DNA from: Quadrisphaera sp. INWT6 | GTDB taxonomy: Bacteria > Actinomycetota > Actinomycetes > Actinomycetales > Quadrisphaeraceae | Direction of reading: 5' to 3' | Length of the DNA stretch: 64,000 bases | NCBI RefSeq assembly: GCF_015390235.1 | Contig: NZ_VUOH01000001.1 | Coordinates: forward strand, 62,001-126,000 | Shown: in pieces, positions 1-64,000 of the stretch | Numbering within the stretch: the stretch's first letter is position 1 | Layout of the letters: the number at the start of each line of letters is the position of its first letter | Program-made: the position numbers and the translations under genes | The notes under the pieces: model-generated | Told to the model about the DNA's origin: nothing | The model's database searches: none | The model's input: only the letters and a program-made list of their open reading frames with translations

Positions 1-157
1 GCAGGCCCGTCCGGCGCTCGCTGCGCGAGCGGGCCACGGCGACGGCGGCCACGGCCAGCCCGTCGACGACGAGCGTCTGCGGGCCGGGTCCGAAGACCGG
101 GGCGGCCCGGGGCGTGGCCGGCGGGGCGGCCAGCGAGGTGATCGGTGCGGGGGTCAC
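1..157 (-). CDS. N-terminal fragment of an unidentified protein (runs off left edge)
   Basis: An open frame starts at a GTG (155-157, complement) and stays open to the window edge, giving about 52 residues that begin VTPAPITSLAAPP and continue into a VVDGLAVAAVAVARSRSERR stretch. A GGGAG lies about 13 nt upstream of the GTG, which is rather far. It would be transcribed away from the pilin-like gene at 310. I do not recognise the family. With this base composition, a short open frame is weak evidence, so the call is tentative. Confidence 0.3.
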   Translation of the reverse strand, partial: MTPAPITSLAAPPATPRAAPVFGPGPQTLVVDGLAVAAVAVARSRSERRTGL

Positions 158-193
158 CGCGCCATCGTGTCTCCCGCGGGGGACCGCCCGCGA

Positions 194-275
194 GGGCCCT
201 GGGGCCCTGCTGAGGAGCGGTCGGGCAGCACCGGCTCGTCCGGTGCGGGGCCCCGCACGGGGCCCTCAGGCCCTC
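194..275. promoter_or_regulatory. GGGCCCT-rich region upstream of the first pilin-like gene
   Basis: GGGCCCT occurs at 194-200, 202-208 and 260-266, with a related AGGCCCTC at 268-275 and a perfect 16-bp palindrome (GTGCGGGG and its complement) at 243-258. A denser cluster of the same heptamer lies upstream of the flp pilin gene near 11.8 kb. A role as a regulator binding region is inferred from this shared position; no clear -10 box is visible here. Confidence 0.35.
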
Positions 276-309
276 GGTCGGGCGGGGGTGCGCCCTCCAC
301 GCTCCCCCC

Positions 310-2280
310 GTGCTCTCCACCACCTCCTGGCGCGCCGTCGCCGCCGCCGCCCTCCTCGCCCTGACCGGAACGCTGGTCGCGGGCCTCCTCGTCGCCCCGT
401 GGGCGGTGGAGCAGGTCATCCCGCCCGGGACCCGCCAGCTCGACGACTCCCTGCGGGCCGCGGTGCTGGGGCTGTCGGTGGTCGTCTCCAGCCCGGTCCG
501 CCTGGCGGCGGGGGCGCTCGCGGCGCTGCTCGCGCGCCGGTTCCGCGGCACGGACGCCCGGCGGCAGGCGCTGCCGTCCGCGCTCCTGGGCGTCGGTGCC
601 GGGTGGGCCCTGTACGTGGCACCGCTGGTGCTCTGGAACCTCGCCGGCGGCCCCGCCCTGCCCTCCGAGCTCTGGTGGGAGCTGCCCCGGTGGCTGGTGG
701 AGGGGTCTCTCGGCGCCCTCGCCGTCCCCCCGGGCCGGGCCCGGACCCGGACCCGACGTCCCGCGCTCAGCGGAGACCGGGGGGCTGCCAGCGTCGAGTA
801 CGCCGGCGTGGTCTTCGTCGCCGCAGCGCTCGTGGTGGCCCTCGCGGCGGCGAGGACGGGGATCGGCCGCAGCGTCGTCGAGCGGATCTGCGCCGCGCTC
901 GACGCCGTCTGCGCCCTCGTGGACAGGGCGGACGGCCCCGACGTGGTGTGCCCCGTGTTCCAGTCCGAGCACACGAACGGCTACGAGGTGTCGGCCGCGT
1001 ACCTGGGCGTGCGCCGCGAGGACGGCGACCGGTTGACGGTCCAGAGCGACGGCTCCGCCCAGGTGCGCCTCGTGCAGAGCGCCACCGCTGGCGTCGACGC
1101 GACGGCGGGGAAGCTCGCGTTCAGGTCCGGCCCGAGCAAGACCGGGGCAGGGGGAGGGACCGGGGGAGGGGCCGGGGCAGGGGGCGAGCGAGGGGGAGGG
1201 ACCGGGGGAGGGGCCGGGGGAGGAGGTGGGGGCGAGGAGCTGGGGGGCGCGGAGGTGACGGCGGAGGCGAGCGTCCGCGCGGGGGGTGACGTCGCCCTGC
1301 TGTTCGACTTCCGCGAGGCCGACGGCGGGGCGGTCGCCGCCCAGGACTTCGTGGACCACCAGCGGGGCGCCCTCGGACAGGCCGCGGACGCCGTGGTCTC
1401 GGGGCGCCAGCTCTACGCCCAGGGCTTCCACGAGGCGCGCCACAGCGCGCAGGAGCGGTGGTGGGACCTGACCACCCGCTGGGGCGCGGGGCCGACCGAC
1501 GAGCAGCGCGCCGCCGAGGACCTCGCCTTCCGCAACGGCGGTGCCGACGCCGTCGAGGTCTCCCTGGTGGCGGAGGCTGCGGCGACGGCGTCGGGTGAGG
1601 TGCCCGGGGGTGGCGTCGAGGCGGGTCTGAGCGCCGAGCAGCGGCTGACGGCGACGGTCTCGCTCCACGACGACGGCCCCGGCCGGCCCGCCTCCACGGT
1701 CACCGGAGCCCTGGGAGGTGGTGCGTCGGCCGGTGCCTCGTGGGCGCCCTTCGGGGAGGGGGTGACCGCTGCCGGGGGCGCGGGAGGCGCGGCGGCGGCC
1801 TCGGGCGAGTGGAGCACGACCTTCGACTCGCAGGGGAACCCCCTGGAGCTCGTCGTGACGACGGAGCGCGCCTCGTCAGCGGGCGGGGAGGGCACGGCCA
1901 CCGTGGAGAGCTGGAGCCTCGACCTCACCCGACCGGCGGACCGGGCCGCGTTCGACCGCGCCTTCACGACGTCCACGGTCCCCGTGGCCGGTCTCAGCGT
2001 CACCGCGCCGGTGCCGACCCTCGACCGGGAGGCGACGGCACGGCTCGCGGCCCGGCTGCTCACCCGCTCCCGGCACCAGGAGCTGGTCTACGCCACCTCC
2101 AGCGGGACCGACGGCGCCGGCGGCCGCGCGAGCGGCGACCTCGAGCTGGCGGGCAAGGTCGAGGGGACCGGGCTGCAGTACGACCAGCAGCGCACCGCGC
2201 GGACGCTCGTCGGCGCGACGGGCCAGGACCTGGCCGCCGGCGAGGCGGTCCACCCCCTGGCGGGCTGCGTCAGCCCCTGA
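310..2280 (+). CDS. Large membrane protein with internal Flp/TadE-type pilin motif
   Basis: This 656-aa protein has about three N-terminal hydrophobic segments (roughly residues 8-30, 47-75, 90-112) and an Arg-rich stretch. It then has a prepilin-like motif, G158-AASV-E163-Y164 followed by AGVVFVAAALVV, which closely resembles the Flp pilin encoded at 11936 (G-QASA-EY-AGIIFV). A Gly-rich linker follows (about 277-310), then some 340 residues with no recognised domain. Family knowledge: prepilin peptidase cuts after the Gly of G-XXXX-EY in Flp pilins. Whether this internal copy is cut, or is simply a membrane anchor, cannot be told. Its place at the head of the Tad locus suggests a surface or pilus-associated role. 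The GTG start has no strong ribosome binding site, so the N-terminus is uncertain. Confidence 0.7.
   Translation: MLSTTSWRAVAAAALLALTGTLVAGLLVAPWAVEQVIPPGTRQLDDSLRAAVLGLSVVVSSPVRLAAGALAALLARRFRGTDARRQALPSALLGVGAGWALYVAPLVLWNLAGGPALPSELWWELPRWLVEGSLGALAVPPGRARTRTRRPALSGDRGAASVEYAGVVFVAAALVVALAAARTGIGRSVVERICAALDAVCALVDRADGPDVVCPVFQSEHTNGYEVSAAYLGVRREDGDRLTVQSDGSAQVRLVQSATAGVDATAGKLAFRSGPSKTGAGGGTGGGAGAGGERGGGTGGGAGGGGGGEELGGAEVTAEASVRAGGDVALLFDFREADGGAVAAQDFVDHQRGALGQAADAVVSGRQLYAQGFHEARHSAQERWWDLTTRWGAGPTDEQRAAEDLAFRNGGADAVEVSLVAEAAATASGEVPGGGVEAGLSAEQRLTATVSLHDDGPGRPASTVTGALGGGASAGASWAPFGEGVTAAGGAGGAAAASGEWSTTFDSQGNPLELVVTTERASSAGGEGTATVESWSLDLTRPADRAAFDRAFTTSTVPVAGLSVTAPVPTLDREATARLAARLLTRSRHQELVYATSSGTDGAGGRASGDLELAGKVEGTGLQYDQQRTARTLVGATGQDLAAGEAVHPLAGCVSP
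1149..1219 (+). repeat. Perfect 29-bp G-rich direct repeat inside the pilin-like gene
   Basis: Two identical 29-bp copies (1149-1177 and 1191-1219) consist of runs of four or five G separated by A or CC. They encode the Gly-rich linker. The G-runs could form G-quadruplexes on the coding strand, and the repeat is a likely site of length variation. Confidence 0.8.
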
Positions 2281-2287
2281 CCGGTTT

Positions 2288-2338
2288 GTGACCCTGAGTG
2301 ATCACGGGTGTCACCCTCGACTGTCACCCTTAGTGATC
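2288..2338. promoter_or_regulatory. Repeated GTSACCCT motifs upstream of the pilus genes
   Basis: The gap of about 190 bp between the 656-aa gene and the next one holds two near-identical 16-mers, GTGACCCTGAGTGATC (2288-2303) and GTCACCCTTAGTGATC (2323-2338). A third partial copy, GTCACCCTCGA, is at 2310-2320. The stretch is clearly less GC-rich than its surroundings. It is the natural promoter region for the operon starting at 2475, so direct-repeat operator sites are a reasonable inference. Confidence 0.5.
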
Positions 2339-2474
2339 TTGTCGGCCGGGCGGATGCACCCGATCCGTGGGCGGAGCGAGCTCCTGCCGTGCCGAGAGGT
2401 CGCAGTCGTGCACAGTCCGTGATCGTCCCGGCGTGATCACCAGCGCCTCGTCGTCTCTCTCCGTGAGGAGCTCC

Positions 2475-3287
2475 GTGCGCGCTGACATCACCACCCTCGG
2501 CTTCGCCGCCGACCCTCGCTCCGCCCTCGCGACGCCTCCCGCGCCCGTGGACCCCTTCGAGGCGCTGGTCTCGCACCCCGCCGGCGACCACCTGGTGCTC
2601 GCCTGGCTCCCCGGGATCGCCGGCGGAGCCCGCGGCCTGGCCACCGCGAGGGCGCTCGCGGGCCGGCGCGACCTCGTGGTCGAGGTGGTGGACGCGCCGG
2701 AGCACGCCGACGAGGCACCCCTGACCGCCGCCGTCGCGGTCGCCGCCGTCCTGCGCAGCACCGGCGCCGACGTGCCCCTGGCGGCCCTCGTGCCCCTGGC
2801 GCGGGCAGCGGCGGCAGCGCTGCAGTCCTGGCGCGTGGTCGGGACGGTCGCCGCCCTGGGCCGCCCCGCGCCGTCGCTGTGGCAGCACGCCCTCTCGTGG
2901 GTCCCCGGCACGCGGTTCACGGTCGACCTCGCGGGAGGGTCCGTGACCCGCGGCGTGTCACCGCGCCCGACCGCCTCCCGCCGTCCGATCGGGCCGGCCT
3001 GGGCCGCTCACACCGGCGCCGCCGGGAGGACCTGGGGCGAGGAGCTGCTGGCCCGCGCCGGCGTCCGCGCCCTGGACGTGAGCGCCTGCGGCCGGCCCGA
3101 CCGCGCGGCCCGGCCCCTCGCCGAGGTCAGCGTGCTGACCGCTCCGCTGGAGCAGCTGCTCGCCGACCCGGCGGTCGCCGCCGTCGAGCCGTGCCGCGGC
3201 TGCCACCGACCCACCCCCACCGGCACCTGCCCGTTCTGCGGCCACCACCGGGCCGCCGGCACCACCTCCGAGGAGCACCCCGCATGA
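2475..3287 (+). CDS. Unrecognised protein with C-terminal zinc ribbon, first gene of pilus operon
   Basis: The protein is 270 aa. The chosen GTG at 2475 follows GAGGAG by 4 nt, a strong ribosome binding site; longer in-frame starts (2367, 2463) lack one. The C-terminus carries four cysteines in zinc-ribbon spacing, C240-x2-C243 and C252-x2-C255 (CRGCHRP, CPFCGHH). The rest is Ala-rich, soluble-looking and not assigned to a family. It sits 5' of the cpaB-like gene and overlaps it by 4 nt, so it probably belongs to pilus assembly or its control. No catalytic motif was seen. Confidence 0.75.
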   Translation: MRADITTLGFAADPRSALATPPAPVDPFEALVSHPAGDHLVLAWLPGIAGGARGLATARALAGRRDLVVEVVDAPEHADEAPLTAAVAVAAVLRSTGADVPLAALVPLARAAAAALQSWRVVGTVAALGRPAPSLWQHALSWVPGTRFTVDLAGGSVTRGVSPRPTASRRPIGPAWAAHTGAAGRTWGEELLARAGVRALDVSACGRPDRAARPLAEVSVLTAPLEQLLADPAVAAVEPCRGCHRPTPTGTCPFCGHHRAAGTTSEEHPA

Positions 3288-4021
3288 ACCCCCGCCAGCG
3301 CCGCGGTGCGCTGCTCGTCGTCGTCGCCCTGGTGGGCGCGGTCGCGGTCTTCGCCTCCGTCCTGTCCTTCGTCTCCTCGGTGAGCGCCAAGGTCGGGCCG
3401 CTCGTCGGCGTCGTCGCCCTCAGCCACGACGTCCCCGCGTTCACCGCCCTCACCCCCGCTGACGTCACCGTCGTCGACGTGCCCCGCCAGTGGGCTCCGG
3501 CCGGCGCCGTCCTCGACGCCGCCTCCGTGGTCGGCCTCGTCTCGCCGAGCGCGCTGCCGGCCGGCACCTACGCCCAGACGGGGATGTTCGAGACCTCACC
3601 GGGCGTCGCCGACGGGTACCGCGAGGTCGCGATCCTGGTCGACGCCGAGACGGGCGTGGCGGGCAAGGTCAGCGCCGGGGACAGGGTCGACGTCATCGCC
3701 ACCACCGCGGCGGACGGGCCCTCGGGCGGCACCGGCACCGCCACCGCGGACGCGCCCGCGGCACCGGCCACCGCGCAGGTGTGGGTCCAGGACGCGCTGG
3801 TGCTCAACGTGGGCGTCGTCCAGGACGTGCAGGCCGACACCACCGGGGGCCTCACCGAGGGCAAGGCCGTTCCCGTCACCTTCGCGCTCCCCGTGGCCGA
3901 CGCGCTGCGCCTCGCCTACGCCGAGAGCTTCGCCGTCAAGGTCCGCCTCGCGCTGCGCGGCGGCGGCGACGACGCACCGATCGCCACCGACCAGCAGGTC
4001 TTCACCGAGGGGAGCCGCTGA
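3284..4021 (+). CDS. cpaB: CpaB/RcpC-like SAF-domain pilus assembly protein
   Basis: The protein is 245 aa, with one N-terminal membrane segment (about 9-30), then a SAF-type domain (about 45-105, with VPAFTALTPADVTVVDVP) and an RcpC-like region containing the GKVSAGDRVDVIATT stretch. CpaB/RcpC proteins help assemble the Tad pilus at the cell envelope. The ATG at 3284 has GGAG upstream and overlaps the preceding stop. The end overlaps the tadZ start as TGATG, implying translational coupling. A second SAF protein, encoded at 29293, is separate from this operon. Confidence 0.8.
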   Translation: MNPRQRRGALLVVVALVGAVAVFASVLSFVSSVSAKVGPLVGVVALSHDVPAFTALTPADVTVVDVPRQWAPAGAVLDAASVVGLVSPSALPAGTYAQTGMFETSPGVADGYREVAILVDAETGVAGKVSAGDRVDVIATTAADGPSGGTGTATADAPAAPATAQVWVQDALVLNVGVVQDVQADTTGGLTEGKAVPVTFALPVADALRLAYAESFAVKVRLALRGGGDDAPIATDQQVFTEGSR

Positions 4022-5883
4022 TGGCCACCAGCATCGTCCTGGCCACCGATGACGAGGCCCTGCGCGAGCACGTCGAGCTCGTGGTCGACGAGAGCGCCGA
4101 CCTCGTCCTGGCCGCCGTGGTGCCCGACCTCGACCGGCTCGCGGAGGCCCTCGGCGCCGCCGACGTCGACGTGCTGCTCCTGGACGAGCGCATGGCGCGC
4201 GTCTCGCTGCGCGACACCGTGCGCGACGCCTCCACCGCCAACCCCTTCGCCGGCGTCGTGGTGCTGACGCCGGAGACCTCCGAGCGCACCTCCGCGGAGC
4301 GGTACGCCGCGGCCCTGGAGGCCGGGGCCCGGTCGACCATCGCCTTCCCCTCGTCCCTGGACGACCTGCGCACCCGGGTGCAGCAGGCCGCCGACTGGGG
4401 CCGCTCGCTGCGCGCCCACGTCGGCGGCGACCAGCGGCGCGCCGGCACCCGGGGGCGCCTGGTGGCCCTCGCCGGGGCCAAGGGGGGCGTCGGCACGAGC
4501 GTCATCGCCACGCTCCTGGCCCGCGAGGCGCTGAGCTCCGCGCCGTCGGTGTGCCTGGTGGACGCCGACCTGCGGGGCGGCACCCTCGGCTTCTACGCCG
4601 ACGTCACCGCGCGGCGCACCCTCGCCGACCTCGCCGAGGTGGCCTCCGACCTGACCGGTCGCAGCATCCGCGAGGTCGCCGTCGAGCACGAGTGCGGGCT
4701 GGTGCTCGTGCTCGCGCCCGAGGAGGTCGAGCGCGCGGAGGACCTGACCGCCGACGTCGCCCGCGCCGTCTTCAGCCACCTGCGCTCGCACTTCGACGTC
4801 GTGGTCGTCGACTGCGGCTCCGACCTCGACGAGGCCCGCGCCATGGTGATCGAGCTCGCCGACGAGGTGGTGCTCGTCACCAGCACCGACGTGGTGGCGC
4901 TGCGCGCCGCCCGCGCCGCGCTGGCCACGTGGGAGCGGCTCTCGGTGCGCACCCCCGAGGGGGTCCGGCTCGTGCTCAACCGCGTCAGCCGGAAGGTCGA
5001 GGTGCAGCCCGACCTGGTCAGCCGCGTCCTCGGGCTGCCCGTCACCGCGGCCCTGCCCGCGGCCTTCTCCGCGCTGGAGGCACCCCTGAACGCCGGGCGC
5101 CTGCTGCACGCCCCGCCGGCCGCCCTGGCGCCCGCGGTCGCCGCGCTCAGCGCCGCGACGGGCCTGGCCGCTCCCGCGGCGGTCCCGGCGCGACGGCGCG
5201 CGCGCCCCCTGCGCGACCCGCGACCGTCGTCGGGGCCGGACGAGGCCGGTCCGGGCGAGGCCGGCCCCGGGCGCGCCCCGCGGCGGTCCCGGAGCGCTCG
5301 CCGCCCCGGGGCCACCGCTCCGGCGGAGGTCGCGGCGCCGGTGACCGGGTACCTCCTCGAGGAGACCCCCCTCCTGGTGGCCGCCGCGCCGGTCCCGCCG
5401 GCTCCGGTCGCGGTCCCGGTCGCTGCTCCGGTCGCTGCTCCCGTCGCTGCTCCGGTCGCTGCTCCGGTGGCACCCATCCCGGCACCCACCGCGGCGCCTG
5501 CGCCGGCCGTGCCGCAGGACGACGTCTGGGCGCCCCCGACCCCCGCGCCGGCGAGGGCCCGAGCGCCCCGCCGCTCAGCGCCCCCGGCGCCGCCCGCGCA
5601 GCGGACGCCCCCGCCGCCGGCACCGGTCCGGGTGGTGGACCCGTGGGCCCCGCCGACCCCGTCGGCCGCGGTGCGACCGCCGGTGGCTCCGAGCCCGGGG
5701 GCGACCCCGCCGGTGTGGAACCGCGTCGACGGCTCGGGCGACCTCATCGCCCGCATGGGCGACCCCCGCGGCTCCTCTCCCCGGCGGTCGCACCCGCTGG
5801 TCGCACCCTCCGTCGACCCGGCAGTCGGTCCGGCAGCCGACCCGGCGGCTGAGCCGCCGGCCGGGCCCGGGGCGGGCCGGTGA
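4021..5883 (+). CDS. tadZ: TadZ/CpaE-like pilus localisation ATPase
   Basis: The protein is 620 aa. Residues 1-120 look like a receiver-type domain as in CpaE/TadZ. From about 148 there is a MinD/ParA-type ATPase with a deviant Walker A, AGAKGGVGTS (Lys154), then a VCLVDADLRGG segment and a VVVVDCGSDLDEA Walker-B-like segment. TadZ proteins place the Tad machine at the cell pole in other bacteria. The last 220 residues are an Ala/Pro-rich tail, probably disordered, with a tandem APVA run, which makes the protein longer than usual. It is coupled by overlap to both neighbours (TGATG upstream, GTGA downstream). Confidence 0.85.
   Translation: MATSIVLATDDEALREHVELVVDESADLVLAAVVPDLDRLAEALGAADVDVLLLDERMARVSLRDTVRDASTANPFAGVVVLTPETSERTSAERYAAALEAGARSTIAFPSSLDDLRTRVQQAADWGRSLRAHVGGDQRRAGTRGRLVALAGAKGGVGTSVIATLLAREALSSAPSVCLVDADLRGGTLGFYADVTARRTLADLAEVASDLTGRSIREVAVEHECGLVLVLAPEEVERAEDLTADVARAVFSHLRSHFDVVVVDCGSDLDEARAMVIELADEVVLVTSTDVVALRAARAALATWERLSVRTPEGVRLVLNRVSRKVEVQPDLVSRVLGLPVTAALPAAFSALEAPLNAGRLLHAPPAALAPAVAALSAATGLAAPAAVPARRRARPLRDPRPSSGPDEAGPGEAGPGRAPRRSRSARRPGATAPAEVAAPVTGYLLEETPLLVAAAPVPPAPVAVPVAAPVAAPVAAPVAAPVAPIPAPTAAPAPAVPQDDVWAPPTPAPARARAPRRSAPPAPPAQRTPPPPAPVRVVDPWAPPTPSAAVRPPVAPSPGATPPVWNRVDGSGDLIARMGDPRGSSPRRSHPLVAPSVDPAVGPAADPAAEPPAGPGAGR
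5424..5471 (+). repeat. 12-bp tandem repeat encoding an APVA run
   Basis: About four copies of a 12-nt unit (GCTCCGGTCGCT and single-base variants) encode consecutive Ala-Pro-Val-Ala units in the TadZ tail. It is an in-frame minisatellite, so copy number can change without breaking the reading frame. Confidence 0.7.
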
Positions 5884-6236
5884 GCCCGCGCGATCGCCGT
5901 CCCCGCGGTGACGGCGGTCAGCTGCTCGCCGAGGCGCCGGTGGTGTTCGCGCTCGTCCTGGTCGTGCTGCTCCTGTGCCTGCAGGGCGTCCTGTGGGCGA
6001 CGACGGCGCTGCTGGCGCGCCACGCGGCCTTCGAGGGGGCCCGCGTCGCGGCCACCAGCCCCCTCGACGTCGCAGCTGCTGCCCGCGCGGTGCTGCCCGC
6101 TGGGTGGTCCGCCAGCGGCGTCCGCGACGCCGGCGGGGCCGTCGCCGTCGACGTCGTCGGGCCCGTGCTCGTGCCGGGCCTGACCGACGTGCTGACCATC
6201 ACGGCGTCCGCCCCCGTGGTCGCGGAGCCCCGGTGA
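5880..6236 (+). CDS. TadE-like pseudopilin
   Basis: The protein is 118 aa. A short charged N-terminus ends in a prepilin-like site, G-QLLA-E, followed by a single hydrophobic helix (PVVFALVLVVLLLCLQGVLW) and a periplasmic/extracellular domain of about 70 residues, the standard TadE layout. TadE and TadF are minor pseudopilins processed by prepilin peptidase. The GTG start overlaps the TadZ stop as GTGA, and the end overlaps the next pseudopilin in the same way. Confidence 0.8.
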   Translation: MSPRDRRPRGDGGQLLAEAPVVFALVLVVLLLCLQGVLWATTALLARHAAFEGARVAATSPLDVAAAARAVLPAGWSASGVRDAGGAVAVDVVGPVLVPGLTDVLTITASAPVVAEPR

Positions 6237-6601
6237 GGGCTCGAGCGGTGCGCCGCGCGCGGACGGACGCCGGGTCGCTCGCCGTCGAGCTCGTGGCCGT
6301 GGTCCCCGTGCTGCTGGTCGTGACGCTCCTGTGCGTCCAGGGCTTCGGCGCCGTCTCGGCGGTGGAGGCGACCCAGCGCGCGGCGCGCGACGCCGCGCGC
6401 GCCGCCTCGCTGGGGGAGGACCCGGTCGCCGCCGCGCGCGCCGACCTGCCCCTGGCCGGCGAGCTGCGGCGCGTGAGCACCGGCGGCGGCTGCGGTGACG
6501 TCTGCGTCCGGGTCGACGTCGAGGTGCCGCTCGGCGTCCCGGGGTTCGTGACCCTAGTGCGGCTGCCGGTGAGCCGCACCGCGGCCATGCCGGCCGGCTG
6601 A
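6233..6601 (+). CDS. TadE/TadF-like pseudopilin
   Basis: The protein is 122 aa. A basic N-terminus leads to the prepilin-like site G-SLAV-E and a hydrophobic helix (LVAVVPVLLVVTLLCVQGF), followed by a small outer domain with two cysteines (CGDVC) that could form a disulfide. It is the second of a pair of TadE/F-type proteins and overlaps the first by 4 nt (GTGA). The next gene, tadA, starts after a 76-nt gap with short CAGCAC repeats. Confidence 0.8.
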   Translation: MRARAVRRARTDAGSLAVELVAVVPVLLVVTLLCVQGFGAVSAVEATQRAARDAARAASLGEDPVAAARADLPLAGELRRVSTGGGCGDVCVRVDVEVPLGVPGFVTLVRLPVSRTAAMPAG

Positions 6602-6677
6602 CCCGCACCAGCACAGCACCAGCACCAGCACCGACAAGACCAGCCAGACCCATCCCAGTCCAGCGGAAGGGGGCGCC

Positions 6678-7985
6678 GTGGCGCTCAAGGACCGGGTGCC
6701 CGTGCGCACCCCGAACGGCCGCAGCCGCGACGCCGACGACGCCGACGCGATCGCCGTCTACCGCGAGCGGCTGCTCGCCGAGCTCGACCGCTCTGAGCTC
6801 GCGGCCCTCTCGCACGACCAGCGCCGGCTGCGCCTGGAGCGCCGCATGGGCGACGTGCTCAGCCTCGAGGGGCCGGTGCTGGGAGACCGGGACCGCGCCG
6901 CGATCATCCGCCGCGTCGTCGACGACGCCCTCGGGCTGGGCGTGCTCGAGCCACTGCTCGCCGACCCGAGCATCACCGAGATCATGGTCAACGGTCCGCG
7001 CGACGTGTTCGTCGAGCGCGACGGGCGCCTGCAGCGCCACCCGATGAGCTTCAGCTCGGACGAGCACCTGCTGCAGACCATCGACAGGATCGTCTCGGCG
7101 GTGAACCGCCGGGTCGACGAGTCCAGCCCCATGGTCGACGCGCGCCTGGCCACCGGTGAGCGCGTCAACGTCGTCATCCCCCCGCTGGCGCTGGACGGCC
7201 CGTCGCTGACCATCCGCCGCTTCCCGCGGCCGTTCCGCCTCGACGAGCTGGTCGGGCGCGGCAGCCTCGACGCGGCCCTGGTCGACCTGTTCGGCGCGCT
7301 CGTGCGGGCCCGGCTGAGCGTCGTGGTCTCCGGCGGCACCGGCACCGGCAAGACGACCTTCCTCAACGCCCTCTCGGGCCTGGTGCCCGGCCACGAGCGC
7401 ATCGTCACCATCGAGGACGCCGCCGAGCTGTCGCTGCAGCAGGAGCACGTGGTGCGGCTGGAGTCGCGGCCCGCCAACGTCGAGGGCCGCGGCCAGGTCA
7501 GCATCCGCGACCTGGTCCGCAACAGCCTGCGCATGCGGCCCGACCGCATCATCGTCGGCGAGGTCCGCGGCGGCGAGGCCCTGGACATGCTCCAGGCGAT
7601 GAACACCGGTCACGAGGGCTCGCTGGTCACCGTGCACGCCAACGCCGCCGAGGACGCCCTCGGCCGCATCGAGACCCTCGCCGCGATGAGCGAGCTGGCG
7701 CTGCCGGTCGACGTGCTCCGCGACCAGGTCAACACCGCCGTCGACGTCGTGGTGCAGCTCTCCCGCGGCGCGGACGGCTCGCGGCGCGTGGTGGAGGTGG
7801 CCGCCCTGGTCTCCCGGCACCGGGAGCCGTACGCGCTGGCGCCGCTGGCCACCTTCGAGGCGGCACCGCCCGGACCCGACCGCGTCGTGGCCGGTCGGTG
7901 GGTGCACCACGAGCTGCCCCAGGCCGTGGTCCGCCGGCTGCTCGCCGCGGGCGAGGCCGTCCCGGCGAGCTGGGGCCGGTCGTGA
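6678..7985 (+). CDS. tadA: TadA/CpaF pilus assembly ATPase
   Basis: The protein is 435 aa. It shows the N-terminal domain of type II/IV secretion ATPases (ITEIMVNGPRDVFVERDG), then Walker A SGGTGTGKTT (Lys225), an Asp box (IVTIEDAAEL), Walker B region RPDRIIVGEVRGGEA and a His box (GHEGSLVTVHANAA). It drives assembly of the Tad/Flp pilus at the inner face of the membrane. The GTG start follows GGAAGGGGG. It overlaps tadB by GTGA. All motifs are intact and the length is normal for the family. Confidence 0.93.
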   Translation: MALKDRVPVRTPNGRSRDADDADAIAVYRERLLAELDRSELAALSHDQRRLRLERRMGDVLSLEGPVLGDRDRAAIIRRVVDDALGLGVLEPLLADPSITEIMVNGPRDVFVERDGRLQRHPMSFSSDEHLLQTIDRIVSAVNRRVDESSPMVDARLATGERVNVVIPPLALDGPSLTIRRFPRPFRLDELVGRGSLDAALVDLFGALVRARLSVVVSGGTGTGKTTFLNALSGLVPGHERIVTIEDAAELSLQQEHVVRLESRPANVEGRGQVSIRDLVRNSLRMRPDRIIVGEVRGGEALDMLQAMNTGHEGSLVTVHANAAEDALGRIETLAAMSELALPVDVLRDQVNTAVDVVVQLSRGADGSRRVVEVAALVSRHREPYALAPLATFEAAPPGPDRVVAGRWVHHELPQAVVRRLLAAGEAVPASWGRS

Positions 7986-8947
7986 CCACCCCGCCGGGCA
8001 GCGCGCTGGCAGCGGTGTGGCCCGCCGGGCCCGTCGAGATCGCCGTCCTCACCCTGCTGACCCTGGTGGTGGCCGTCGTCGCCGCCGCGGTCGTCGACGG
8101 GGCCCGCGCCCGCAGCCGGGCCGTGGTCGCCGTGGCGGGCGGCGCGTCGGCGGACCCGCTGGCCCGCCTCCTCGCGAGCAGCCGCCGCGGCTTCGCCCGC
8201 ACGCGCCTCGGCCGGGGCCTCGCCGACCGCCTCGCGGGCGGCTCGGTGCGCCTGGCGCCGCTCGACTTCGCGGCCCTCGTGCTGGGGGCCGGGGTGCTGG
8301 CGGCCCTCGTCGTCCGGCCGCTCCTCGGCGTCGTCGGGGGCCTGCTCGTGGTGGCGCTCGCCGTGGTCGGCGCCTCGCGGTGGCTGCAGCGCCGCCGCGG
8401 CAAGCGCGTCGAGGCCTTCGTCGGGCAGCTCCCAGAGGTCGCCCGCGTGATGTCGAACGCCTCCGCCGCAGGCCTGTCGATGCCGACCGCCGTCGGCATG
8501 GTGGCCCGCGAGGTCGCCGACCCGGCGGGGACGGAGTTCCGCGTGGTCTCCGAGCAGATGGCGCTCGGCGCCAGCCTCGACACCGCCCTGCTCGACCTCG
8601 ACCGCCGCCTGCCCTCCCGCGAGCTGCGCGTGCTGGTCCGCACCCTGGTGATCCAGCGGCGGTCCGGCGGGGCGCTGTCCACCGCGCTCGCGGGGCTGGC
8701 CGGGACGCTCGAGCAGCGCAAGGAGCTGCGGCGCGAGGTCATCACCGCCGTCTCGGGCGCGCGCTTCAGCGGTGTCGTGGTGGCGCTGCTCGGCGTCGTC
8801 TCCGTCTTCGTCATGAACCTCATCTCGCCCGGAGCGCTCGACGCGCTGGCGACCTCCGGGCCCGGCCGCCTCGTGCTGCTCGCCTCGGCCGTGCTGTTCG
8901 CCGTCGGCGGGCTGCTCATCCGCCGCCTCACCGACCTGGAGGTCTGA
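7982..8947 (+). CDS. tadB: TadB-like pilus inner-membrane platform protein
   Basis: The protein is 321 aa. It has N-terminal membrane segments (about 19-40 and 95-130), a cytoplasmic T2SSF-type domain (about 145-270, FVGQLPEVARVMSNASAAGLS) and a C-terminal pair of helices. TadB and TadC form the membrane platform acted on by TadA. The GTG start overlaps the tadA stop as GTGA, and tadC begins one nucleotide after its stop. Confidence 0.85.
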   Translation: MTTPPGSALAAVWPAGPVEIAVLTLLTLVVAVVAAAVVDGARARSRAVVAVAGGASADPLARLLASSRRGFARTRLGRGLADRLAGGSVRLAPLDFAALVLGAGVLAALVVRPLLGVVGGLLVVALAVVGASRWLQRRRGKRVEAFVGQLPEVARVMSNASAAGLSMPTAVGMVAREVADPAGTEFRVVSEQMALGASLDTALLDLDRRLPSRELRVLVRTLVIQRRSGGALSTALAGLAGTLEQRKELRREVITAVSGARFSGVVVALLGVVSVFVMNLISPGALDALATSGPGRLVLLASAVLFAVGGLLIRRLTDLEV

Positions 8948-8948
8948 C

Positions 8949-9851
8949 GTGGCCCCGCTGCTCCCGCTCGTCTTCTCCCTCGCCGCCGTGGCCAGCCTGG
9001 GCACCCTCGTGCTGGGGTGGCGCCTGCTGCGCGCCACCGGCCTGGAGCAGGTGGAGCGCGGCCTCGCCGTCGCGGCGGGCACGGCGACCGAGCGGCCCCG
9101 CCTGATGATCCGCGTGGTCGACGGGCTCGGCCTCGCCGGCCAGCGGAGCCTGCTGCGCCTCATCGGCGACGCGCGCCTGAGCCGCATCGACCACCTGCTC
9201 GACGCCGCGGGCCGGCCGGAGGCGCTGACGACGGCCTCCCTCGTCCGGCGCGAGGCCGGCTTCCTGGCGCTGGGCCTGCTGTGCGCGGCGTTCCTGCTGC
9301 TCGGCGGCCGCTCGGCGCTCGCCGTCGTCACGGTGCTCCTCGCGGCCGGCTGGATGCCCGCGTGGCTGTGGACGGCGGCGCGGCGCCGCCAGGCGCAGGT
9401 CGCGGCCCAGCTGCCGGACTTCCTCGACGTGCTCGCCGTCACCGTGAGCGCCGGGCTGAGCCTCAAGGCCGCCATGGAGCGCGTCTCCGCCGCCGACGGC
9501 GGCCCGCTGGGCGAGGAGGTCGCGAAGGTGCTCGACGACATGCGCTACGGCGAGAGCCGCCGGCGCGCCCTGGAGCGGCTGCGCGAGCGCAACCCCGCAC
9601 CGTCGGTGGTCACCTTCGTCACCGCGATGCTGCAGGCCGAGGAGCTCGGCACGCCCATCGCCGGCGCGCTGGGCGACATCGCGGCCGAGGTGCGGCGCGA
9701 GACCGCGCAGCGCGTGCGCCAGCAGGCCGCGAAGGCGGCGCCGAAGGTCTCCCTCGTGGTGACGACGTTCATCGTCCCCGGCTCGGTGCTGCTGATCGTG
9801 GCGGCGATGGTGCTGGCGAACCTGCCGAAGATGCAGGCGCTGTTCTCGTGA
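8949..9851 (+). CDS. tadC: TadC-like pilus inner-membrane platform protein
   Basis: The protein is 300 aa. It has an N-terminal helix, a hydrophobic pair around 95-135, a T2SSF domain (LPDFLDVLAVTVSAGLSLKAAMERV) and a C-terminal helix (FIVPGSVLLIVAAMVLANLP) ending LPKMQALFS. It is the partner of TadB. The GTG start is 1 nt after the tadB stop, and its own stop overlaps the start of the histidine kinase (GTGA), tying the regulators to the pilus operon. Confidence 0.85.
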   Translation: MAPLLPLVFSLAAVASLGTLVLGWRLLRATGLEQVERGLAVAAGTATERPRLMIRVVDGLGLAGQRSLLRLIGDARLSRIDHLLDAAGRPEALTTASLVRREAGFLALGLLCAAFLLLGGRSALAVVTVLLAAGWMPAWLWTAARRRQAQVAAQLPDFLDVLAVTVSAGLSLKAAMERVSAADGGPLGEEVAKVLDDMRYGESRRRALERLRERNPAPSVVTFVTAMLQAEELGTPIAGALGDIAAEVRRETAQRVRQQAAKAAPKVSLVVTTFIVPGSVLLIVAAMVLANLPKMQALFS

Positions 9852-11119
9852 GCGCCGTCGTGGAGCCCCGTGGCGAGGAGGCCGCCGCCCTCGCCAGCAC
9901 CGCGCGCACCGTGCTGGACCTGCGCCTCGCCTGCGTCGCGGCAGCGATGCTGGTCGTCGCCCAGCGGCCCGAGGCGCTGGGGCAGGCGGGGCTGCTCGCC
10001 CTGGCGCTGCCCGTCTCCCTGGTGCCGGTGCTCGCCTGGCGACGGGTGGCCCGCGTGCTGCTGCGCCGGTGGGAGCCCGTGCTCGCCGACAGCGCGCTGT
10101 CGGGGGCGCTGCTCGCGCTCGTCTCCTCGGACGCGGTGCAGGTCCTCGCGGGCGCGACCGTCTTCCTCGCCACCCTGCTGCGCGGCGGGGTGGGGGGCCT
10201 GGCGGCGCTCGGGTTCGTCGTCGCCGCCCAGGTGCTCAAGGTGGGGCGCGGCACCGCGACGCTCGTCGACGCCTCGGCGCACACCGCCGTCCTCGCGGGT
10301 CTCGCCTGGGCGGCGCTCCACCTGCGCCAGCTGCTCGTCGACCGCGCCGTGCTGCGTCGCGAGGTCGAGGACGCCCGCGTCGCCGCGGTGCGCCACAGCG
10401 AGCGTTCGCGCCTCGCCCGCGACCTCCACGACTCCCTCGCCAGCACCCTGCACGGCGTCCACCTGCTCGCCGGCGCCCTCGAGAGCCGTCTGCTCGCCGG
10501 AGCGCCCCTGCCCGAAGCGGCGCAGCGCGCCGGAGAGGTGGCCACCGCCGCCGCGCGCGCTCGTGGCGAGGCCCGCGCGCTGCTCACCGACCTCCGCGAG
10601 CGATCTGCGCCCGACCTGCTCGGAGCGCTCGACGACGTCGTCGCGGCCGCCGCGGCGCGCGGGGTGCGCGTCCGGGTGAGCTGCGACGCGCCGCTGGCGC
10701 TCGCCACCGCGGCCGTCCACGAGCTGTCCGGCGCCCTGGGTGAGCTGGTCGAGAACGCGGTGCGCCACGGCGGGGGCAGCGACGTCGTCGTCGCGCTCGA
10801 GGCGGGGTGCTCTGGTGGTCCGCGCGTCCTGCGGTGCACCGTCACCGACGGCGGTCCGGGGCTCCCCGGCCCGCTGGACCTCGCCGCTCTGCGTCGCGCC
10901 GGCCGCTTCGGGCTGGTGGGGGTGCACGAGCGGCTGGAGGCCCTCGGGGGGACCGCTGCCTTCGAGCGGCCCGCCTGCGGGGGGCTGCGCGCCGTGCTGA
11001 CCGTCCCCCTCGACCGCGACCAGCAGCCCCCGGTGGCTCCTCACCGGGTGCGGGTGGCCCGTCTGCTCCCCGCGCCGCGCACGCGCGCCACCCCCTCCCC
11101 GAGAGGAGCCGCCTCGTGA
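9848..11119 (+). CDS. NarL-type sensor histidine kinase of the pilus operon
   Basis: The protein is 423 aa. The N-terminal half holds about five hydrophobic helices with little outside loop, so it may sense something in or near the membrane. The HisKA_3 motif SRLARDLHDSLASTLHGVHL carries the phospho-accepting His194. The HATPase domain has the N box (ELVENAVRHGG) and G boxes (VTDGGPGLPG, GRFGLVGVHERLEALGG). It starts inside the tadC stop and overlaps the response regulator by GTGA, so the pair is made with the pilus machine and plausibly controls it. Confidence 0.85.
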   Translation: MSAVVEPRGEEAAALASTARTVLDLRLACVAAAMLVVAQRPEALGQAGLLALALPVSLVPVLAWRRVARVLLRRWEPVLADSALSGALLALVSSDAVQVLAGATVFLATLLRGGVGGLAALGFVVAAQVLKVGRGTATLVDASAHTAVLAGLAWAALHLRQLLVDRAVLRREVEDARVAAVRHSERSRLARDLHDSLASTLHGVHLLAGALESRLLAGAPLPEAAQRAGEVATAAARARGEARALLTDLRERSAPDLLGALDDVVAAAAARGVRVRVSCDAPLALATAAVHELSGALGELVENAVRHGGGSDVVVALEAGCSGGPRVLRCTVTDGGPGLPGPLDLAALRRAGRFGLVGVHERLEALGGTAAFERPACGGLRAVLTVPLDRDQQPPVAPHRVRVARLLPAPRTRATPSPRGAAS

Positions 11120-11811
11120 AGGTGCTCGTCGCCGATGACAACCCGGTCGTGCTCAGGGGCATGGAGGTGCTGCTCGGCGACAGCGGCGCGGTCTCCGGGG
11201 TGCTGACCGCGTCCGACGGCGAGCAGGCGCTGGCGCTGCTCGCCGAGCACCCCGACGTCGACGTCGTCTGCCTCGACGTCCGGATGCCGCGGCTCGGCGG
11301 CCTGGGGGTGCTCGACGAGGTGGCCGCCAGCACCCCCTGCCTCATGCTCACGCACTCCGAGGAGTCCGAGGTCGTGGCCGACGCACTCGCCCGCGGAGCC
11401 CGCGGCTACCTGGTGCACGGCACCTTCGAGGTGCCCGAGCTCCTCGCGGCGCTCCACACCTGCCGCGCCGGCGGGCTGGTCCTGGGGAGGGTCGCCGCGG
11501 CGGCCGTCCTGACCGGCGGGGCGGCGCGTCCGCCGTCGTCGGGCGCTCCCGCGGACCTGCCCGAGGACGCCTCCACCGACGGTGACCGCATGCGCGACCT
11601 GCTCACCGACCGCGAGGCGGAGATCGTCGACGGGGTGCTCCAGGGCCTGTCCAACGCGGCCATCGGCCAGCGGCTGTACCTGTCCGAGAAGACCGTCAAG
11701 AACAACCTCAACCGCGTCTACGCGAAGGTCGGCCTCGGCAACCGGGTCGAGCTGGTGGCGGCGTGGCACCGGCGCGCCGTCGCCCCCGTCAGCGCAGGTC
11801 GCGGCTGGTGA
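11116..11811 (+). CDS. NarL/LuxR-family response regulator of the pilus operon
   Basis: The protein is 231 aa. Its receiver domain has the acidic pair DD at residues 7-8, the phospho-acceptor Asp54 (VVCLDVRMPR) and a conserved Thr in LMLTHSEES. A linker of about 40 residues leads to a LuxR-type helix-turn-helix (LTDREAEIVDGVLQGLSNAA, then LYLSEKTVKNNLNRVYAKVG). It is the cognate partner of the kinase upstream. A likely target is the flp promoter just downstream, where four GGGCCCT repeats sit; that link is inference. Confidence 0.88.
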   Translation: MKVLVADDNPVVLRGMEVLLGDSGAVSGVLTASDGEQALALLAEHPDVDVVCLDVRMPRLGGLGVLDEVAASTPCLMLTHSEESEVVADALARGARGYLVHGTFEVPELLAALHTCRAGGLVLGRVAAAAVLTGGAARPPSSGAPADLPEDASTDGDRMRDLLTDREAEIVDGVLQGLSNAAIGQRLYLSEKTVKNNLNRVYAKVGLGNRVELVAAWHRRAVAPVSAGRGW

Positions 11812-11825
11812 GCCGGGCCGTGGGC

Positions 11826-11882
11826 GGGCCCTGGAGGGGGCCCTCGGGCCCTCGGGCCAGGGCCCTGCCGGCTCCTAGCGTC
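11826..11882 (+). promoter_or_regulatory. GGGCCCT cluster and -10 box upstream of flp
   Basis: GGGCCCT occurs four times in 41 bp (11826-11832, 11838-11844, 11846-11852, 11860-11866). The cluster ends 10 bp before TAGCGT (11877-11882), a good actinobacterial -10 box. Repeated sites this close upstream of a -10 are typical of activator or repressor binding. The response regulator encoded immediately upstream is the obvious candidate, but nothing in the sequence proves it. Confidence 0.5.
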
Positions 11883-11935
11883 AGCTGCACGAGGAGATCA
11901 GCTCCTCACCCCGCCACCACCTCCCGGAGGACCCC

Positions 11936-12166
11936 GTGAACGCCGTCACCCGCTCCCTCGTCAGCGCCCAGCTCCTCGTCACCGCCCACGTCACGGGGCT
12001 GGTCGAGCGCGTCAGCTCCAGCGACCGCGGCCAGGCCTCGGCCGAGTACGCCGGCATCATCTTCGTCATCGTGGCGATCATCGCCGCCGTGGTCGGAGCC
12101 GCTGACGGCTGGGGCAACACGCTCGTCCAGAAGATCACCGAGCAGATCGACAGCATCGGTGCCTGA
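11936..12166 (+). CDS. flp: Flp-family major pilin
   Basis: The protein is 76 aa, the usual size of Flp pilins. A basic/polar leader ends at the prepilin peptidase motif G-QASA-EY, followed by AGIIFVIVAIIAAVVG, the hydrophobic helix that packs the fibre core. The GTG start has GGAGGA upstream. It has its own promoter region, separate from the assembly genes, as expected for an abundant structural subunit. It overlaps the TadG-like gene by 8 nt. No prepilin peptidase (TadV/CpaA) gene was found in the window. Confidence 0.88.
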   Translation: MNAVTRSLVSAQLLVTAHVTGLVERVSSSDRGQASAEYAGIIFVIVAIIAAVVGAADGWGNTLVQKITEQIDSIGA

Positions 12167-12830
12167 CGCACCGGAGCGGGGTGACGAGGGCTCCACCCTC
12201 GTCGCCCTCCCGGTGCTGGTCGCCTGCCTGGTGGCCCTGGCGCTGGCGGTGCTCATCCCCTGGGGCGACGCCGCCGCGTCACGGACCACCTCCCGCACCG
12301 CCGCCGACGCCGCCGCGCTGGCTGCTGCCCACGCCTGGGACGACGGCCTGCACCCCCTGTGGGCGCCGGTCGCGTCCGGTGACCGCACCGCGGCGACGAG
12401 CCTGCTCGCCCTGCCCCCGCACTCCCACGCGCTGGCGAGCGTCCGCGCCGCGGCCCAGCAGTACGCCGACGCCAACGGCGAGGACCTCGTCGCCCTGAGC
12501 GTGGTCGCCCGCCCCGACAGCGCGATCGGGTTCCGCGCCACGACGCGCTCGCGGCACGCGGTCACCGGCACCCAGGAGCGCACCGAGGCGACGTCGACGG
12601 CCGAGGTCCGGCTCGAGTCCGGCCTCTGCCTGGCCGGCGGGAGCTTCGGGCTGCGGACGGCGCACGGCTGCCTCACCACGCTCCCCGAGCCTCCGGCTCC
12701 TCCTGCGCCCACAGCCGCAGACCCGGCGACCCCCGCCGCTGCGCCTGCCGTCGCCGCACCGGCGGCGCCCCCGGGCCTCGGCGACCTGCACCTGGGGCAC
12801 CTCCGCTCCACCGTCCGACTAGTCGGGTGA
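12159..12830 (+). CDS. TadG-like pilus-associated protein
   Basis: The protein is 223 aa. After a charged N-terminus and GSTLVALPVLVACLVALALA hydrophobic helix comes the SRTAADAAALAAAHAW segment typical of TadG/TadE-G-like proteins of actinobacteria, then an outer domain ending in an Ala/Pro-rich tail. The prepilin-like site lacks the usual Glu at position 5, so processing is uncertain. It overlaps the flp gene and is probably co-translated with it. Confidence 0.75.
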   Translation: MPDAPERGDEGSTLVALPVLVACLVALALAVLIPWGDAAASRTTSRTAADAAALAAAHAWDDGLHPLWAPVASGDRTAATSLLALPPHSHALASVRAAAQQYADANGEDLVALSVVARPDSAIGFRATTRSRHAVTGTQERTEATSTAEVRLESGLCLAGGSFGLRTAHGCLTTLPEPPAPPAPTAADPATPAAAPAVAAPAAPPGLGDLHLGHLRSTVRLVG

Positions 12831-12938
12831 ACCGGCGGCAGCGACTGGATGATCTTCGCCGCTGCGCCCCGCCACGCTCCTCGACCACCCCACTCTCGCG
12901 GTGGTGCCCCCCCCGACCCGCCCACCGGAAGGCCCTCC

Positions 12939-13568
12939 GTGTCTCTGAAGCCCACCACCCGGCGCACCGGAGCAACCCTTGCCGCGCTGGCCGCCGTCGC
13001 TCTGAGCTCCGGCTGCTCCTTGCTGCCGCTGGCCGGGCAGACCGCCGGGCAGCCCTCTGGCGCCGCGCCAGCAGCCTCGCCGGGCCCCAGCGCCGCGGCC
13101 GGCTCGGCGGAGGGCCAGGCGCCTCGGGTAGGCACTCCTGTCGAACAGCAGGACCTCGGCTCCTTCACGTGGGCGGAGGACGGCATCACCGTGGTGACCC
13201 TGACCGGGGTGCGTCGCATCTCCCCGGACCTCGGCCTCGTCACCGTCACCATGCACGCCCAGGACGGTCCGGTCTCCCCGCCGGGCGCCTGGGACGACCC
13301 GAGCCTGTCGCACTCTCCCTACCAGGTCGCAGAGGTCGCCAAGCACTACGACCTCTCGGGAGTGACCATCACCGCCGCAGGTGACCCGACCGTCTACCAG
13401 ACCGCCACCACAGCTGACGACGAGTGCCTGTGCACCCGGCTGCCGGGGACGATCGAGGCCGGCGGGACCATCTCGGCCTACGCCTACGTGACGCTGCCGC
13501 CCACAGCCACTGCGGTCGATGTCGTGGTCGGCTCCCTCGGACCGTGGAAGGACGTGCACCTCTCGTGA
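12939..13568 (+). CDS. Predicted lipoprotein downstream of the pilin
   Basis: The protein is 209 aa. The GTG at 12939 follows GGAAGG by 6 nt and gives a clean lipoprotein signal peptide: TTRRTG, a hydrophobic stretch (ATLAALAAVALSSG) and the lipobox Cys in LSSGCSLLP. A Pro/Ser/Ala-rich spacer precedes a folded domain of about 130 residues that I do not recognise; it contains a DDECLC pair of cysteines. It overlaps the OmpA-type gene by GTGA, so the two probably act together at the cell surface. Confidence 0.75.
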   Translation: MSLKPTTRRTGATLAALAAVALSSGCSLLPLAGQTAGQPSGAAPAASPGPSAAAGSAEGQAPRVGTPVEQQDLGSFTWAEDGITVVTLTGVRRISPDLGLVTVTMHAQDGPVSPPGAWDDPSLSHSPYQVAEVAKHYDLSGVTITAAGDPTVYQTATTADDECLCTRLPGTIEAGGTISAYAYVTLPPTATAVDVVVGSLGPWKDVHLS

Positions 13569-14548
13569 GGGCGGGGCACCTCAGGCGGGTCATGGCGTCC
13601 GCTGTCCTCACCGCCGCGCTGCTCACCACGACGGTCATCGGCGCCACCGGCGCGGCGGCGCGCAGCAGCACTCCGTCCGCTGCTCCGTCCTCCGCTCCCG
13701 TCCCCGCGGGTCAGGAGGACGAGATCACCTGGGAGCTGACGGGACTCGACCGCGGCGCCGAGGGCTTGGTCGTGACGGCTCTCGCCCTCCAGCCGGACGG
13801 CTCCACGGCGTCCCTCCCGATGTGGCTCCAGCAGGCAGGGGTGGGGTGGTGCAGGCAGGTGCACGTCGTGGACCCGACCACAGGGGCCGTGGGGCTGGCC
13901 GCGCCCTCTGGGACGGGCAGCGGCTGCGCCACGACGAGGGCCGACGGGGCGAAGGCCGGGGGTGGCCCCGCGACCGTGACCGTCGTCGTCGCAGACCCCG
14001 GCGGCCAGCGCCTCGACGTGGTGGTCGACGACGTGCTCGTGGCCACCGACGTCCCCGTCACCGGCAGCGCCGCCTCGTCGGCGCCTGCCGCCGGGGGCGT
14101 CTGGACGCTCCACCCCCGATCCACCCGACCGCAGCCGAGGTTCACCAGGTCCGGTGCCGCGGTGACGGGGCAGACGGTCGACCTGTCCACCGACGTGCTC
14201 TTCGCCTACGACTCCGACGTGCTCGGCCCTGGTGCCGGTGCAGCGGTACAGGTGGCTGCCCAGCAGCTGCAGGCGCAGCCCTCCCGCACGGTGGCGATCA
14301 CCGGGCACACCGACTCCCAGGGCGACACCGCGTACGACCTGGGGCTGTCCCAGCGCCGGGCCGAAGCGGTGCGCGCCGCGCTGGCCGTGCAGCTCGGGGC
14401 GGGGTGGACCCTGAACGCCTCCGGCGTCGGGGAGTCCGACCCGGTGGCCGACGAGACCCCGCCGGCCGGCGTCAGCAAGGCCGAGGCGGACGCCGCCGTC
14501 GCGGAGGCGCAGCGGGTGGACCGGCGCGTCGCCGTCGTCCCCGGCTGA
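13565..14548 (+). CDS. Secreted OmpA-family (peptidoglycan-binding) protein
   Basis: The protein is 327 aa. It starts at a GTG overlapping the lipoprotein stop. A signal peptide (about 1-32, VMASAVLTAALLTTTVIGATG) leads to an unassigned domain and then a C-terminal OmpA_C-like domain (about 210-327) with DVLFAYDSDVL and TGHTDSQGDTAYDLGLSQRR, the region that contacts diaminopimelate in peptidoglycan in other OmpA proteins. In a Gram-positive cell this would attach the protein to the wall. It may anchor or stabilise the pilus; that is inferred only from location. Confidence 0.8.
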   Translation: MRAGHLRRVMASAVLTAALLTTTVIGATGAAARSSTPSAAPSSAPVPAGQEDEITWELTGLDRGAEGLVVTALALQPDGSTASLPMWLQQAGVGWCRQVHVVDPTTGAVGLAAPSGTGSGCATTRADGAKAGGGPATVTVVVADPGGQRLDVVVDDVLVATDVPVTGSAASSAPAAGGVWTLHPRSTRPQPRFTRSGAAVTGQTVDLSTDVLFAYDSDVLGPGAGAAVQVAAQQLQAQPSRTVAITGHTDSQGDTAYDLGLSQRRAEAVRAALAVQLGAGWTLNASGVGESDPVADETPPAGVSKAEADAAVAEAQRVDRRVAVVPG

Positions 14549-14591
14549 GGGCCTGCAGGCGCACCGGCTCGCCGCTCGGGGCGGGGGGAGA

Positions 14592-14603
14592 CAGGGTGGA
14601 ACC
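14592..14603 (+). promoter_or_regulatory. Probable leaderless promoter of the GGT-like gene
   Basis: CAGGGT (14592-14597) resembles a -10 box and lies exactly 6 nt before the GTG start at 14604, so the transcript would begin at or next to the start codon. The same spacing recurs upstream of six other genes in the window. Confidence 0.45.
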
Positions 14604-16544
14604 GTGCCCCTGACCACCACCCGCCCCGAGATCACCGGCACCTTCGGGGCCGTCACGTCCACCCACTGGCTGGCCAGCCAGACCGGCATGGGCGTGCTGG
14701 AGCGCGGCGGCAACGCCTTCGACGCCGCGGCGGCCGCCGGGTTCGTGCTCCAGGTCGTCGAGCCGCACCTCAACGGGCCCGGCGGCGACATGCCCCTGGT
14801 GCTGTGGTCGGCGCAGGACCGCGCGGCCCACGTGGTCTGCGGCCAGGGCCCCGTGCCGGCGGCCGCGACCCCGCAGGCCTTCGCCGACCTGGGGCTGGAG
14901 GCCGTCCCGGGGTCCGGACTGCTGCCTGCCACGGTGCCGGGGGTCTTCGGGGCGTGGACCCTGCTGCTGCAGCGCTGGGGCACCTGGCGGCTGCGCGACG
15001 TGCTCGAGCCCGCCATCGGCTACGCCCGCCACGGCGCCCCCGTGCTGCCGCGGGTCTCCGCGACGATCGAGGCCGTCATCCCGCTGTTCACGCACGGCGA
15101 CGGCGCCTGGACGACGTCGGCGGCCACCTACCTCACGGGGTCCGACGGCGCCGGACGAGCGCCGCAGCCCTGGTCGCGGCTGCGGCTGACCGCGCTCGCG
15201 GACACCTACGAGCGGGTGCTCGCCGCCGCGGAGGCCGCCGGGTCGAGCCGCGAGGCGCAGTACGAGGCCGCCCGTGAGCACTGGTACCGCGGGGAGGTGG
15301 CCGAGGCCGTCGACAGGTTCTTCGCCGACACCCGCTGGCGCGACGTCACCGGCCGGGTCGACGGCGGCCTGCTGCGCGGGTCCGACCTCGCCGCCTGGGA
15401 GCCGACCGTCGAGGAGCCGGCCACCGGCTCCTACCGCGGGGTGCAGGTGGCCAAGACCGGCACCTGGGGGCAGGGCCCGGTGCTGCTCCAGGCGCTGGCG
15501 CTGCTCGACGGCGAGCTCGGCGCCGACGGCGACCCCGACCCGCTGCGCGACGACGACGAGTCGTGGGTGCACGTCACCGCCGAGGCGTTCGAGCTGGCCA
15601 GCGCCGACCGCGAGGCCTGGTACGGCGACCCGGTCGGCGCCGAGGAGGACGGCGTGGACGTCCCCGCCGTCGTCGACCTGCTCGACCCGGTCTACACCGC
15701 CGCGCGCCGCCCGTTCATCGGCGAGCGGGCCGGAGGAGAGCTGCAGCCCGGCTGGCCGGGGGGCGCGCGCCGGCGGCTGCCGCAGCTGCCGACGCCGCCC
15801 GCGCCGCCGGAGGTCGTCGACGCCGCCGCGGTGGGGGAGCCCACCGTCGACCGGCGGACCACGGCGGAGGAGCAGGGGCGCGGTGACACCTGCCACGTCG
15901 ACGTGGCCGACCGCTGGGGCAACCTCGTCTCCGCGACCCCCAGCGGCGGGTGGCTGCAGAGCTCCCCGGTGGTGCCCGAGCTGGGCTTCGCGCTCGGGAC
16001 CAGGGCGCAGATGTGCTGGCTCCCGAACGGCGGTGCCGCCGGGGGCTCGCCGCGCTCGGCGGGCCCGCGGTGGGGCTCGCGGCTCGGCTCCACGCTGCGC
16101 CCGGGCCGCCGGCCCCGGACCACGCTCTCGCCGACCCTGCTGATGCGCGACGGCGAGCCGTGGATGGCCCTCGGCACGCCCGGCGGTGACCAGCAGGACG
16201 CGTGGCAGCTGCCGTTCGTGATGCGCCTCGTCCACGCCGCGGAGCGGGCGCGCGCCGGCGGTGCCCCGGTGGAGACGGCGCTGCAGGCCGCCGTCGACGC
16301 CCCGACCTTCCACCCCGAGACCGCTCCGAGCTCGTTCTGGCCGCGGCAGGCCGTGCCCGGCCGGCTCGTCCTGGAGGACCGGTTCGACCCGTCGGTGGCG
16401 CGCGGCCTGGCCGCGCGGGGGTGGGACGTGCGCGCCGTCGACGGCTGGTCGCTCGGGCGGCTGTCCGCCGTCGCCCTGGACGGCGGCTGGATCCGCGCCG
16501 CGGCGAACCCCCGGGGCTCGCAGGGGTACGCCGTCGGCCGCTGA
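14604..16544 (+). CDS. Gamma-glutamyltransferase family hydrolase
   Basis: The protein is 646 aa. It shows the N-terminal large-subunit pattern of GGT enzymes (LERGGNAFDAAAAAGFVLQV, HLNGPGGDMPLVLW) and the small-subunit start GDTCHVDVADRWGNLVSATP, where Thr429 aligns with the catalytic, self-cleaving Thr. The C-terminus has the TLSPTLLMRDGEPWMALGTP and GGDQQ stretches. No signal peptide is visible, so it is likely cytoplasmic. GGT enzymes cleave gamma-glutamyl bonds, and some relatives are acylases, so the substrate is open. The gene ends just before a convergent ligD-type gene. Confidence 0.85.
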   Translation: MPLTTTRPEITGTFGAVTSTHWLASQTGMGVLERGGNAFDAAAAAGFVLQVVEPHLNGPGGDMPLVLWSAQDRAAHVVCGQGPVPAAATPQAFADLGLEAVPGSGLLPATVPGVFGAWTLLLQRWGTWRLRDVLEPAIGYARHGAPVLPRVSATIEAVIPLFTHGDGAWTTSAATYLTGSDGAGRAPQPWSRLRLTALADTYERVLAAAEAAGSSREAQYEAAREHWYRGEVAEAVDRFFADTRWRDVTGRVDGGLLRGSDLAAWEPTVEEPATGSYRGVQVAKTGTWGQGPVLLQALALLDGELGADGDPDPLRDDDESWVHVTAEAFELASADREAWYGDPVGAEEDGVDVPAVVDLLDPVYTAARRPFIGERAGGELQPGWPGGARRRLPQLPTPPAPPEVVDAAAVGEPTVDRRTTAEEQGRGDTCHVDVADRWGNLVSATPSGGWLQSSPVVPELGFALGTRAQMCWLPNGGAAGGSPRSAGPRWGSRLGSTLRPGRRPRTTLSPTLLMRDGEPWMALGTPGGDQQDAWQLPFVMRLVHAAERARAGGAPVETALQAAVDAPTFHPETAPSSFWPRQAVPGRLVLEDRFDPSVARGLAARGWDVRAVDGWSLGRLSAVALDGGWIRAAANPRGSQGYAVGR

Positions 16545-16553
16545 CCCCCTCCA

Positions 16554-16583
16554 GGGCCAGGGCCAGGGCCAGGGCCAGGGCCA
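16554..16583. repeat. Hexanucleotide GGGCCA tandem repeat
   Basis: Five uninterrupted copies of GGGCCA fill most of the 47-bp gap between two convergent genes. It looks like a simple slippage repeat; no hairpin with a perfect stem is evident. Confidence 0.9.
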
Positions 16584-16591
16584 GGGGCCGG

Positions 16592-17560
16592 TCAGGGCTC
16601 GGGCAGGCGGGGGCCGGGCGGGGCGTCGGGGGTCAGGACGCCGGCCAGGGGGTCGCCCTCGGTGGCGAAGCGCTCGGCGGCCTCGGACAGCGACAGCTGG
16701 AACAGGTCGTCGCCGAGCTCGTCCCACCGGCGCGGCACCGCGGCCTGCGGGTGGTCGCGGCCCCGCGGCGACCACGGCGTGATGGTGGTCTTCGCGCCGT
16801 TGTTCTGGCTCCAGTCGAGCAGCACCCTGCCGCGCCGCACGTCCTTGGCCATCACGGCGGTGACCCACGCGACGTCCTTCGCCAGCCCCTCCGCGAGGCG
16901 CTTGGCGTAGGCCGACACCACGTCGGCGCCCTGAGCGCCGCTGATCGGCGCGTACAGCTGCATCCCCTTGCTCCCGGAGGTGACGGGGACGGCGGTCAGG
17001 CCGTCGTCGGCGAGGCGCTCCGCGACGAGCACCGCCAGCTCGGAGCACTCCGCGAGCCCCGTGCCGGGACCGGGGTCGAGGTCGACCACCAGCCGGTCGG
17101 GGTGCTGCTGGCGGCTGTGGGCCGGGCCGTCGACGCCGCTCGGGAGGCGCCACTGCGGCGTGTGCAGCTCCAGCGCCGAGAGGTTGGCGAGCCACACGAG
17201 CCCGGCCTCGTCGTCGACCAGCGGGTAGCTCACCGGGCCCGCGTCGTCGTCCTGCGACGAGCCCCACCGGCCGCCGCCGGACCCCTCGACCTCGACCGTC
17301 CGCACCCACCGGGGCGTGCCGGAGGGGGCGTTCTTCTCGAAGAAGCGCGGCCCGGTGACCCCCTGCGGCCAGCGCACCCTGGTGACCGGCCGCCCGGCGA
17401 GCTGGGGGAGCTGGGCGGGGGCGACGTCGAGGACGTAGCCGACCAGCTCGGCCTTGGTGGTGGCGCGGGTGGCGGGCCCACCGGGCCACAGCTCGCGGTC
17501 GAGGTGGGTGAGCCGCACGCGCCGTCCGGCGATCTCGATGACCTGCGGCGTCGGGTCCAC
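16592..17560 (-). CDS. ligD: LigD-type polymerase/primase domain protein (NHEJ)
   Basis: The protein is 322 aa and covers the stand-alone polymerase domain of LigD. Motifs seen: LTHLDRELWP at the N-terminus, PSGTPRWVRTVEVEG, HPDRLVVDLDPGPG with the metal-binding DLDP acids, and the SGSKGMQLYAPI loop. Such proteins fill in or add nucleotides at double-strand breaks with Ku. The ligase and nuclease domains of full-length LigD are absent and must be elsewhere if present. The GTG start at 17560 has CAGGCT exactly 6 nt upstream, suggesting a leaderless transcript. Ku is encoded 2.7 kb away on the other strand. Confidence 0.88.
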   Translation of the reverse strand: MDPTPQVIEIAGRRVRLTHLDRELWPGGPATRATTKAELVGYVLDVAPAQLPQLAGRPVTRVRWPQGVTGPRFFEKNAPSGTPRWVRTVEVEGSGGGRWGSSQDDDAGPVSYPLVDDEAGLVWLANLSALELHTPQWRLPSGVDGPAHSRQQHPDRLVVDLDPGPGTGLAECSELAVLVAERLADDGLTAVPVTSGSKGMQLYAPISGAQGADVVSAYAKRLAEGLAKDVAWVTAVMAKDVRRGRVLLDWSQNNGAKTTITPWSPRGRDHPQAAVPRRWDELGDDLFQLSLSEAAERFATEGDPLAGVLTPDAPPGPRLPEP

Positions 17561-17623
17561 GGCCCCAGCCTGCCCGCACCCCGGTCGCGCGACGCGCGGG
17601 GAGCGCCCGCACGGGGGACGACG

Positions 17624-17658
17624 ACGGCCCCGCCGCCCACCAGGGGCGACGGGGCCGT
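17624..17658 (-). terminator. Hairpin terminator after the fasciclin gene
   Basis: A perfect 9-bp stem (ACGGCCCCG at 17624-17632 with its complement at 17650-17658) lies 16 nt beyond the stop of the fasciclin lipoprotein gene. No U-tract is visible, as is common in this phylum. Confidence 0.7.
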
Positions 17659-17673
17659 GCGTCAGGAGAGCTG

Positions 17674-18348
17674 TCAGGCCGGGGGCATGAGCACGCCGTC
17701 GATCAGGTACACCGTGGCGTTGGCGGTCTTCACGCCGCCGCAGATGACGTTGGCGCCGTTGACGGTCAGCGCGTCGGGGGTGCCGGCGACCTCGACGGTC
17801 TGGCCCTCGACGGTGGTCTGGGTGCCGATGACCTGCTCGGGGTCGAGCTGGCCGGGGACCACGTGGTACGTGAGGACCTTGGTCAGCAGCGCCGAGTCGG
17901 TCTTCAGGGTGTCGATGGTGGCCGGGTCGACCTTGGCGAAGGCGTCGTCGACCGGCGCGAAGACGGTGAACTCGGAGCCGTTCAGGGTGTCGACCAGGTT
18001 CACGTTCGGGTTCAGCTGGCCGGAGACCGCGGAGACCAGCGTGGTCAGCAGCGGGTTGTTGCTGGCGGCGGTCGCCACCGGGTCGGCGGCCATGCCCTCG
18101 ACGGAGCCGGCACCGCTGGGGACCTGCGCGGCGTAGGCGGCGCAGCCCGGGCCCACCGGGCCGGAGGCCATCGCGGCGTCGGAGGTCATGGTGTCCGAGG
18201 GGGTCATCGAGGAGGACTCGGACGGCGTCATCGACGCGGAGTCGTCCATCGAGCCGGTGTCGGAGGTGCCGCCGCCGCACGCGGCGAGGCCGAGGACCAG
18301 GAGGGCGCTGGAACCGACGGACAGGGTGGTGGCGAGCGAGCGCTTCAC
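17674..18348 (-). CDS. Fasciclin-domain lipoprotein
   Basis: The protein is 224 aa. The GTG at 18348 is preceded by AGGGAG and yields a lipoprotein signal peptide with lipobox [10 protein letters not shown] Ser/Thr/Met-rich spacer ([18 protein letters not shown]) follows, then one fasciclin (FAS1) domain from about residue 100, with the hallmark [14 protein letters not shown] and the [11 protein letters not shown] segment. Related actinobacterial proteins (MPT70/MPT83 type) are surface or secreted adhesin-like proteins. The Ser/Thr-rich spacer is a plausible target for the PMT mannosyltransferase encoded at 58.7 kb. Confidence 0.88.
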
Positions 18349-18475
18349 GGTGGTCTCCCTTGCTGGTGCACCGCCCTGCGGCGGTGCGTGCTTGCTGACA
18401 CGACGGGTTCGCCGCGGGGTGGGACGGGGATTGGTCACGATCGGGTCACGAGTGGTTCAACCCCCGCATGCAGCA

Positions 18476-18515
18476 ACGCCCGCCCCGTCCGGTCGGAACC
18501 GGTCGGGGCGGGCGT
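18476..18515 (-). terminator. Strong hairpin terminator after the molybdoenzyme gene
   Basis: A 12-bp perfect outer stem (18476-18487 with 18504-18515) and a 5-bp inner stem (18489-18493 with 18498-18502) close on a 4-nt loop. It lies just beyond the stop of the sulfite-oxidase-like gene and upstream of the fasciclin gene, separating the two transcripts. Confidence 0.8.
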
Positions 18516-18572
18516 CGGGTCACCTGCGGGGTGACGCCGGTGGTTCGGAGCTGAGGCGGCGGCGGACTGGTC

Positions 18573-20171
18573 TCAGACCACGGTGACCGTGCTCGAGTGC
18601 CACCCGGAGGAGCCGTCGGGAGCCGGCCGGGCCCGCTCGGAGGTCTGCACCGCGCCGGTGCCGTCCGTGGCCCGGACCCGCAGCGTGTGCGGACCCGCGC
18701 CCGCGGCGGCGGCGTCCCACGCGTACGACCACTGCCGCCACGTGTCGAGCCCGTCCTCCGCGGCGAGGGTCGCCTGCTGCCACTCGCCGTCGTCGACCTG
18801 CACCTCCACGGCGGTGATGCCCCGGGTCTGCGCCCAGGCCACCCCGCCGACGGCCACGGTGCCCTGAGGCACCTGCGCGAAGCCGCGCGGCACGTCGATG
18901 CGCGAGGCGGTCTTGATGGGCCCGTGGTCCGACCAGCCGCGCGTGGTCCAGTACGCCGTCGCGTCGGCGAAGCGCGTGACCTCCAGCTCCACGACCCACT
19001 TGGTGGCCGACACGAAGCCGTACAGGCCGGGCACCACCATCCGCACGGGGAACCCGTGCTCCAGCGGCAGCGGCTCCCCGTTCATGCCGACCGCGAACAG
19101 GGCGCCGCGGGCGGGGTCGGTCAGGGCCTCGATCGGCGTGGAGGCGCTGAAGCCGTCGCTGCTCTTCGACAGCACCATGTCGGCGCCGGCCAGCGGGCGC
19201 GCGCGCTCCAGCAGGGTCGCCACCGGCAGGCCCAGCCACGTCGCGTTGCCCGCCAGGCCGCCGCCGACCTCGTTGGAGACGCAGGTCAGCGTCACGCGCT
19301 CCTCGACCAGGTCCATGGCGAGCAGCTCCTCGAAGCTGACCTCGACCTCCTGCTCGACCATGCCCCGGATGCGCAGCGACCACGTCGCCGGGTCGATCGC
19401 GGGAACGGTGAGGGCGGTGTCGATCCGGTAGAAGTCGGCGTTCGGCGTGATGTACGGCGTGGTGCCCGCCACGCCGTTCTCCACACCGGCCGGGACCGCG
19501 CTCGCGGGCGAGGCGGGGGACGGCAGGCGCAGCCCGGCGCGAGCGGCGACGGCGTCGCGGGCCGCCGTCCCCAGCGCGCGGCCCGCAGCGCCGGTGGCCG
19601 CGGCCGCGGCGGCCACCCACGCGGTGACCGCCAGGACCGAGCGACGGCTCGGGCCGGACCCGGGGGCCGCGGCGTCGGCCTCGCGAAGGCGCTCCACCAG
19701 CAGCCGCAGCGCCACACCGCCGACGGCGAACCCGACGACGCCGGGCGCGGCGTCCCAGGGGCCCGAGCCCGAGCGGGTCACCGCGGCGCCCACGGCCACC
19801 GCGCCGAACAGGACGACCAGCACCAGGCCCGCGCTGCGGCGCCACCGCTCGGCGACGCCGGCGAGCGCCGCGAGCAGCGCGATGACGAGGGCCATCGAGC
19901 CCAGCAGCACCAGCTTGTCGTTCGTCCCGAACAGCCGGATGGCCGTGTCCTTCAGCCACGGCGGCACCCTGTCGATGAACGCCGACCCGATCGCCAGCAC
20001 CGGCGCGGACTCCGGGCGGACCGCAGCGGCGACCAGCTGGGCCACCCCGAGGGCCAGCCCGGCGGAGGCGAGGCCGATGACGGCGGCCAGGGCCGCCGAG
20101 GCGCGCGCGGGTCCCCGGCGGCGCCGGCTGGGGGGCGGCGTCGTCGCTGGTGGGGAGGTGGTCTGGGCCAT
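18573..20171 (-). CDS. Membrane-anchored sulfite-oxidase-like molybdopterin enzyme
   Basis: The protein is 532 aa. The first 200 residues hold several hydrophobic helices (about 25-50, 85-105, 110-130, 140-160) and a second hydrophobic segment after SRRSVLAVTAW. The catalytic part begins near 245 (TPYITPNADFYRIDT) and carries the molybdenum ligand Cys297 in LTCVSNEVGG, then NATWLGLPVATLL, and a C-terminal dimerisation-type domain. It fits the YedY/sulfite-oxidase superfamily of outward-facing oxidoreductases, though the true substrate is unknown. Cofactor genes moeA, moaC and mog are present 15 kb away. Confidence 0.87.
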   Translation of the reverse strand: MAQTTSPPATTPPPSRRRRGPARASAALAAVIGLASAGLALGVAQLVAAAVRPESAPVLAIGSAFIDRVPPWLKDTAIRLFGTNDKLVLLGSMALVIALLAALAGVAERWRRSAGLVLVVLFGAVAVGAAVTRSGSGPWDAAPGVVGFAVGGVALRLLVERLREADAAAPGSGPSRRSVLAVTAWVAAAAAATGAAGRALGTAARDAVAARAGLRLPSPASPASAVPAGVENGVAGTTPYITPNADFYRIDTALTVPAIDPATWSLRIRGMVEQEVEVSFEELLAMDLVEERVTLTCVSNEVGGGLAGNATWLGLPVATLLERARPLAGADMVLSKSSDGFSASTPIEALTDPARGALFAVGMNGEPLPLEHGFPVRMVVPGLYGFVSATKWVVELEVTRFADATAYWTTRGWSDHGPIKTASRIDVPRGFAQVPQGTVAVGGVAWAQTRGITAVEVQVDDGEWQQATLAAEDGLDTWRQWSYAWDAAAAGAGPHTLRVRATDGTGAVQTSERARPAPDGSSGWHSSTVTVV

Positions 20172-20253
20172 GTCGTGTGTTCGTCCCCGGGGGTGACTCG
20201 GATGGGTGAGCAGGTGTGGTCATCGCCCGATCGGCGCGCGCACGCTGACCAGC

Positions 20254-21192
20254 ATGCGCGCGATCTGGAAGGGAGCGGTGTCGTTCGGGCTCGTCAACGT
20301 GCCCGTGCGCCTCTACGCCGCCACCGGCACCAAGGACGTCTCCTTCCACCAGGTGCACGCCGCTGACGGCGGGCGCATCCGCTACCAGCGCACCTGCAGC
20401 GTCGACGGCGAGCCCGTGGCCTACGGCGACATCGCCAAGGGCTACGAGACCGAGGACGGCGACCTCGTCGTCCTGTCCGACGCCGACCTCGCGCAGCTGC
20501 CGCTGACCACCGGCCGCGAGATCGAGGTCGTCGAGTTCGTGCCCGAGGCGCAGGTCGACCCGCTGCTGTACGACAAGGCGTACTACCTCGAGCCCGAGAA
20601 GTCCGCCGCCAAGCCGTACGCGCTGCTGCGCGAGGCGCTGGTGGCGACCGAGCGCGTCGCCGTCGTCAAGGTGGCCCTGCGCCAGCGCGAGACCCTCGCG
20701 GTGCTGCGGGTGCGCGGTGGCGTCATCTGCCTGCAGACCGTGCTGTGGCCCGACGAGGTCCGCGAGCCCGACTTCGAGGTCGGCTCCGGCGCCGAGCTCA
20801 AGCCCGCCGAGCTGAAGATGGCGTCGTCGCTGGTGGAGTCGCTCGCCGCGGACTTCGACCCGTCGCAGTACGCCGACGGCTACCGCCAGGCGGTGCAGGC
20901 GCTGGTCGAGGAGAAGATCGCCTCCGGCGAGGTGCGCCGGGCGCCCGCGGCGGCCTCCGAGGGCGGCGCGGACGGCGACGGCGAGGTGGTCGACCTCATG
21001 GCCGCGCTGCAGCGCAGCGTGGAGCGGGCCAAGGCCCGCCGCGGGGAGGCCGCCTCCTCGGGCCAGGAGGCCCCGGCCGAGCCGGTGCCCACGCGCTCGA
21101 CGTCGCGCGAGCGCGGCGCCCCCACCAAGGCCGCGGCCAAGGCCCCCGCGAAGCGCTCGTCGACGTCGGCGAAGTCCCCGAAGTCCGCCTGA
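20254..21192 (+). CDS. ku: Ku DNA end-binding protein
   Basis: The protein is 312 aa. The ATG at 20254 gives the classic bacterial Ku start MRAIWKGAVSFGLVNVPV; the longer in-frame start at 20206 is less likely. The Ku core follows (SFHQVHAADGGRIRYQRTC, YYLEPEKSAAKPYALLREAL), and a Lys/Ala/Ser-rich C-terminal tail (about 260-312) resembles the DNA-contacting extensions of other actinobacterial Ku proteins. Ku threads onto broken DNA ends and recruits LigD in non-homologous end joining. Confidence 0.95.
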   Translation: MRAIWKGAVSFGLVNVPVRLYAATGTKDVSFHQVHAADGGRIRYQRTCSVDGEPVAYGDIAKGYETEDGDLVVLSDADLAQLPLTTGREIEVVEFVPEAQVDPLLYDKAYYLEPEKSAAKPYALLREALVATERVAVVKVALRQRETLAVLRVRGGVICLQTVLWPDEVREPDFEVGSGAELKPAELKMASSLVESLAADFDPSQYADGYRQAVQALVEEKIASGEVRRAPAAASEGGADGDGEVVDLMAALQRSVERAKARRGEAASSGQEAPAEPVPTRSTSRERGAPTKAAAKAPAKRSSTSAKSPKSA

Positions 21193-21204
21193 CCCGCCTC
21201 CCCG

Positions 21205-21637
21205 CGTGATCATGGGAGTCCGGAGCACCATCCCCTCGTGATCATGGGCGTCTCGAGCACCGTGGGCGGCGTGCTGTGGTGCAGCGGTGGTCGGGGTGCG
21301 CAGGGTCGTCCTTGCTCGGGGTGCTGCGCTGAGGGCAGTGCGTCAGCGCCGGCCACGTCGTCGTCGGGCGTCCCGGGGCTGAGCGCCGACCTCGTGCAGC
21401 AGTGCGCCGACGTCACCGTGGTGCTCGAGCCCGCCCGCTGCGACGCGCACGCCCTGGCCGACGACGAGCGCGGCTCGAGCCCGCAGCTGCAGCTCTCCCT
21501 CGACGGAGCCCCCGCCGTCCCCGTCCGGGTGCGGGTGCCGCGGGAGACCCGGGCGGTGGCGACCGACGCCCTCGTCGGCGCCTGCTCCGGACGCCCATGA
21601 TCACGACCGGAGAGTGCCCCGGAGGTCCATGATCACG
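21205..21637. repeat. Four CATGATCACG elements, two in each orientation
   Basis: CGTGATCATGGG occurs at 21205-21216 and 21237-21248, each followed by GTC and GAGCACC. The reverse form, CCATGATCACG, occurs at 21595-21605 and 21627-21637. The two pairs bracket a stretch of about 340 bp inside the 515-bp gap between Ku and the PKS gene. The same element recurs at 47801-47839 and 48302-48321. Confidence 0.85.
21379..21600 (+). pseudogene. Possible gene remnant between CATGATCACG elements
   Basis: One frame encodes about 73 residues that look protein-like rather than random (ADVTVVLEPARCDAHALADD, then PVRVRVPRETRAVATDALVG) and end in a TGA inside one of the repeat elements. Upstream residues in this frame look non-coding, and no convincing start or ribosome binding site was seen. 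It may be the 3' end of a decayed gene or a very small gene. Family not identified. Confidence 0.3.
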
Positions 21638-21707
21638 GGGGAGGTGGGGTGGGGTGGGTGGCGGGAGGCCGCCCCTGCGGGGAGGGTGAGGCGGTGGGGG
21701 CGAAGCG

Positions 21708-22837
21708 GTGACGCGGGTGGTGGCGGTGGCGCCGGTGCTGCCCGAGCGGTCCTACCCGCAGGCGGAGATCACCGAGGCGCTCGTCGACCTGGTCTGCCCG
21801 CCCGGCACCGCCGCCGGCGCCCGGGCGCCCCTGCTGCGCCGCCTGCACCGCAACGGCGGCGTCGAGCGCCGCCACCTGGCCCTGCCCCTGGAGGCCTACG
21901 GGGACCTGGGCGGCTTCACGCTCGCCAACGGCGCCTGGCTCCGCGAGGGGGCTGCCCTCGGTGAGCGGGCCGTCCGCGACGCCCTCGCGCAGTGCGGGCT
22001 GGAGCCGCACGACGTCGACGTCGTGCTGTTCACCACGGTCACGGGCGTCGCGGCGCCCTCCCTCGACGCCCGCCTGGTGGGTCCGCTGGGGCTGCGCGAG
22101 GACGTCAAGCGCCTGCCGCTGTTCGGCCTGGGGTGCGTCGCGGGGGCCTCGGGCCTGGCCCGCCTGCACGACCACCTCGTCGGCCACCCCGACGACGTCG
22201 CCCTGCTCCTCAGCGTCGAGCTCTGCTCCCTGACGGTCCAGGGCGACGACGCCTCCACCGCCAACCTGGTCGCCTCGGGGCTCTTCGGCGACGGCGCGGC
22301 CGCCGCCGTCCTGCTGGGCGACCGCCGGGCCGCGGCGCTGGGCCTGGACGGGCCGTCGCACCCCCGCGTGGCCGGCACCCGCAGCCACCTCTACCCGGGC
22401 ACCACCGACCTGCTCGGCTGGGACGTCGGGGCACGGGCTTCCGCATCGTGCTGTCGGCGTCGCTGGCCGACGTGGTCGAGGCGCACCTCGCCGACGACGT
22501 GAAGGCGCTGCTCGCCCCGCACGGCCTCGACCCCGGCGGCGTCACCCGCTGGTTCGCCCACCCCGGCGGCCCCAAGGTCCTCGAGTCGGCGCAGCGGGCG
22601 CTCGCGCTGGACGACGGCGCGCTCGGCGCCTCCTGGGCGTCGCTCGCGAGGGCGGGCAACATGTCGTCGGCGTCGGTGCTGCACGTGCTCGCCGACGTCC
22701 TGGCCGGACGCGACGGGGCGCAGCCGCCCGGAGCGGGGGAGCGCGGCGTGCTGTTCGCGCTCGGCCCGGGGTTCAGCGCCGAGCTGGTGCTGCTGGAGTG
22801 GACCGGACCCTCGACCGACCAGGAGGACGTCGCGTGA
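21708..22837 (+). pseudogene. Type III polyketide synthase, frameshifted
   Basis: Two frames together encode one chalcone-synthase-like protein of about 376 aa. The first frame (GTG 21708 to about 22430) holds the active-site Cys143 in LFGLGCVAGASG. After a lost base in the GGGG run at 22429-22432, the rest continues one base earlier with GTGFRIVLSASLADVVEAHL, the catalytic His in RWFAHPGGPKVLE and the catalytic Asn in AGNMSSASVLHVL. All three catalytic residues survive, so one base would restore the gene. The next two genes (membrane methyltransferase and flavoprotein) match the order of phenolic-lipid clusters such as Streptomyces srsABC. Sequencing error is as likely as true decay. Confidence 0.85.
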
Positions 22838-23379
22838 GCAGCACCGGGTGGTACGCCCTCCTCCTCCTCGCGGTGGGGCTGTGGCGGCTCGTCGAGCTGG
22901 CGGTCAGCCGCCGCAACCTCGCCTGGGCGCTGGAGCGCGGCGGCGTCGAGAGCGGCCAGGGGCACTTCCCGGCGATGGTCGCGCTGCACACCGCCTTCCT
23001 GGCCGGGTGCCTGGTCGAGGTGGTGGCCCTCGACAGGCCGTTCGTGCCGGCGCTCGGCTGGACGATGCTGGTGGTGCTCGTGCTCACCCAGGCGCTGCGG
23101 ATGTGGTGCATGCACGCGCTGGGCCGGCAGTGGAACACCCGGGTGGTCGTGGTCCCCGGGCTGCCCCGGGTCACGGGCGGCCCCTACCGCCACCGGTGGC
23201 TGCCGCACCCGAACTACCTGGTGGTGGCCGTCGAGGGCGTCGCGCTGCCGCTGGTGCACGGCGCGTGGGTCACCGCCGTCGTCTTCACGGTGCTCAACGG
23301 GGTCCTGCTGCTGCGCTACCGGATCCCCGCGGAGGACGCGGCCCTCGCGCGGCTGCGCGACGCCCGCGCCGGGGCCTGA
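22834..23379 (+). CDS. Isoprenylcysteine carboxyl methyltransferase-like membrane methyltransferase
   Basis: The protein is 181 aa with about four or five membrane helices. The ICMT/PEMT signature is in the C-terminal half: ALRMWCMHALGRQWNTRVVV, GPYRHRWLPHPNYLVV and a final helix before the LLRYRIPAEDAAL end. The GTG start has AGGAGG 7 nt upstream and overlaps the PKS stop as GTGA, so the two are co-translated. In comparable clusters the methyltransferase O-methylates the alkylresorcinol made by the type III PKS; that role is inferred here. Confidence 0.85.
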   Translation: MSSTGWYALLLLAVGLWRLVELAVSRRNLAWALERGGVESGQGHFPAMVALHTAFLAGCLVEVVALDRPFVPALGWTMLVVLVLTQALRMWCMHALGRQWNTRVVVVPGLPRVTGGPYRHRWLPHPNYLVVAVEGVALPLVHGAWVTAVVFTVLNGVLLLRYRIPAEDAALARLRDARAGA

Positions 23380-23380
23380 G

Positions 23381-24484
23381 GTGCCTCCCGGCGGTCCCGT
23401 GCACGACCTCGTGGTGGTCGGCGGCGGGCCGGTGGGCCTGGCGGGCGCGCTGCGGGCCGCCGCGGCGGGTCTGGACGTCGTCGTCCTCGAGCCGCGGGGC
23501 GTCGACCCGGCGGCACCGGTGGACAAGGCGTGCGGCGAGGGCCTGCTGCCCGGAGCGCTCGCTGCCGTGCGGGACCTGGGCGTGGACCCGCCGGGGGCGC
23601 TCCTGACGGGCATCGCCTACTCCTCGCAGGGGCCGGGGGGCCGCGCCTGGCGCGCCGAGCACGACTTCGCCGCGGGGCCCGGGCGGGGCGTGCGCCGCAC
23701 CGCGCTCCACGCCGCGCTGGCGGCGCGGGTCCTCGAGGTCGGGGTGCCGGTCAGGCGCTCCCGGGTGCTCGACCTCGCCCAGGACGGCGCGCGGGTGCAG
23801 CTGGCCACCGACGACGGGCCGGTGCGGGGGCGCTGGGTGCTGGGCTGCGACGGGCTGCACTCGGCGGTGCGCCGCGCGGCGGGCCTGGAGGTGGCCGCCG
23901 GGCGCCCCGGAGCGCGCTGGTCAGCGCGGTTCGGGGTCAGGAGGCACGCGGCGGTGGCGCCGTGGAGCTCCCGCGTCGAGGTGCACTGGGGGCGAGACGT
24001 CGAGGGCTACGTCACGCCCGTCGGGCCGCAGGAGGTCGGGGTGGCCGTGCTCGGTCCGCGCGGCACCTCCTTCGAGGCGGGGCTCGCGCAGCTGCCCGGC
24101 CTGGTCGAGCGGCTGCAGGGGGCTGGCTGGACGACGGCGGCGCGCGGGGCGGGCCCCCTGCGCCAGCGCGCCCGCGGCGTGGCGAGCGGCCGGGTGCTGC
24201 TGGCGGGTGACGCCGCCGGCTACGTCGACGCCCTGACGGGGGAGGGGCTGCGGGTCGGGCTGGCGGCGGCGGAGGCTGCCGTGCGGGCGCTCACGACCGG
24301 CCGCTCGCGCTGGGTCGCCGACGCCTACGAGTGCGCCTGGCGCCGGGAGACGCGCTCGTTCCGGGTGGTGACGGCGGCCCTGCTGGCGGCGTCGCGCCCA
24401 GCGCCCCTGCGCGCCGGGCTCGTACCGCTGGCGGTGGCGGCCCCGCCGGTCTTCGGGGCGGTCGTCGACCGCCTCGCGCAGTGA
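23381..24484 (+). CDS. FAD-dependent oxidoreductase of the phenolic-lipid cassette
   Basis: The protein is 367 aa. It has an N-terminal dinucleotide-binding fold (DLVVVGGGPVGLAGALRAAA, ending VVLEPRG), a GRWVLGCDGLHSAVRR motif and the FAD-binding GDAAGYVDALTGEGLRVGL motif, which is the pattern of aromatic hydroxylases and geranylgeranyl-reductase-like flavoproteins. It starts 1 nt after the methyltransferase stop. By analogy with SrsC it could hydroxylate the resorcinol ring to a quinone-type lipid. Confidence 0.85.
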   Translation: MPPGGPVHDLVVVGGGPVGLAGALRAAAAGLDVVVLEPRGVDPAAPVDKACGEGLLPGALAAVRDLGVDPPGALLTGIAYSSQGPGGRAWRAEHDFAAGPGRGVRRTALHAALAARVLEVGVPVRRSRVLDLAQDGARVQLATDDGPVRGRWVLGCDGLHSAVRRAAGLEVAAGRPGARWSARFGVRRHAAVAPWSSRVEVHWGRDVEGYVTPVGPQEVGVAVLGPRGTSFEAGLAQLPGLVERLQGAGWTTAARGAGPLRQRARGVASGRVLLAGDAAGYVDALTGEGLRVGLAAAEAAVRALTTGRSRWVADAYECAWRRETRSFRVVTAALLAASRPAPLRAGLVPLAVAAPPVFGAVVDRLAQ

Positions 24485-24490
24485 CGCGTG

Positions 24491-24551
24491 TGACTCGTGT
24501 GACGGGTGGGGCTGGTGTAACGATTGTGTTGCAAGGGTCACGAAACGGACA
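24491..24551 (+). promoter_or_regulatory. Low-GC promoter region with GTGTGAC repeats
   Basis: The stretch downstream of the flavoprotein gene is much less GC-rich than its surroundings. It has two direct GTGTGAC copies 9 bp apart, a GTGTAACGATTGTG stretch and CGAAACGGAC. The region upstream of the SepX-like gene at 52.7 kb shares the CGAAACGGAC string and the doubled GTGTGAC (there on the opposite strand). It probably drives the small membrane peptide gene at 24594. Confidence 0.4.
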
Positions 24552-24593
24552 CGGCGAGGTTCGGCTCCGGCGGACGTGGGCACCCTCACGGTC

Positions 24594-24719
24594 ATGATGT
24601 GGCTGGCCCTCGTGCTCCCCCCGCTGCTGCTCCCCGCGCTGCTGGGCTTCTCCCGGTACGAGGCGAAGATGCTGACGGCGTCGCCCCGCGCCGAGCGCGC
24701 CGCCGCAGCGGCCGACTGA
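24594..24719 (+). CDS. Small single-pass membrane peptide (41 aa)
   Basis: The frame starts at a double ATG (24594 and 24597) and encodes a hydrophobic helix (WLALVLPPLLLPALLGF), then SRYEAKMLTASPRAERAAAAAD and a stop. The hydrophobic-then-charged layout and the low-GC promoter-like stretch upstream support a real gene. No function can be given. It lies between the phenolic-lipid cassette and tRNA-Arg. Confidence 0.5.
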   Translation: MMWLALVLPPLLLPALLGFSRYEAKMLTASPRAERAAAAAD

Positions 24720-24795
24720 GCGACCGGCTGCGCGGCTGGGGGCCCCGACCCCGCCCCGCGCCCCGGGAGGGGCTGGCGGGGCGGTGGGCGGCACG

Positions 24796-24870
24796 TGGTG
24801 CCCCAGGCGGGACTCGAACCCGCGACCTACCGCTTAGGAGGCGGTTGCTCTTCCGCTGAGCTACCAGGGC
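24796..24870 (-). tRNA. tRNA-Arg (anticodon CCT)
   Basis: The complement folds as a full cloverleaf of 75 nt: acceptor GCCCTGG paired with CTGGGGC (one G-U and one U-G pair), D stem GCTC/GAGC, anticodon stem ACCGC/GCGGT with loop CTCCTAA (anticodon CCT), T arm GCGGG-TTCGAGT-CCCGC, then A and an encoded CCA. It reads the AGG codon, which is rare in such GC-rich genomes. Confidence 0.96.
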
Positions 24871-25027
24871 GCGGGTCCAGGGTAGCCGGGAGCAGCCGCG
24901 GGGCGCGGCGGCCGCAGCCGGGCCGGTGAGCCCGCCGGTGCGGGCCCGTCCCACCCCCGGCAGACGCCCCGGCGCCCGACCCGGCGCGGCGACCGGCGCG
25001 GCCGTGCTGACCACCGGCGCGGCGCAC

Positions 25028-25039
25028 TAGCCTTTCCGG
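25028..25039 (+). promoter_or_regulatory. Leaderless promoter of the helicase-like gene
   Basis: TAGCCT (25028-25033) is a good -10 box and lies exactly 6 nt before the GTG at 25040, with no ribosome binding site between. A leaderless transcript is inferred. Confidence 0.6.
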
Positions 25040-28000
25040 GTGACTCAAGGGCTGATGGGCGTGGCTGGCGACGCTGCTGGTGCTGCTGGCGCCGCGGGCG
25101 GCGGTCCCCGCGCCGGGGCCGCCGGCGGGCAGCAGCCCGACCGAGCCCCCGGAGCCGCCTCCGCGGCGCCCGGCACACCCGGCACGCCCGGTGACGACGA
25201 CGCGGTCGACGTCCGGCGTCCGCAGGAGTCCCCTGCGCCCCAGGACCGCCAGCCGCGCGACGAGCCGAGGCCCGCGGCGCGTCGCGCCCCCGTGCGCGGC
25301 CTGGCCGGGGCCGTGGCCGGCTGGCGCAACGAGCTGGCCTCCCTGGGCGGCCCCGAGCCCCTCATGGACGCCGAGGACCTGCGCGAGGGCTCCCTCGACC
25401 TCGGCGCCGCCCACCCCTCCGGCGGCGCGATGCTGCTCGCCGGCCGCCCCACCCGCCTGTCGCACCTGTTCCGCGAGCCCGGGGCCCTCGACGAGGCCCG
25501 CCGCCGGGCCCGCGCCATCCGCGGCGAGGCCGCCGCCCTCGCCGACGAGCACGGGCTGCAGGCCTGCGTGCTCGCCGTGGGCCTCGCGTCCTGGCGCGAC
25601 GAGGCCACGGGCGCCACCGTCAGCACCCCGCTGCTCCTGCGCCCCGCCGAGCTCCACGCGCGCGGCGCGGGCCCCGTCGACTACGAGATCGGGCTCGGCG
25701 GGCCGGTCCGCACCAACCCCGCCCTCGTGCGCGAGCTGGAGCGCCGCGGCGTGCCCGTCGACCCGGTGGCGCTCGCCGCCCTGTCGGTGCACACGCACGG
25801 CTTCGACCCGGCGCCCGCCCTGGAGCGCCTGCGCTCCCTCACCCGCGTCTCCGCGCCCGACGTGCAGGTCAAGCCCGGTCTGCTGGTCACGGTGCTCGTC
25901 GACGTCGCCAGGTCGCTGGTCGCCGACCTCGACAGGGTCTCCGAGCGGCTCGGGTCCTCCGACGTGGTGCTCGCCCTGTCCGGTGACACCGCCGCCCGCG
26001 CGCGCCTCCAGCAGCCCTCGGCCACCACGGCGCTGCCCGCCGGTGCGCGCGGCGTCGACCCGGACGACGTGCAGGTGCTCCCGCTGGACGCCTCCCAGCG
26101 CCGCGTGCTCGACACCGTGCTCTCCGGCCGCTCGGTGCGGGTGGAGGCCGGCCCCGGCACGGGAGCCACCCAGGTCGCGGCCACGACGGTCGCGGCGCTG
26201 GCCGCCACCGGGCGCAGCGTGCTCCTCGTCGCCGGCCAGCAGCAGGAGGCCGAGGACGTCGCCCGCCGCCTCGCCGCCCGCGGCCTGGGCGACCTCCTCG
26301 CCGACGCCACCGGCGCCGTCGACCACAACGCCACCGGGCCGCTGCCGGTGGTCCCGGTCGAGCCGCCCGTCGTCCCCACCGGCGGCACGACCCCCGGTGC
26401 GAGCGCCGCAGCGGGTCAGGACGACGTCGTCGCCGCCCTCGGGCGCCACCGCGCGGCGCTGCACCTGCGGCGCGGCCCGTGGGGGGTCTCCGCCCTGCAG
26501 GCGATGGCCGCCCTCGCCGTGCTGCCCCCCGGCCCCGACCCCGTGCGCCTGGCGCCGGCCGCGCTGCGCGCCATGGACCCCTCCGCCCGCGACGCCGCGG
26601 CCGTCGAGCTGCGCGAGGCCGTCGAGCTCGGGGCGCTGGCCGCCCGCGCCGGCGACACCGCCTGGTCGGGGGCCGCCCTCGGCAGCCGCGCCGAGGCGGT
26701 GGAGGCCCTCGACGAGGTCACCGCCCTGCGCGACGACCTGCTCCCGGCCCTGCGCCGCCAGGCCACCGCCCTCGCCGGCGGCAGCGGGCTGCGCGTGCCC
26801 GGCTGCGTCGCCGACGTGCAGGCCCAGCTCGACCTGCTCGCCCGGGTGCGCGACTGCCTCGACTCCTTCCTCCCCGCCGTCTTCGAGCGGCCCCTGGGCC
26901 AGCTCATCGACGCGACGGCGCCTCCGGGCGCCCGCGCGGCCGGTCCGCGGTACGGCATGTTCGAGCGCCGGCGCCTCGAGCGCGCCGCGCGCGAGCTGCT
27001 GCGCCCCGGCGTCCTCGTCGACGACCTGCACGGCGCCCTGGTGCGGGCCGAGCGGGCCCGCCTCGACTGGGAGTCGTGGCGCGCCGAGGACGCCGCCGGC
27101 GCCCCGCCGCGCGTCCCGCAGGGGGTGCCGGCCGCTGAGGTCGTGCTCCAGCAGGTGGTCGCCCAGGTCACGGCCCTGTCCGCCGTGCTCGCACCCACCA
27201 CCGGCGGGGGAGGCCTGGCGGACGAGCCCTGGCACGTCCTCGGCGAGCGGCTCGGCGCGCTCGCCGCCGACTCCGGCGCCCTCGAGGACCTGCCCCAGCG
27301 CGCCTCCCTGCTCGCCGCCCTGGAGCGGCGCGGCCTGGTGCCGCTGCTCGAGGAGGCCCGCCGCCGCGGCCTGGACCCCGACCAGGCCGTCGTCGAGCTG
27401 GAGCGCTCGTGGTGGCGCTCGGTGCTCGACACCCTCACCGCCGCCGACAGCGCGCTGGCCGGCCTCGACACCGTCGGGCACGCGGCCGCCGCCCAGGCCC
27501 TCGCCGCGCAGGAGAAGCGCCGCCGCGCCACCGCCGTGCACCGGGTGCGGGGCACCACCGCGCTGGCCGCCGAGGCCCCCTGCCGCGTGACGGGCCCGCT
27601 GGCGCTGTCCGCCGAGCTCGCCTCGGGCCGCACCTACGACGTCGTGCTCGTGCTCGCCGCCCACCGCGTCGGCGTGCCCGAGGCGGTGCTGGCGGCCTCC
27701 GCCGGCGCGCAGCTCGTGGTGGTCGGCGACCCCGGCGGCCCGACGCCGGTGCGCGTGGCGCCCCGGCGCTCCGACGAGGCCCCCCTGCCCCGCGGCTCGC
27801 GCCGCAGCGTCTTCGACGCCCTCGAGCAGGTGCTCCCCACCGTCCGCCTCGCCTGGCAGCACCGGATGCCCCTGCAGCTGGCGGCGCTCTCGCGCGTGGT
27901 GCCGGGCACCACCACCGGTGAGCACGCGGTGCCCTGCCCGCCCGGCCGGCCGCCGGTGCGCCTGCGGCGCGTCAGCGACGTCACGGGCCGCCCCGACTCC

Positions 28001-28978
28001 CAGGGCGTGGTGGAGAGCCCCGACGGCGAGGTCGCGGCCGTGGTCGACCTGGTGCTCGCGCACGTGCGCGAGCACCCCCACGAGTCGCTGGCCGTCGTGG
28101 CCCTGACCCGCCCCCACGCCCGCCGCATCGCCGACGCCGTCCGCGCGGCCCTGCCCCACCGGCCCGAGCTCGCGGCGTTCCTGCGCCAGCGGCGCCGCGA
28201 GAGCTTCGTGGTCACCGACGTCGAGCGCTGCGCCGACACCGTGCGCGACGCCGTCGTGCTCTCCGTCGGGCTGGGCGTCTCCCCGCTGGGGCAGTTCGTG
28301 CACCGCTTCGGACCCCTGGACGACGCCGACGGCCACCGCGCCCTGGCGGCGGCCCTCACCCGCGCCCGGCGCCGCCTGACGGTGGTCAGCTGCGTCGCCG
28401 GCGAGGTGCTGGAGCCGGCCAAGCTGACGTCCCCGGGAGCGGTGGCGCTGCGCGAGCTGCTCCTGGCCCTGGAGGAGCCGCCCTCGGCCGACGCGCTCGA
28501 CGCCCTGCGGGCCGCGCGCGCCCGCACGGCGCTGCCGGCGGGCTCGCCCACCACCGCAGCGCCCGGTGACGGCGGTCCGGGGCGTCGCGGCTCCGCCGCT
28601 CCCGGCGGGCGGGCCGCGGCTCGCCGGGCCGCAGCAGCCGTGCCCAGCGGGGACGGGGCACCCGCCGTCGACCCGCTGCTGGCGCGCCTGGCCGAGCGCC
28701 TCGCCGCGCGCGGGGCCCGGCCGCTCACCACCGGGTCCGTGCCCGAGCTGGTCGTGCTCCCCGCGGACGCCGACGGCCCCGCCGTCGCCGTCCTGACCGA
28801 CCTGCCCACCGCCACCGACGACGACCCCGTCGGCGACCTGGTGCAGCGCGAGCTGGTGGTCCCCGAGCAGCTCGGCCACCTGGGGTGGCGCACGGTGCGG
28901 GTGAGCGCCCGCGAGCTGTTCGACGACCCGACCGGTCCCGTCGCCGCGGTGCTGCGGGAGCTGTCGACCCGTGGCTGA
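25040..28978 (+). CDS. DUF4011-like helicase-family protein with degenerate Walker A and nuclease-like C-terminus
   Basis: The protein is 1312 aa. After a disordered Gly/Pro/Ala-rich start, residues 95-230 match the N-terminal region of actinobacterial DUF4011/SF1 helicase-like proteins (HPSGGAMLLAGRPTRLSHLF). Where the Walker A motif is expected, the sequence reads EAGPGTGATQVA, with Ala in place of the ATP-binding Lys. The helicase middle is short and has no clear DEAD/DExQ box. The last 100 residues (ELVVLPADADGPAVAVLTDL, then ELVVPEQLGHLGWRTVRVSA) resemble the restriction-endonuclease-like end of this family. It could be a DNA-binding protein without normal ATPase activity. It is coupled to the small gene that follows. 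Confidence 0.7.
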   Translation: MTQGLMGVAGDAAGAAGAAGGGPRAGAAGGQQPDRAPGAASAAPGTPGTPGDDDAVDVRRPQESPAPQDRQPRDEPRPAARRAPVRGLAGAVAGWRNELASLGGPEPLMDAEDLREGSLDLGAAHPSGGAMLLAGRPTRLSHLFREPGALDEARRRARAIRGEAAALADEHGLQACVLAVGLASWRDEATGATVSTPLLLRPAELHARGAGPVDYEIGLGGPVRTNPALVRELERRGVPVDPVALAALSVHTHGFDPAPALERLRSLTRVSAPDVQVKPGLLVTVLVDVARSLVADLDRVSERLGSSDVVLALSGDTAARARLQQPSATTALPAGARGVDPDDVQVLPLDASQRRVLDTVLSGRSVRVEAGPGTGATQVAATTVAALAATGRSVLLVAGQQQEAEDVARRLAARGLGDLLADATGAVDHNATGPLPVVPVEPPVVPTGGTTPGASAAAGQDDVVAALGRHRAALHLRRGPWGVSALQAMAALAVLPPGPDPVRLAPAALRAMDPSARDAAAVELREAVELGALAARAGDTAWSGAALGSRAEAVEALDEVTALRDDLLPALRRQATALAGGSGLRVPGCVADVQAQLDLLARVRDCLDSFLPAVFERPLGQLIDATAPPGARAAGPRYGMFERRRLERAARELLRPGVLVDDLHGALVRAERARLDWESWRAEDAAGAPPRVPQGVPAAEVVLQQVVAQVTALSAVLAPTTGGGGLADEPWHVLGERLGALAADSGALEDLPQRASLLAALERRGLVPLLEEARRRGLDPDQAVVELERSWWRSVLDTLTAADSALAGLDTVGHAAAAQALAAQEKRRRATAVHRVRGTTALAAEAPCRVTGPLALSAELASGRTYDVVLVLAAHRVGVPEAVLAASAGAQLVVVGDPGGPTPVRVAPRRSDEAPLPRGSRRSVFDALEQVLPTVRLAWQHRMPLQLAALSRVVPGTTTGEHAVPCPPGRPPVRLRRVSDVTGRPDSQGVVESPDGEVAAVVDLVLAHVREHPHESLAVVALTRPHARRIADAVRAALPHRPELAAFLRQRRRESFVVTDVERCADTVRDAVVLSVGLGVSPLGQFVHRFGPLDDADGHRALAAALTRARRRLTVVSCVAGEVLEPAKLTSPGAVALRELLLALEEPPSADALDALRAARARTALPAGSPTTAAPGDGGPGRRGSAAPGGRAAARRAAAAVPSGDGAPAVDPLLARLAERLAARGARPLTTGSVPELVVLPADADGPAVAVLTDLPTATDDDPVGDLVQRELVVPEQLGHLGWRTVRVSARELFDDPTGPVAAVLRELSTRG

Positions 28979-29273
28979 GCCGCGCGACCCCCACCGGCCG
29001 GCGGGGGCGCGCGGCTCCCGGCAGCCCGGGTCGCGCCCGCGCCGCGTCGTCGCGGCGCCCACGGGAGCGCCCGGGGACGCCTTCGAGGACCGGCTGCCCA
29101 CCTGGGCCGGCGGGTCCGACGACGAGGGCGTGCCCGCCGCCGCCCCGGCCCCCGGCCCGGTGACCGGGAGCGACAGCGGGACGGTGGCGCGGGGTGGCGG
29201 GGTGGCGGACGAGCGGGCCTGGGCCGCCGAGGCCGAGCGGCTCCTGGCCGACCGCCCGCCGCACTGGGGCTGA
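28971..29273 (+). CDS. Small partner protein of the helicase-like gene
   Basis: The protein is 100 aa. The GTG start lies inside the end of the helicase-like gene (8-nt overlap), so it is translated from the same message. Most of the protein is Pro/Gly/Arg-rich and likely unstructured; the conserved-looking part is the C-terminus (DERAWAAEAERLLADRPPHW). Function unknown. A pairing with the upstream protein is inferred from the overlap. Confidence 0.65.
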   Translation: MAEPRDPHRPAGARGSRQPGSRPRRVVAAPTGAPGDAFEDRLPTWAGGSDDEGVPAAAPAPGPVTGSDSGTVARGGGVADERAWAAEAERLLADRPPHWG

Positions 29274-29292
29274 CGCCGCCGGGTCGTGCCGG

Positions 29293-30060
29293 TCAGCCGG
29301 TGACGGCCAGCACCACGCCGCCGCCGGCCGCCGCCGAGGCGACGCGCGCGGCGTCGTCCTGCGCCAGCGCCAGCACCACCGCGGTGGACCCGCCACTGCG
29401 CGTCAGCAGCCCCGAGGCGACGGGGTCGCGGTTCACGGCGAGCACCAGGGCGCTGCCGACCAGCGGCTCCGGCGGGGCCACCCCGTCGGCAGCCCACCCG
29501 CCGGACGCCTCGCCGGCCAGCACCGCGACGCGCTGACCGGGGGAGACCAGCCCCTCCGGGAGGGGAGAGGCCACCGGCACCGGCAGCGCGACCTCACCGG
29601 GCCCCAGGGACGCCAGCAGGCCCGCGGCCCCGGTGAGGCGGACGTCGGTGAGCACCTCGCCGCGGCGCACCGGGGCGGCCAGCCGCGACCCGTCGGCCAG
29701 CGCCGGGCTCGACGGGGTCAGCGCCCCCTCGGGCACCGCCTCGGCCGGCAGCCGGACCACCTGGGTGCCGGAGGCGGGGGAGGCGCCCGCAGGCAGGTCG
29801 CGGGTGGCGACGACCACCGTCGCGGCACCGGAGACCGCGGGCGGGCGCACGGCGGCGTGGACCACGAGCGCCGTGGCCGAGGCGAGCAGCAGGGCCGCCA
29901 CCGGGCGCCGCGCGCGCCGGGCGGTGCGCCTCAGGCGCCGCCACGCCGCGGCGGCCCGGTCACCGGTGCTGCCCGGGGAGCGGCCGACGGCTCCGGTGCC
30001 AGGGCGCCGGGGCTGAGGAGGAGACCAGGGGGGCGCCGGGCGCCACGGAGCGGAGGTCAT
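29293..30060 (-). CDS. SAF-domain (CpaB/RcpC-like) membrane protein
   Basis: The protein is 255 aa. A cytoplasmic Arg/Pro-rich start precedes one membrane helix (about 58-75, PVAALLLASATALVVHAAV), then a SAF domain (VVATRDLPAGASPASGTQVV) and an RcpC-type region (LVSPGQRVAVLAG). It resembles the pilus protein encoded at 3284 but sits alone, 25 kb from the pilus operon and next to fmdB. Whether it serves the same pilus or another surface process is unknown. The ATG at 30060 lacks a clear ribosome binding site. Confidence 0.8.
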   Translation of the reverse strand: MTSAPWRPAPPWSPPQPRRPGTGAVGRSPGSTGDRAAAAWRRLRRTARRARRPVAALLLASATALVVHAAVRPPAVSGAATVVVATRDLPAGASPASGTQVVRLPAEAVPEGALTPSSPALADGSRLAAPVRRGEVLTDVRLTGAAGLLASLGPGEVALPVPVASPLPEGLVSPGQRVAVLAGEASGGWAADGVAPPEPLVGSALVLAVNRDPVASGLLTRSGGSTAVVLALAQDDAARVASAAAGGGVVLAVTG

Positions 30061-30200
30061 CGCCGCAGCGTGCCGCGGCGGGGCGGGTCGCCGCTGGTGG
30101 CGGGCGCGGGTCTGTGGACAGAGGCGCCCGCCGGCCCGCCCGGGGGCGGAGCGGCGGGCGCTCGGGCGACCGGTCAGCCGGTCACGAGACCAGCAGCGGG

Positions 30201-30578
30201 TCAGCTGGAGGAGCTGGACGTCGACGGCGCGCTGGACGAGCCCGAGCCGCTGGACGACGAGCCCGAGCTCGACGAGCCGCCCGTCGAGGAGGTCGAGCTG
30301 CTGGACGAGCTGTCGCTGGACCCCGAGCTGCTGGAGCTGGAGCCGCTGGACGACGAGCCCGAGGCGCTCGAGCCGCTGGACGAGCCGCCGCTCTTGCCGT
30401 CGCTGCGGGAGTCGGTGCGGTAGAAGCCGCTGCCCTTGAAGACGACGCCCACGGCGTCGAAGCGCTTGCGCAGGCGGCCGCCGCACTCCGGGCACTCGGT
30501 CAGCGCGGCGTCGGTGAAGGACTGCTTCGCCTCGAGGCTGTGGGCGCAGGCGGTGCAGGTGTAGGCGTACGTGGGCAC
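30201..30578 (-). CDS. fmdB: FmdB-family zinc ribbon protein with Ser/Gly tail
   Basis: The protein is 125 aa. The GTG at 30578 follows GAGGAG and gives the family start VPTYAYTCTACAHSLEAKQS. The zinc ribbon has C-x2-C twice (CTAC and CPEC), then FDAVGVVFKGSGFYRTDSR, the usual FmdB end. The remaining 70 or so residues are almost pure Ser/Gly with a few Thr and Asp, probably disordered. A CIRCE operator stands 48 bp upstream, so HrcA control by heat or protein stress is likely. The exact role of FmdB proteins is not settled. Confidence 0.9.
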   Translation of the reverse strand: MPTYAYTCTACAHSLEAKQSFTDAALTECPECGGRLRKRFDAVGVVFKGSGFYRTDSRSDGKSGGSSSGSSASGSSSSGSSSSSSGSSDSSSSSSTSSTGGSSSSGSSSSGSGSSSAPSTSSSSS

Positions 30579-30625
30579 GGCAGGCTCCTCGAGCAGGTCA
30601 CGGCGGCGTCGGTCCGCGCGGCCGG

Positions 30626-30652
30626 TTGGCACTCGCGCGATCCGAGTGCCAA
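30626..30652 (-). promoter_or_regulatory. CIRCE element (HrcA operator) with overlapping -10 box
   Basis: TTGGCACTC (30626-30634), a 9-nt spacer and GAGTGCCAA (30644-30652) form a perfect inverted repeat in the CIRCE arrangement (TTAGCACTC-N9-GAGTGCTAA; actinobacterial versions often have GG). On the minus strand TAGCAT (complement of 30652-30657) is a good -10 box touching the element, so HrcA binding would block transcription start. The only gene downstream is the fmdB-like gene. Confidence 0.85.
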
Positions 30653-30722
30653 TGCTACCGCCGTCGCACGGACCGCCCGCCTGGTGGCGGCCGGTTCCAC
30701 CGCGCGGGCGCACAGCGCGGCG

Positions 30723-32288
30723 TCAGCGGGGCGGCTGGTGCTGCAGCCCGTTGCGGTCGCGCCCCGGCGCGGGGCGCAGCTCCGGCAGGCGGGTGGCGCC
30801 CGGCGTCGTCCACCCGGCCAGGCGACCGCGCTGCGACAGCGCGTGCAGCCGGTCCTCGGTGGCCTCGCGGACGCCGGCCACCGCCACCACGAGCAGGTCG
30901 TCGCCGTGGCGCAGCGTGGTCGAGCGGTCGGGCACCCGGGCGCGGCCGTCGCGGACCACCAGGGAGACCTCGGCGCCCTCCGGCAGGCGCAGCTCGAACA
31001 CCTCCAGGCCGTGCAGGTGCGAGGTGGGCCCCACCTTGACCTGCAGGACGTCGGCGCCGATCTCCTCCAGCGGGCTGGACTCGACCTCCAGGTCGCGCAC
31101 CGCGGGCTCGCTGATGCCCAGGCGCCGCGCCAGCCACGGCAGGGTCGGGGCCTGCACCAGCGTGAACGCCACGACCAGCACGAACACCATCTCGACCACG
31201 CCCTCGGTGCCCGGCACCCCCGCCGCCGCCGGGACCGTGGCCAGCACGATGGGCACCGCGCCGCGCAGCCCGCCCCAGCTGAGGATGACCTGGTCGCGCA
31301 GGGGCACCCGGAACCACGAGACCGAGAGCAGCACCGACAGCGGCCGCGCCACCAGCAGCAGCGCGAAGCCGACGACGAGCGCCGGCACCACCTGGGACGG
31401 GATGTCCTGGGGCGAGACCAGGAGCCCCAGCAGCACGAAGAGGCCGATCTGCGCCAGCCAGCCGACGCCCTCGGCGAACCCGCGGGTGGCCGGGCGGTGG
31501 GGCAGCTCGGCGTTGCCGAGCACCAGCCCGGCCAGGTACACGGCGATGAACCCCGACGTGTGCAGCTCGGCCGACAGCCCGTACGCGAGCGCGCAGACGC
31601 CCAGCACGGTGATCGGGTACAGGCCGGAGGCGGGCAGCGCCACGCGCCGCAGGCCCATCGCCCCGAGCACCCCGAGGGCCAGGCCGATCGCGGCCCCGCC
31701 CAGCAGCTCACCGGCCGCCTCGACCCCGAGGAACCACCAGGAGTGCTCACCGCCCCCACCGCCGAGCACGGTGGTGAGGGAGACGACCGCGATGACGACG
31801 GGGGCGTCGTTGAAGCCCGACTCCGCCTCCAGCAGGCCGCCCAGGCGGCTGGGCAGCGGGGCGCGGCGCAGCACGGAGAACACCGCGGCGGCGTCGGTGG
31901 AGGAGACCACCGCGCCGAGCAGCATCCCGGTGGCCCACCCGACGTCGAGGAGCAGGTGCGCCACCGTGCCGATGACGACGATCGAGATGACCGTCCCCAG
32001 CGTCGCGAGCAGGGCCGCCGGGGCGATGGCCCCCCGGATGGACGACCACCGCGTGGTCAGCCCGCCCTCGGCGAGGATCAGCACCAGCGCGGCGTAGCCG
32101 AGCACCTGGGTGAGGTCGTAGTCGTCGAACTGGATGCCCAGCCCGTCCTCGCCGATGGCGACGCCCAGGGCCAGGTAGAGCAGCAGCGACGGGGTGCCGG
32201 TGCCGACCGAGAGGCGGACGGCGAACACCGCGGCCACCAGCACGAGGGCGCCCAGCAGGACGGCGGTGTTGAGGTCGTCGACCGTCAA
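30723..32288 (-). CDS. CPA1-family potassium/proton antiporter (CvrA/NhaP2-like)
   Basis: The protein is 521 aa. About twelve membrane helices occupy residues 1-400, with the transport-site signature EAESGFNDAPVVIAVV. A C-terminal cytoplasmic TrkA_C-type domain (about 405-490, SSPLEEIGADVLQVKVG) suggests nucleotide or ligand gating. The NhaP2/CvrA family exports K+ or Na+ in exchange for protons and helps with osmotic shifts. A good -10 box (TAGCGT, complement of 32349-32354) lies about 60 nt upstream of the start. Confidence 0.88.
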   Translation of the reverse strand: MTVDDLNTAVLLGALVLVAAVFAVRLSVGTGTPSLLLYLALGVAIGEDGLGIQFDDYDLTQVLGYAALVLILAEGGLTTRWSSIRGAIAPAALLATLGTVISIVVIGTVAHLLLDVGWATGMLLGAVVSSTDAAAVFSVLRRAPLPSRLGGLLEAESGFNDAPVVIAVVSLTTVLGGGGGEHSWWFLGVEAAGELLGGAAIGLALGVLGAMGLRRVALPASGLYPITVLGVCALAYGLSAELHTSGFIAVYLAGLVLGNAELPHRPATRGFAEGVGWLAQIGLFVLLGLLVSPQDIPSQVVPALVVGFALLLVARPLSVLLSVSWFRVPLRDQVILSWGGLRGAVPIVLATVPAAAGVPGTEGVVEMVFVLVVAFTLVQAPTLPWLARRLGISEPAVRDLEVESSPLEEIGADVLQVKVGPTSHLHGLEVFELRLPEGAEVSLVVRDGRARVPDRSTTLRHGDDLLVVAVAGVREATEDRLHALSQRGRLAGWTTPGATRLPELRPAPGRDRNGLQHQPPR

Positions 32289-32383
32289 GGGGCCCTCCCG
32301 TCGAGGTTCCGGCGGCGACCCTGGGGCGCGCGAGGTGATGGGCTCCGCACGCTACCGGCGCGAGGTCACCCGCGGGGTGTGGA

Positions 32384-33001
32384 TCACCGCAGGTCGTGCC
32401 ACCCCGACGGCGTGAGGGCCGCGTCGACCGGGACGTCGTGGGCCTCACGCGGCAGCGACCCGGCGGGCAGGAGCTCGGGGTCGCGGACCACCGCCGCCAG
32501 CACCGGCCGCCCCGGGCGGGTGGGGGGCAGGAGGGCCAGGGTCCGGTCGTAGTGCCCGCCGCCCTGGCCCAGGCGCGTGCCGGCGCCGTCGACCGCCAGC
32601 GCCGGGAGCAGCACCACCGCGGCGTCGTCGACCCCCTCGGGCCGGTGGGTCTCGCCGCCGGCGGCGCCGGGCCCGTCGGCGGCGGCGACGTCCAGCCGCC
32701 AGGCCAGGGGAGCGTCGGGCCCGACCACCACCGGCAGGACGACGACGACGCCCCGCGCCGCCAGCGCCGCGCGCAGCCCTCGCGTGCCGGGCTCGGTCGG
32801 CGTCGCGTCGTACAGCGCCACCACCGACCCCGCCGTCAGCGCCGCGAGCGGGGACCCCGGACCCAGCGCCGCCGCGGCCAGGTCGGCGTCGAGGGCGGCG
32901 CGCTCGTCGTCGTCCAGCGCCCGGCGGGCGGCGCGCACCCCGGCGCGCAGCCCTCGCTTGGCGTCCGGTCCGGTGGTCGACGGCGATCCGGCTGCTCCCA
33001 C
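32384..33001 (-). CDS. 5-formyltetrahydrofolate cyclo-ligase
   Basis: The protein is 205 aa. The family signature is near the end: GAGTRLGQGGGHYDRTLALL, with the folate/ATP-binding glycines, and an N-terminal basic helix region (DAKRGLRAGVRAARRALDD). The enzyme uses ATP to turn 5-formyl-THF into 5,10-methenyl-THF. It is divergent from galU, a neighbourhood common in actinobacteria. The GTG at 33001 is the best-fitting start, but its ribosome binding site is weak. Confidence 0.88.
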   Translation of the reverse strand: MGAAGSPSTTGPDAKRGLRAGVRAARRALDDDERAALDADLAAAALGPGSPLAALTAGSVVALYDATPTEPGTRGLRAALAARGVVVVLPVVVGPDAPLAWRLDVAAADGPGAAGGETHRPEGVDDAAVVLLPALAVDGAGTRLGQGGGHYDRTLALLPPTRPGRPVLAAVVRDPELLPAGSLPREAHDVPVDAALTPSGWHDLR

Positions 33002-33050
33002 CGGCTGATGGTCCCCTGCGCGCGAGCCGTGCGGCGCAGCGCCCGCCCGA

Positions 33051-33064
33051 TAGCCTCGTGGCCC
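33051..33064 (+). promoter_or_regulatory. -10 box close to the galU start
   Basis: TAGCCT (33051-33056) lies 8 nt before the ATG at 33065, leaving room for at most a leader of one or two bases. It is a likely leaderless or near-leaderless promoter for galU and the genes after it. Confidence 0.5.
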
Positions 33065-34042
33065 ATGAGCCCTGCTGGTCCGCAGTCCCGCGCAGTCCGC
33101 AAGGCCGTCGTCCCCGCAGCGGGACTCGGCACGCGCTTCCTGCCCTTCACCAAGTCGACGCCGAAGGAGATGCTCCCGGTCGTCGACAAGCCCGCCATCC
33201 AGTACGTGGTGGAGGAGGCCGTGTCCGCCGGCATCACCGACGTGCTCATGGTCGTGGGCCGCACCAAGCGCCCGCTGGAGGACCACTTCGACGTCGTCCC
33301 CGAGCTGGAGGCCAACCTCGCGGCCAAGGGCGACTCCACGAAGCTCGCGCTCGTCCACCGGAGCACCGAGCTCGCCGACGTCCACTACGTGCGCCAGCAC
33401 GAGGCCAAGGGCCTCGGGCACGCCGTCCTGGCCGGCAAGCACCACGTGGGCGACGAGCCCTTCGCCGTCCTGCTCGGCGACGACCTCATCGACGAGCGCG
33501 ACGCGCTGCTCGCCCGCCTGGTCGAGGTGCAGCAGACCTACGGCGGCTCCGTCGTGGCGCTGCTGGAGGTGCCGCAGGAGACCGTCAACATGTACGGCTG
33601 CGCGGACCTGGCCCCCGACGAGGCCAGCGAGGGCGACGACGACGTGGTGCGCCTGAAGGGCATGGTCGAGAAGCCGGACCCGGCCGACGCGCCCAGCAAC
33701 CTCGCCGTCATCGGCCGCTACGTGCTCAGCCCGGCCGTCTTCGAGGTGCTCGAGAACACCGCCCCCGGCAAGGGCGGCGAGATCCAGCTGACCGACGCCC
33801 TCGAGACCCTCGCGGGCATGCCGGCGGAGGCCGGCGGCGGGTTGCGCGGCGTCGTGTTCCGCGGCCGCCGCTACGACACCGGCGACAAGCTCGACTACCT
33901 CAAGACGGTCGTGCGCCTGGCGTCGGGCCGCGAGGACGTCGGCGCCGAGTTCAACGCCTGGCTGGGCGAGTGGGTGGCCTCGGGCTTCGACACCGAGCAG
34001 CCGACCCACGCCCGCCCCGACGCCCCGTCAGCGAAGGCCTGA
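33065..34042 (+). CDS. galU: UTP-glucose-1-phosphate uridylyltransferase
   Basis: The protein is 325 aa. The nucleotidyltransferase signature is intact: KAVVPAAGLGTRFLPFTKST then PKEMLPVVDKPAIQYVVEEA, followed by the LLGDDLID metal site and MVEKPDP. It makes UDP-glucose for glycans and trehalose. Length is standard. MoeA starts 9 nt after the stop, so the gene heads a galU-moeA-moaC-mog-rimJ operon, an order seen in other actinobacteria. Confidence 0.95.
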   Translation: MSPAGPQSRAVRKAVVPAAGLGTRFLPFTKSTPKEMLPVVDKPAIQYVVEEAVSAGITDVLMVVGRTKRPLEDHFDVVPELEANLAAKGDSTKLALVHRSTELADVHYVRQHEAKGLGHAVLAGKHHVGDEPFAVLLGDDLIDERDALLARLVEVQQTYGGSVVALLEVPQETVNMYGCADLAPDEASEGDDDVVRLKGMVEKPDPADAPSNLAVIGRYVLSPAVFEVLENTAPGKGGEIQLTDALETLAGMPAEAGGGLRGVVFRGRRYDTGDKLDYLKTVVRLASGREDVGAEFNAWLGEWVASGFDTEQPTHARPDAPSAKA

Positions 34043-34051
34043 GCAGAGCCG

Positions 34052-35287
34052 ATGCGCACGGTCGAGGAGCACCTGGCTGCGTGCCTGGCTGCCGTCTCCC
34101 CCCTCGCCCCCGTCGAGACCGCCCTGCTCGACGCCGTCGACTGCGTCCTGGCCGAGGACGTCGTCGCGACGTCGTCCCTGCCGGCCTTCGACGGCTCCGC
34201 CATGGACGGGTACGCGCTCCGCGCGGCTGACGTGGCCGGCGCCTCCCCGGAGGCGCCGGTCTCGCTGCCGGTCGTGGCCGACCTGCCCGCCGGCGTCCGC
34301 GAGGTCACCCCGCTGGCCGCCGGCGCCGCGGCGCGCATCATGACCGGCGCCCCGGTGCCGCCGGGGGCCACCGCCGTCGTCGCCGTCGAGGACACCGACG
34401 GCGGCGTGGCCACGGTGCTCGTGCGCCGCGCCGCACGCGACGGCCAGCACGTGCGCCGCGCCGGCGAGGACGTGCGCCCCGGCGCCACCCTGGTGCCCTC
34501 GGGCACCCGGCTCACCGTCCGCCACGTCGCACTGCTGGCGGCCGCCGGCCGCGAGCGGGTGAAGGTCCTCCCGAAGCCCCGCGTGGCCGTGCTGAGCACC
34601 GGCAGCGAGCTGGTCGAGCCCGGACGCCCCGCCGGCTTCGGGCAGGTCGTCGACGCCAACTCCACGATGCTCACGGCCGCAGCGCTCGACGCGGGCGCGC
34701 GGGCGACGCGGGTCGGGATCGTCGACGACGACCCGCAGCGCCTCCTGCGCGTGCTGGAGGGGCAGCTGGGCCAGGCCGACCTGGTCATCACCTCCGGCGG
34801 CGTCAGCGCCGGCGCGTACGACGTGGTGAAGGAGGTGCTCACGCGGATGGGCACCGTCGAGTTCACCAAGGTCGCGATGCAGCCGGGCATGCCGCAGGGG
34901 CTCGGGCGCATCACGTCGTCGACCAACGGGTCGGTGCCGATCTTCACGCTGCCGGGCAACCCCGTCAGCGCGTACGTGTCCTTCGAGGTCTTCGTGCGGC
35001 CCGCGCTGCGGAAGGTCATGGGGGAGTCGCAGCTGCACCGGCCGACGGTGGTGGCCACCGCCACCCAGGGCTGGGCGTCCCCGCCGGGGAAGCGCCAGTT
35101 CACACGCGCCGTCGTCACCAGCGACGACGACGGCCGCCCCCGCGTGCGGCCCGCCGGCGGACCCGGGTCGCACCTGGTGGCCGGCATGGCCGGCGCCAAC
35201 GCCCTCGCCGTGACCGGCGAGGACACGACCGCCGTGGAGCCCGGTGGCGTGGTGCGCTGCATCCTGCTGGAGCGGGGCCGGCCGTGA
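34052..35287 (+). CDS. moeA: Molybdopterin molybdenumtransferase MoeA
   Basis: The protein is 411 aa. Conserved MoeA segments are in order: LPAFDGSAMDGYALRAADV, GAAARIMTGAPVPPGATAVV, the MoCF domain VLSTGSELVEPG, DLVITSGGVSAGAYDVVKEV and LPGNPVSAYVSFEVFVRPAL. It inserts molybdate into adenylated molybdopterin. It overlaps moaC as GTGA. A client enzyme, the sulfite-oxidase-like protein, is encoded at 18.6 kb. Confidence 0.95.
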   Translation: MRTVEEHLAACLAAVSPLAPVETALLDAVDCVLAEDVVATSSLPAFDGSAMDGYALRAADVAGASPEAPVSLPVVADLPAGVREVTPLAAGAAARIMTGAPVPPGATAVVAVEDTDGGVATVLVRRAARDGQHVRRAGEDVRPGATLVPSGTRLTVRHVALLAAAGRERVKVLPKPRVAVLSTGSELVEPGRPAGFGQVVDANSTMLTAAALDAGARATRVGIVDDDPQRLLRVLEGQLGQADLVITSGGVSAGAYDVVKEVLTRMGTVEFTKVAMQPGMPQGLGRITSSTNGSVPIFTLPGNPVSAYVSFEVFVRPALRKVMGESQLHRPTVVATATQGWASPPGKRQFTRAVVTSDDDGRPRVRPAGGPGSHLVAGMAGANALAVTGEDTTAVEPGGVVRCILLERGRP

Positions 35288-35802
35288 GCCACCAGCCCGG
35301 CCCGCAGGGCCAGCAGCCCAGCCAGAAGGGGTTCCCGCACCTCGACGTCGGCGGGAACGCCCGCATGGTCGACGTCAGCGCCAAGGACGTGACGGTCCGC
35401 GAGGCCCGCGCCGAGGGGTTCGTGGTCTGCTCCGCCGAGGTCGTCGCGGCCCTGCTCGACCGCACGGTGCCCAAGGGCGACGCGCTCGCCGTCGCCCGCA
35501 TCGCGGGCATCCAGGCGGCCAAGCGCACCCCCGAGCTGGTGCCGCTGGCGCACCCGGTGGCGGTGCACGCCGTCGACGTCGTCGCCGAGGTCAGCGCCGA
35601 CGCCGCACGGCCCGGCGTGGCGCTGATGGCGACGGTCCGCACCGCCGACCGCACGGGCGTCGAGATGGAGGCGCTCACCGCCGTCGCCGTCGCCGGGCTG
35701 GCGCTGGTCGACATGGTGAAGGGCCTCGACAGGCGCGCGGAGATCACGGGCGTGCGCGTGGTCGCGAAGAGCGGGGGGCGCTCCGGTGACTGGCACCGCT
35801 GA
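35284..35802 (+). CDS. moaC: Cyclic pyranopterin monophosphate synthase MoaC
   Basis: The protein is 172 aa. Family motifs: FPHLDVGGNARMVDVSAKDV, AGIQAAKRTPELVPLAHPVA and TVRTADRTGVEMEALTAVAV, with DMVKGLDR near the end. MoaC performs the second half of the first step of molybdenum cofactor synthesis; its partner MoaA is not in the window. The start overlaps the moeA stop, and the end overlaps the mog-like gene by 17 nt. Confidence 0.95.
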   Translation: MSHQPGPQGQQPSQKGFPHLDVGGNARMVDVSAKDVTVREARAEGFVVCSAEVVAALLDRTVPKGDALAVARIAGIQAAKRTPELVPLAHPVAVHAVDVVAEVSADAARPGVALMATVRTADRTGVEMEALTAVAVAGLALVDMVKGLDRRAEITGVRVVAKSGGRSGDWHR

Positions 35803-36310
35803 CCCCGCCCCCGCCGCGGGCGGGGCGGCGCCGAGGGCGCTGGTGGTCACCGTCAGCAACCGCGCGGCGGCCGGCGTCTACGAGGACACCGCCGGTCCGG
35901 TGCTGGTCGCAGGCCTGCGGGAGGCCGGGCTGGACGTCGACGGCCCCCAGGTCGTCCGCGACGGCGACCCGGTGGGCGCCGCGCTGCGTGCGGCCGTCGC
36001 CGCCGGGTACGACGTCGTCGTGACCACCGGCGGCACGGGCCTCAACCCGCACGACGCCACCCCCGAGCAGACCGCGCCGCTCCTCGACCGCCAGGTGCCC
36101 GGCATCGCCGAGGCCCTGCGCGCCACCGGTCTCGCCGGGGGCGTGCCCACCGCCGTCCTCTCGCGGGGCCTGGCGGGGATGGCCGGGCGCACGCTGGTCG
36201 TCAACGTCGCCGGCTCGCCGGGCGCCTGCCGCGACGCCGTCGGCCTGCTCGCCGCGGTGCTCCCGCACGCCGTCGACCAGCGCCGCGGCGGCGACCACCC
36301 CCGCACGTGA
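35786..36310 (+). CDS. mog: MoaB/Mog-type molybdopterin adenylyltransferase
   Basis: The protein is 174 aa. The MoCF fold motifs are clear: ALVVTVSNRAAAGVYEDTAG, DVVVTTGGTGLNPHDATPEQ and VVNVAGSPGACRDAV. This step adenylates molybdopterin before MoeA inserts the metal. The GTG start lies 17 nt inside moaC, implying coupled translation, and the end overlaps the acetyltransferase gene by 4 nt. Confidence 0.92.
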   Translation: MTGTADPAPAAGGAAPRALVVTVSNRAAAGVYEDTAGPVLVAGLREAGLDVDGPQVVRDGDPVGAALRAAVAAGYDVVVTTGGTGLNPHDATPEQTAPLLDRQVPGIAEALRATGLAGGVPTAVLSRGLAGMAGRTLVVNVAGSPGACRDAVGLLAAVLPHAVDQRRGGDHPRT

Positions 36311-36903
36311 GCGCTCCCGGGTGGCCTGCCGTCCTGCGCGACGGCGACCTGGTCCTCCGCCCCCTGCGCCGCGGCGACGCTACCGCGTGGCGGTCGGTGC
36401 GCGCCGCGAACGCCACCTGGCTGCGCCCCTGGGAGGCCACCGACCCCGACGGCACCCCGCCGGTCCGCACCTTCGGCGGCCTGGTGCGCGAGCTCTCGCG
36501 CCAGGGCGGGTCGGGGACGGCGATGCCGTTCGCGCTCGAGGTCGACGGCGCGCTCGCCGGGCAGGTCACGGTCGGCGGGATCACCTGGGGCGCGATGCGC
36601 TCGGCGCACATCGGCTACTGGATCGACGGGCGGCTCGCGGGGCGCGGGCACGTCCCGACGGCGGTCGCGCTGGTCACCGACCACTGCCTGCGCACCGGGC
36701 TGCACCGCCTCGAGGTGAACATCCGCCCCGAGAACGCCGCGAGCCTGCGGGTGGTCGAGAAGCTGGGGTTCCGGCCCGAGGGGCTGCGCGAGCGGTTCCT
36801 GCACATCGACGGCGCCTGGTGCGACCACCTCACCTTCGCGCTGACCCGTGACGAGCTGCCCCACGGCCTGCTGGCCCGGTACCGCACCTCCTCCCCCCGC
36901 TGA
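36307..36903 (+). CDS. RimJ-like GNAT acetyltransferase
   Basis: The protein is 198 aa with the layout of the RimJ/RimL N-acetyltransferases: an N-terminal LRPLRRGDATAWRSVRAANA segment, the GYWIDGRLAGRGHVPTAVAL acetyl-CoA region and RLEVNIRPENAASLRVVEKL near the end. The substrate may be the N-terminus of a ribosomal protein, as in RimJ, but this is not proven. It is the last gene of the galU-moeA operon and ends just before a 167-bp inverted-repeat element. Confidence 0.9.
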   Translation: MSAPGWPAVLRDGDLVLRPLRRGDATAWRSVRAANATWLRPWEATDPDGTPPVRTFGGLVRELSRQGGSGTAMPFALEVDGALAGQVTVGGITWGAMRSAHIGYWIDGRLAGRGHVPTAVALVTDHCLRTGLHRLEVNIRPENAASLRVVEKLGFRPEGLRERFLHIDGAWCDHLTFALTRDELPHGLLARYRTSSPR

Positions 36904-36923
36904 CCCGCCCCTCCGCCGCCTCC

Positions 36924-37090
36924 CGCGACGATCACGCACCTGAGCGCCACCTGCTGGCCCGAGGTGCCGGAACCCCGCCACGACCTGTCGGAACCCGACC
37001 TCCGTTCCGACACGTCGCGCCAGGGATGCGACACATCACGCCGCCAGCCGCGGCGGTAGGGATGTGGCGCTCAGGTGCGTGATCGTCGCG
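36924..37090. mobile_element. 167-bp MITE-like element with perfect 27-bp terminal inverted repeats
   Basis: The 27 bp at 36924-36950 (starting CGCGACGATCACGCACC) are perfectly repeated in reverse complement at 37064-37090. Inside, 36981-36994 and 37004-37017 form a second 14-bp stem with one mismatch. There is no open frame and no obvious target-site duplication. It lies in the 361-bp gap between two convergent genes, so it could also act as a bidirectional terminator. No transposase was seen in the window. Confidence 0.6.
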
Positions 37091-37122
37091 TGGGTCGGGA
37101 GGGCGCGGTGATGGCCCAGGGT

Positions 37123-37248
37123 CTGGGAGCGCAGCCGGGCGCCTGGTTGCGGTTCTGAGGGGGCCTGGGAGCGCAGCCGGGCGCTCGGTTGCGGTTCTGA
37201 GGGGGCTTGGAAGCGCAGTCGGGCGCCTGGTTGCGGTTCTGAGGGGGG
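37123..37248 (+). repeat. Tandem 42-bp repeat, three copies (array A)
   Basis: Three copies begin at about 37123, 37165 and 37206, each containing CAGCCGGGCGCCTGGTTGCG or a one- to three-base variant, then GTTCTGAGGGGG. The period is 41-42 bp. The core recurs in a second array at 58074-58190. The array lies downstream of the cutC stop. No gene is seen in it. Confidence 0.92.
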
Positions 37249-37264
37249 CTGGGAGGCCTGGGAG

Positions 37265-38062
37265 TCAGGGGAGGGCGTCGAGGGCGGCGCGCACCCGGGC
37301 CACCAGGGCGGGGTCGGTGACGGCGTGACCGCCGTCGTCGGCGGTGCCGACGGAGACCCGCCGACCACCACCGGCGCTCGGAGGAGCCGGACGACGGGCC
37401 GAGAGGTGCACCGCGTGCACCCCCGCCCCCACCAGCGCCGCGACCTGCCCCGGCCGCACCCCGGCGCCGGCCATCACCTCGACCCCGCACGCCCGGCCCG
37501 CGGCGGACGCGCGACCCAGCTCGGCCAGCCCGTCGACGGCGCGCGGCGCCCCACCCGAGGTCAGCACCCTGTCGACGCCGAGCGCCGCGAGCCCCGCCAC
37601 CGCAGCGGCGACGGAGGGCAGCTGGTCGACGGCGCGGTGCAGCACCACCTGCAGCGCGGCGCCCAGGGGGCTCGCGGCCCGGGCCCGCTGCGCCGCCTCG
37701 GCGAGGAACGCCCCGTCGAGGGCGAGGCGGCCGCCGTCGTCGCGCAGCGCCCCGACCACCACGCCGGCGGCCCCCGCCGCGGCAGCGGCCTCGACGTCGC
37801 GCAGGCCGGTGAGCAGCTCGTCGGCGTCGTAGACGAAGCCCCCGGGCCGGGGCCTGACCAGCACGTGCACCCCGAGCGCTCCGTCCGCGGCCTCCAGGCA
37901 GCGCGCCAGCGCACCGGGCGAGGGCGTCAGCCCGCCCAGCTCCAGCGCCGCGCACAGCTCGACGCGGTCGGCCCCGCCCGCCGCCGCAGCCAGCACCCCG
38001 GCGGGGGAGTCGACGGTGACCTCGAGCTGGACGCGGTGACCGTCTCCGTGCCCGGCCGTCAC
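37265..38062 (-). CDS. cutC: CutC-family protein
   Basis: The protein is 265 aa, a TIM barrel with the CutC pattern: LEVTVDSPAGVLAAAAGGAD, RVELCAALELGGLTPSPG, VHVLVRPRPGGFVYDADEL and LTSGGAPRAVDGLAELG. It was first linked to copper tolerance in E. coli, but its biochemical role is unclear. Here it is the last gene of the catabolic operon and overlaps the ROK regulator stop (GTGA), so it more likely serves sugar metabolism than copper. Confidence 0.88.
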   Translation of the reverse strand: MTAGHGDGHRVQLEVTVDSPAGVLAAAAGGADRVELCAALELGGLTPSPGALARCLEAADGALGVHVLVRPRPGGFVYDADELLTGLRDVEAAAAAGAAGVVVGALRDDGGRLALDGAFLAEAAQRARAASPLGAALQVVLHRAVDQLPSVAAAVAGLAALGVDRVLTSGGAPRAVDGLAELGRASAAGRACGVEVMAGAGVRPGQVAALVGAGVHAVHLSARRPAPPSAGGGRRVSVGTADDGGHAVTDPALVARVRAALDALP

Positions 38063-39471
38063 AGCGCGACGATCGCCTGGCGCAGCGCCAGCTGCCCCAC
38101 ACCCAGGACCCCCGCGTCGGCGCCCGCCGCGCTCTGCTCGATGCGCAGGTCGCGGGTGGCCAGCGGGTGGCAGTTCTCGTACAGCTGGGAGCGGACCGCC
38201 GCCACGAACGGCTCCAGCGTCGACAGCAGCCCGCCCAGCACCACGGCGTCGGGGTTGACGAAGTTCACGACCGCCGAGAGCGTCTGCCCCAGCAGGCGGC
38301 CCGCGGCCCGCACCCGGGTGGTGGCCTGGGCGTCGCCGTCTCCGACGAGCCGGGCGATGTCGAGCGGCTGGTGGGCCTCGATGCCGCGGGCGCGCAGGTC
38401 GGCGAGGATGTACGAGCCGCCCACCACCGTGTCGAGGCAGCCGCGGTTGCCGCAGTTGCAGGGGGCGTCGCCGGTGGCGCCGACGACGACGTGCGCGAGG
38501 TCACCGGCCAGCGCCGTGGCCCCGCGGTAGAGCCGTCCGTCCAGGACGAGGCCGCACCCGACCGACGAGCCCGCCTTGACGAAGAGCAGGTTGGCCGGGC
38601 CCCCGGTCGCTGGTGCACCCGCGCCGGCGGTCCCGTCGGCCTCGGCGGCCGGCGGGGCGGTGGCCAGGGCCGTGCACTCGCCGAGCGCCATCGCGTTGGC
38701 GTCGTTCTCCACCACGGCCGGCAGCCCCAGGCGCTGCGACAGGTGCGCGCCGACGGGGAAGCGGTGCCACCCGGGCATCGCGGCGGGGGAGTCGACGGCG
38801 CCGGACCGGCTGGAGACCGGTCCGGGCAGCGCCACCCCCACGGCGCGGACGGCGTCGGCGGGGATCGCCCCGCGCAGCTCGGTCCACGCGGTGACCAGCT
38901 CCTCCAGCACCGGCTCGGGGCCGGCCGCGACGTCGAGGGCCAGGTCGGCCGAGCGCACCAGGGCGCCGGACATGTCGAGCAGGGCGATGCGGGCGTGGTG
39001 GCGGCCCAGCTCCGCGGCCAGGATGCAGCCGCCCCCCGGGGTCAGCCGCAGCACGCGGGCCGGGCGGCCGCCGGTGGCGGAGGCGGCCCCGGCCTCGGCC
39101 AGCACCCCCGCCGCGATGAGCTCGCCGACCTTGACCGTGACGGTGGACGGCGCCAGGCCGAGACGGCGGGCGAGGGTGGCGCGGTCGGTGGCGACGCCGC
39201 TGGCCACCGCCGCGAGGATGGCCGACGACGTGCCGCCGGCCTGCTCGGCGTCGCGCTGGGGGCCGTGGTGCCCCGAGCCGCCGGTGCCGCCCGAGCCGCC
39301 CGCGGAGTGGCTCTGACCGGCGCGCCCGGCCGGCCTCGAGGTCGCGCCGGCGCCCGTGCCCGTTCCCACGGGGGTGATGGTGCCCGGTGCCGCCCAGCGC
39401 GTCGGCACCGGCCGCACCGGAGCCGTCTGCGCCCGCGGGGCGACCGACCGCGCGGGGGAGAGCGGGCTCAC
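38059..39471 (-). CDS. ROK-family transcriptional regulator
   Basis: The protein is 470 aa. The first 80 residues are Gly/Ser/Thr-rich and may not all be translated. A winged helix-turn-helix follows (about 84-140, TDRATLARRLGLAPSTVTVK), then the ROK sugar-binding domain with the zinc motif CNCGNRGCLD and GLVLDGRLYRGATALAGDLA. It is likely the repressor of the surrounding catabolic operon; candidate sites with CGAAGGTT lie near 43.9 and 45.7 kb. Its start overlaps the ROK kinase stop. Confidence 0.85.
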   Translation of the reverse strand: MSPLSPARSVAPRAQTAPVRPVPTRWAAPGTITPVGTGTGAGATSRPAGRAGQSHSAGGSGGTGGSGHHGPQRDAEQAGGTSSAILAAVASGVATDRATLARRLGLAPSTVTVKVGELIAAGVLAEAGAASATGGRPARVLRLTPGGGCILAAELGRHHARIALLDMSGALVRSADLALDVAAGPEPVLEELVTAWTELRGAIPADAVRAVGVALPGPVSSRSGAVDSPAAMPGWHRFPVGAHLSQRLGLPAVVENDANAMALGECTALATAPPAAEADGTAGAGAPATGGPANLLFVKAGSSVGCGLVLDGRLYRGATALAGDLAHVVVGATGDAPCNCGNRGCLDTVVGGSYILADLRARGIEAHQPLDIARLVGDGDAQATTRVRAAGRLLGQTLSAVVNFVNPDAVVLGGLLSTLEPFVAAVRSQLYENCHPLATRDLRIEQSAAGADAGVLGVGQLALRQAIVAL

Positions 39472-40553
39472 CAGCCGCCGCCGTCCACGCCGTCCACGCC
39501 GTCCACGCCGTCCACCGGGGAGCCGGCCAGCGCGGCGGCCTCGAGGCGGTGGCGCTCGAGCAGCTCGTCGGCGCGCAGCGCGGAGGCGATGACGCCGGCC
39601 CCGTCGCCGAAGCGGGCGGGCTCCACGCGGGGACGGCGGTGGAAGGTGAGCATCGCCTCGACCCGCTCCCGCAGCGGCACGAACAGCGCGTCACCGGCGC
39701 GGGAGAGGCCGCCCGCGACCACCACGACCTCCGGCGCCAGCACGGTGGCCAGCTGCGCGACCGCCAGGGCGAGGGCGTCGACGCCGTCGTCCACCACGGC
39801 CGCTGCGGTCGCGTCACCGGCTGCGGCGGCCTCGAAGACCTCGCGCGCCCCGGTGACGGGCACGCCGGTGGCCCGCGCGTAGTTGCGCGCCACGCCCCCC
39901 GCGGAGGCCCACTGCTCCAGGCAGGAGGCACCGCCGCACGCGCAGCGCGCCGGACCGTCGCGGCCGGGCAGCAGCAGCGGCATGTGCCCCAGCTCGCAGC
40001 CGAAGCCGTCACCGTCGTGGAGGTGGCCGTCGACCACGACGGCGGCCCCGATGCCGGTGCCGATGCTGATGACGACGGCGGTGCGCGCGCCGCGGGCCGC
40101 GCCCATGCGGAACTCCGCGAACCCCGCGCCGCGGGCGTCGTTGCCGAGGGAGACCGGCAGGCCGGTGCGGGCGCGCAGCTCCTCCCGCAGGGGCACGTCG
40201 CGCAGGCCGAGGTTCTCCGCCAGGAGCACCACGCCGCGGGTGTCGTCGACCAGGCCCGGGACGTGCACCCCGACCGCGGCAGGCGCGACCGGCCCGTCGA
40301 GCGGTGCGTCGGGGGAGCCCGCGCCGGCCTCGGCGACGGCGCGCGCGATCTGGTCGAGCAGCGCGTCCGCCGAGCCCAGCGCCGTCGGCTCGGAGCGCAC
40401 CGCGCGGACCTCGCCGTCGGCGTCGACCAGCGCGGTCTTGGTGAGGGTGCCGCCGACGTCGACGGCCACCACCGGACGGCCGGCGCGCAGCTCCAGGCGG
40501 GGGAAGCGCTCCCGGCCGGTCCGCGCCGGTGCGGCCGTGCTGCCCGCGCTCAC
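39468..40553 (-). CDS. ROK-family sugar kinase
   Basis: The protein is 361 aa. It has the ATP-binding motif VVAVDVGGTLTKTALVDADG, the catalytic/zinc region CACGGASCLEQWAS preceded by FGCELGHMPLLL, and VISIGTGIGAAVVVDG. No DNA-binding domain is present, so it is an enzyme, probably phosphorylating the sugar brought in by the linked ABC importer. The C-terminus is a repeated VDG run from a 9-bp minisatellite. It overlaps the permease stop (GTGA). Confidence 0.88.
   Translation of the reverse strand: MSAGSTAAPARTGRERFPRLELRAGRPVVAVDVGGTLTKTALVDADGEVRAVRSEPTALGSADALLDQIARAVAEAGAGSPDAPLDGPVAPAAVGVHVPGLVDDTRGVVLLAENLGLRDVPLREELRARTGLPVSLGNDARGAGFAEFRMGAARGARTAVVISIGTGIGAAVVVDGHLHDGDGFGCELGHMPLLLPGRDGPARCACGGASCLEQWASAGGVARNYARATGVPVTGAREVFEAAAAGDATAAAVVDDGVDALALAVAQLATVLAPEVVVVAGGLSRAGDALFVPLRERVEAMLTFHRRPRVEPARFGDGAGVIASALRADELLERHRLEAAALAGSPVDGVDGVDGVDGGGW
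39483..39515. repeat. 9-bp minisatellite in the end of the ROK kinase gene
   Basis: Three full copies and one partial copy of GTCCACGCC on the plus strand encode the repeated Val-Asp-Gly run at the C-terminus of the ROK kinase. Changes in copy number would keep the frame. Confidence 0.85.
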
Positions 40554-41482
40554 TTGACGGCGCCCGCCGTGAGGCCGGAGGCCATGCGCTTCTGCACCGT
40601 CATGAACAGGATGACGACGGGCACGGCCATCAGCGTGGAGCCGGCCATGATCGCGCCCCAGTCGGTGACCTGGTTCTGCCCGCTGAAGCTGGTCAGCCAC
40701 AGCGGCAGGGTGCGGGAGTCGTCGCTGGTCAGGGCCACCAGGGCGAGGGTGTACTCGTTCCAGGAGGCCAGGAAGGCGAAGATCGAGGAGGCCACCAGCC
40801 CCGAGCCCAGCAGCGGGAAGGTGATGCGCAGGAACGCGCCCATGCGGGAGCAGCCGTCGAGCATCGCGGCCTCCTCCAGCTCGACGGGCACGCCGTCGAC
40901 GAAGCCCTTGAGCATCCAGATGGTGAAGGGGATGCTCGCGCCGAGGTAGAGCAGGCTCATGCCGGCCACGGAGTTCAGCAGGCCCCAGCCGTCGAGCATC
41001 CGGTACTGCGAGATGAACAGCGCCTCGGCCGGGATCATCTGCACCACCAGCACGGCGACGATGAGCTGGGTGCGCCCGCGGAACCGGAAGCGGCTGAGGG
41101 CGAGGGAGGCGAAGAAGCCGAAGACCATCGCGCCCAGCACCACGACCAGCGCGATGGCGAGGCTCATTCGCATCGCCGACCAGAACGCGGGCGAGGAGAG
41201 CACCTGCGCGAAGTGCGAGCCGGTGCCCCCGACGGGGAAGAGCACGGGCACGCGCTGCTGGATCTGGCGGTCGGTGAGGAACGCCGTGTTGAGCATCCAG
41301 TACACCGGGAAGAGCCACGCGAGGCCGAAGACGACGGCGACGGCGTTGGCCACCACCGACAGGCCGCGGCGGCCGGGGCGGCGGGCTCCCAGCCGGGGCG
41401 GGGCGGTGCGCAGGCCGGGGGCGCGCACGCCCGTGGCCGGGCCGGCGGCGGGCGGGGTGGGCGGGGGGGCGACGGTGGTCAT
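40550..41482 (-). CDS. Sugar ABC transporter permease (MalG type)
   Basis: The protein is 310 aa with six membrane helices. The EAA loop that contacts the ATPase is visible: VELEEAAMLDGCSRMGAFLR. It is the second permease of a carbohydrate-uptake transporter. The ATG at 41482 overlaps the MalF-type permease stop by 4 nt. No ATPase gene is in the operon, so a shared MsiK-like ATPase encoded elsewhere is expected, as is common in actinobacteria. Confidence 0.92.
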   Translation of the reverse strand: MTTVAPPPTPPAAGPATGVRAPGLRTAPPRLGARRPGRRGLSVVANAVAVVFGLAWLFPVYWMLNTAFLTDRQIQQRVPVLFPVGGTGSHFAQVLSSPAFWSAMRMSLAIALVVVLGAMVFGFFASLALSRFRFRGRTQLIVAVLVVQMIPAEALFISQYRMLDGWGLLNSVAGMSLLYLGASIPFTIWMLKGFVDGVPVELEEAAMLDGCSRMGAFLRITFPLLGSGLVASSIFAFLASWNEYTLALVALTSDDSRTLPLWLTSFSGQNQVTDWGAIMAGSTLMAVPVVILFMTVQKRMASGLTAGAVK

Positions 41483-42423
41483 GCCGGCTCCTTGAGCAGC
41501 AGCGCGATGTAGCGGGCGGCGATCAGCAGGGTCAGCAGCAGCAGGAGCATGGCCGCGGCCGACGCCGAGCCGTAGTCGCCGCCGGCCAGGCCCACCTGGT
41601 AGATGAAGGTGCCGAGCACGTTGGTCTGCTCGGTGATGCCGCCGTTGGACTGCAGGACGTGGAACTGCGTGAACACCCGCAGGTCCCAGATGATCTGCAG
41701 CAGCGTCACCAGCGCCAGCACGGGGGCGATGGAGGGGGCCACCACGTGCCGGAAGGTCTGCGCCGGGCCGGCGCCGTCGAGGGCGGCGGCCTCGAGCACG
41801 GAGGAGTCGATCTGCGTGACCGCCGCGTAGACCATGAAGACCACCAGCGGCACGCTCATCCACGTGACCAGCAGCCCTGCGACGGCGAAGAACGTCGAGG
41901 GCTGCGCGAACCAGTTGAACCCGAGCATCTGGTCGAAGCCGAGCGCCGCCAGGGTGTGGTCGACGACGCCGGAGCGCGAGTCGAACATCCACTGGAACAC
42001 CTGCAGCGAGCTGAGCACCGGCATCGCCCAGGCCAGGAGCATCACCACCTGGACGGCGACGGCGACGGGGCGCGAGCACGCCGTCAGCAGCAGCGCGCCC
42101 GCCGTCCCCACCGCCATCGTGATGGCCGCGACCAGCAGGCAGAACCCGACCGAGCGGCCGAGCACCGCCCAGAAGGTCGGGTCGGTGAGCATCGCCTGGT
42201 AGTTGGCCAGGCCCACGAACTCCGGCGGGCGACCGAACTGCTGCTCCAGGCCGAAGCGCTGGAAGGACATGCCCAGCTGCCGCACGAGCGGGTAGCCGAG
42301 GGCCAGCAGCACGGTCGCCGTCGCCGGGACCAGCAGGAGGAGCGCGAGCCGCCGGTCCGAGCGGCTGCTCAGGGGGACCGCCGCGCGGCGGGCGGGCGGT
42401 CGTCGCCTCAGGGCGAGGGACAC
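41479..42423 (-). CDS. Sugar ABC transporter permease (MalF type)
   Basis: The protein is 314 aa with six membrane helices and an EAA loop (SSVLEAAALDGAGPAQTFRH). The start of about 30 basic residues (LALRRRPPARRAAVPLSSRS) precedes the first helix. It pairs with the downstream MalG-type permease and the upstream binding protein in one operon. Confidence 0.92.
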   Translation of the reverse strand: MSLALRRRPPARRAAVPLSSRSDRRLALLLLVPATATVLLALGYPLVRQLGMSFQRFGLEQQFGRPPEFVGLANYQAMLTDPTFWAVLGRSVGFCLLVAAITMAVGTAGALLLTACSRPVAVAVQVVMLLAWAMPVLSSLQVFQWMFDSRSGVVDHTLAALGFDQMLGFNWFAQPSTFFAVAGLLVTWMSVPLVVFMVYAAVTQIDSSVLEAAALDGAGPAQTFRHVVAPSIAPVLALVTLLQIIWDLRVFTQFHVLQSNGGITEQTNVLGTFIYQVGLAGGDYGSASAAAMLLLLLTLLIAARYIALLLKEPA

Positions 42424-42482
42424 GGTCGGGCTCCTCTGCGGCGGGGGGCGAGGGGGTGGCGGGGGAGGGTGGCAGGCCGGCG

Positions 42483-43796
42483 TCAGGACGCGTTCAGGAC
42501 CTTCTCCATCGCGGCGTCGGCCGCGGCGGCCAGCGAGACCGGGTCCTTGCCGGCGCCCATCGCGACGTAGAAGTCGTCGACGGTCTTGGCGCCCTCGACC
42601 AGGGCCCAGTTCTTGGCGGCCGGGGTGCCGACGGAGTTCTTCACGGCCTCGGTGGTCAGCGTGGAGAGCTCGTCGGAGCCGAGCGCGGAGGCGTACTGCA
42701 GGTTGCCGGGCACCCAGCCGCCCTCGGTGGCGAAGTACTCCTGGAACTCCTTGGCGAAGATGAGCTGCATCGCCTTCTTGGCGAGGTCCTTCTTCGAGGA
42801 GCTGGCGGAGATGGCCACGTTGGAGCCGCCGGCGAAGGGCTTGCCCACGCCGCCCGCGGTCACGGGCGGGAAGCCGAAGTACCCGACCTTGCCGGCGTCG
42901 ACCAGGGCCTTGTCGATGGAGCTCAGGTGCCAGTTGAAGCCGAAGAACATCGCGGTCTCACCGGTGTTGAACGGCACGAACGGCTGGCTGGCGGTGGTGG
43001 AGTCGGTGACGGTGCCCGACGTCGAGCCGGTCTTCCACAGCTGCTGCAGCTGGGTCAGCGAGGCCTGCCCCTCGGGCGTCGACAGCCCGCCCTTCCAGGT
43101 GTCGCCGTCCTGCGAGGCGAGCAGCGCGCCGTTGGTGAACAGCCACGCGATGCAGCTCTGCCAGCTGATGCCCGGCAGGTACAGGCCCGAGAAGCCCGTG
43201 GTGGCGGCGTTGGCCTGCTGCAGGGTGGTCGCGGCGGCGGTCAGCTCGTCGATGGTGGTCGGGACGGCGACGCCCGCGGCCTCGAACATGTCCTTGCGGT
43301 AGAAGAAGATCCGGCTGCCGGCGTAGAACGGCGCGGCGTACATCTTGTCCTCGAAGGAGCCCAGGTCGACCAGCGACTGCGTGAGCTGGTCCCCGCCCAG
43401 GTCGGCCTTGAGGTCGGACAGGTCCTCCAGCGCGCCGACGGCGCAGAACGTGGGGGCCTGGGTGTTGCCCAGCTCGATGATGTCCGGGGTGGAGTCGGCG
43501 CTGGCCAGGGACGTCTGCAGCTTGGGGACGATGCCGTCCCACACCTGGATCTCGTAGGTCAGCGTGGAGCCGGGGTTCTGCTGCTCGAAGGTGGTCTTGA
43601 GCCACTCCATGGCGGTGTCGCTGACGGAGTCCTTCATGAACCAGACGCGCAGGTCGCCGCTGGAGGCGCCTCCGCCGCCGGAGGAGCTGCCCGAGCCGGA
43701 GGAGCCGCCGCACGCGGCGAGCAGGCCGGCCAGGCCGAGGGCACCCCCCGCACCGAGGACGGCGCGGCGGGACGGGGTCGGGAACGGAGAGGCCAC
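42483..43796 (-). CDS. Sugar ABC transporter substrate-binding lipoprotein
   Basis: The protein is 437 aa. The GTG at 43796 follows AGGAG. The signal peptide has a twin-arginine-like start (PSRRAVLGAGGALGLAGLL) and the lipobox AACGG, then a Gly/Ser-rich linker. The mature part fits the family 1 extracellular solute-binding proteins (RVWFMKDSVSDTAMEWLKTT, EIQVWDGIVPKLQTSLAS). It captures an oligosaccharide or related ligand outside the cell for the two permeases. Confidence 0.92.
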   Translation of the reverse strand: MASPFPTPSRRAVLGAGGALGLAGLLAACGGSSGSGSSSGGGGASSGDLRVWFMKDSVSDTAMEWLKTTFEQQNPGSTLTYEIQVWDGIVPKLQTSLASADSTPDIIELGNTQAPTFCAVGALEDLSDLKADLGGDQLTQSLVDLGSFEDKMYAAPFYAGSRIFFYRKDMFEAAGVAVPTTIDELTAAATTLQQANAATTGFSGLYLPGISWQSCIAWLFTNGALLASQDGDTWKGGLSTPEGQASLTQLQQLWKTGSTSGTVTDSTTASQPFVPFNTGETAMFFGFNWHLSSIDKALVDAGKVGYFGFPPVTAGGVGKPFAGGSNVAISASSSKKDLAKKAMQLIFAKEFQEYFATEGGWVPGNLQYASALGSDELSTLTTEAVKNSVGTPAAKNWALVEGAKTVDDFYVAMGAGKDPVSLAAAADAAMEKVLNAS

Positions 43797-43914
43797 GGGG
43801 TGCTCCTGGGGTCGCGAAGGCGGGTGGGACGGCGGGGTGGTGCTGTCGAGCTGACGCCGGTGTCGTGCTCGTCGGTGCTGGTGAGGGGAGAGGAGAGCAG
43901 GTTCTGAGCGGGTG

Positions 43915-43928
43915 CGAAAGAACCTTCG
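43915..43928 (-). promoter_or_regulatory. Candidate ROK operator site, SBP side
   Basis: On the minus strand this reads CGAAGGTTCTTTCG, an imperfect inverted repeat of CGAA and TTCG. It lies between the M81 peptidase stop and the binding-protein start. The same CGAAGGTT start, followed by CTTCGG, occurs at 45665 upstream of the divergent genes. Operator function for the ROK regulator is inferred. Confidence 0.4.
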
Positions 43929-43930
43929 AC

Positions 43931-45541
43931 TTACTTCGGCCACGAACTTTCGACGGCGCCGTCGAGCTGCTCGTCCAGCTGCCCGACGAGCTCGGCCACG
44001 AGCGCCGGCTCGGGGGCCCCGCCGGGCCCGCCGAACGCGTCGTAGGGGTGCATCGGGCGGGAGATCCGGTCGTGGGGGAGGCGAAGCAGGTCCTGGTCGA
44101 CCCCGCCGGGCGTCAGCGCCAGGCGCCAGTCGGCGGCCATGGCGTAGAGCTCCGGCTCGAGGTAGCCGATCTTGACGACGACGACGTCGGCCGCCCGCGC
44201 GTCGATCCCGTTGCGGGTGAAGTCGCCCTCCAGGTGGTACGGCTTGCGGCGCTCGGTGAGCAGGAGCCGCAGCCCTCCGGTGCGCAGCACCACCTCGGTG
44301 CGGGCCACCGGGTCGTCGGTGCAGACGTGCTCCACCACGGCGTCGACGGGCACCGGGGGCTGGTGCACGTCGTCGACCCGCGCCCCGACCTCCAGCTGCA
44401 CCCGGGCGCCGACCCCCGCGGCGGCTGCGGCCCGGGCGCCCTCCGCGTCGGGGATCGACGCGTACACGACCTCGAGCCGCCCGGAGGCGACCTCGGGCCG
44501 CTCCAGCAGGCGCGCCAGCGTCCAGGTGGCGTCGCCGGTGCCGCCCGCGGTGGGGTTGTCGCCGGAGTCGGAGACGACGAAGGGGCGGACGCCGGCGGCC
44601 GCGCTCGCCGCGGCGGCGTCGAGGCACTCGTCGAGGCTGCCCGTGGGGGCCACGAACGCGAAGTCGTCGCGGACCGCCCACATCGCCCGGGCCAGCTCCT
44701 CGGCGCCCGCGGTGACGGCGGCGGCGTCGTCGCCGGTGACGACCACGCACGCCGAGCTGCGGGGCAGGTCGGCCCAGGCGTAGCCGATCCAGATGCCGGC
44801 GTCGAGCACGCCGTCGCGGGCCTCCACCTGCGGGACCAGCGCGTACAGCGACGCCGCCGGCTCCACGCGGGTGCTGGTCTTCTCCCCGGGCAGCAGCACC
44901 GGCACCTGGATGCGCGCCTTCAGCGGGCGCAGCGGCACCTCGCCCCGCCGCGCCGCGAGCAGCCGCTCGACGAGGTTGGCGGCGGCCCGCTCCTTGGTCT
45001 CCTCGGCGTCCTCGTGGGGGGCCATCCGGTAGCAGGTGAGCAGGTCGCAGGCGCGGGCGAGCAGCGGCGAGACGTTGCCGTGCAGGTCCATCCCGGTGCT
45101 GACGAGGGTGTCCGGCCCCACGAGGGCGCGGACGGCGGCGGCGAGCTCTCCCTCCGGGTCGTCGGTGCCGACCACGCTCATGGCTCCGTGGACGTCGAAG
45201 AGGACGCCGTCGAGCGCGCCGTCCTCGAGGGCGCTGCGCAGCCCGCCGAGCAGCACCTCCGTCATCTCCGCCCAGTCCGCGGCGGGCACGGGGGCTCCGG
45301 CGAAGGTGCGGTAGTGCGTCAGCCCGACCCAGTCGGCGGCCTCGCGCAGCGGCGTCCCTGCCGCCAGCCAGGGGCGTGCCGCGAGCAGGTCCTCGCCGTC
45401 GCGGCGCACGAAGTCGCCGACGAGGGTCGCCCCGGGGGAGTGGGTGCTGGCCTCCAGGCTCGCGCCGAGGACGGCGACGCGGGGCCTGCGGGTCTGCGGG
45501 GGTGCGGCGGGTGAGGTGGTGGGGGTGGTGCTGTCGGGCAC
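43931..45541 (-). CDS. M81 family (MlrC-like) metallopeptidase
   Basis: The protein is 536 aa. Segments typical of the M81/MlrC family are seen: VAVLGASLEASTHSPGATLV, LDGVLFDVHGAMSV, TGMDLHGNVSPLLARACDL and VVSDSGDNPTAGGTGDATW. MlrC was described as opening linearised microcystin, a peptide with D-amino acids; most relatives have unknown substrates. It is the first gene of the importer operon, read away from the sugar isomerase gene. The GTG start has GAAGGAAG upstream. Confidence 0.88.
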   Translation of the reverse strand: MPDSTTPTTSPAAPPQTRRPRVAVLGASLEASTHSPGATLVGDFVRRDGEDLLAARPWLAAGTPLREAADWVGLTHYRTFAGAPVPAADWAEMTEVLLGGLRSALEDGALDGVLFDVHGAMSVVGTDDPEGELAAAVRALVGPDTLVSTGMDLHGNVSPLLARACDLLTCYRMAPHEDAEETKERAAANLVERLLAARRGEVPLRPLKARIQVPVLLPGEKTSTRVEPAASLYALVPQVEARDGVLDAGIWIGYAWADLPRSSACVVVTGDDAAAVTAGAEELARAMWAVRDDFAFVAPTGSLDECLDAAAASAAAGVRPFVVSDSGDNPTAGGTGDATWTLARLLERPEVASGRLEVVYASIPDAEGARAAAAAGVGARVQLEVGARVDDVHQPPVPVDAVVEHVCTDDPVARTEVVLRTGGLRLLLTERRKPYHLEGDFTRNGIDARAADVVVVKIGYLEPELYAMAADWRLALTPGGVDQDLLRLPHDRISRPMHPYDAFGGPGGAPEPALVAELVGQLDEQLDGAVESSWPK

Positions 45542-45663
45542 GGGGCTTCCTTCGACGGGGCGGGTCGCGGGGCAGCCGCGGGCGCGCTGCGCTGCACGCC
45601 CCGAGGTCCGCCTGCCGCGGTGTGGGCGTCATCCACGCACGTCCCGGCGGCGCGGCGCCACGG

Positions 45664-45741
45664 CCGAAGGTTGCGCTTCGGTTAATTCGCGGCTGGCCGA
45701 TCGCCGCCCCTTGGCGCGAGGCGCCCGACCGCGCCTAGCGT
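45664..45741 (+). promoter_or_regulatory. Promoter and candidate ROK operator of the divergent sugar genes
   Basis: A palindrome CCGAAG-GTTGCG-CTTCGG (45664-45681) is followed by TTAATTCG, then TTGGCG (45711-45716) and TAGCGT (45736-45741), a -35/-10 pair with 19-bp spacing. The palindrome lies just upstream of the -35 box of the isomerase gene and about 120 bp upstream of the M81 peptidase start on the other strand, so one regulator could govern both directions. Confidence 0.5.
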
Positions 45742-45780
45742 CGCGGCACGCCACACCCCGATCCGATGGAGGACCGCACC

Positions 45781-46671
45781 GTGCAGCTCGGCGTCAGCTC
45801 CTACAGCTATGCCTCGACCATCGCCGCCGGAGGGCTCGACCTGCTCGGCGTCGTCGACAGGGTCGCCGCCACCGGGGCGGACCACCTCGAGATCGCGCAG
45901 GCCGGCGCCGGGGGGCCCGACCTGCCCGACGACCCCGCCCTCACCGACGCGATCGCCGCCCGCGCCGCGGAGCGCGGCCTGCCGCTGACCAGCTACGTCA
46001 TCGCCGCCGACTTCCGCTCCGCGCACGCCGCCGGAGACCTGGAGGCCGAGGTGCAGCGCGTCTTCGGCCACCTCGAGGCGGCCCGGCGCCTGGGCGTGCA
46101 GCGCGTGCGGCACGACGTCGTCGCGTGGGCGTGGCGCGAGGGCTCCGAGGCCGAGGCCCGCGAGGTGGCCGAGCTGGTGGTGGGCCCGTGCCAGCGCGTC
46201 GCCGACCGCGCCGCCGAGCTGGGGCTGGCCACCATGGTCGAGAACCACGGCTTCTTCATGAACGACCCGGCCCGCGTGCAGGCCCTGGTGGCGGCCGTCG
46301 ACAGGCCGAACTTCTCCACGCTGGTCGACGTCGGCAACTTCCTCTGCGTCGACGCCGACCCGCTCGCCGCCGTGCGCACGAGCCTGCCGACGGCGTCGGT
46401 GGTGCACCTGAAGGACTTCCGCGTCAGGCCGCAGCTGGAGCCGCCGGGCGACCCGGCGGCCGAGGGCTGGCTGCGCACGGTGGGCGGCGCGGGCCTGCTC
46501 GGCTCGGTCGTCGGCGAGGGCGACCTGCCGCTGGCCGCGATCGTCCGCGAGGTGCGCGCGTCCGGCTTCGACGGCCCGGTCACCATCGAGTTCGAGGGCC
46601 CCGAGGACGACGACGCCGCCGTGGCCGCCGGCCTGGCGCACGCGCGCCAGCTCTGGGCGGAGGCCGCGTGA
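45781..46671 (+). CDS. Sugar phosphate isomerase/epimerase family (AP endonuclease-2 fold)
   Basis: The protein is 296 aa, a TIM barrel of the xylose-isomerase-like superfamily (QLGVSSYSYASTIAAGG, TMVENHGFFMNDPARVQALV, STLVDVGNFLC, VVHLKDFRVR, ending with GPVTIEFEGPED); its Glu, Asp and His residues are those expected to bind metal. The GTG at 45781 is preferred over the ATG at 45766 because GGAGG lies 8 nt before it. The next gene starts within its stop (TGATG). The product of the pair with the dehydrogenase is unknown. Confidence 0.85.
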   Translation: MQLGVSSYSYASTIAAGGLDLLGVVDRVAATGADHLEIAQAGAGGPDLPDDPALTDAIAARAAERGLPLTSYVIAADFRSAHAAGDLEAEVQRVFGHLEAARRLGVQRVRHDVVAWAWREGSEAEAREVAELVVGPCQRVADRAAELGLATMVENHGFFMNDPARVQALVAAVDRPNFSTLVDVGNFLCVDADPLAAVRTSLPTASVVHLKDFRVRPQLEPPGDPAAEGWLRTVGGAGLLGSVVGEGDLPLAAIVREVRASGFDGPVTIEFEGPEDDDAAVAAGLAHARQLWAEAA

Positions 46672-47786
46672 TGGCTGCCGCTCAGCCGCCCGCTGGCGGC
46701 GCACCTCTCGGCGTCGGCGTCGTCGGCGGCGGGTCCATCGCCGAGTGGCACCTGAGCTCGTACGTGCGCAACCCCGACGTGCGCGTCGTCGCGGTCGCCG
46801 ACGTCGACCTGGCGCGGGCGACGGCTCGCGCCGCGGAGCACACCGCTCTCGCGGCGGCGTCGGGCCGGCAGCACGAGCCGGTGCGGGCCTACGCCTCGCA
46901 CACCGACCTGCTGGACGACGCCGACGTGCAGGCCGTGTCGGTCTGCACCCGCAACGACACGCACTCGCCGATCGCCGTCGACGTGCTCGCCTCCGGCCGC
47001 AGCGCGCTGGTGGAGAAGCCGATGGCGCGCACCGTGGCCGAGGCCGAGGCGATCGTGGCCGCCGAGGCGGCCTCGGACGGCGTGGTGCAGGTCGGGTACG
47101 TCCGGCGCTGGTCGCCCAACGCGCAGGTGCTCAAGACCTTCGCCGACGCCGGTGACCTGGGCGCCGTCTACTACGCGAAGGCGACCTGCCTGCGCCAGGC
47201 CGGCAACCCCGGCGGCTGGTTCGCCGACCGCTCGATCTCCGGCGGGGGCCCGCTCATCGACGTCGGCGTGCACTTCCTCGACCTGGCCTGGTGGTTCATG
47301 GGCGCGCCGAGGGCCGTGGCGGTCAGCGGCTACACCTCCGACCGGCTCGGCAACCGCGGCAACATCGAGTCGCTGACGCGGTGGAAGTCGGCGGACTACG
47401 ACGTCTCGAAGAACTCCGTGGAGGACCTCGCCGGTGCGGTGGTCCGCTTCGAGGGCGGCGCGGTGCTGCACCTCGACGTCTCGTACTCCCTGCACGGGCG
47501 CCCGCAGATCGGGCTCGCGCTGTTCGGGGAGCGGGGCGGGGCGGAGCTCGAGCCGGCGCTGACGCTGTTCACCGAGCAGCACGACACGATCACCGAGGTG
47601 GTGCCGCACGTCGACAGCCGCAGCTTCGACATCGTGCCGGCGTTCCAGAACGAGATCGACGGGTTCGTGCGGGCCGCCCGCGGCCTGGAGCCGTCGGTGG
47701 CGCCGGCGTCGCACGGCCTGGAGATGACGAAGATCGTGACCGCGGTCTACGAGTCCGCCGCACGGGGCGCCGAGATCACCCTCTGA
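46671..47786 (+). CDS. Gfo/Idh/MocA family oxidoreductase
   Basis: The protein is 371 aa. It has an N-terminal NAD(P)-binding fold (GVGVVGGGSIAEWHLSSYVR), the EKPMARTVAEAEAIV motif with the catalytic-type Lys, and the second-domain GGGPLIDVGVHFLDLAWWFM stretch containing the conserved Asp and His. Such enzymes oxidise or epimerise sugars and cyclitols. It is coupled to the isomerase-like gene and ends at a strong palindromic terminator. Confidence 0.92.
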   Translation: MAAAQPPAGGAPLGVGVVGGGSIAEWHLSSYVRNPDVRVVAVADVDLARATARAAEHTALAAASGRQHEPVRAYASHTDLLDDADVQAVSVCTRNDTHSPIAVDVLASGRSALVEKPMARTVAEAEAIVAAEAASDGVVQVGYVRRWSPNAQVLKTFADAGDLGAVYYAKATCLRQAGNPGGWFADRSISGGGPLIDVGVHFLDLAWWFMGAPRAVAVSGYTSDRLGNRGNIESLTRWKSADYDVSKNSVEDLAGAVVRFEGGAVLHLDVSYSLHGRPQIGLALFGERGGAELEPALTLFTEQHDTITEVVPHVDSRSFDIVPAFQNEIDGFVRAARGLEPSVAPASHGLEMTKIVTAVYESAARGAEITL

Positions 47787-47800
47787 CCCTGCGAGAGGGC

Positions 47801-47839
47801 GGCGGACGCCCATGATCACGGTGATCATGGGCGTCCGCC
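47801..47839. terminator. 39-bp palindromic bidirectional terminator built from CATGATCACG element
   Basis: Two perfect 19-bp arms (47801-47819 and 47821-47839) around a single central base contain the GGACGCCCATGATCAC element in both orientations. It lies between the convergent dehydrogenase and RidA genes, an ideal place for a shared terminator. The half-element is found at five other positions in the window. Confidence 0.8.
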
Positions 47840-47852
47840 ACCCGCGGCGGGT

Positions 47853-48257
47853 TCAGGCGACGACGGCGAGGGCGTCGATCTCGACGAGCATCTCCTCGCG
47901 CGGCAGCTCGACCATCACCGTGGTGCGCGCCGGTAGCACGCCGCCGCGCACCCGGCGGGTCACGAACGCCTCGTAGGCGTCGTTCATCGCGGCGAAGTGG
48001 GCGCGGGTGGTCAGGTACACGCGCAGCATCACGACGTCGTCGAACGTGGCGCCGCCCGCTGCCAGCACGGCCTCGACGTTGAGGAGCGTGCGCTCGACCT
48101 GCGCGGCGACGTCGCCGGGGTGCAGGTACTCGCCGGAGGCGGGGTCGACGGGGCCCTGTCCGGAGACCTGGACGACGTTCCCGGCGCGCACCCCCTGGGA
48201 GAAGGAGTGGGCGGCGGCCGGGGCGTCGGAGGTGGTGAGGGCGGTGCGCTTCGTCAT
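47853..48257 (-). CDS. RidA-family protein
   Basis: The protein is 134 aa, standard for the YjgF/YER057c/UK114 family. It shows AGNVVQVSGQGPVDPASGEY, the QVERTLLNVEAVLAAGGATF segment, and PARTTVMVELPREEMLVEID with the Arg that binds the carboxylate in RidA. RidA removes reactive 2-aminoacrylate and related imines made by PLP enzymes, which fits the PLP-dependent D-serine-dehydratase-like enzyme encoded two genes upstream on the same strand. Confidence 0.9.
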   Translation of the reverse strand: MTKRTALTTSDAPAAAHSFSQGVRAGNVVQVSGQGPVDPASGEYLHPGDVAAQVERTLLNVEAVLAAGGATFDDVVMLRVYLTTRAHFAAMNDAYEAFVTRRVRGGVLPARTTVMVELPREEMLVEIDALAVVA

Positions 48258-48301
48258 GCCGACCGATCCTGCCCCGTGACGGTCTTCGCGACCGCCGGGG
48301 T

Positions 48302-48321
48302 GGCGGACGCCCATGATCACG
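48302..48321. repeat. Single CATGATCACG element overlapping a stop codon
   Basis: GGCGGACGCCCATGATCACG matches one arm of the palindrome at 47801-47839. The TGA stop of the amidohydrolase gene lies inside it, as also happens with the remnant frame at 21600. Confidence 0.85.
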
Positions 48322-49987
48322 GCGGGGAGGGGAGGAGGGGGCGCAGGGAGCGACCGGGGGTCGCCCCGGTGCGTCTCCCGTCGCTGACCAGCGGCACGCC
48401 CGCCACCCAGACGTGCGGGACCCCGCACGGCGGTCGCCGCGGCTCGTCGAAGGTCGCGCCCTCCACGGTCTCCGGGTCGAACAGCACCAGGTCGGCCACG
48501 GCCCCGACCCGCAGCACGCCCCGCGCCCCCGGGCCGGGCCCGGCCAGCCCCAGCCGCCGCGCCGGCCGCAGCGTCATCCGCGCCACCGCCTCCTCGACGG
48601 TCAGCAGCCCCTCGCGCACGCAGGGCCCCAGCAGGTGCGCGAACGCCCCCCACGCCCGCGGGTGCGGCCGGGCGCCCACGAGCAGCCCGTCGCTGCCGAC
48701 GCTGTGGTGCCGCGACGCGACCACCTCCCGCACGTTGGCCGCGTCACCGACGTGCTGCAGCACCGTGGTGCCGAGCCGGTCGCGGACCAGCAGGTCGACG
48801 GCGACGGCGAACGGCGCGCGCCCCTCCCGCTGCGCCAGCTCCGCGACCGTCGAGCCCACCGCCGCCGCCAGCCACGGGTCGTCCGCCGTCGCCACCCCGC
48901 TGACCTGCACCGACGCCCAGTCGACAGGCACGCCGTGGCACCCGTCGGCGCCCCGCACCTCCAGGTCGTGGCGCAGCCGCGCCAGCTCCTCGCCGTCGTG
49001 CGGCTGGCTCAGCCGGGCGAGCAGCGCCTCCGGCCCGCCGGCCGCGGCCCAGCTGGGGAGCAGCGCCGCGAGCGTCGTCGAGCCGGGCAGGTAGGGGTAG
49101 CTGTCGAGGGTGACGTCCTGGCCGGCGGCCACCGCGGCGTCGACCAGGGCCAGCAGCTCGCCGGCGCGCCCGCGGTTCACGGGGAAGTTCATCGTCGCGT
49201 GCGTCAGGTGCACCGCCGCCCCGCTGCGCCGCCCGACCTCCAGGGCCTCGGCGTACGCCTCCAGCGCCCCCGCCCCGTAGGAGCGGGTGTGCGGCGCCCA
49301 GTACCCGCCCGCTGCGGCGACCTCCTCGCACAGCGCCGCCAGCTCGTCCGCGGAGGCGTGCATGCCCGGGGTGTAGGTGAGCCCGCTGGACATCCCGACC
49401 GCGCCCTGCGCCATCCCCGCGCGCACGAGCGCCCGCATCGCCGCGACCTCCGCGGGGGTCGCCGGGCGGTCCTCGACGCCCACCACCAGCAGCCGGACCG
49501 TGCCCTGCGGCACGAGGTAGCAGGCGTTCACCGCGGTCCCGGCGTCGATCCGGTCGAGGTAGCCGCCGACGTCGCGCCAGGTCACCAGCCCCGCCGGCAG
49601 CCGCCCGTTCCACCCCGCGAGCTGGGCGTCGAGGACGGCGAGCGCGGCGTCGTCGACCGGCGCGTACGAGAGGCCGTCCTGCCCCAGCACCTCGGTCGTG
49701 ACGCCCTGCAGCGCGCGCGAGAGGTGCGCCGGGTCGGTGAGGACGGCGACGTCGGAGTGCGCGTGCAGGTCGACGAACCCCGGGCAGAGCACCAGCCCGT
49801 CGGCGTCGAGCACCCGCGCCCCGGCCGGCACCGCGTGGCGCGGCACGTCGCCGAGCGCACGCAGCACGCCTCCGCTGACCAGGGCGTCTCCGCGGTGGCC
49901 CGGTGCGCCGGTGCCGTCGACCAGCAGCGCGCCCCGCACCAGCAGGTCGCGGCTCTCACCGCTGCCCGCGCCCCCGGAGGGCGTCAC
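48317..49987 (-). CDS. N-acyl-D-amino-acid deacylase (D-aminoacylase) family amidohydrolase
   Basis: The protein is 556 aa. Metal-site motifs of the D-aminoacylase branch are present: CPGFVDLHAHSDVAVLTDP (HxH), GMSSGLTYTPGMHASADEL, GGYWAPHTRSYGAGALEAYA, AAVHLTHATMN and VGSDGLLVGARPHPRAWGAF. The enzyme would release D-amino acids from N-acylated forms. The GTG start overlaps the stop of the D-serine-dehydratase-like gene (GTGA), so release and further breakdown of D-amino acids are probably coupled. Confidence 0.9.
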   Translation of the reverse strand: MTPSGGAGSGESRDLLVRGALLVDGTGAPGHRGDALVSGGVLRALGDVPRHAVPAGARVLDADGLVLCPGFVDLHAHSDVAVLTDPAHLSRALQGVTTEVLGQDGLSYAPVDDAALAVLDAQLAGWNGRLPAGLVTWRDVGGYLDRIDAGTAVNACYLVPQGTVRLLVVGVEDRPATPAEVAAMRALVRAGMAQGAVGMSSGLTYTPGMHASADELAALCEEVAAAGGYWAPHTRSYGAGALEAYAEALEVGRRSGAAVHLTHATMNFPVNRGRAGELLALVDAAVAAGQDVTLDSYPYLPGSTTLAALLPSWAAAGGPEALLARLSQPHDGEELARLRHDLEVRGADGCHGVPVDWASVQVSGVATADDPWLAAAVGSTVAELAQREGRAPFAVAVDLLVRDRLGTTVLQHVGDAANVREVVASRHHSVGSDGLLVGARPHPRAWGAFAHLLGPCVREGLLTVEEAVARMTLRPARRLGLAGPGPGARGVLRVGAVADLVLFDPETVEGATFDEPRRPPCGVPHVWVAGVPLVSDGRRTGATPGRSLRPLLPSPP

Positions 49988-51387
49988 CCGAAGACCGTCC
50001 GGAGCAGGTCCACCACCCGCGGCTGGGGGAGCGAGGCGTCGTCGACGACCGGGACGAGCCCCCACTTGTCGAAGGCGGTGCACGGGTGGGAGAGCCCCAG
50101 CTGCAGCACGTCGCCGACAGCGAGGTGCTCGGCCCCTCCGCCACCAGCACGGCCAGCGGCCAGGCGCACGAAGGCGTGCTGGTCGTTCACCGCGGTGACG
50201 ACGGCGGCACCCGGCTCCAGCGGCTCCGCCGGGCCGCGGCCGCCGGGCCGCCGGGCGCGCACCACGGGCAGGCCCTCGTCGAAGGGCAGGTCGCGCCGCC
50301 CGGCGTCGAGCAGCGCCAGCCCCGGCTCGGGCCGGGAGATGACGCGCGCCCACGCGTGCAGACCGGCCCGCAGCTCCGGGCCCGTGCCCCGGGTGGCGGG
50401 CGTGATGCCGGCGTAGAAGCCGTCGTCGTGGGCGGCGCTCGCGCCGGCGCGGACCACCACGCGCACCCCGGGACCGTGCTGGCCGGCGGGGTCGTGCAGG
50501 TCGGCCAGCTCCTCGGCGACGACGTCGAAGTACGCGCTGCCCCCGGCGGACACGACGGCCGCGTCGTCCGGGACCGACGCGGTGTCCAGCAGGCCGAGCC
50601 CCAGCAGCTGCTCGTGCAGGGAGCGCAGGTCGCGGAGCCAGGCGCGCACGGCGGCCATCGAGGCGGGGGAGGCGTCGTGCGCCAGCGCCCCCTCGTAGCC
50701 CGCCACCCCGGCCAGCCGCAGGCCCGGGGCGGCGGCGGTGGCGCGCGCCACCGCCAGGGCCGCGGCCACCGACCGCGCCCCCGTGCGGGCCCCCGGGGCG
50801 CCCAGCTCGACCAGCACGTCGAGCGGTCGGGTCCCGGCCGGGTCCTGATCCGTGCGCGCCAGTCCCTCGGCGCGCGCCGCCGCGGTCGCGGCGACGACGT
50901 CCTCGCCGTCCACCCACGCCAGCACGCGCGCCGCCGGGGTCGCCGGCGAGCTCGCTGGCGAGGTCGCTGCCGGCGCCGTCGTGCGGGCGACCAGCCCGTG
51001 CACGTCGGCGTCCAGCAGCGGGCCCGCGACGAGCACCCGCGGCACGCCGGCGTCGAGCGCCACGGCCAGCTGCCAGGGCGTGGCCACCGTGACGGCCCAG
51101 GCACCCGCCGCCAGCTGGGCCCGCCACAGCGCCGGCGCCATGCTCGTCTTGCCGTGGGGGGCCAGGTCGACGCCGGCACCGGCGGCCCAGCCCGCCATCG
51201 CCGCCAGGTTGGCGGCCACCGCCGCGGCGTCCAGCGTCATCACCGGGGTCGGCAGGTCCGCCAGGTGCGGGCCCGAGGCGACCCACCCGGCGCCGTCCCG
51301 CCCCCAGGCGCTGACCGGGACCCCCTTGGCCCAGGGACCGAGGGGGCCGGTGGCAGCGGCGTCGTACTCGGGCAGCCCCGGGCTCAC
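49984..51387 (-). CDS. D-serine dehydratase-like / alanine racemase-fold PLP enzyme
   Basis: The protein is 467 aa. A fold-type III PLP domain carries the Lys in LAPHGKTSMAPALWR. The C-terminal D-Ser-dehydratase-like domain ends with SHPCTAFDKWGLVPVV, whose His and Cys match the zinc ligands of eukaryotic-type D-serine dehydratases. Relatives are annotated as amino acid deaminases. The likely reaction is removal of ammonia from a D-hydroxy amino acid. It overlaps the genes on both sides by 4 nt. Confidence 0.87.
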   Translation of the reverse strand: MSPGLPEYDAAATGPLGPWAKGVPVSAWGRDGAGWVASGPHLADLPTPVMTLDAAAVAANLAAMAGWAAGAGVDLAPHGKTSMAPALWRAQLAAGAWAVTVATPWQLAVALDAGVPRVLVAGPLLDADVHGLVARTTAPAATSPASSPATPAARVLAWVDGEDVVAATAAARAEGLARTDQDPAGTRPLDVLVELGAPGARTGARSVAAALAVARATAAAPGLRLAGVAGYEGALAHDASPASMAAVRAWLRDLRSLHEQLLGLGLLDTASVPDDAAVVSAGGSAYFDVVAEELADLHDPAGQHGPGVRVVVRAGASAAHDDGFYAGITPATRGTGPELRAGLHAWARVISRPEPGLALLDAGRRDLPFDEGLPVVRARRPGGRGPAEPLEPGAAVVTAVNDQHAFVRLAAGRAGGGGAEHLAVGDVLQLGLSHPCTAFDKWGLVPVVDDASLPQPRVVDLLRTVFG

Positions 51388-52546
51388 AGCGGCAGCACCA
51401 CGGTCGGGGAGCCCGTGCGCAGCGCGCTCCACGCCACCACCCGCGGCCCGCCCCCGGCGTCGTCGAGCGCGAGCTCGAGGTGGAGCACCAGGTCGGAGTC
51501 CTGCGCGCTGACGTACGCGTGGTGCCCGACGACGGCCACGTGCCGCGGGTTGCGCGCCTCCGGGCGGTCAGCCGTGTCCGAGCCGCCGGTCAGCGGGACG
51601 TCGACGACCCGGCCGTGGCGGTGCACCCCGAGCACGTCGAGGCCGCGCACCGCCACGAGCAGCGCGTCGTCGAGGGCCGCCACCTCCGAGGGCTGGGGCG
51701 GCGACCCCGTCCAGCTCCCGCCGGGGGAGGGGGCGGCCGCCTGGGCGGCACCGCGTGCAGCTCACCGAGGCGCCCGCCGACGGCGTCCGCGGCCAGCAGC
51801 GTCGCGTCGAGCTCACCGGTGACGTGCAGCCGCGCACCTCCACCGCGCCGGCGCACGAGCGCGGTGCGCGGCCCGCTGCCCGGGGGAGCGGCCACCACCT
51901 GCACCGGGTCGGGGTCGAGCCGGGCGGGAGCGCCGCCGGCGCCGAGGACGACGGCGTGGACGCGCAGCTCGTCGGTGCCCAGGTCGGCGACGACGACGTG
52001 CCCGTCGTCGAGGAACGACGCCGAGTGCGGGTGCGGACCCTCCTGCCGGTCGCTGCGCGGGCCGGAGCCGCGGGGCTCGAGCACCTGCACCAGCCGCCGG
52101 GCGACCCCGCCCTCGGCGGCGACCACGCCGGTGGTGCCCCCGTAGTCGCTGACCACGAGGAGGCGGCCGCTCGGGTGCACCGCCACGTGGCAGGGGTGGG
52201 CGCCGCCCGAGGGCACCTCGGCCAGCTGCTCGCCGCCGGGGGCGCTGCGCCGGGAGGCGTCGCCGCGCCGCAGGCGCCAGGTCGAGAGCAGCCCCTCGGG
52301 CAGCTCGTGCGCCGCGTGGACCAGCACCTCCGCGGCGGCCGCGCCGCCAGCGCCGCCAGCGCCGCCGGCGGGGCTGACGGGGCTGACGGGGCCGGCGGGG
52401 GCGAGGTGGGACGGCGACGCCGCGGGGAGCACCACGGCGTCCGCGCCGAGGCGCCCGGTGGCGGGGTCGCGGGCCACCAGGCCGATGCCGGCGCCCCTCC
52501 CGCCGGTCGCCGGGGTGTACGAGCCGACGGCGAGGAGGTCGCTCAT
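51384..52546 (-). pseudogene. Lactonase (7-bladed beta-propeller) family protein, frameshifted
   Basis: Two frames make one protein. The first (ATG at 52546 to about 51750) starts SDLLAVGSYTPATGGRGAG and has HPCHVAVHPSGRLLVVSDYG and PHPHSASFLDDGHVVVADLG, the pattern of 6-phosphogluconolactonase-like YbhE proteins. After a missing base in the CCC run near 51743-51749, it continues as PQPSEVAALDDALLVAVRGL and AVVGHHAYVSAQDSDLVLHL to a stop that overlaps the next gene by 4 nt. That intact overlap argues for a sequencing error or a very recent mutation. TAGGCT lies 6 nt before the ATG, so it is probably leaderless. Confidence 0.83.
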
Positions 52547-52552
52547 CCCGGG

Positions 52553-52558
52553 AGCCTA
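52553..52558 (-). promoter_or_regulatory. -10 box of the lactonase gene (leaderless type)
   Basis: The minus strand reads TAGGCT, then six bases (CCCGGG), then the ATG at 52546. There is no room for a ribosome binding site. It would drive the three-gene lactonase, PLP enzyme and D-aminoacylase operon. Confidence 0.6.
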
Positions 52559-52664
52559 GGACGGCGCCGCACCACCGCCGGGTCCGCGTGGGCCGCTGAC
52601 GGGGTGGTCGCGACCCGGTCACAGGTGGGTCACGGAGCGCTCTCGACCCCGTGGGGGTGGGGCG

Positions 52665-52747
52665 AAACGGACTCCAGTCACACCAGTCACACAAGACACG
52701 CCAGCAACGTGGTTCACGGGAGTCCCCTGAACCTCTACAGTATCGGC
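52665..52747 (+). promoter_or_regulatory. Promoter of the SepX-like gene with TCACAC repeats
   Basis: The region falls sharply in GC. It holds CGAAACGGAC, then GTCACAC twice 9 bp apart, and the -10 box TACAGT (52736-52741) exactly 6 nt before the GTG at 52748, giving a leaderless start. A GACAC, the short core recognised by WhiA in Streptomyces, is present near 52694 but is too short to be evidence alone. Confidence 0.5.
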
Positions 52748-53476
52748 GTGGGCGGCAGCGGATTCCTCCTCCTGGGGATCGTCGCGCTCTGGGCGTTCGG
52801 CGCGGTCCCGCACTGGGTCCAGCGCCGCGAGCAGCTGGCGGCTGCCTGGCGCGCGGAGGCGAGCGACGACGAGCTGAGGCTGCTGGAGCGCCGCGAGCTC
52901 TCCCGCAGCTCTTCCGTCCCGGCCAGCAGCGCCGGGCGCCTGCTCGCCGCGCCGCGCACCGCAGCGGTGGCCCCCCAGACCGCCGCCGGTCCGGCTTCCA
53001 CGGGGAAGGGGAGCCGACCGGTGGCCCAGCCCCGCCGTGCCGACCGCGCGCGCCGCGCCCCGGGCGCGCTGCCGGCCGTCGCCGCGCTGCTCGCCACCGG
53101 CCTGGTGGCCGCCGCGCCCGCCGTTCTCGCGGTGCTCGGGCTGCTGCCGCTGAGCGCCGCCCCCGCCGGCCTGCTGCTCCTCGTCGCCGCGGTCGGCGTG
53201 CTGCGCCGCCGCGCCGTGGTCGAGGAGCGCCGCGCCCGCACCGCCTCGCTGCGCGCGGCCCAGGCCCGCACCCGCGCCGCCCAGGTCCGCGCCACCCACC
53301 GCCGCGCCGACGAGAGCCGGGCCGCCGTCGCCGCCCAGGCGGCTGCCGCCAGCGCCGCCGCCGCCGAGCGCACCTTCGCCGCCGAGCGCCAGCGCGAGCT
53401 GGCCGCAGCCCGCGCCGCCGCCGGTCGTGAGCAGCGCACGGCCGCCGCGCCGCGTCGCCGCGCCGTCGGCGAGTGA
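52748..53476 (+). CDS. SepX-like actinobacterial divisome membrane protein (tentative)
   Basis: The protein is 242 aa. The N-terminal helix and juxtamembrane motif (GFLLLGIVALWAFGAVPHWV followed by QRREQLAAAW) resemble the start of SepX, a Streptomyces protein that associates with the divisome. A basic linker leads to a helical hairpin (about 105-160) and a long Ala/Arg/Glu-rich helix, probably coiled coil. Its place just upstream of tRNA-Ala and the RimJ-type gene cluster of other actinobacteria supports the match. Here 15.8 kb separates it from the RimJ-like gene. The identity rests on a short N-terminal similarity. Confidence 0.6.
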   Translation: MGGSGFLLLGIVALWAFGAVPHWVQRREQLAAAWRAEASDDELRLLERRELSRSSSVPASSAGRLLAAPRTAAVAPQTAAGPASTGKGSRPVAQPRRADRARRAPGALPAVAALLATGLVAAAPAVLAVLGLLPLSAAPAGLLLLVAAVGVLRRRAVVEERRARTASLRAAQARTRAAQVRATHRRADESRAAVAAQAAAASAAAAERTFAAERQRELAAARAAAGREQRTAAAPRRRAVGE

Positions 53477-53534
53477 GCCGCTGTGCCGACGACGGGGCGC
53501 CCGAGACCCGGGTGGTAGTGTTCGTGCGTCCTTC

Positions 53535-53610
53535 GGGGCTGTGGCGCAATTGGTAGCGCACCTCGGTCGCATCGAGGGGGTTAGGGGTTCGAGTCCCCTC
53601 AGCTCCACCA
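53535..53610 (+). tRNA. tRNA-Ala (anticodon CGC)
   Basis: The cloverleaf of 76 nt includes acceptor GGGGCTG with CAGCTCC, D stem GCGC/GCGC, anticodon stem CCTCG/CGAGG with loop GTCGCAT (anticodon CGC), and T arm AGGGG-TTCGAGT-CCCCT, with an encoded CCA. The G3-U70 wobble pair, the identity mark for alanyl-tRNA synthetase, is present. Confidence 0.97.
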
Positions 53611-53612
53611 GC

Positions 53613-53648
53613 AGAACGGCGGTCACCCACCCGGGTGGCCGCCGTTCT
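53613..53648 (+). terminator. Hairpin terminator after tRNA-Ala
   Basis: A 10-bp stem (53613-53622 with 53639-53648) plus an inner CACCC/GGGTG stem starts 3 nt after the tRNA. It separates the tRNA from the GGDEF gene that follows. Confidence 0.8.
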
Positions 53649-53674
53649 CGTGCCACGGGCCGGTCCGGCTCCAG

Positions 53675-55306
53675 GTGGGCCGCCGACGTGCCGACGCCTC
53701 CACCGTGGGGGACTCCGTCGCACCTGGCCGCACCCGGTGGAGGAGGGCTCGCACCGCCGTCGCGGCCGCCCTCGCCGTGGCGGCCGTCGTGCTGGTCACC
53801 GCCACCGGCCCCGCCCGACACCTGCTCGGCCTGCCCGCCGGCGCGGCCCAGGCCGTCGTCGTCCTGGTCCTCGCCGTGATCAGCGCCGCCGCGACCGCGC
53901 TGTGCGGCCTGCGAGCCGTGCGCACCCTCCGCGCCGGCCGGGGCGGCCGCGACGCGGCGCCGTGGGTGCTGTTCACCGCAGCGCTGGGCTGCTGGGCCGT
54001 CGCCGAGGTGCTGTTCCTCGTCGACGAGCAGCTGCTCGGGCGCGACCCCCGCGTGGACCCGGTGGTCGTCGCCTGGTTCAGCGCCGCACCGCTCCTCGCG
54101 CCGGTGGGCATGGTGCTCCTGGCCCACGCGGCCCACCCCTCCGCGCCGCGCCTGCGCTGGGCGCTCGACGGGCTCCTGTCCGGTGGCGGGCTCTTCGTGC
54201 TCGGCTGGCTCGCCCTGCTGCAGCCCGCGCTCGCCGGCGACCGGGTGGCCCCTCCGGTGGTCGTGGCCAGCGCCGTCAGCCTGGCCGGCGTCGTCGCCCT
54301 GACCACGGCCGTGCTCGCCCTCGCCGCGCGGTGCCGGCCCTCCCCGGCCGCCCTGCTGTTCACCGCGGGCGCCCTCGTGGCCGCGGCCACCCAGGCCACC
54401 TACCTGCTCCTGGTGCTGACCGGCCGCTTCGCGCCCGGCGGCTGGATCAGCGTCGGCTACGCGGTGGCCCTGGTGGGGTTCGCCGCGGCCGCCGTCGTCG
54501 AGGACGCCCCCGGCGCCACCCGCACCCGGCCCCGCACCGGCGGCCTCCTGACGGCCCTGCCGTACCTCCCGCTCGTGCTGGCGGTCCCCGCGGTGCTCGT
54601 GGCCGGCACCCACCGGCACCTGGGCGCCGTCGAGGTGGTCAGCACCCTGGTGCTGACGGCGGCGCTGCTGGCGCGCCAGGGCCTCGTGGTGGCCGAGAAC
54701 CGCCGCCTGGCGCGCGAGCTCGCCTCCCGGGCCGACGCGCTGGGCGTCCTGGCCCACACCGACCACCTGACCGGGCTGGCCAACCGCGCCGCGCTCACCG
54801 AGGTCCTCGACGCCGCCCTCGAGGCGTCCTCGACCGCCTCCTCCGACGCCGGGGCGGGCGCCGGCGTCGTGGTGGCCTACTGCGACCTCGACGGGTTCAA
54901 GGCCGTCAACGACACCCTCGGCCACGCCGCCGGGGACGCCCTGCTCGTGACCGCGGCCCAGCAGCTGCTGGGGGCCGTCAGGCCCGGTGACGTCGTGGCC
55001 CGCCTCGGGGGCGACGAGTTCGCCGTCGTCGTCGCGGTGCCCGCGGGTGACGACGCGCTGCGCGCCGCCGCCGACCTGCGCGCCCGCCTGGAGGCGGCCC
55101 TCGCGCCGGCGTCCGCGCCCGCGGGCCCCGGCGTCGTGGCGAGCACGGGCGTGGTGGCCTCGGGCGAGCTCGCCGGCAGCGGGCCGGTCACCGCTGACCG
55201 GCTGCTGCGCGAGGCCGACCGCCGCATGTACGCCGCCAAGCGGGCGCGCTCCGACCAGCGCGACGGCGCGGCCGTCGGCGACCTGCGCCTGACGGGTCCC
55301 CGCTGA
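53675..55306 (+). CDS. Multi-pass membrane diguanylate cyclase (GGDEF)
   Basis: The protein is 543 aa. About ten hydrophobic helices fill residues 25-345 without a recognised sensor domain. A GGDEF domain follows (about 365-525): HTDHLTGLANRAAL, VVAYCDLDGFKAVNDTLGHA and the intact active site ARLGGDEFAVVV. It should make cyclic di-GMP from GTP. No EAL or HD-GYP domain is present. The GTG start is just after the tRNA terminator and lacks a strong ribosome binding site; a later start is possible. It is paralogous to the next gene. Confidence 0.88.
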   Translation: MGRRRADASTVGDSVAPGRTRWRRARTAVAAALAVAAVVLVTATGPARHLLGLPAGAAQAVVVLVLAVISAAATALCGLRAVRTLRAGRGGRDAAPWVLFTAALGCWAVAEVLFLVDEQLLGRDPRVDPVVVAWFSAAPLLAPVGMVLLAHAAHPSAPRLRWALDGLLSGGGLFVLGWLALLQPALAGDRVAPPVVVASAVSLAGVVALTTAVLALAARCRPSPAALLFTAGALVAAATQATYLLLVLTGRFAPGGWISVGYAVALVGFAAAAVVEDAPGATRTRPRTGGLLTALPYLPLVLAVPAVLVAGTHRHLGAVEVVSTLVLTAALLARQGLVVAENRRLARELASRADALGVLAHTDHLTGLANRAALTEVLDAALEASSTASSDAGAGAGVVVAYCDLDGFKAVNDTLGHAAGDALLVTAAQQLLGAVRPGDVVARLGGDEFAVVVAVPAGDDALRAAADLRARLEAALAPASAPAGPGVVASTGVVASGELAGSGPVTADRLLREADRRMYAAKRARSDQRDGAAVGDLRLTGPR

Positions 55307-55368
55307 GCCGTCCGGGTGGTGCCGGCGCGGCGTCCTCCGGTCGTCGCGCGCGCCGTCGATGGGAGGAG

Positions 55369-56922
55369 GTGACCTCCACCACGGCACCCCGGGGCCGACG
55401 CGCTCCGGAGCGCGTGCTGCGCCGGGCGGTGCTCCTGGCGGCGGTCCCCGTCCTGCTCGTCGTGCTCGCAGTGCCGGTCTCGGTGCTGCTGGGCCTCCCG
55501 GGGCGGGTCCCCACCGCGGTCGTCGGCGCCACCGAGGCCCTGGTCGCCGCCGCTGCAGCCCTCACCACGGCCCGCCGCGGCCGGCGGGAGCGCGGCAGCC
55601 AGCGCGCCGGGTGGTGGGTCTTCTCCGCGGCGTGCGCCTCCTGGTGCGCCGGGCAGGTCGCCTTCGCCGGCTACGAGGCCGTGCTGCACCGGGAGGTGCC
55701 GCCCGTCTCGGTGGCGGACGCCGGCTTCCTCGGGTTCTCCGTGCTCGCGCCCACCGGCGTGCTGCTGCTCGCCCAGGGGCGGCTGCGCGTCGCCTCCCGC
55801 CTGCGGGGCCTGCTGGACGGGGTCGTGGCGACCGGCGCGCTGGGGCTGCTGAGCTGGACGCTGCTGCTGCGCCCCATCGTCACCAGCGGTGACGACCTGG
55901 TCGCGGTGCTCGTCTCCGCCGCCTACCCCGCCGGCGACGTGCTCGTCCTCGCCGTGGCCACCACCGTGCTCGCCCGCTGGGGCGCCAGCCGCGCCCTGAC
56001 CGCCCTGGTGGTCGGGGCCTCGCTGATGGCCCTCGGCGACTCCGCCTACGTCTACCTGCGCCTCGCGGGCACCTTCGCCACGGGCGGTCCCACCGACGTC
56101 CTCTGGACGGCGGCCTTCGCCGTGATGGCCGTCGCCGCGGTGCTCAGCGGCCGCGGACCCAGCAGCGGCGCCCTGGTGCGCACCTCCGTGCTGGCGCACG
56201 TGCTGCCGTACGTCCCGTTCGCCGTCACCTGCCTGGTGCTGGTCGACGAGAGCGTCCGCCGGCCCCTGACCGCCCCGCTGCTGGCCTCGGCGGCCGCACT
56301 GGTGCTCCTCGTCCTCGCCCGCCAGGCGCTCGTCGTCGTCGACAACGTCGCGCTGACCCGCGAGCTCCAGGAGCGCTCCCGCGCTCTGGCCGACCTCGCC
56401 TACTCCGACCCCCTCACCGGGGTGGCGAACCGCGCGGCGTTCACGCGCGCCCTCGTCGCCGCCCTCGACGACGGCCCGCCGGTGGTCGCCGCCTTCTGCG
56501 ACCTCGACTCCTTCAAGGCCGTCAACGACCACGCGGGCCACGGCACAGGTGACGGGCTGCTCGTCGCCGTCGCCGCCCGGCTCCGCCAGGTGGTGCGCCC
56601 CGTCGACGTCGTCGCCCGGCTCGGCGGAGACGAGTTCGCCGTCCTCGTCGTCGACGACGACGGCGCCCCCCGCGCCCCGCACGAGGCCGCCGCCGAGCTG
56701 CGCGAGCGCCTGGAGACCGCCCTCTCGGTGCCCTTCAGCCTCGCCCCCGAGCTCGCCGGCATGGCCACCTCGCCCGAGGTGGTGCGGGTGCTCGACGCCG
56801 TCTCCGCCAGCGTCGGCGCGGTGTCCTCCGCCGAGCTCGGCAGGCCCACCGCCGAGCAGCTGGTGGGCGCCGCCGACCAGCGCATGTACGCCGTCAAGCG
56901 CGGGCGGCGCGCCCTGCGCTGA
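55369..56922 (+). CDS. Multi-pass membrane diguanylate cyclase (GGDEF), paralogue
   Basis: The protein is 517 aa with the same plan as its upstream neighbour: about nine or ten helices (25-325), then a GGDEF domain (YSDPLTGVANRAAF, VAAFCDLDSFKAVNDHAGHG, ARLGGDEFAVLVVDDDG). The active site is intact. GGAGGAGG precedes the GTG start. The two probably arose by tandem duplication and could respond to different membrane signals. Confidence 0.9.
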   Translation: MTSTTAPRGRRAPERVLRRAVLLAAVPVLLVVLAVPVSVLLGLPGRVPTAVVGATEALVAAAAALTTARRGRRERGSQRAGWWVFSAACASWCAGQVAFAGYEAVLHREVPPVSVADAGFLGFSVLAPTGVLLLAQGRLRVASRLRGLLDGVVATGALGLLSWTLLLRPIVTSGDDLVAVLVSAAYPAGDVLVLAVATTVLARWGASRALTALVVGASLMALGDSAYVYLRLAGTFATGGPTDVLWTAAFAVMAVAAVLSGRGPSSGALVRTSVLAHVLPYVPFAVTCLVLVDESVRRPLTAPLLASAAALVLLVLARQALVVVDNVALTRELQERSRALADLAYSDPLTGVANRAAFTRALVAALDDGPPVVAAFCDLDSFKAVNDHAGHGTGDGLLVAVAARLRQVVRPVDVVARLGGDEFAVLVVDDDGAPRAPHEAAAELRERLETALSVPFSLAPELAGMATSPEVVRVLDAVSASVGAVSSAELGRPTAEQLVGAADQRMYAVKRGRRALR

Positions 56923-56952
56923 CCAGCTCCGGACGGCGTCTCGGGCGGCGCG

Positions 56953-57984
56953 TCAGGCGGTGGCCGCCCGGACCGCCGGCGCGACCTCCGTGCCCAGCAG
57001 CTCGATCGCCCGCAGCACCTCGCGGTGCGGCATGGTGCCGGGGGAGACGTGCAGCATGAACCTGTCGATGCCGAGCACCTCGCTGTTGAAGAGGATCTTC
57101 TCGGTCACCTCCGCCGGGCTCCCCACGAACAGCGCGCCCCGCTTCGTGCGGCCGGCCTCGAACTGCGGCCGGTTCAGGGGCGGCCACCCGCGCTCGCGGC
57201 CCAGCTGGTCCATGACCACCTTGTACGGGCCGTAGAAGGTGTCGACGGCGGCCTGGGAGGTCTCGGCGACGAACCCGTGGCTGTGCGAGGCCACCGGCAG
57301 CGCCATCGGGTCGTGCCCGCCCTGGACCGCCGCGCGGTGGAACAGGTCGACCAGCGGCGCGAACCGCTCCGGCTGCCCGCCGATGATGGCCAGCGCCAGC
57401 GGCAGGCCGCGCACCCCGGCCCGCACCACCGACTCGGGGTTGCCGCCCACGCCCACCCACACGGGCAGCGGCTGCTGCAGCGCCCGCGGCTGCACCACGA
57501 CGCCGTCGAGCGCCGCGCGGTGCTCGCCGCTCCAGGTCACGGGCCCCTCCTCGCGCAGCGCGAGCAGCAGGTCGAGCTTCTCGGTGAACAGCGCGTCGTA
57601 GTCGGCGAGGTCGTAGCCGAACAGCGGGAACGACTCAATGAACGAGCCGCGCCCCGCCAGCACCTCGGCGCGGCCGCCCGAGAGCAGGTCGAGGGTGGCG
57701 TACTGCTGGTAGACCCTCACCGGGTCCTCGCTGGAGAGCACGGTGACCGCGCTGGTCAGCCGGATGCGCTGCGTGCGGGCCGCGGCCGCCGCCAGCACCA
57801 CCGCCGGCGCGGAGGAGGCGTAGTCGGGCCGGTGGTGCTCACCCAGCCCGTACACGTCCAGGCCCACCTGGTCGGCCAGGACCACCTCCTCGACCACCTC
57901 GGCCAGGCGCTGCTGCGCGCTGGGCACGGCGCCCGTGACCGGGTCGGGGGTGGTCTCCGCGAACGAGCTGATGCCGATCTCCAC
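56953..57984 (-). CDS. LLM-class (luciferase-like) flavin oxidoreductase
   Basis: The protein is 343 aa. It has the bacterial luciferase fold markers: [20 protein letters not shown] near the N-terminus, [40 protein letters not shown] and [19 protein letters not shown]. It probably uses reduced FMN or F420; the substrate is unknown. TAGCGT lies 6 nt before the GTG at 57984, indicating a leaderless transcript. The upstream region contains the second 42-bp repeat array. Confidence 0.92.
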
Positions 57985-57990
57985 CCCCTG

Positions 57991-57996
57991 ACGCTA
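57991..57996 (-). promoter_or_regulatory. -10 box of the LLM oxidoreductase gene (leaderless type)
   Basis: The minus strand reads TAGCGT, six bases (CAGGGG), then the GTG at 57984. It is one of seven genes in the window with this exact spacing. Confidence 0.6.
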
Positions 57997-58073
57997 GGCC
58001 AACCCCGCCCCGGCGACCTTCCGGCACGCGCGTGACGAGCGCCGACCGGTCTCCGCTGACGACGACGCGGCCC

Positions 58074-58190
58074 GAGCCGCAGCCGAGCGCCTGGTTGCGG
58101 TCCGGGGTGGGGTGGGAGCCGCAGCCGAGCGCCTGGCTGCGGTTCCCGGGGGCACGGGAGCACCAGTCGAGCGCCTGGTTGCGGTCAGGA
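58074..58190 (+). repeat. Tandem 42-bp repeat, three copies (array B)
   Basis: Copies start at 58074, 58116 and 58158, an exact 42-bp period, each with GCAGCCGAGCGCCTGGTTGC or a close variant. The core differs from array A (37123-37248) by only a few bases. The array lies between a divergent pair of genes (LLM oxidoreductase and the 154-aa protein) in a 263-bp gap. Confidence 0.92.
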
Positions 58191-58247
58191 GACCCCGCCC
58201 TGGCCCGCAGGCTGCAGTTCTGCGCGCCGCGCGCCGATGCACACCGG

Positions 58248-58712
58248 GTGACCGAGCAGACCACCGCCACCGCCAGCCCCGCCACCTCCGGGAGCGCGGG
58301 CGGCACGGCCCTGGCCGCGCCGGTGGTCACCACCGCCCTCACCACCACCCCGACCACCGCCCTCACCTCGGCTCCGGCGCCGCCCCGGCCCACGCCCACC
58401 CCGGACACCTTCACCTTCACCAGCCCGCCCGCCGCGCACCGGACCCCGTTGCCCGCCCGCAGCGCCGCGCAGGTGCGCCTCGCCCCGCTGTGGACGGCGA
58501 CGGCGGTGGCCGTCACCGTGCTGACGGCCTTCTTCGTGCTCATCGTCTCGGGCCGCGTGGTCACCGAGGGGCCCGTCGTCGCGGTGCTGACGCGCACCCA
58601 CGGCATCCACCTGGGAGACCTGTTCGCCCTCGGCCTCTGGTGCGCAGCGACCGGCGCTCTGCTCGTCAACGCCCTGGTCACGACCGCCGCCGTCCGCGGC
58701 GCCCGCCGCTGA
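58248..58712 (+). CDS. Unrecognised small membrane protein with Thr/Pro/Ala-rich start
   Basis: The protein is 154 aa. The first 75 residues are Thr/Pro/Ala-rich and probably disordered; two membrane helices follow (WTATAVAVTVLTAFFVLIVS and a second at LFALGLWCAATGALLVNALV). No family was recognised. The GTG at 58248 is chosen because upstream codons in this frame read through the repeat array, where translation is unlikely. There is no good ribosome binding site, so the start is uncertain. Confidence 0.5.
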   Translation: MTEQTTATASPATSGSAGGTALAAPVVTTALTTTPTTALTSAPAPPRPTPTPDTFTFTSPPAAHRTPLPARSAAQVRLAPLWTATAVAVTVLTAFFVLIVSGRVVTEGPVVAVLTRTHGIHLGDLFALGLWCAATGALLVNALVTTAAVRGARR

Positions 58713-58753
58713 CCAGCTGACCCGCCGCTCAGCCGCTCAGCCGCGAGCGGCCC

Positions 58754-60385
58754 TCAGATCCAGGAGGCGAACCACATCCGGGCGCGCCACGCGTCGTAGG
58801 TGGTCAGCTGCGCCGTCCACACCGGCCAGAAGTACGACGCCGCGACCAGCGCCAGCACCACCAGCGCCCCGCTGCCCGCGGCGCCCCCGGCCCGCCGCGC
58901 CCGCGAGGCTCCCGCTCGGGGGCCGAGCAGCAGACCGCAGCAGTGGGCGAGCGCGAGCACCACGAAGGGCGCGAAGACCACGGCGTAGAACTGGAAGATC
59001 GTGCGGTCGCCGACCGTGAACCACGGCAGCCAGCCCGCGGCGACGCCGGCGAGCACCGCGCCGGCGCGCCAGTCGCGCCGCAGCGCCCAGCAGAAGAGCA
59101 GCACCAGCAGGGCCACGCACCCGGCCCACCACACCACGGGGTTGCCGAGGGAGGTGATGGCCTCGGTGCACGAGTCGGCGCCGCAGCCGGTGAGCCCCTG
59201 CGCCTGGCCCTGGTAGTAGAACGAGGTGGGCCGCCCCTGCACCATCCACGCCCACGGCGACGACTGGTAGGCGTGCGGCGAGTCGAGCCCGGTGTGGAAC
59301 GCCCACATGTCCTGGTGGTACTTCCACAGCGACCGCAGCGCGGGGGGCAGCCACTGCACGCCCTCCCCGGGGTTCTCGGCGGCCCAGCTCCGCAGGTGCC
59401 CGGTGGTCGAGGCGAACCAGCCCGCCCAGCTGGCGACGTAGACCACGAGCACCGTCGGCAGCGCCACGAGCGCCGCGGGCGCCCCGTCGCGCCACAGGCC
59501 GGACCACCACTGCGGCAGGCCCGCGCGCCGGCGCGCGGACACGTCCCACAGCACGCTCATCAGCAGGAACAGGGCCATGAAGTACAGGCCCGACCACTTC
59601 ACCCCGCACGCGAGGCCCAGCGCCACGGCCGCGGCGAACCGCCACGGGCGCCACCACAGCCGCACGTCCAGCGACCCGGCGAGCCCCTCTCCGCGGGCCC
59701 GCGAGCGCGCCAGCGCCGCCGCGAGCCGGGCGCGGGACGAGTCCCTGTCGAGCAGCAGCAGCCCGAACGCCACCAGCACCCAGAACCCCAGGAAGATGTC
59801 GAGGATCCCGGTGCGGCTCATCACGAGGTGCAGCCCGTCGACGGCGAGGAGCAGCCCCGCCGTCGTCCCCAGCAGGGTCGAGCCCAGCAGGCGGCGGCCG
59901 ATCCGCGCGACCAGCAGCACGCTGAGGGTGCCCACCAGCGCCGCGGAGAACCGCCAGCCGAAGGCGCTCTGCACCCCGAAGAGGTGCTCGCCCAGCGCGA
60001 TCATCCACTTGCCCACCGGCGGGTGGACCACGTAGTCGCCCTGGGAGGTGTAGACGTCGACGTTCCCGGCGGCGAAGTCGACGTCGGTGCCCTCGGGCCA
60101 GCGCATCTCGATGCCGGTGGCGAGCATCGTCCACGCGTTGCGGACGTAGTAGGTCTCGTCGAAGACCAGCTGGTGGGGGGTGCCGAGGTGCCAGAACCTC
60201 AGGACGCCGGCCAGCGCGGTGACCGCCAGCGGCCACAGCCAGCCCGCGAGGCGCTCGCGCGCGGTGGTCGCCAGCGGGGGGCCCAGCAGCCGCTCGCGCT
60301 CGGCGGCCAGCGCCGCGGGGTCGGCGTCGCTCGAGGGGCGGCGCGAGCGCGGGGAGTCCCGACGCCGCTCGAGGGTGGCGGTCAC
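58754..60385 (-). CDS. pmt: Polyprenol-phosphate-mannose protein O-mannosyltransferase (PMT)
   Basis: The protein is 543 aa, a GT39-type membrane enzyme. The catalytic acidic pair is in QLVFDETYYVRNAW; further PMT marks are VHPPVGKWMIALGEHLFG, GVKWSGLYFMALFLLMSVLW and SSPWAWMVQGRPTSFYYQ. It transfers mannose from a lipid carrier to Ser/Thr of exported proteins. The fasciclin lipoprotein with its Ser/Thr-rich spacer is a possible target. CAGGAT 6 nt before the GTG suggests a leaderless transcript. Confidence 0.93.
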   Translation of the reverse strand: MTATLERRRDSPRSRRPSSDADPAALAAERERLLGPPLATTARERLAGWLWPLAVTALAGVLRFWHLGTPHQLVFDETYYVRNAWTMLATGIEMRWPEGTDVDFAAGNVDVYTSQGDYVVHPPVGKWMIALGEHLFGVQSAFGWRFSAALVGTLSVLLVARIGRRLLGSTLLGTTAGLLLAVDGLHLVMSRTGILDIFLGFWVLVAFGLLLLDRDSSRARLAAALARSRARGEGLAGSLDVRLWWRPWRFAAAVALGLACGVKWSGLYFMALFLLMSVLWDVSARRRAGLPQWWSGLWRDGAPAALVALPTVLVVYVASWAGWFASTTGHLRSWAAENPGEGVQWLPPALRSLWKYHQDMWAFHTGLDSPHAYQSSPWAWMVQGRPTSFYYQGQAQGLTGCGADSCTEAITSLGNPVVWWAGCVALLVLLFCWALRRDWRAGAVLAGVAAGWLPWFTVGDRTIFQFYAVVFAPFVVLALAHCCGLLLGPRAGASRARRAGGAAGSGALVVLALVAASYFWPVWTAQLTTYDAWRARMWFASWI

Positions 60386-60426
60386 GCCCCCATCCTGGCG
60401 CGAGGTCCTGGGAGCGCGGGGCAGCC

Positions 60427-61602
60427 TCAGGCGGCCAGCCGCGGTCCGAGGGCCGCGAGGCGGTCGACGGCGGCCTGGAGCACGTCGTCGCGCTTGCAGA
60501 ACGCGAACCGCAGCAGGGTGGGCGCCGCGGCCGGGTCGTCGCAGAAGACCTGGACCGGGATGGCGGCCACGCCCACCAGCTCGGGCATCCGCCAGGCCAG
60601 CGCCGAGGCGTCGGTCACGCCCAGCGGGGTCGTGTCGGCGGTGACGAAGTACGTGCCGTCGCAGCGGTTCACCGCCAGGCCGGCGGCGCGCAGGCCCTCG
60701 GAGAGCAGGTCGCGCTTGCGCTCGAGGTCCGCGGCGAAGCCGGTGAAGACCTCCTCGGGCAGGGCGAGCGCCGCCGCGACCGCGGGCTGGAACGGGCCGG
60801 CCGAGACGTAGGTGAGGAACTGCTTGACCGCCCGCGCCGCCCCCACCAGGTCGGGGGGCCCGTGCAGCCAGCCGACCTTCCAGCCCGTCACCGAGAAGGT
60901 CTTGCCCGCCGACGACGTCACGAGCGTGCGCTCGGCCATGCCCGGCAGCGAGGCCAGCGGCACGTGCTCGGCGCCGGAGAACACCAGGTGCTCGTACACC
61001 TCGTCGCACAGGACGACGGCGTCGTGCTCGACCGCGAGCCGCGCCACGAGCTCCAGCTCGGCGCGCGAGAGCACCGTGCCGGTGGGGTTGTGGGGGGTGT
61101 TGAGGAGCACCAGGCGGGTGCGCTCGGAGAACGCTGCGCGCAGCGCCTCCTCGGTGAGCCGGAAGTCGGGGGCGCGCAGCGGGACGGTGCGGCGCTGGGC
61201 GCCCGCGAGCGCGATGACGGCGGCGTAGGAGTCGTAGTAGGGCTCGAGCACCACGACCTCGTCGCCGGGGCCGGTGAGCGCCATGACGACGGCGGCGATC
61301 GCCTCGGTGGCGCCGGTGGTGACGAGCACGTCGTCGGGGGAGACGTCCAGGCCCCAGAACCGCTGCTGGTGCTCGGCGACGGCGGTGCGCAGCTCGGGCA
61401 CCCCCGGGCCGGGCGGGTACTGGTTGCGGCCGCCGAGCACGGCGTCGACCGCGCCGGCCAGCAGCGACGCCGGGCCGTCGGTGTCGGGGAACCCCTGGCC
61501 CAGGTTCACCGCGCCCGTGCGGGTGGCCAGGGCGCTCATCTCCGCGAAGACCGTGGTGGTGAAGGGCCGCATGCGCGGCACGAGTCCAGCGGGGCGGCTC
61601 AC
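60427..61602 (-). CDS. Class I/II PLP-dependent aminotransferase
   Basis: The protein is 391 aa. It has NLGQGFPDTDGPASLL, the LVTTGATEAIAAVVMALTGP region, NTPHNPTGTVLSRAELELVA and the PLP Lys in SSAGKTFSVTGWKVGW. The pattern is close to kynurenine/glutamine-type aminotransferases (KAT/YbdL), but the substrate cannot be fixed from sequence. The GTG start overlaps the PAS-GGDEF stop (GTGA), although CAGACT 7 nt upstream could give it a separate promoter. Confidence 0.92.
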   Translation of the reverse strand: MSRPAGLVPRMRPFTTTVFAEMSALATRTGAVNLGQGFPDTDGPASLLAGAVDAVLGGRNQYPPGPGVPELRTAVAEHQQRFWGLDVSPDDVLVTTGATEAIAAVVMALTGPGDEVVVLEPYYDSYAAVIALAGAQRRTVPLRAPDFRLTEEALRAAFSERTRLVLLNTPHNPTGTVLSRAELELVARLAVEHDAVVLCDEVYEHLVFSGAEHVPLASLPGMAERTLVTSSAGKTFSVTGWKVGWLHGPPDLVGAARAVKQFLTYVSAGPFQPAVAAALALPEEVFTGFAADLERKRDLLSEGLRAAGLAVNRCDGTYFVTADTTPLGVTDASALAWRMPELVGVAAIPVQVFCDDPAAAPTLLRFAFCKRDDVLQAAVDRLAALGPRLAA

Positions 61603-64000
61603 CGGGAGGAGTCTGCCACCGCCCGGGCGGGCAGGTCGTCGTCCGCGGCGGGCGCCGGAGAGGGCACGGGAGCGGCCACGGGGGCACCCCAGGTGGCGCT
61701 GGCCGCCGCGGGTGCGCTGGCGGAGCCCGAGGTCCCGGCGGAGCCCGGGGGCCCGGCGGCGCCGGCGGACCGCAGCGCGCTGCGCTCCGCGGCCCGCTCC
61801 GCGGCCCGCTCCGCCATCCGCTCGTCGATGCGGGCGGCGAGGCGCTCGGCGTCCTCCCGGGCCGCGGCCCGGTCGGTGCGTCGGCGGCGCTTGTTCGCGA
61901 ACATGGCCTGGTCGGCCTCCTCGAGCAGGCTCGCGGGGTCACCCCCGCCGACCGAGGTGGCGGTGCCCGTCGACAGGCCGACGCGCACCACGGCGCCACC
62001 GGGCAGCCGGACCGGGGGCGCCAGCGCCCGGGCCATGCGGCCCAGGACCACGGGCACCTGGTCGGCGCCGAGCCCGGGGCACAGGACGGCGAACTCGTCG
62101 CCGCCGAGGCGGGCGACGGTGTCCCCGGCGCGGACGGCGCCGGAGAGCCGCGCGGCGACGGCCTTGAGCAGCAGGTCGCCGGCGGCGTGGCCGTGGGAGT
62201 CGTTGACGGGCTTGAACCCGTCGAGGTCGATGTAGATGACGGTGACGCCGACCCGCTGGCGGACGTCGGCGGTCAGGGCGCGCTCGAGGCGGTCGCCCAG
62301 GAGCGCGCGGTTCGGGAGGTCGGTGAGGGGGTCGTGCATCGCGAGCCTGACCAGCGCGTCCTCGGCGGCGCGCTGGGCCGTGGTGTCCTCGATGACCGCG
62401 ATCAGGAAGGGGTGCTCGCCGTCGGGCCGGAGCACCGACGTCGACTTCCGGGCGTGGCGCACCTCCCCGGAGGGGTGGTGAAGCGGCGCTCGACCCCGAG
62501 GGGCTCGGGCTCCCCGCCGCCGGCGGCGCGGACCAGGTAGGTGAGGTGGGCGTCGACGTCGCGCGCGTCGAGCAGGTCGCGCACCCGCAGCTGCAGCAGC
62601 TCGGCCTCGGGGCGGCCGGTGAAGGTCGCGAACGACTGGTTGACCCGCAGCACCCTGCCCTCCTCGCCGGGGGCGAGGCTGATGAGGACCAGCCCGGTGG
62701 GGGCGGTCTCGAAGGCGTGGCGGAAGAGCGCCTCGGACGAGGCCAGGGCGCTCTCGGCGGTGCGCACCGCGGTGACGTCGGTGAGCACCGAGACGTGGCC
62801 CTCCACGACGCCCGTCGCCGACACCTGCGCCGCGAAGCTGAGGACGACGTCGAGCGTCCTGCCGTCCTTGCAGACCGCCCGCTTCGAGAAGACCCCGGAC
62901 TCACCGTCCTCCAAGGTCCGGTGCACCTCGGCCCAGGCCACGTCGTCGCGCCCGGCGTGGGGGAACCACAGGTCCAGCGGAGACCTGCCGAGGACCTCCT
63001 CGGCGGTCCAGCCCAGCATGCGCTCGGCCCCGCGGCTGAACATCGAGACCCTCAGGTCCGGGGTGGTGCCGATGACGGCCTGCTCCGTGGTGCCCTCGAG
63101 CACCACCGCGAGGACCTGCTCGTGCTGCTGCGCCAGCGCGACGGCGGCGGTGGCGCGGGCCTGCTGGGCGAGCAGCGTCCCCCGCACCGCGGTGACGACC
63201 AGGACGATGACGGCCAGCTCGCCCAGGGAGGCCTGCCCGTTGGTCATGACCATGAGGTCGTGGACCGTGCGGGAGGCCACCGGGAAGGCGTGCGTCTCGG
63301 TCAGCAGTGACGAGAAGGGGGTCCGTCCGAGGTCGTGGGTGCCGACGACGACGACGGCGGCGCAGGTGGCTGCCAGCTGCAGCGCGACGGCGCGGGCCGG
63401 GAGGCGCAGCGCGGCCCACAGGACGCCCCCCAGCGAGGCCAGGGCCAGGGGGACCGCCTCGGGGGCGACGGCGTGCGCGGCGAGGGCGAGGACGAGGACG
63501 ACCCAGACCCCGGCGTGCTCGAGCGGCCCCACCCCGGGGGAGGGCGCGAGCGCGCCCGGGCGGACCAGCGCCCGCAGCGCCAGGGCGAGGAGCGCCGACG
63601 AGGCGGTGCCGACCGCCCACGCCCAGGCCGCCCCCACCGGCGCCGGCAGGCCCGTGAGCGCGGCCAGCACCCCACCCACCAGCAGGACGGCGGCGCCGCC
63701 CGCGAGCGCACCGAGGCCCAGGTCGACGAAGAGCCAGGGGCTGGCGGTGCAGGCGCCACCGGTGGGGACCGTCCGGTGCGCCCGCCGGCGCCCCAGGTGC
63801 TCGGCGACCACAGCGACGACCGCCGCACCCGTGACGACGGAGGCGGCCGTGACGAGCGCGCGCGCGACCGGGGCGCCGACGGCCAGCAGGCCGAGGGCGG
63901 TGGAGGCCGTCGCCAGCAGGGCGGTGAGCGCCCGCGCGCGGGGCGTGCGGGCGAGGGCGACGGCGAGGACGGCGGCCCCGCCGCTGCACCCGACCGCGAC
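61599..64000 (-). pseudogene. Membrane PAS-GGDEF diguanylate cyclase, frameshifted and 5'-truncated by window edge
   Basis: One open frame enters from the right edge without a start and reads hydrophobic helices (VRALLAL-like stretches between 64000 and about 63190). Two PAS domains follow (MFSRGAERMLGWTAEEVLGR and HAFETAPTGLVLISLAPGEE). Near 62470-62476 one base is missing in a CCCC run, and the protein continues in the next frame: GEVRHARKSTSVLRPDGEHP, AMHDPLTDLPNRALLGDRLE and GGDEF site ARLGGDEFAVLCPG, then an Ala/Arg/Glu-rich tail. Apart from that base, all motifs are intact. It is a third candidate cyclic di-GMP synthase. Confidence 0.83.

Follow-up and report, generated by a model that had tools for sequence, protein, structure and literature searches.

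The fmdB gene of the 64-kb window (the whole stretch of DNA that was analysed) is preceded by a CIRCE operator, the predicted binding site of HrcA. It appears very probable (roughly 0.85) that this site belongs to a heat-shock promoter which is under HrcA control and drives the gene of a Ruc-type FmdB protein; the window would then hold a counterpart of Mycobacterium tuberculosis Rv0991c. By analogy with that system, HrcA binding and heat induction of the gene, as well as disorder and chaperone activity of its product, would be expected in this organism. The mechanism is already published for M. tuberculosis, and what is added here is the breadth of the arrangement, the geometry of the promoter, and an operator variant, GCAGTC in the left arm, that recurs among relatives. 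A literature search, to which subscription journals were mostly closed, returned nothing on the breadth, on the operator-on-promoter geometry, or on the operator variant. Because this search was partial, priority for breadth, geometry, and variant is not claimed.

The operator and the predicted HrcA regulon of the genome

The CIRCE consensus is a 9-bp inverted repeat, TTAGCACTC-N9-GAGTGCTAA. The window site departs from it by two mismatches and from its R/Y form by none. An earlier note on this DNA had described the site as a perfect CIRCE, and it is indeed an exact TTGGCACTC-N9-GAGTGCCAA by pattern matching. No second CIRCE turns up in the window when up to 3 mismatches are allowed, and none occurred in any of the dinucleotide-preserving shuffles of the window (Table 1). 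The earlier note had also placed the operator 48 bp before the fmdB start. The upstream position holds, but the gap to the GTG codon of this minus-strand gene counts 47 nt.

Table 1. Features of the window around the CIRCE operator.
Feature	Positions	Strand	Remarks
SAF/RcpC-domain (CpaB-like) gene	29293..30060	(-)	PF16976 and PF08666, both barely above cut-off
FmdB-family (Ruc-like) protein gene	30201..30578	(-)	125 aa; GTG start at 30578; stop codon ends at 30201
CIRCE operator, predicted HrcA site	30626..30652	(-)	perfect 9-9-9 inverted repeat; 0 in 100 shuffles
Predicted -10 hexamer TAGCAT	30652..30657	(-)	final T is the first base of CIRCE
5-formyltetrahydrofolate cyclo-ligase gene	32384..33010	(-)	PF01812; gene start uncertain

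The proposal that HrcA acts at this site presupposes hrcA and groE CIRCE sites elsewhere in the genome, and both were found. The genome searched, an assembly of 8 contigs that adds up to 4.2 Mb and is 91% complete, carries CIRCE at four places within 3 mismatches. Besides the window site, two of these precede groES-groEL, and one overlaps the longest-frame start of hrcA. Both hrcA and groEL are present in a single copy, and the gene next after hrcA is dnaJ-like (named by eye). The combination of hrcA with groE CIRCE sites in one genome points to an HrcA regulon, and fmdB shares the operator of its classical members groES-groEL and hrcA. The arrangement differs in number, groES having two CIRCE sites and fmdB one.

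The FmdB protein and its likely role

The product of the gene matches PF09723 (Zn_ribbon_8, E 3.7e-12) and TIGR02605 (FmdB family zinc ribbon, E 2.7e-16), which bears out the earlier claim that a zinc-ribbon gene of the fmdB family lies behind the CIRCE. A Shine-Dalgarno-like GAGGAG stands directly upstream of the GTG codon. The zinc-ribbon cysteines are Cys 8, 11, 29, and 32 (CxxC-N17-CxxC). The tail that follows residue 58 is 67 residues long, of which 46 are Ser and 12 are Gly, and this hydrophilic, low-complexity composition suggests that it is probably disordered. In its cysteines, its two family matches, and its tail composition, the protein agrees with the description of the FmdB/Ruc family as an N-terminal zinc ribbon followed by a hydrophilic tail, which in that description has no secondary structure. 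A second, weaker Zn_ribbon_8 match in the genome (L178, G000:C1:906069-906179) lies away from all four CIRCE sites.

The closest studied system is ruc (Rv0991c) of M. tuberculosis. According to PMC7448276, ruc is repressed by HrcA and induced by heat with a contribution from SigH, and the SigH and HrcA sites overlap before the gene. Strong induction needs Mpa, and the authors infer from this a proteasomal degradation of HrcA. The same paper describes Ruc as a disordered protein that binds one zinc through its cysteines. On oxidation it gains chaperone activity and aids the Hsp70 system, an oxidation-dependent holdase activity that is reported to feed DnaK. In a second paper, rv0991c-rv0990c is among the operons under direct HrcA control (PMC8557902).

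How closely does the window resemble this system? Ruc and the window protein share an FmdB-type zinc ribbon with cysteines at 8, 11, 29, and 32 (the Ruc numbers come from the strain table of PMC7448276). The stretches of Ruc around its two CxxC motifs, read from primers given in that paper, resemble the window protein by eye. Both systems also combine a hydrophilic tail with an HrcA site that overlaps the promoter, the window site being a predicted one. The genome contains a pup gene and showed no match to HSP33 (4.2 Mb searched, 91% complete), which accords with the statements of PMC7448276 on actinobacteria, where Hsp33 is described as rare. There are differences as well. The window tail has 67 residues as against roughly 7-61 for the homologues covered in PMC7448276, and the downstream gene in the window is SAF/RcpC-like, the partner of rv0991c in its operon being rv0990c.

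Because of the M. tuberculosis Ruc data, the most likely mechanism here is one in which protein damage relieves HrcA repression and a redox-activated holdase is thereby produced. In the absence of stress, HrcA on the CIRCE would cover the end of the -10 hexamer together with the probable transcription start and would keep RNA polymerase off. Upon heat or protein damage HrcA would lose its activity, and fmdB would be turned on together with groES-groEL and hrcA. For M. tuberculosis, removal of HrcA via the Pup-proteasome route is proposed as well. The FmdB product, consisting of a zinc ribbon and a Ser/Gly tail, would then, once its cysteines have been oxidised, likely bind unfolded proteins as a holdase and likely pass these clients to DnaK. 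The earlier note had assigned FmdB to the protein-folding stress response. That assignment gains support because the M. tuberculosis homologue was found by experiment to be an HrcA-repressed, heat-induced chaperone (PMC7448276).

One alternative is that the operator is genuine and bound by HrcA, but FmdB is not a chaperone. The protein would then have some other role, for instance that of a regulator as the name FmdB implies, and would merely share the timing of the heat-shock response. The tails of FmdB proteins diverge greatly in sequence among homologues (best 80 of 565 loci), and in PMC7448276 chaperone activity was measured in one member, M. tuberculosis Ruc, which leaves room for such a role. 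However, the cysteines of Ruc stand at the same positions as those of the window FmdB, and PMC7448276 reports ruc genes beside chaperone genes in other phyla. The alternative is therefore judged unlikely, and a chaperone under HrcA control is the preferred reading. The M. tuberculosis ruc mutant displayed no strong defect in published tests. HrcA-type operators before Ruc-type genes are not confined to M. tuberculosis but occur widely among actinobacteria, and harmless laboratory members of this group could serve to study what Ruc proteins do.

The promoter at the operator

The earlier note had claimed that a -10 box overlaps the CIRCE, and the predicted hexamer TAGCAT does share one T with it. 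The best -35 candidate for the window fmdB promoter scores 2/6, and a generic promoter scan of 29250-30800 returned no promoter. Because of this weak -35 and the empty scan, the -10 call leans mainly on a position that is common to relatives.

This position was followed in a set of 90 fmdB sites, consisting of 74 from the best 80 of 565 loci, 15 from genomes negative for a composite pattern described below, and the window site. A motif [TC]AnnAT whose final T coincides with the first CIRCE base is present at 43 of the 90 sites, including the window, and at 8 of 4486 random places. A SigH/SigR-like element, GGAAY-N18-GTT, is present at the CIRCE of 8 of the 90 sites and at 2 of 4486 random places. 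Both motifs were picked after inspection of the same sites in which these counts were made. By the strict test, 39 of the 90 sites have neither motif. The GTT of the SigH/SigR-like element overlaps the first two CIRCE bases in seven cases and abuts the operator in one. This form belongs to six Streptomycetaceae-type loci (L020, L057, L065, L067, L070, and L078) and to two genomes (G003 and G031) of family f12, which we infer to be the mycobacterial family. The SigH/SigR-like GTT at these 8 of 90 CIRCEs fits the arrangement published for M. tuberculosis ruc, in which the SigH site and the HrcA site overlap (PMC7448276).

The window promoter is of the other kind. A SigH-type element GGAAY-N17-20-GTT was looked for at the window CIRCE (row L116) and was not found, and a SigH-type promoter was rejected for the window. 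A -10-like TAGCAT stands at the operator in the window, in contrast to the SigH/HrcA overlap in M. tuberculosis (PMC7448276). Two further layouts were observed among the relatives. In Micromonosporaceae-type loci (L007-L010, L015, L024, and L029-L033), TGGACG-N17-18-CA[AC]CAT lies upstream of fmdB, at -29 to +1 relative to the operator, and its final T falls on the CIRCE. The second layout belongs to six Streptomycetaceae-type loci (L020, L034, L057, L065, L070, and L078), where the right arm passes without a gap into the ribosome-binding site (GAGTGCCAGGAGGA) and lies 9-11 nt ahead of the fmdB start codon. At five of these six, the left end of the CIRCE is in addition overlapped by GGAAT-N18-GTT.

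Could the repeat work chiefly in the mRNA leader, as a hairpin that affects stability or ribosome access, and not as a DNA operator? Such a function could be suspected from the Streptomyces-type loci, whose right arm adjoins the ribosome-binding site so close to the start codon. However, the window CIRCE is 47 nt away from its start codon, the probable transcript start, as judged from the -10 position, falls inside the repeat, and at 15 of 89 sites the GCAGTC left-arm variant breaks one pair of the would-be hairpin. A leader function is thus highly improbable.

Distribution, operator variant, and neighbouring genes

Conservation in relatives, which the earlier note had made a test of its claim, gave a mixed picture, being high among similar fmdB loci and low within the sampled part of the order. 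The loci surveyed were the best 80 of 565 confirmed relatives, taken from genome contigs, and this set is biased to close relatives because it is the best 80 of 565. A CIRCE with at most 2 mismatches lies within 300 nt upstream of fmdB in 74 of these best 80 of 565 loci (24 perfect, 44 with one mismatch, and 6 with two), and the remaining 6 have none. Elsewhere in the same best 80 of 565 loci, no site of that quality occurred in 744,329 positions. The most similar named locus among them comes from a Quadrisphaera MAG (88% identity), and its CIRCE shows two mismatches.

A broader view comes from composite patterns. The strict pattern, made up of the operator, a gap, a start codon, and P-T-Y, was searched for in 394 genomes of the class and matched in 102, among them the genome that holds the window; these are raw pattern matches, and one of them (G311) looks false, its start motif lying inside a second CIRCE. 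Within the window's order the strict pattern was matched in 6 of 39 genomes, a sample from which the window's family and genus are absent. A pattern with a looser operator was matched in 24 of 296 genomes of a phylum sample (raw matches), namely in 13 of 26 within the class and in 11 of the 270 from elsewhere in the phylum, these 11 representing 7 families. Reversed composite patterns gave 0 matches in the class and phylum samples.

The genomes negative for the strict pattern were represented by 29 of 292, hand-picked to spread over families. hrcA is present in all 29, although the match in G025 covers part of the profile, and fmdB is present in 28, the exception being G137. A CIRCE with 1-2 mismatches precedes fmdB in 15 of these 28 genomes, and 13 of the 28 have no CIRCE there. 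Among those of the same order, CIRCE is present in 2 of 11 and missing in 9 of 11. Although widespread, the CIRCE-fmdB link is patchy, and it is weak among the genomes sampled from the window's order. The FmdB family can do without HrcA control, because the site is missing in 6 of the best 80 of 565 loci and in 13 of the 28 genomes despite the presence of hrcA.

The absence of the site from those 13 of 28 hrcA-bearing genomes, and of the strict pattern from 33 of 39 same-order genomes, might suggest that the inverted repeat arose by chance or is a relict and regulates nothing, but this is the least credible of the readings, since a chance match is ruled out by the shuffles (0/100) and by the 0 sites elsewhere in 744,329 positions of the best 80 of 565 fmdB loci, since 74 of those loci carry a CIRCE upstream of fmdB, and since the copy in this genome is perfect.

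The fmdB operators of relatives also differ from their groES operators. At left-arm position 7, G replaces C (GCAGTC) in 15 of 89 distinct fmdB sites as against 1 of 44 groES sites, so that the G is commoner at fmdB (Fisher p 0.02, relatedness ignored). The groES comparison covered the best groES locus per genome in the pattern-negative set minus G137 plus G134, and two of 30 (G012 and G016) were dropped for a missing start motif. In the pattern-negative set, 8 genomes have a GCAGTC fmdB site; groES was located in 7 of them, and all 7 have C there. The groES sites vary too: right-arm position 21 is changed in 4 of 44 versus 4 of 89 at fmdB, and the first base of the groES CIRCE is often C. The left arm of the window CIRCE has the full form. 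The sequence GCAGTC-N9-GAGTGC was seen at fmdB in several lineages (L006, L022, L036, L049, L073, L077, L085, L118, L121, L122, L125, L127, L133, L140, and L142).

A tentative scenario, to which rather less than even odds are given, is that HrcA control of fmdB/ruc is old in Actinomycetota and was lost in several lineages. The operator would have stayed fixed on the -10 while the sigma input was swapped, being housekeeping-like in many lineages and SigH/SigR-like in Streptomycetaceae and the two f12 genomes. The fmdB operator would also have been repeatedly weakened by GCAGTC, a change that the groES operators in these genomes lack, and the redox chaperone would thereby be released earlier in stress than GroE.

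The genes next to fmdB show different degrees of conservation. In 22 of the best 80 of 565 fmdB loci, a homologue of the SAF/RcpC-domain gene lies downstream in the same orientation. A scan of 29250-30800 showed no terminator-like site, and the SAF/RcpC-domain gene is possibly co-transcribed with fmdB. On the other side, 61 of the best 80 of 565 loci have a homologue of the cyclo-ligase gene upstream in the same orientation; it is a conserved upstream neighbour outside the fmdB regulatory unit. Between fmdB and the cyclo-ligase gene, the window holds a gene for a Na+/H+ exchanger that includes a TrkA_C domain (30723-32288), and homologues of this gene occur in 11 of the best 80 of 565 loci. 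The region 32384-36903 contains 5-FTHF cyclo-ligase, moeA, and GNAT acetyltransferase genes (by Pfam) and galU-, moaC-, and mog-like genes (by eye), a set that presumably resembles the Rv0992c-Rv0995 region of M. tuberculosis.
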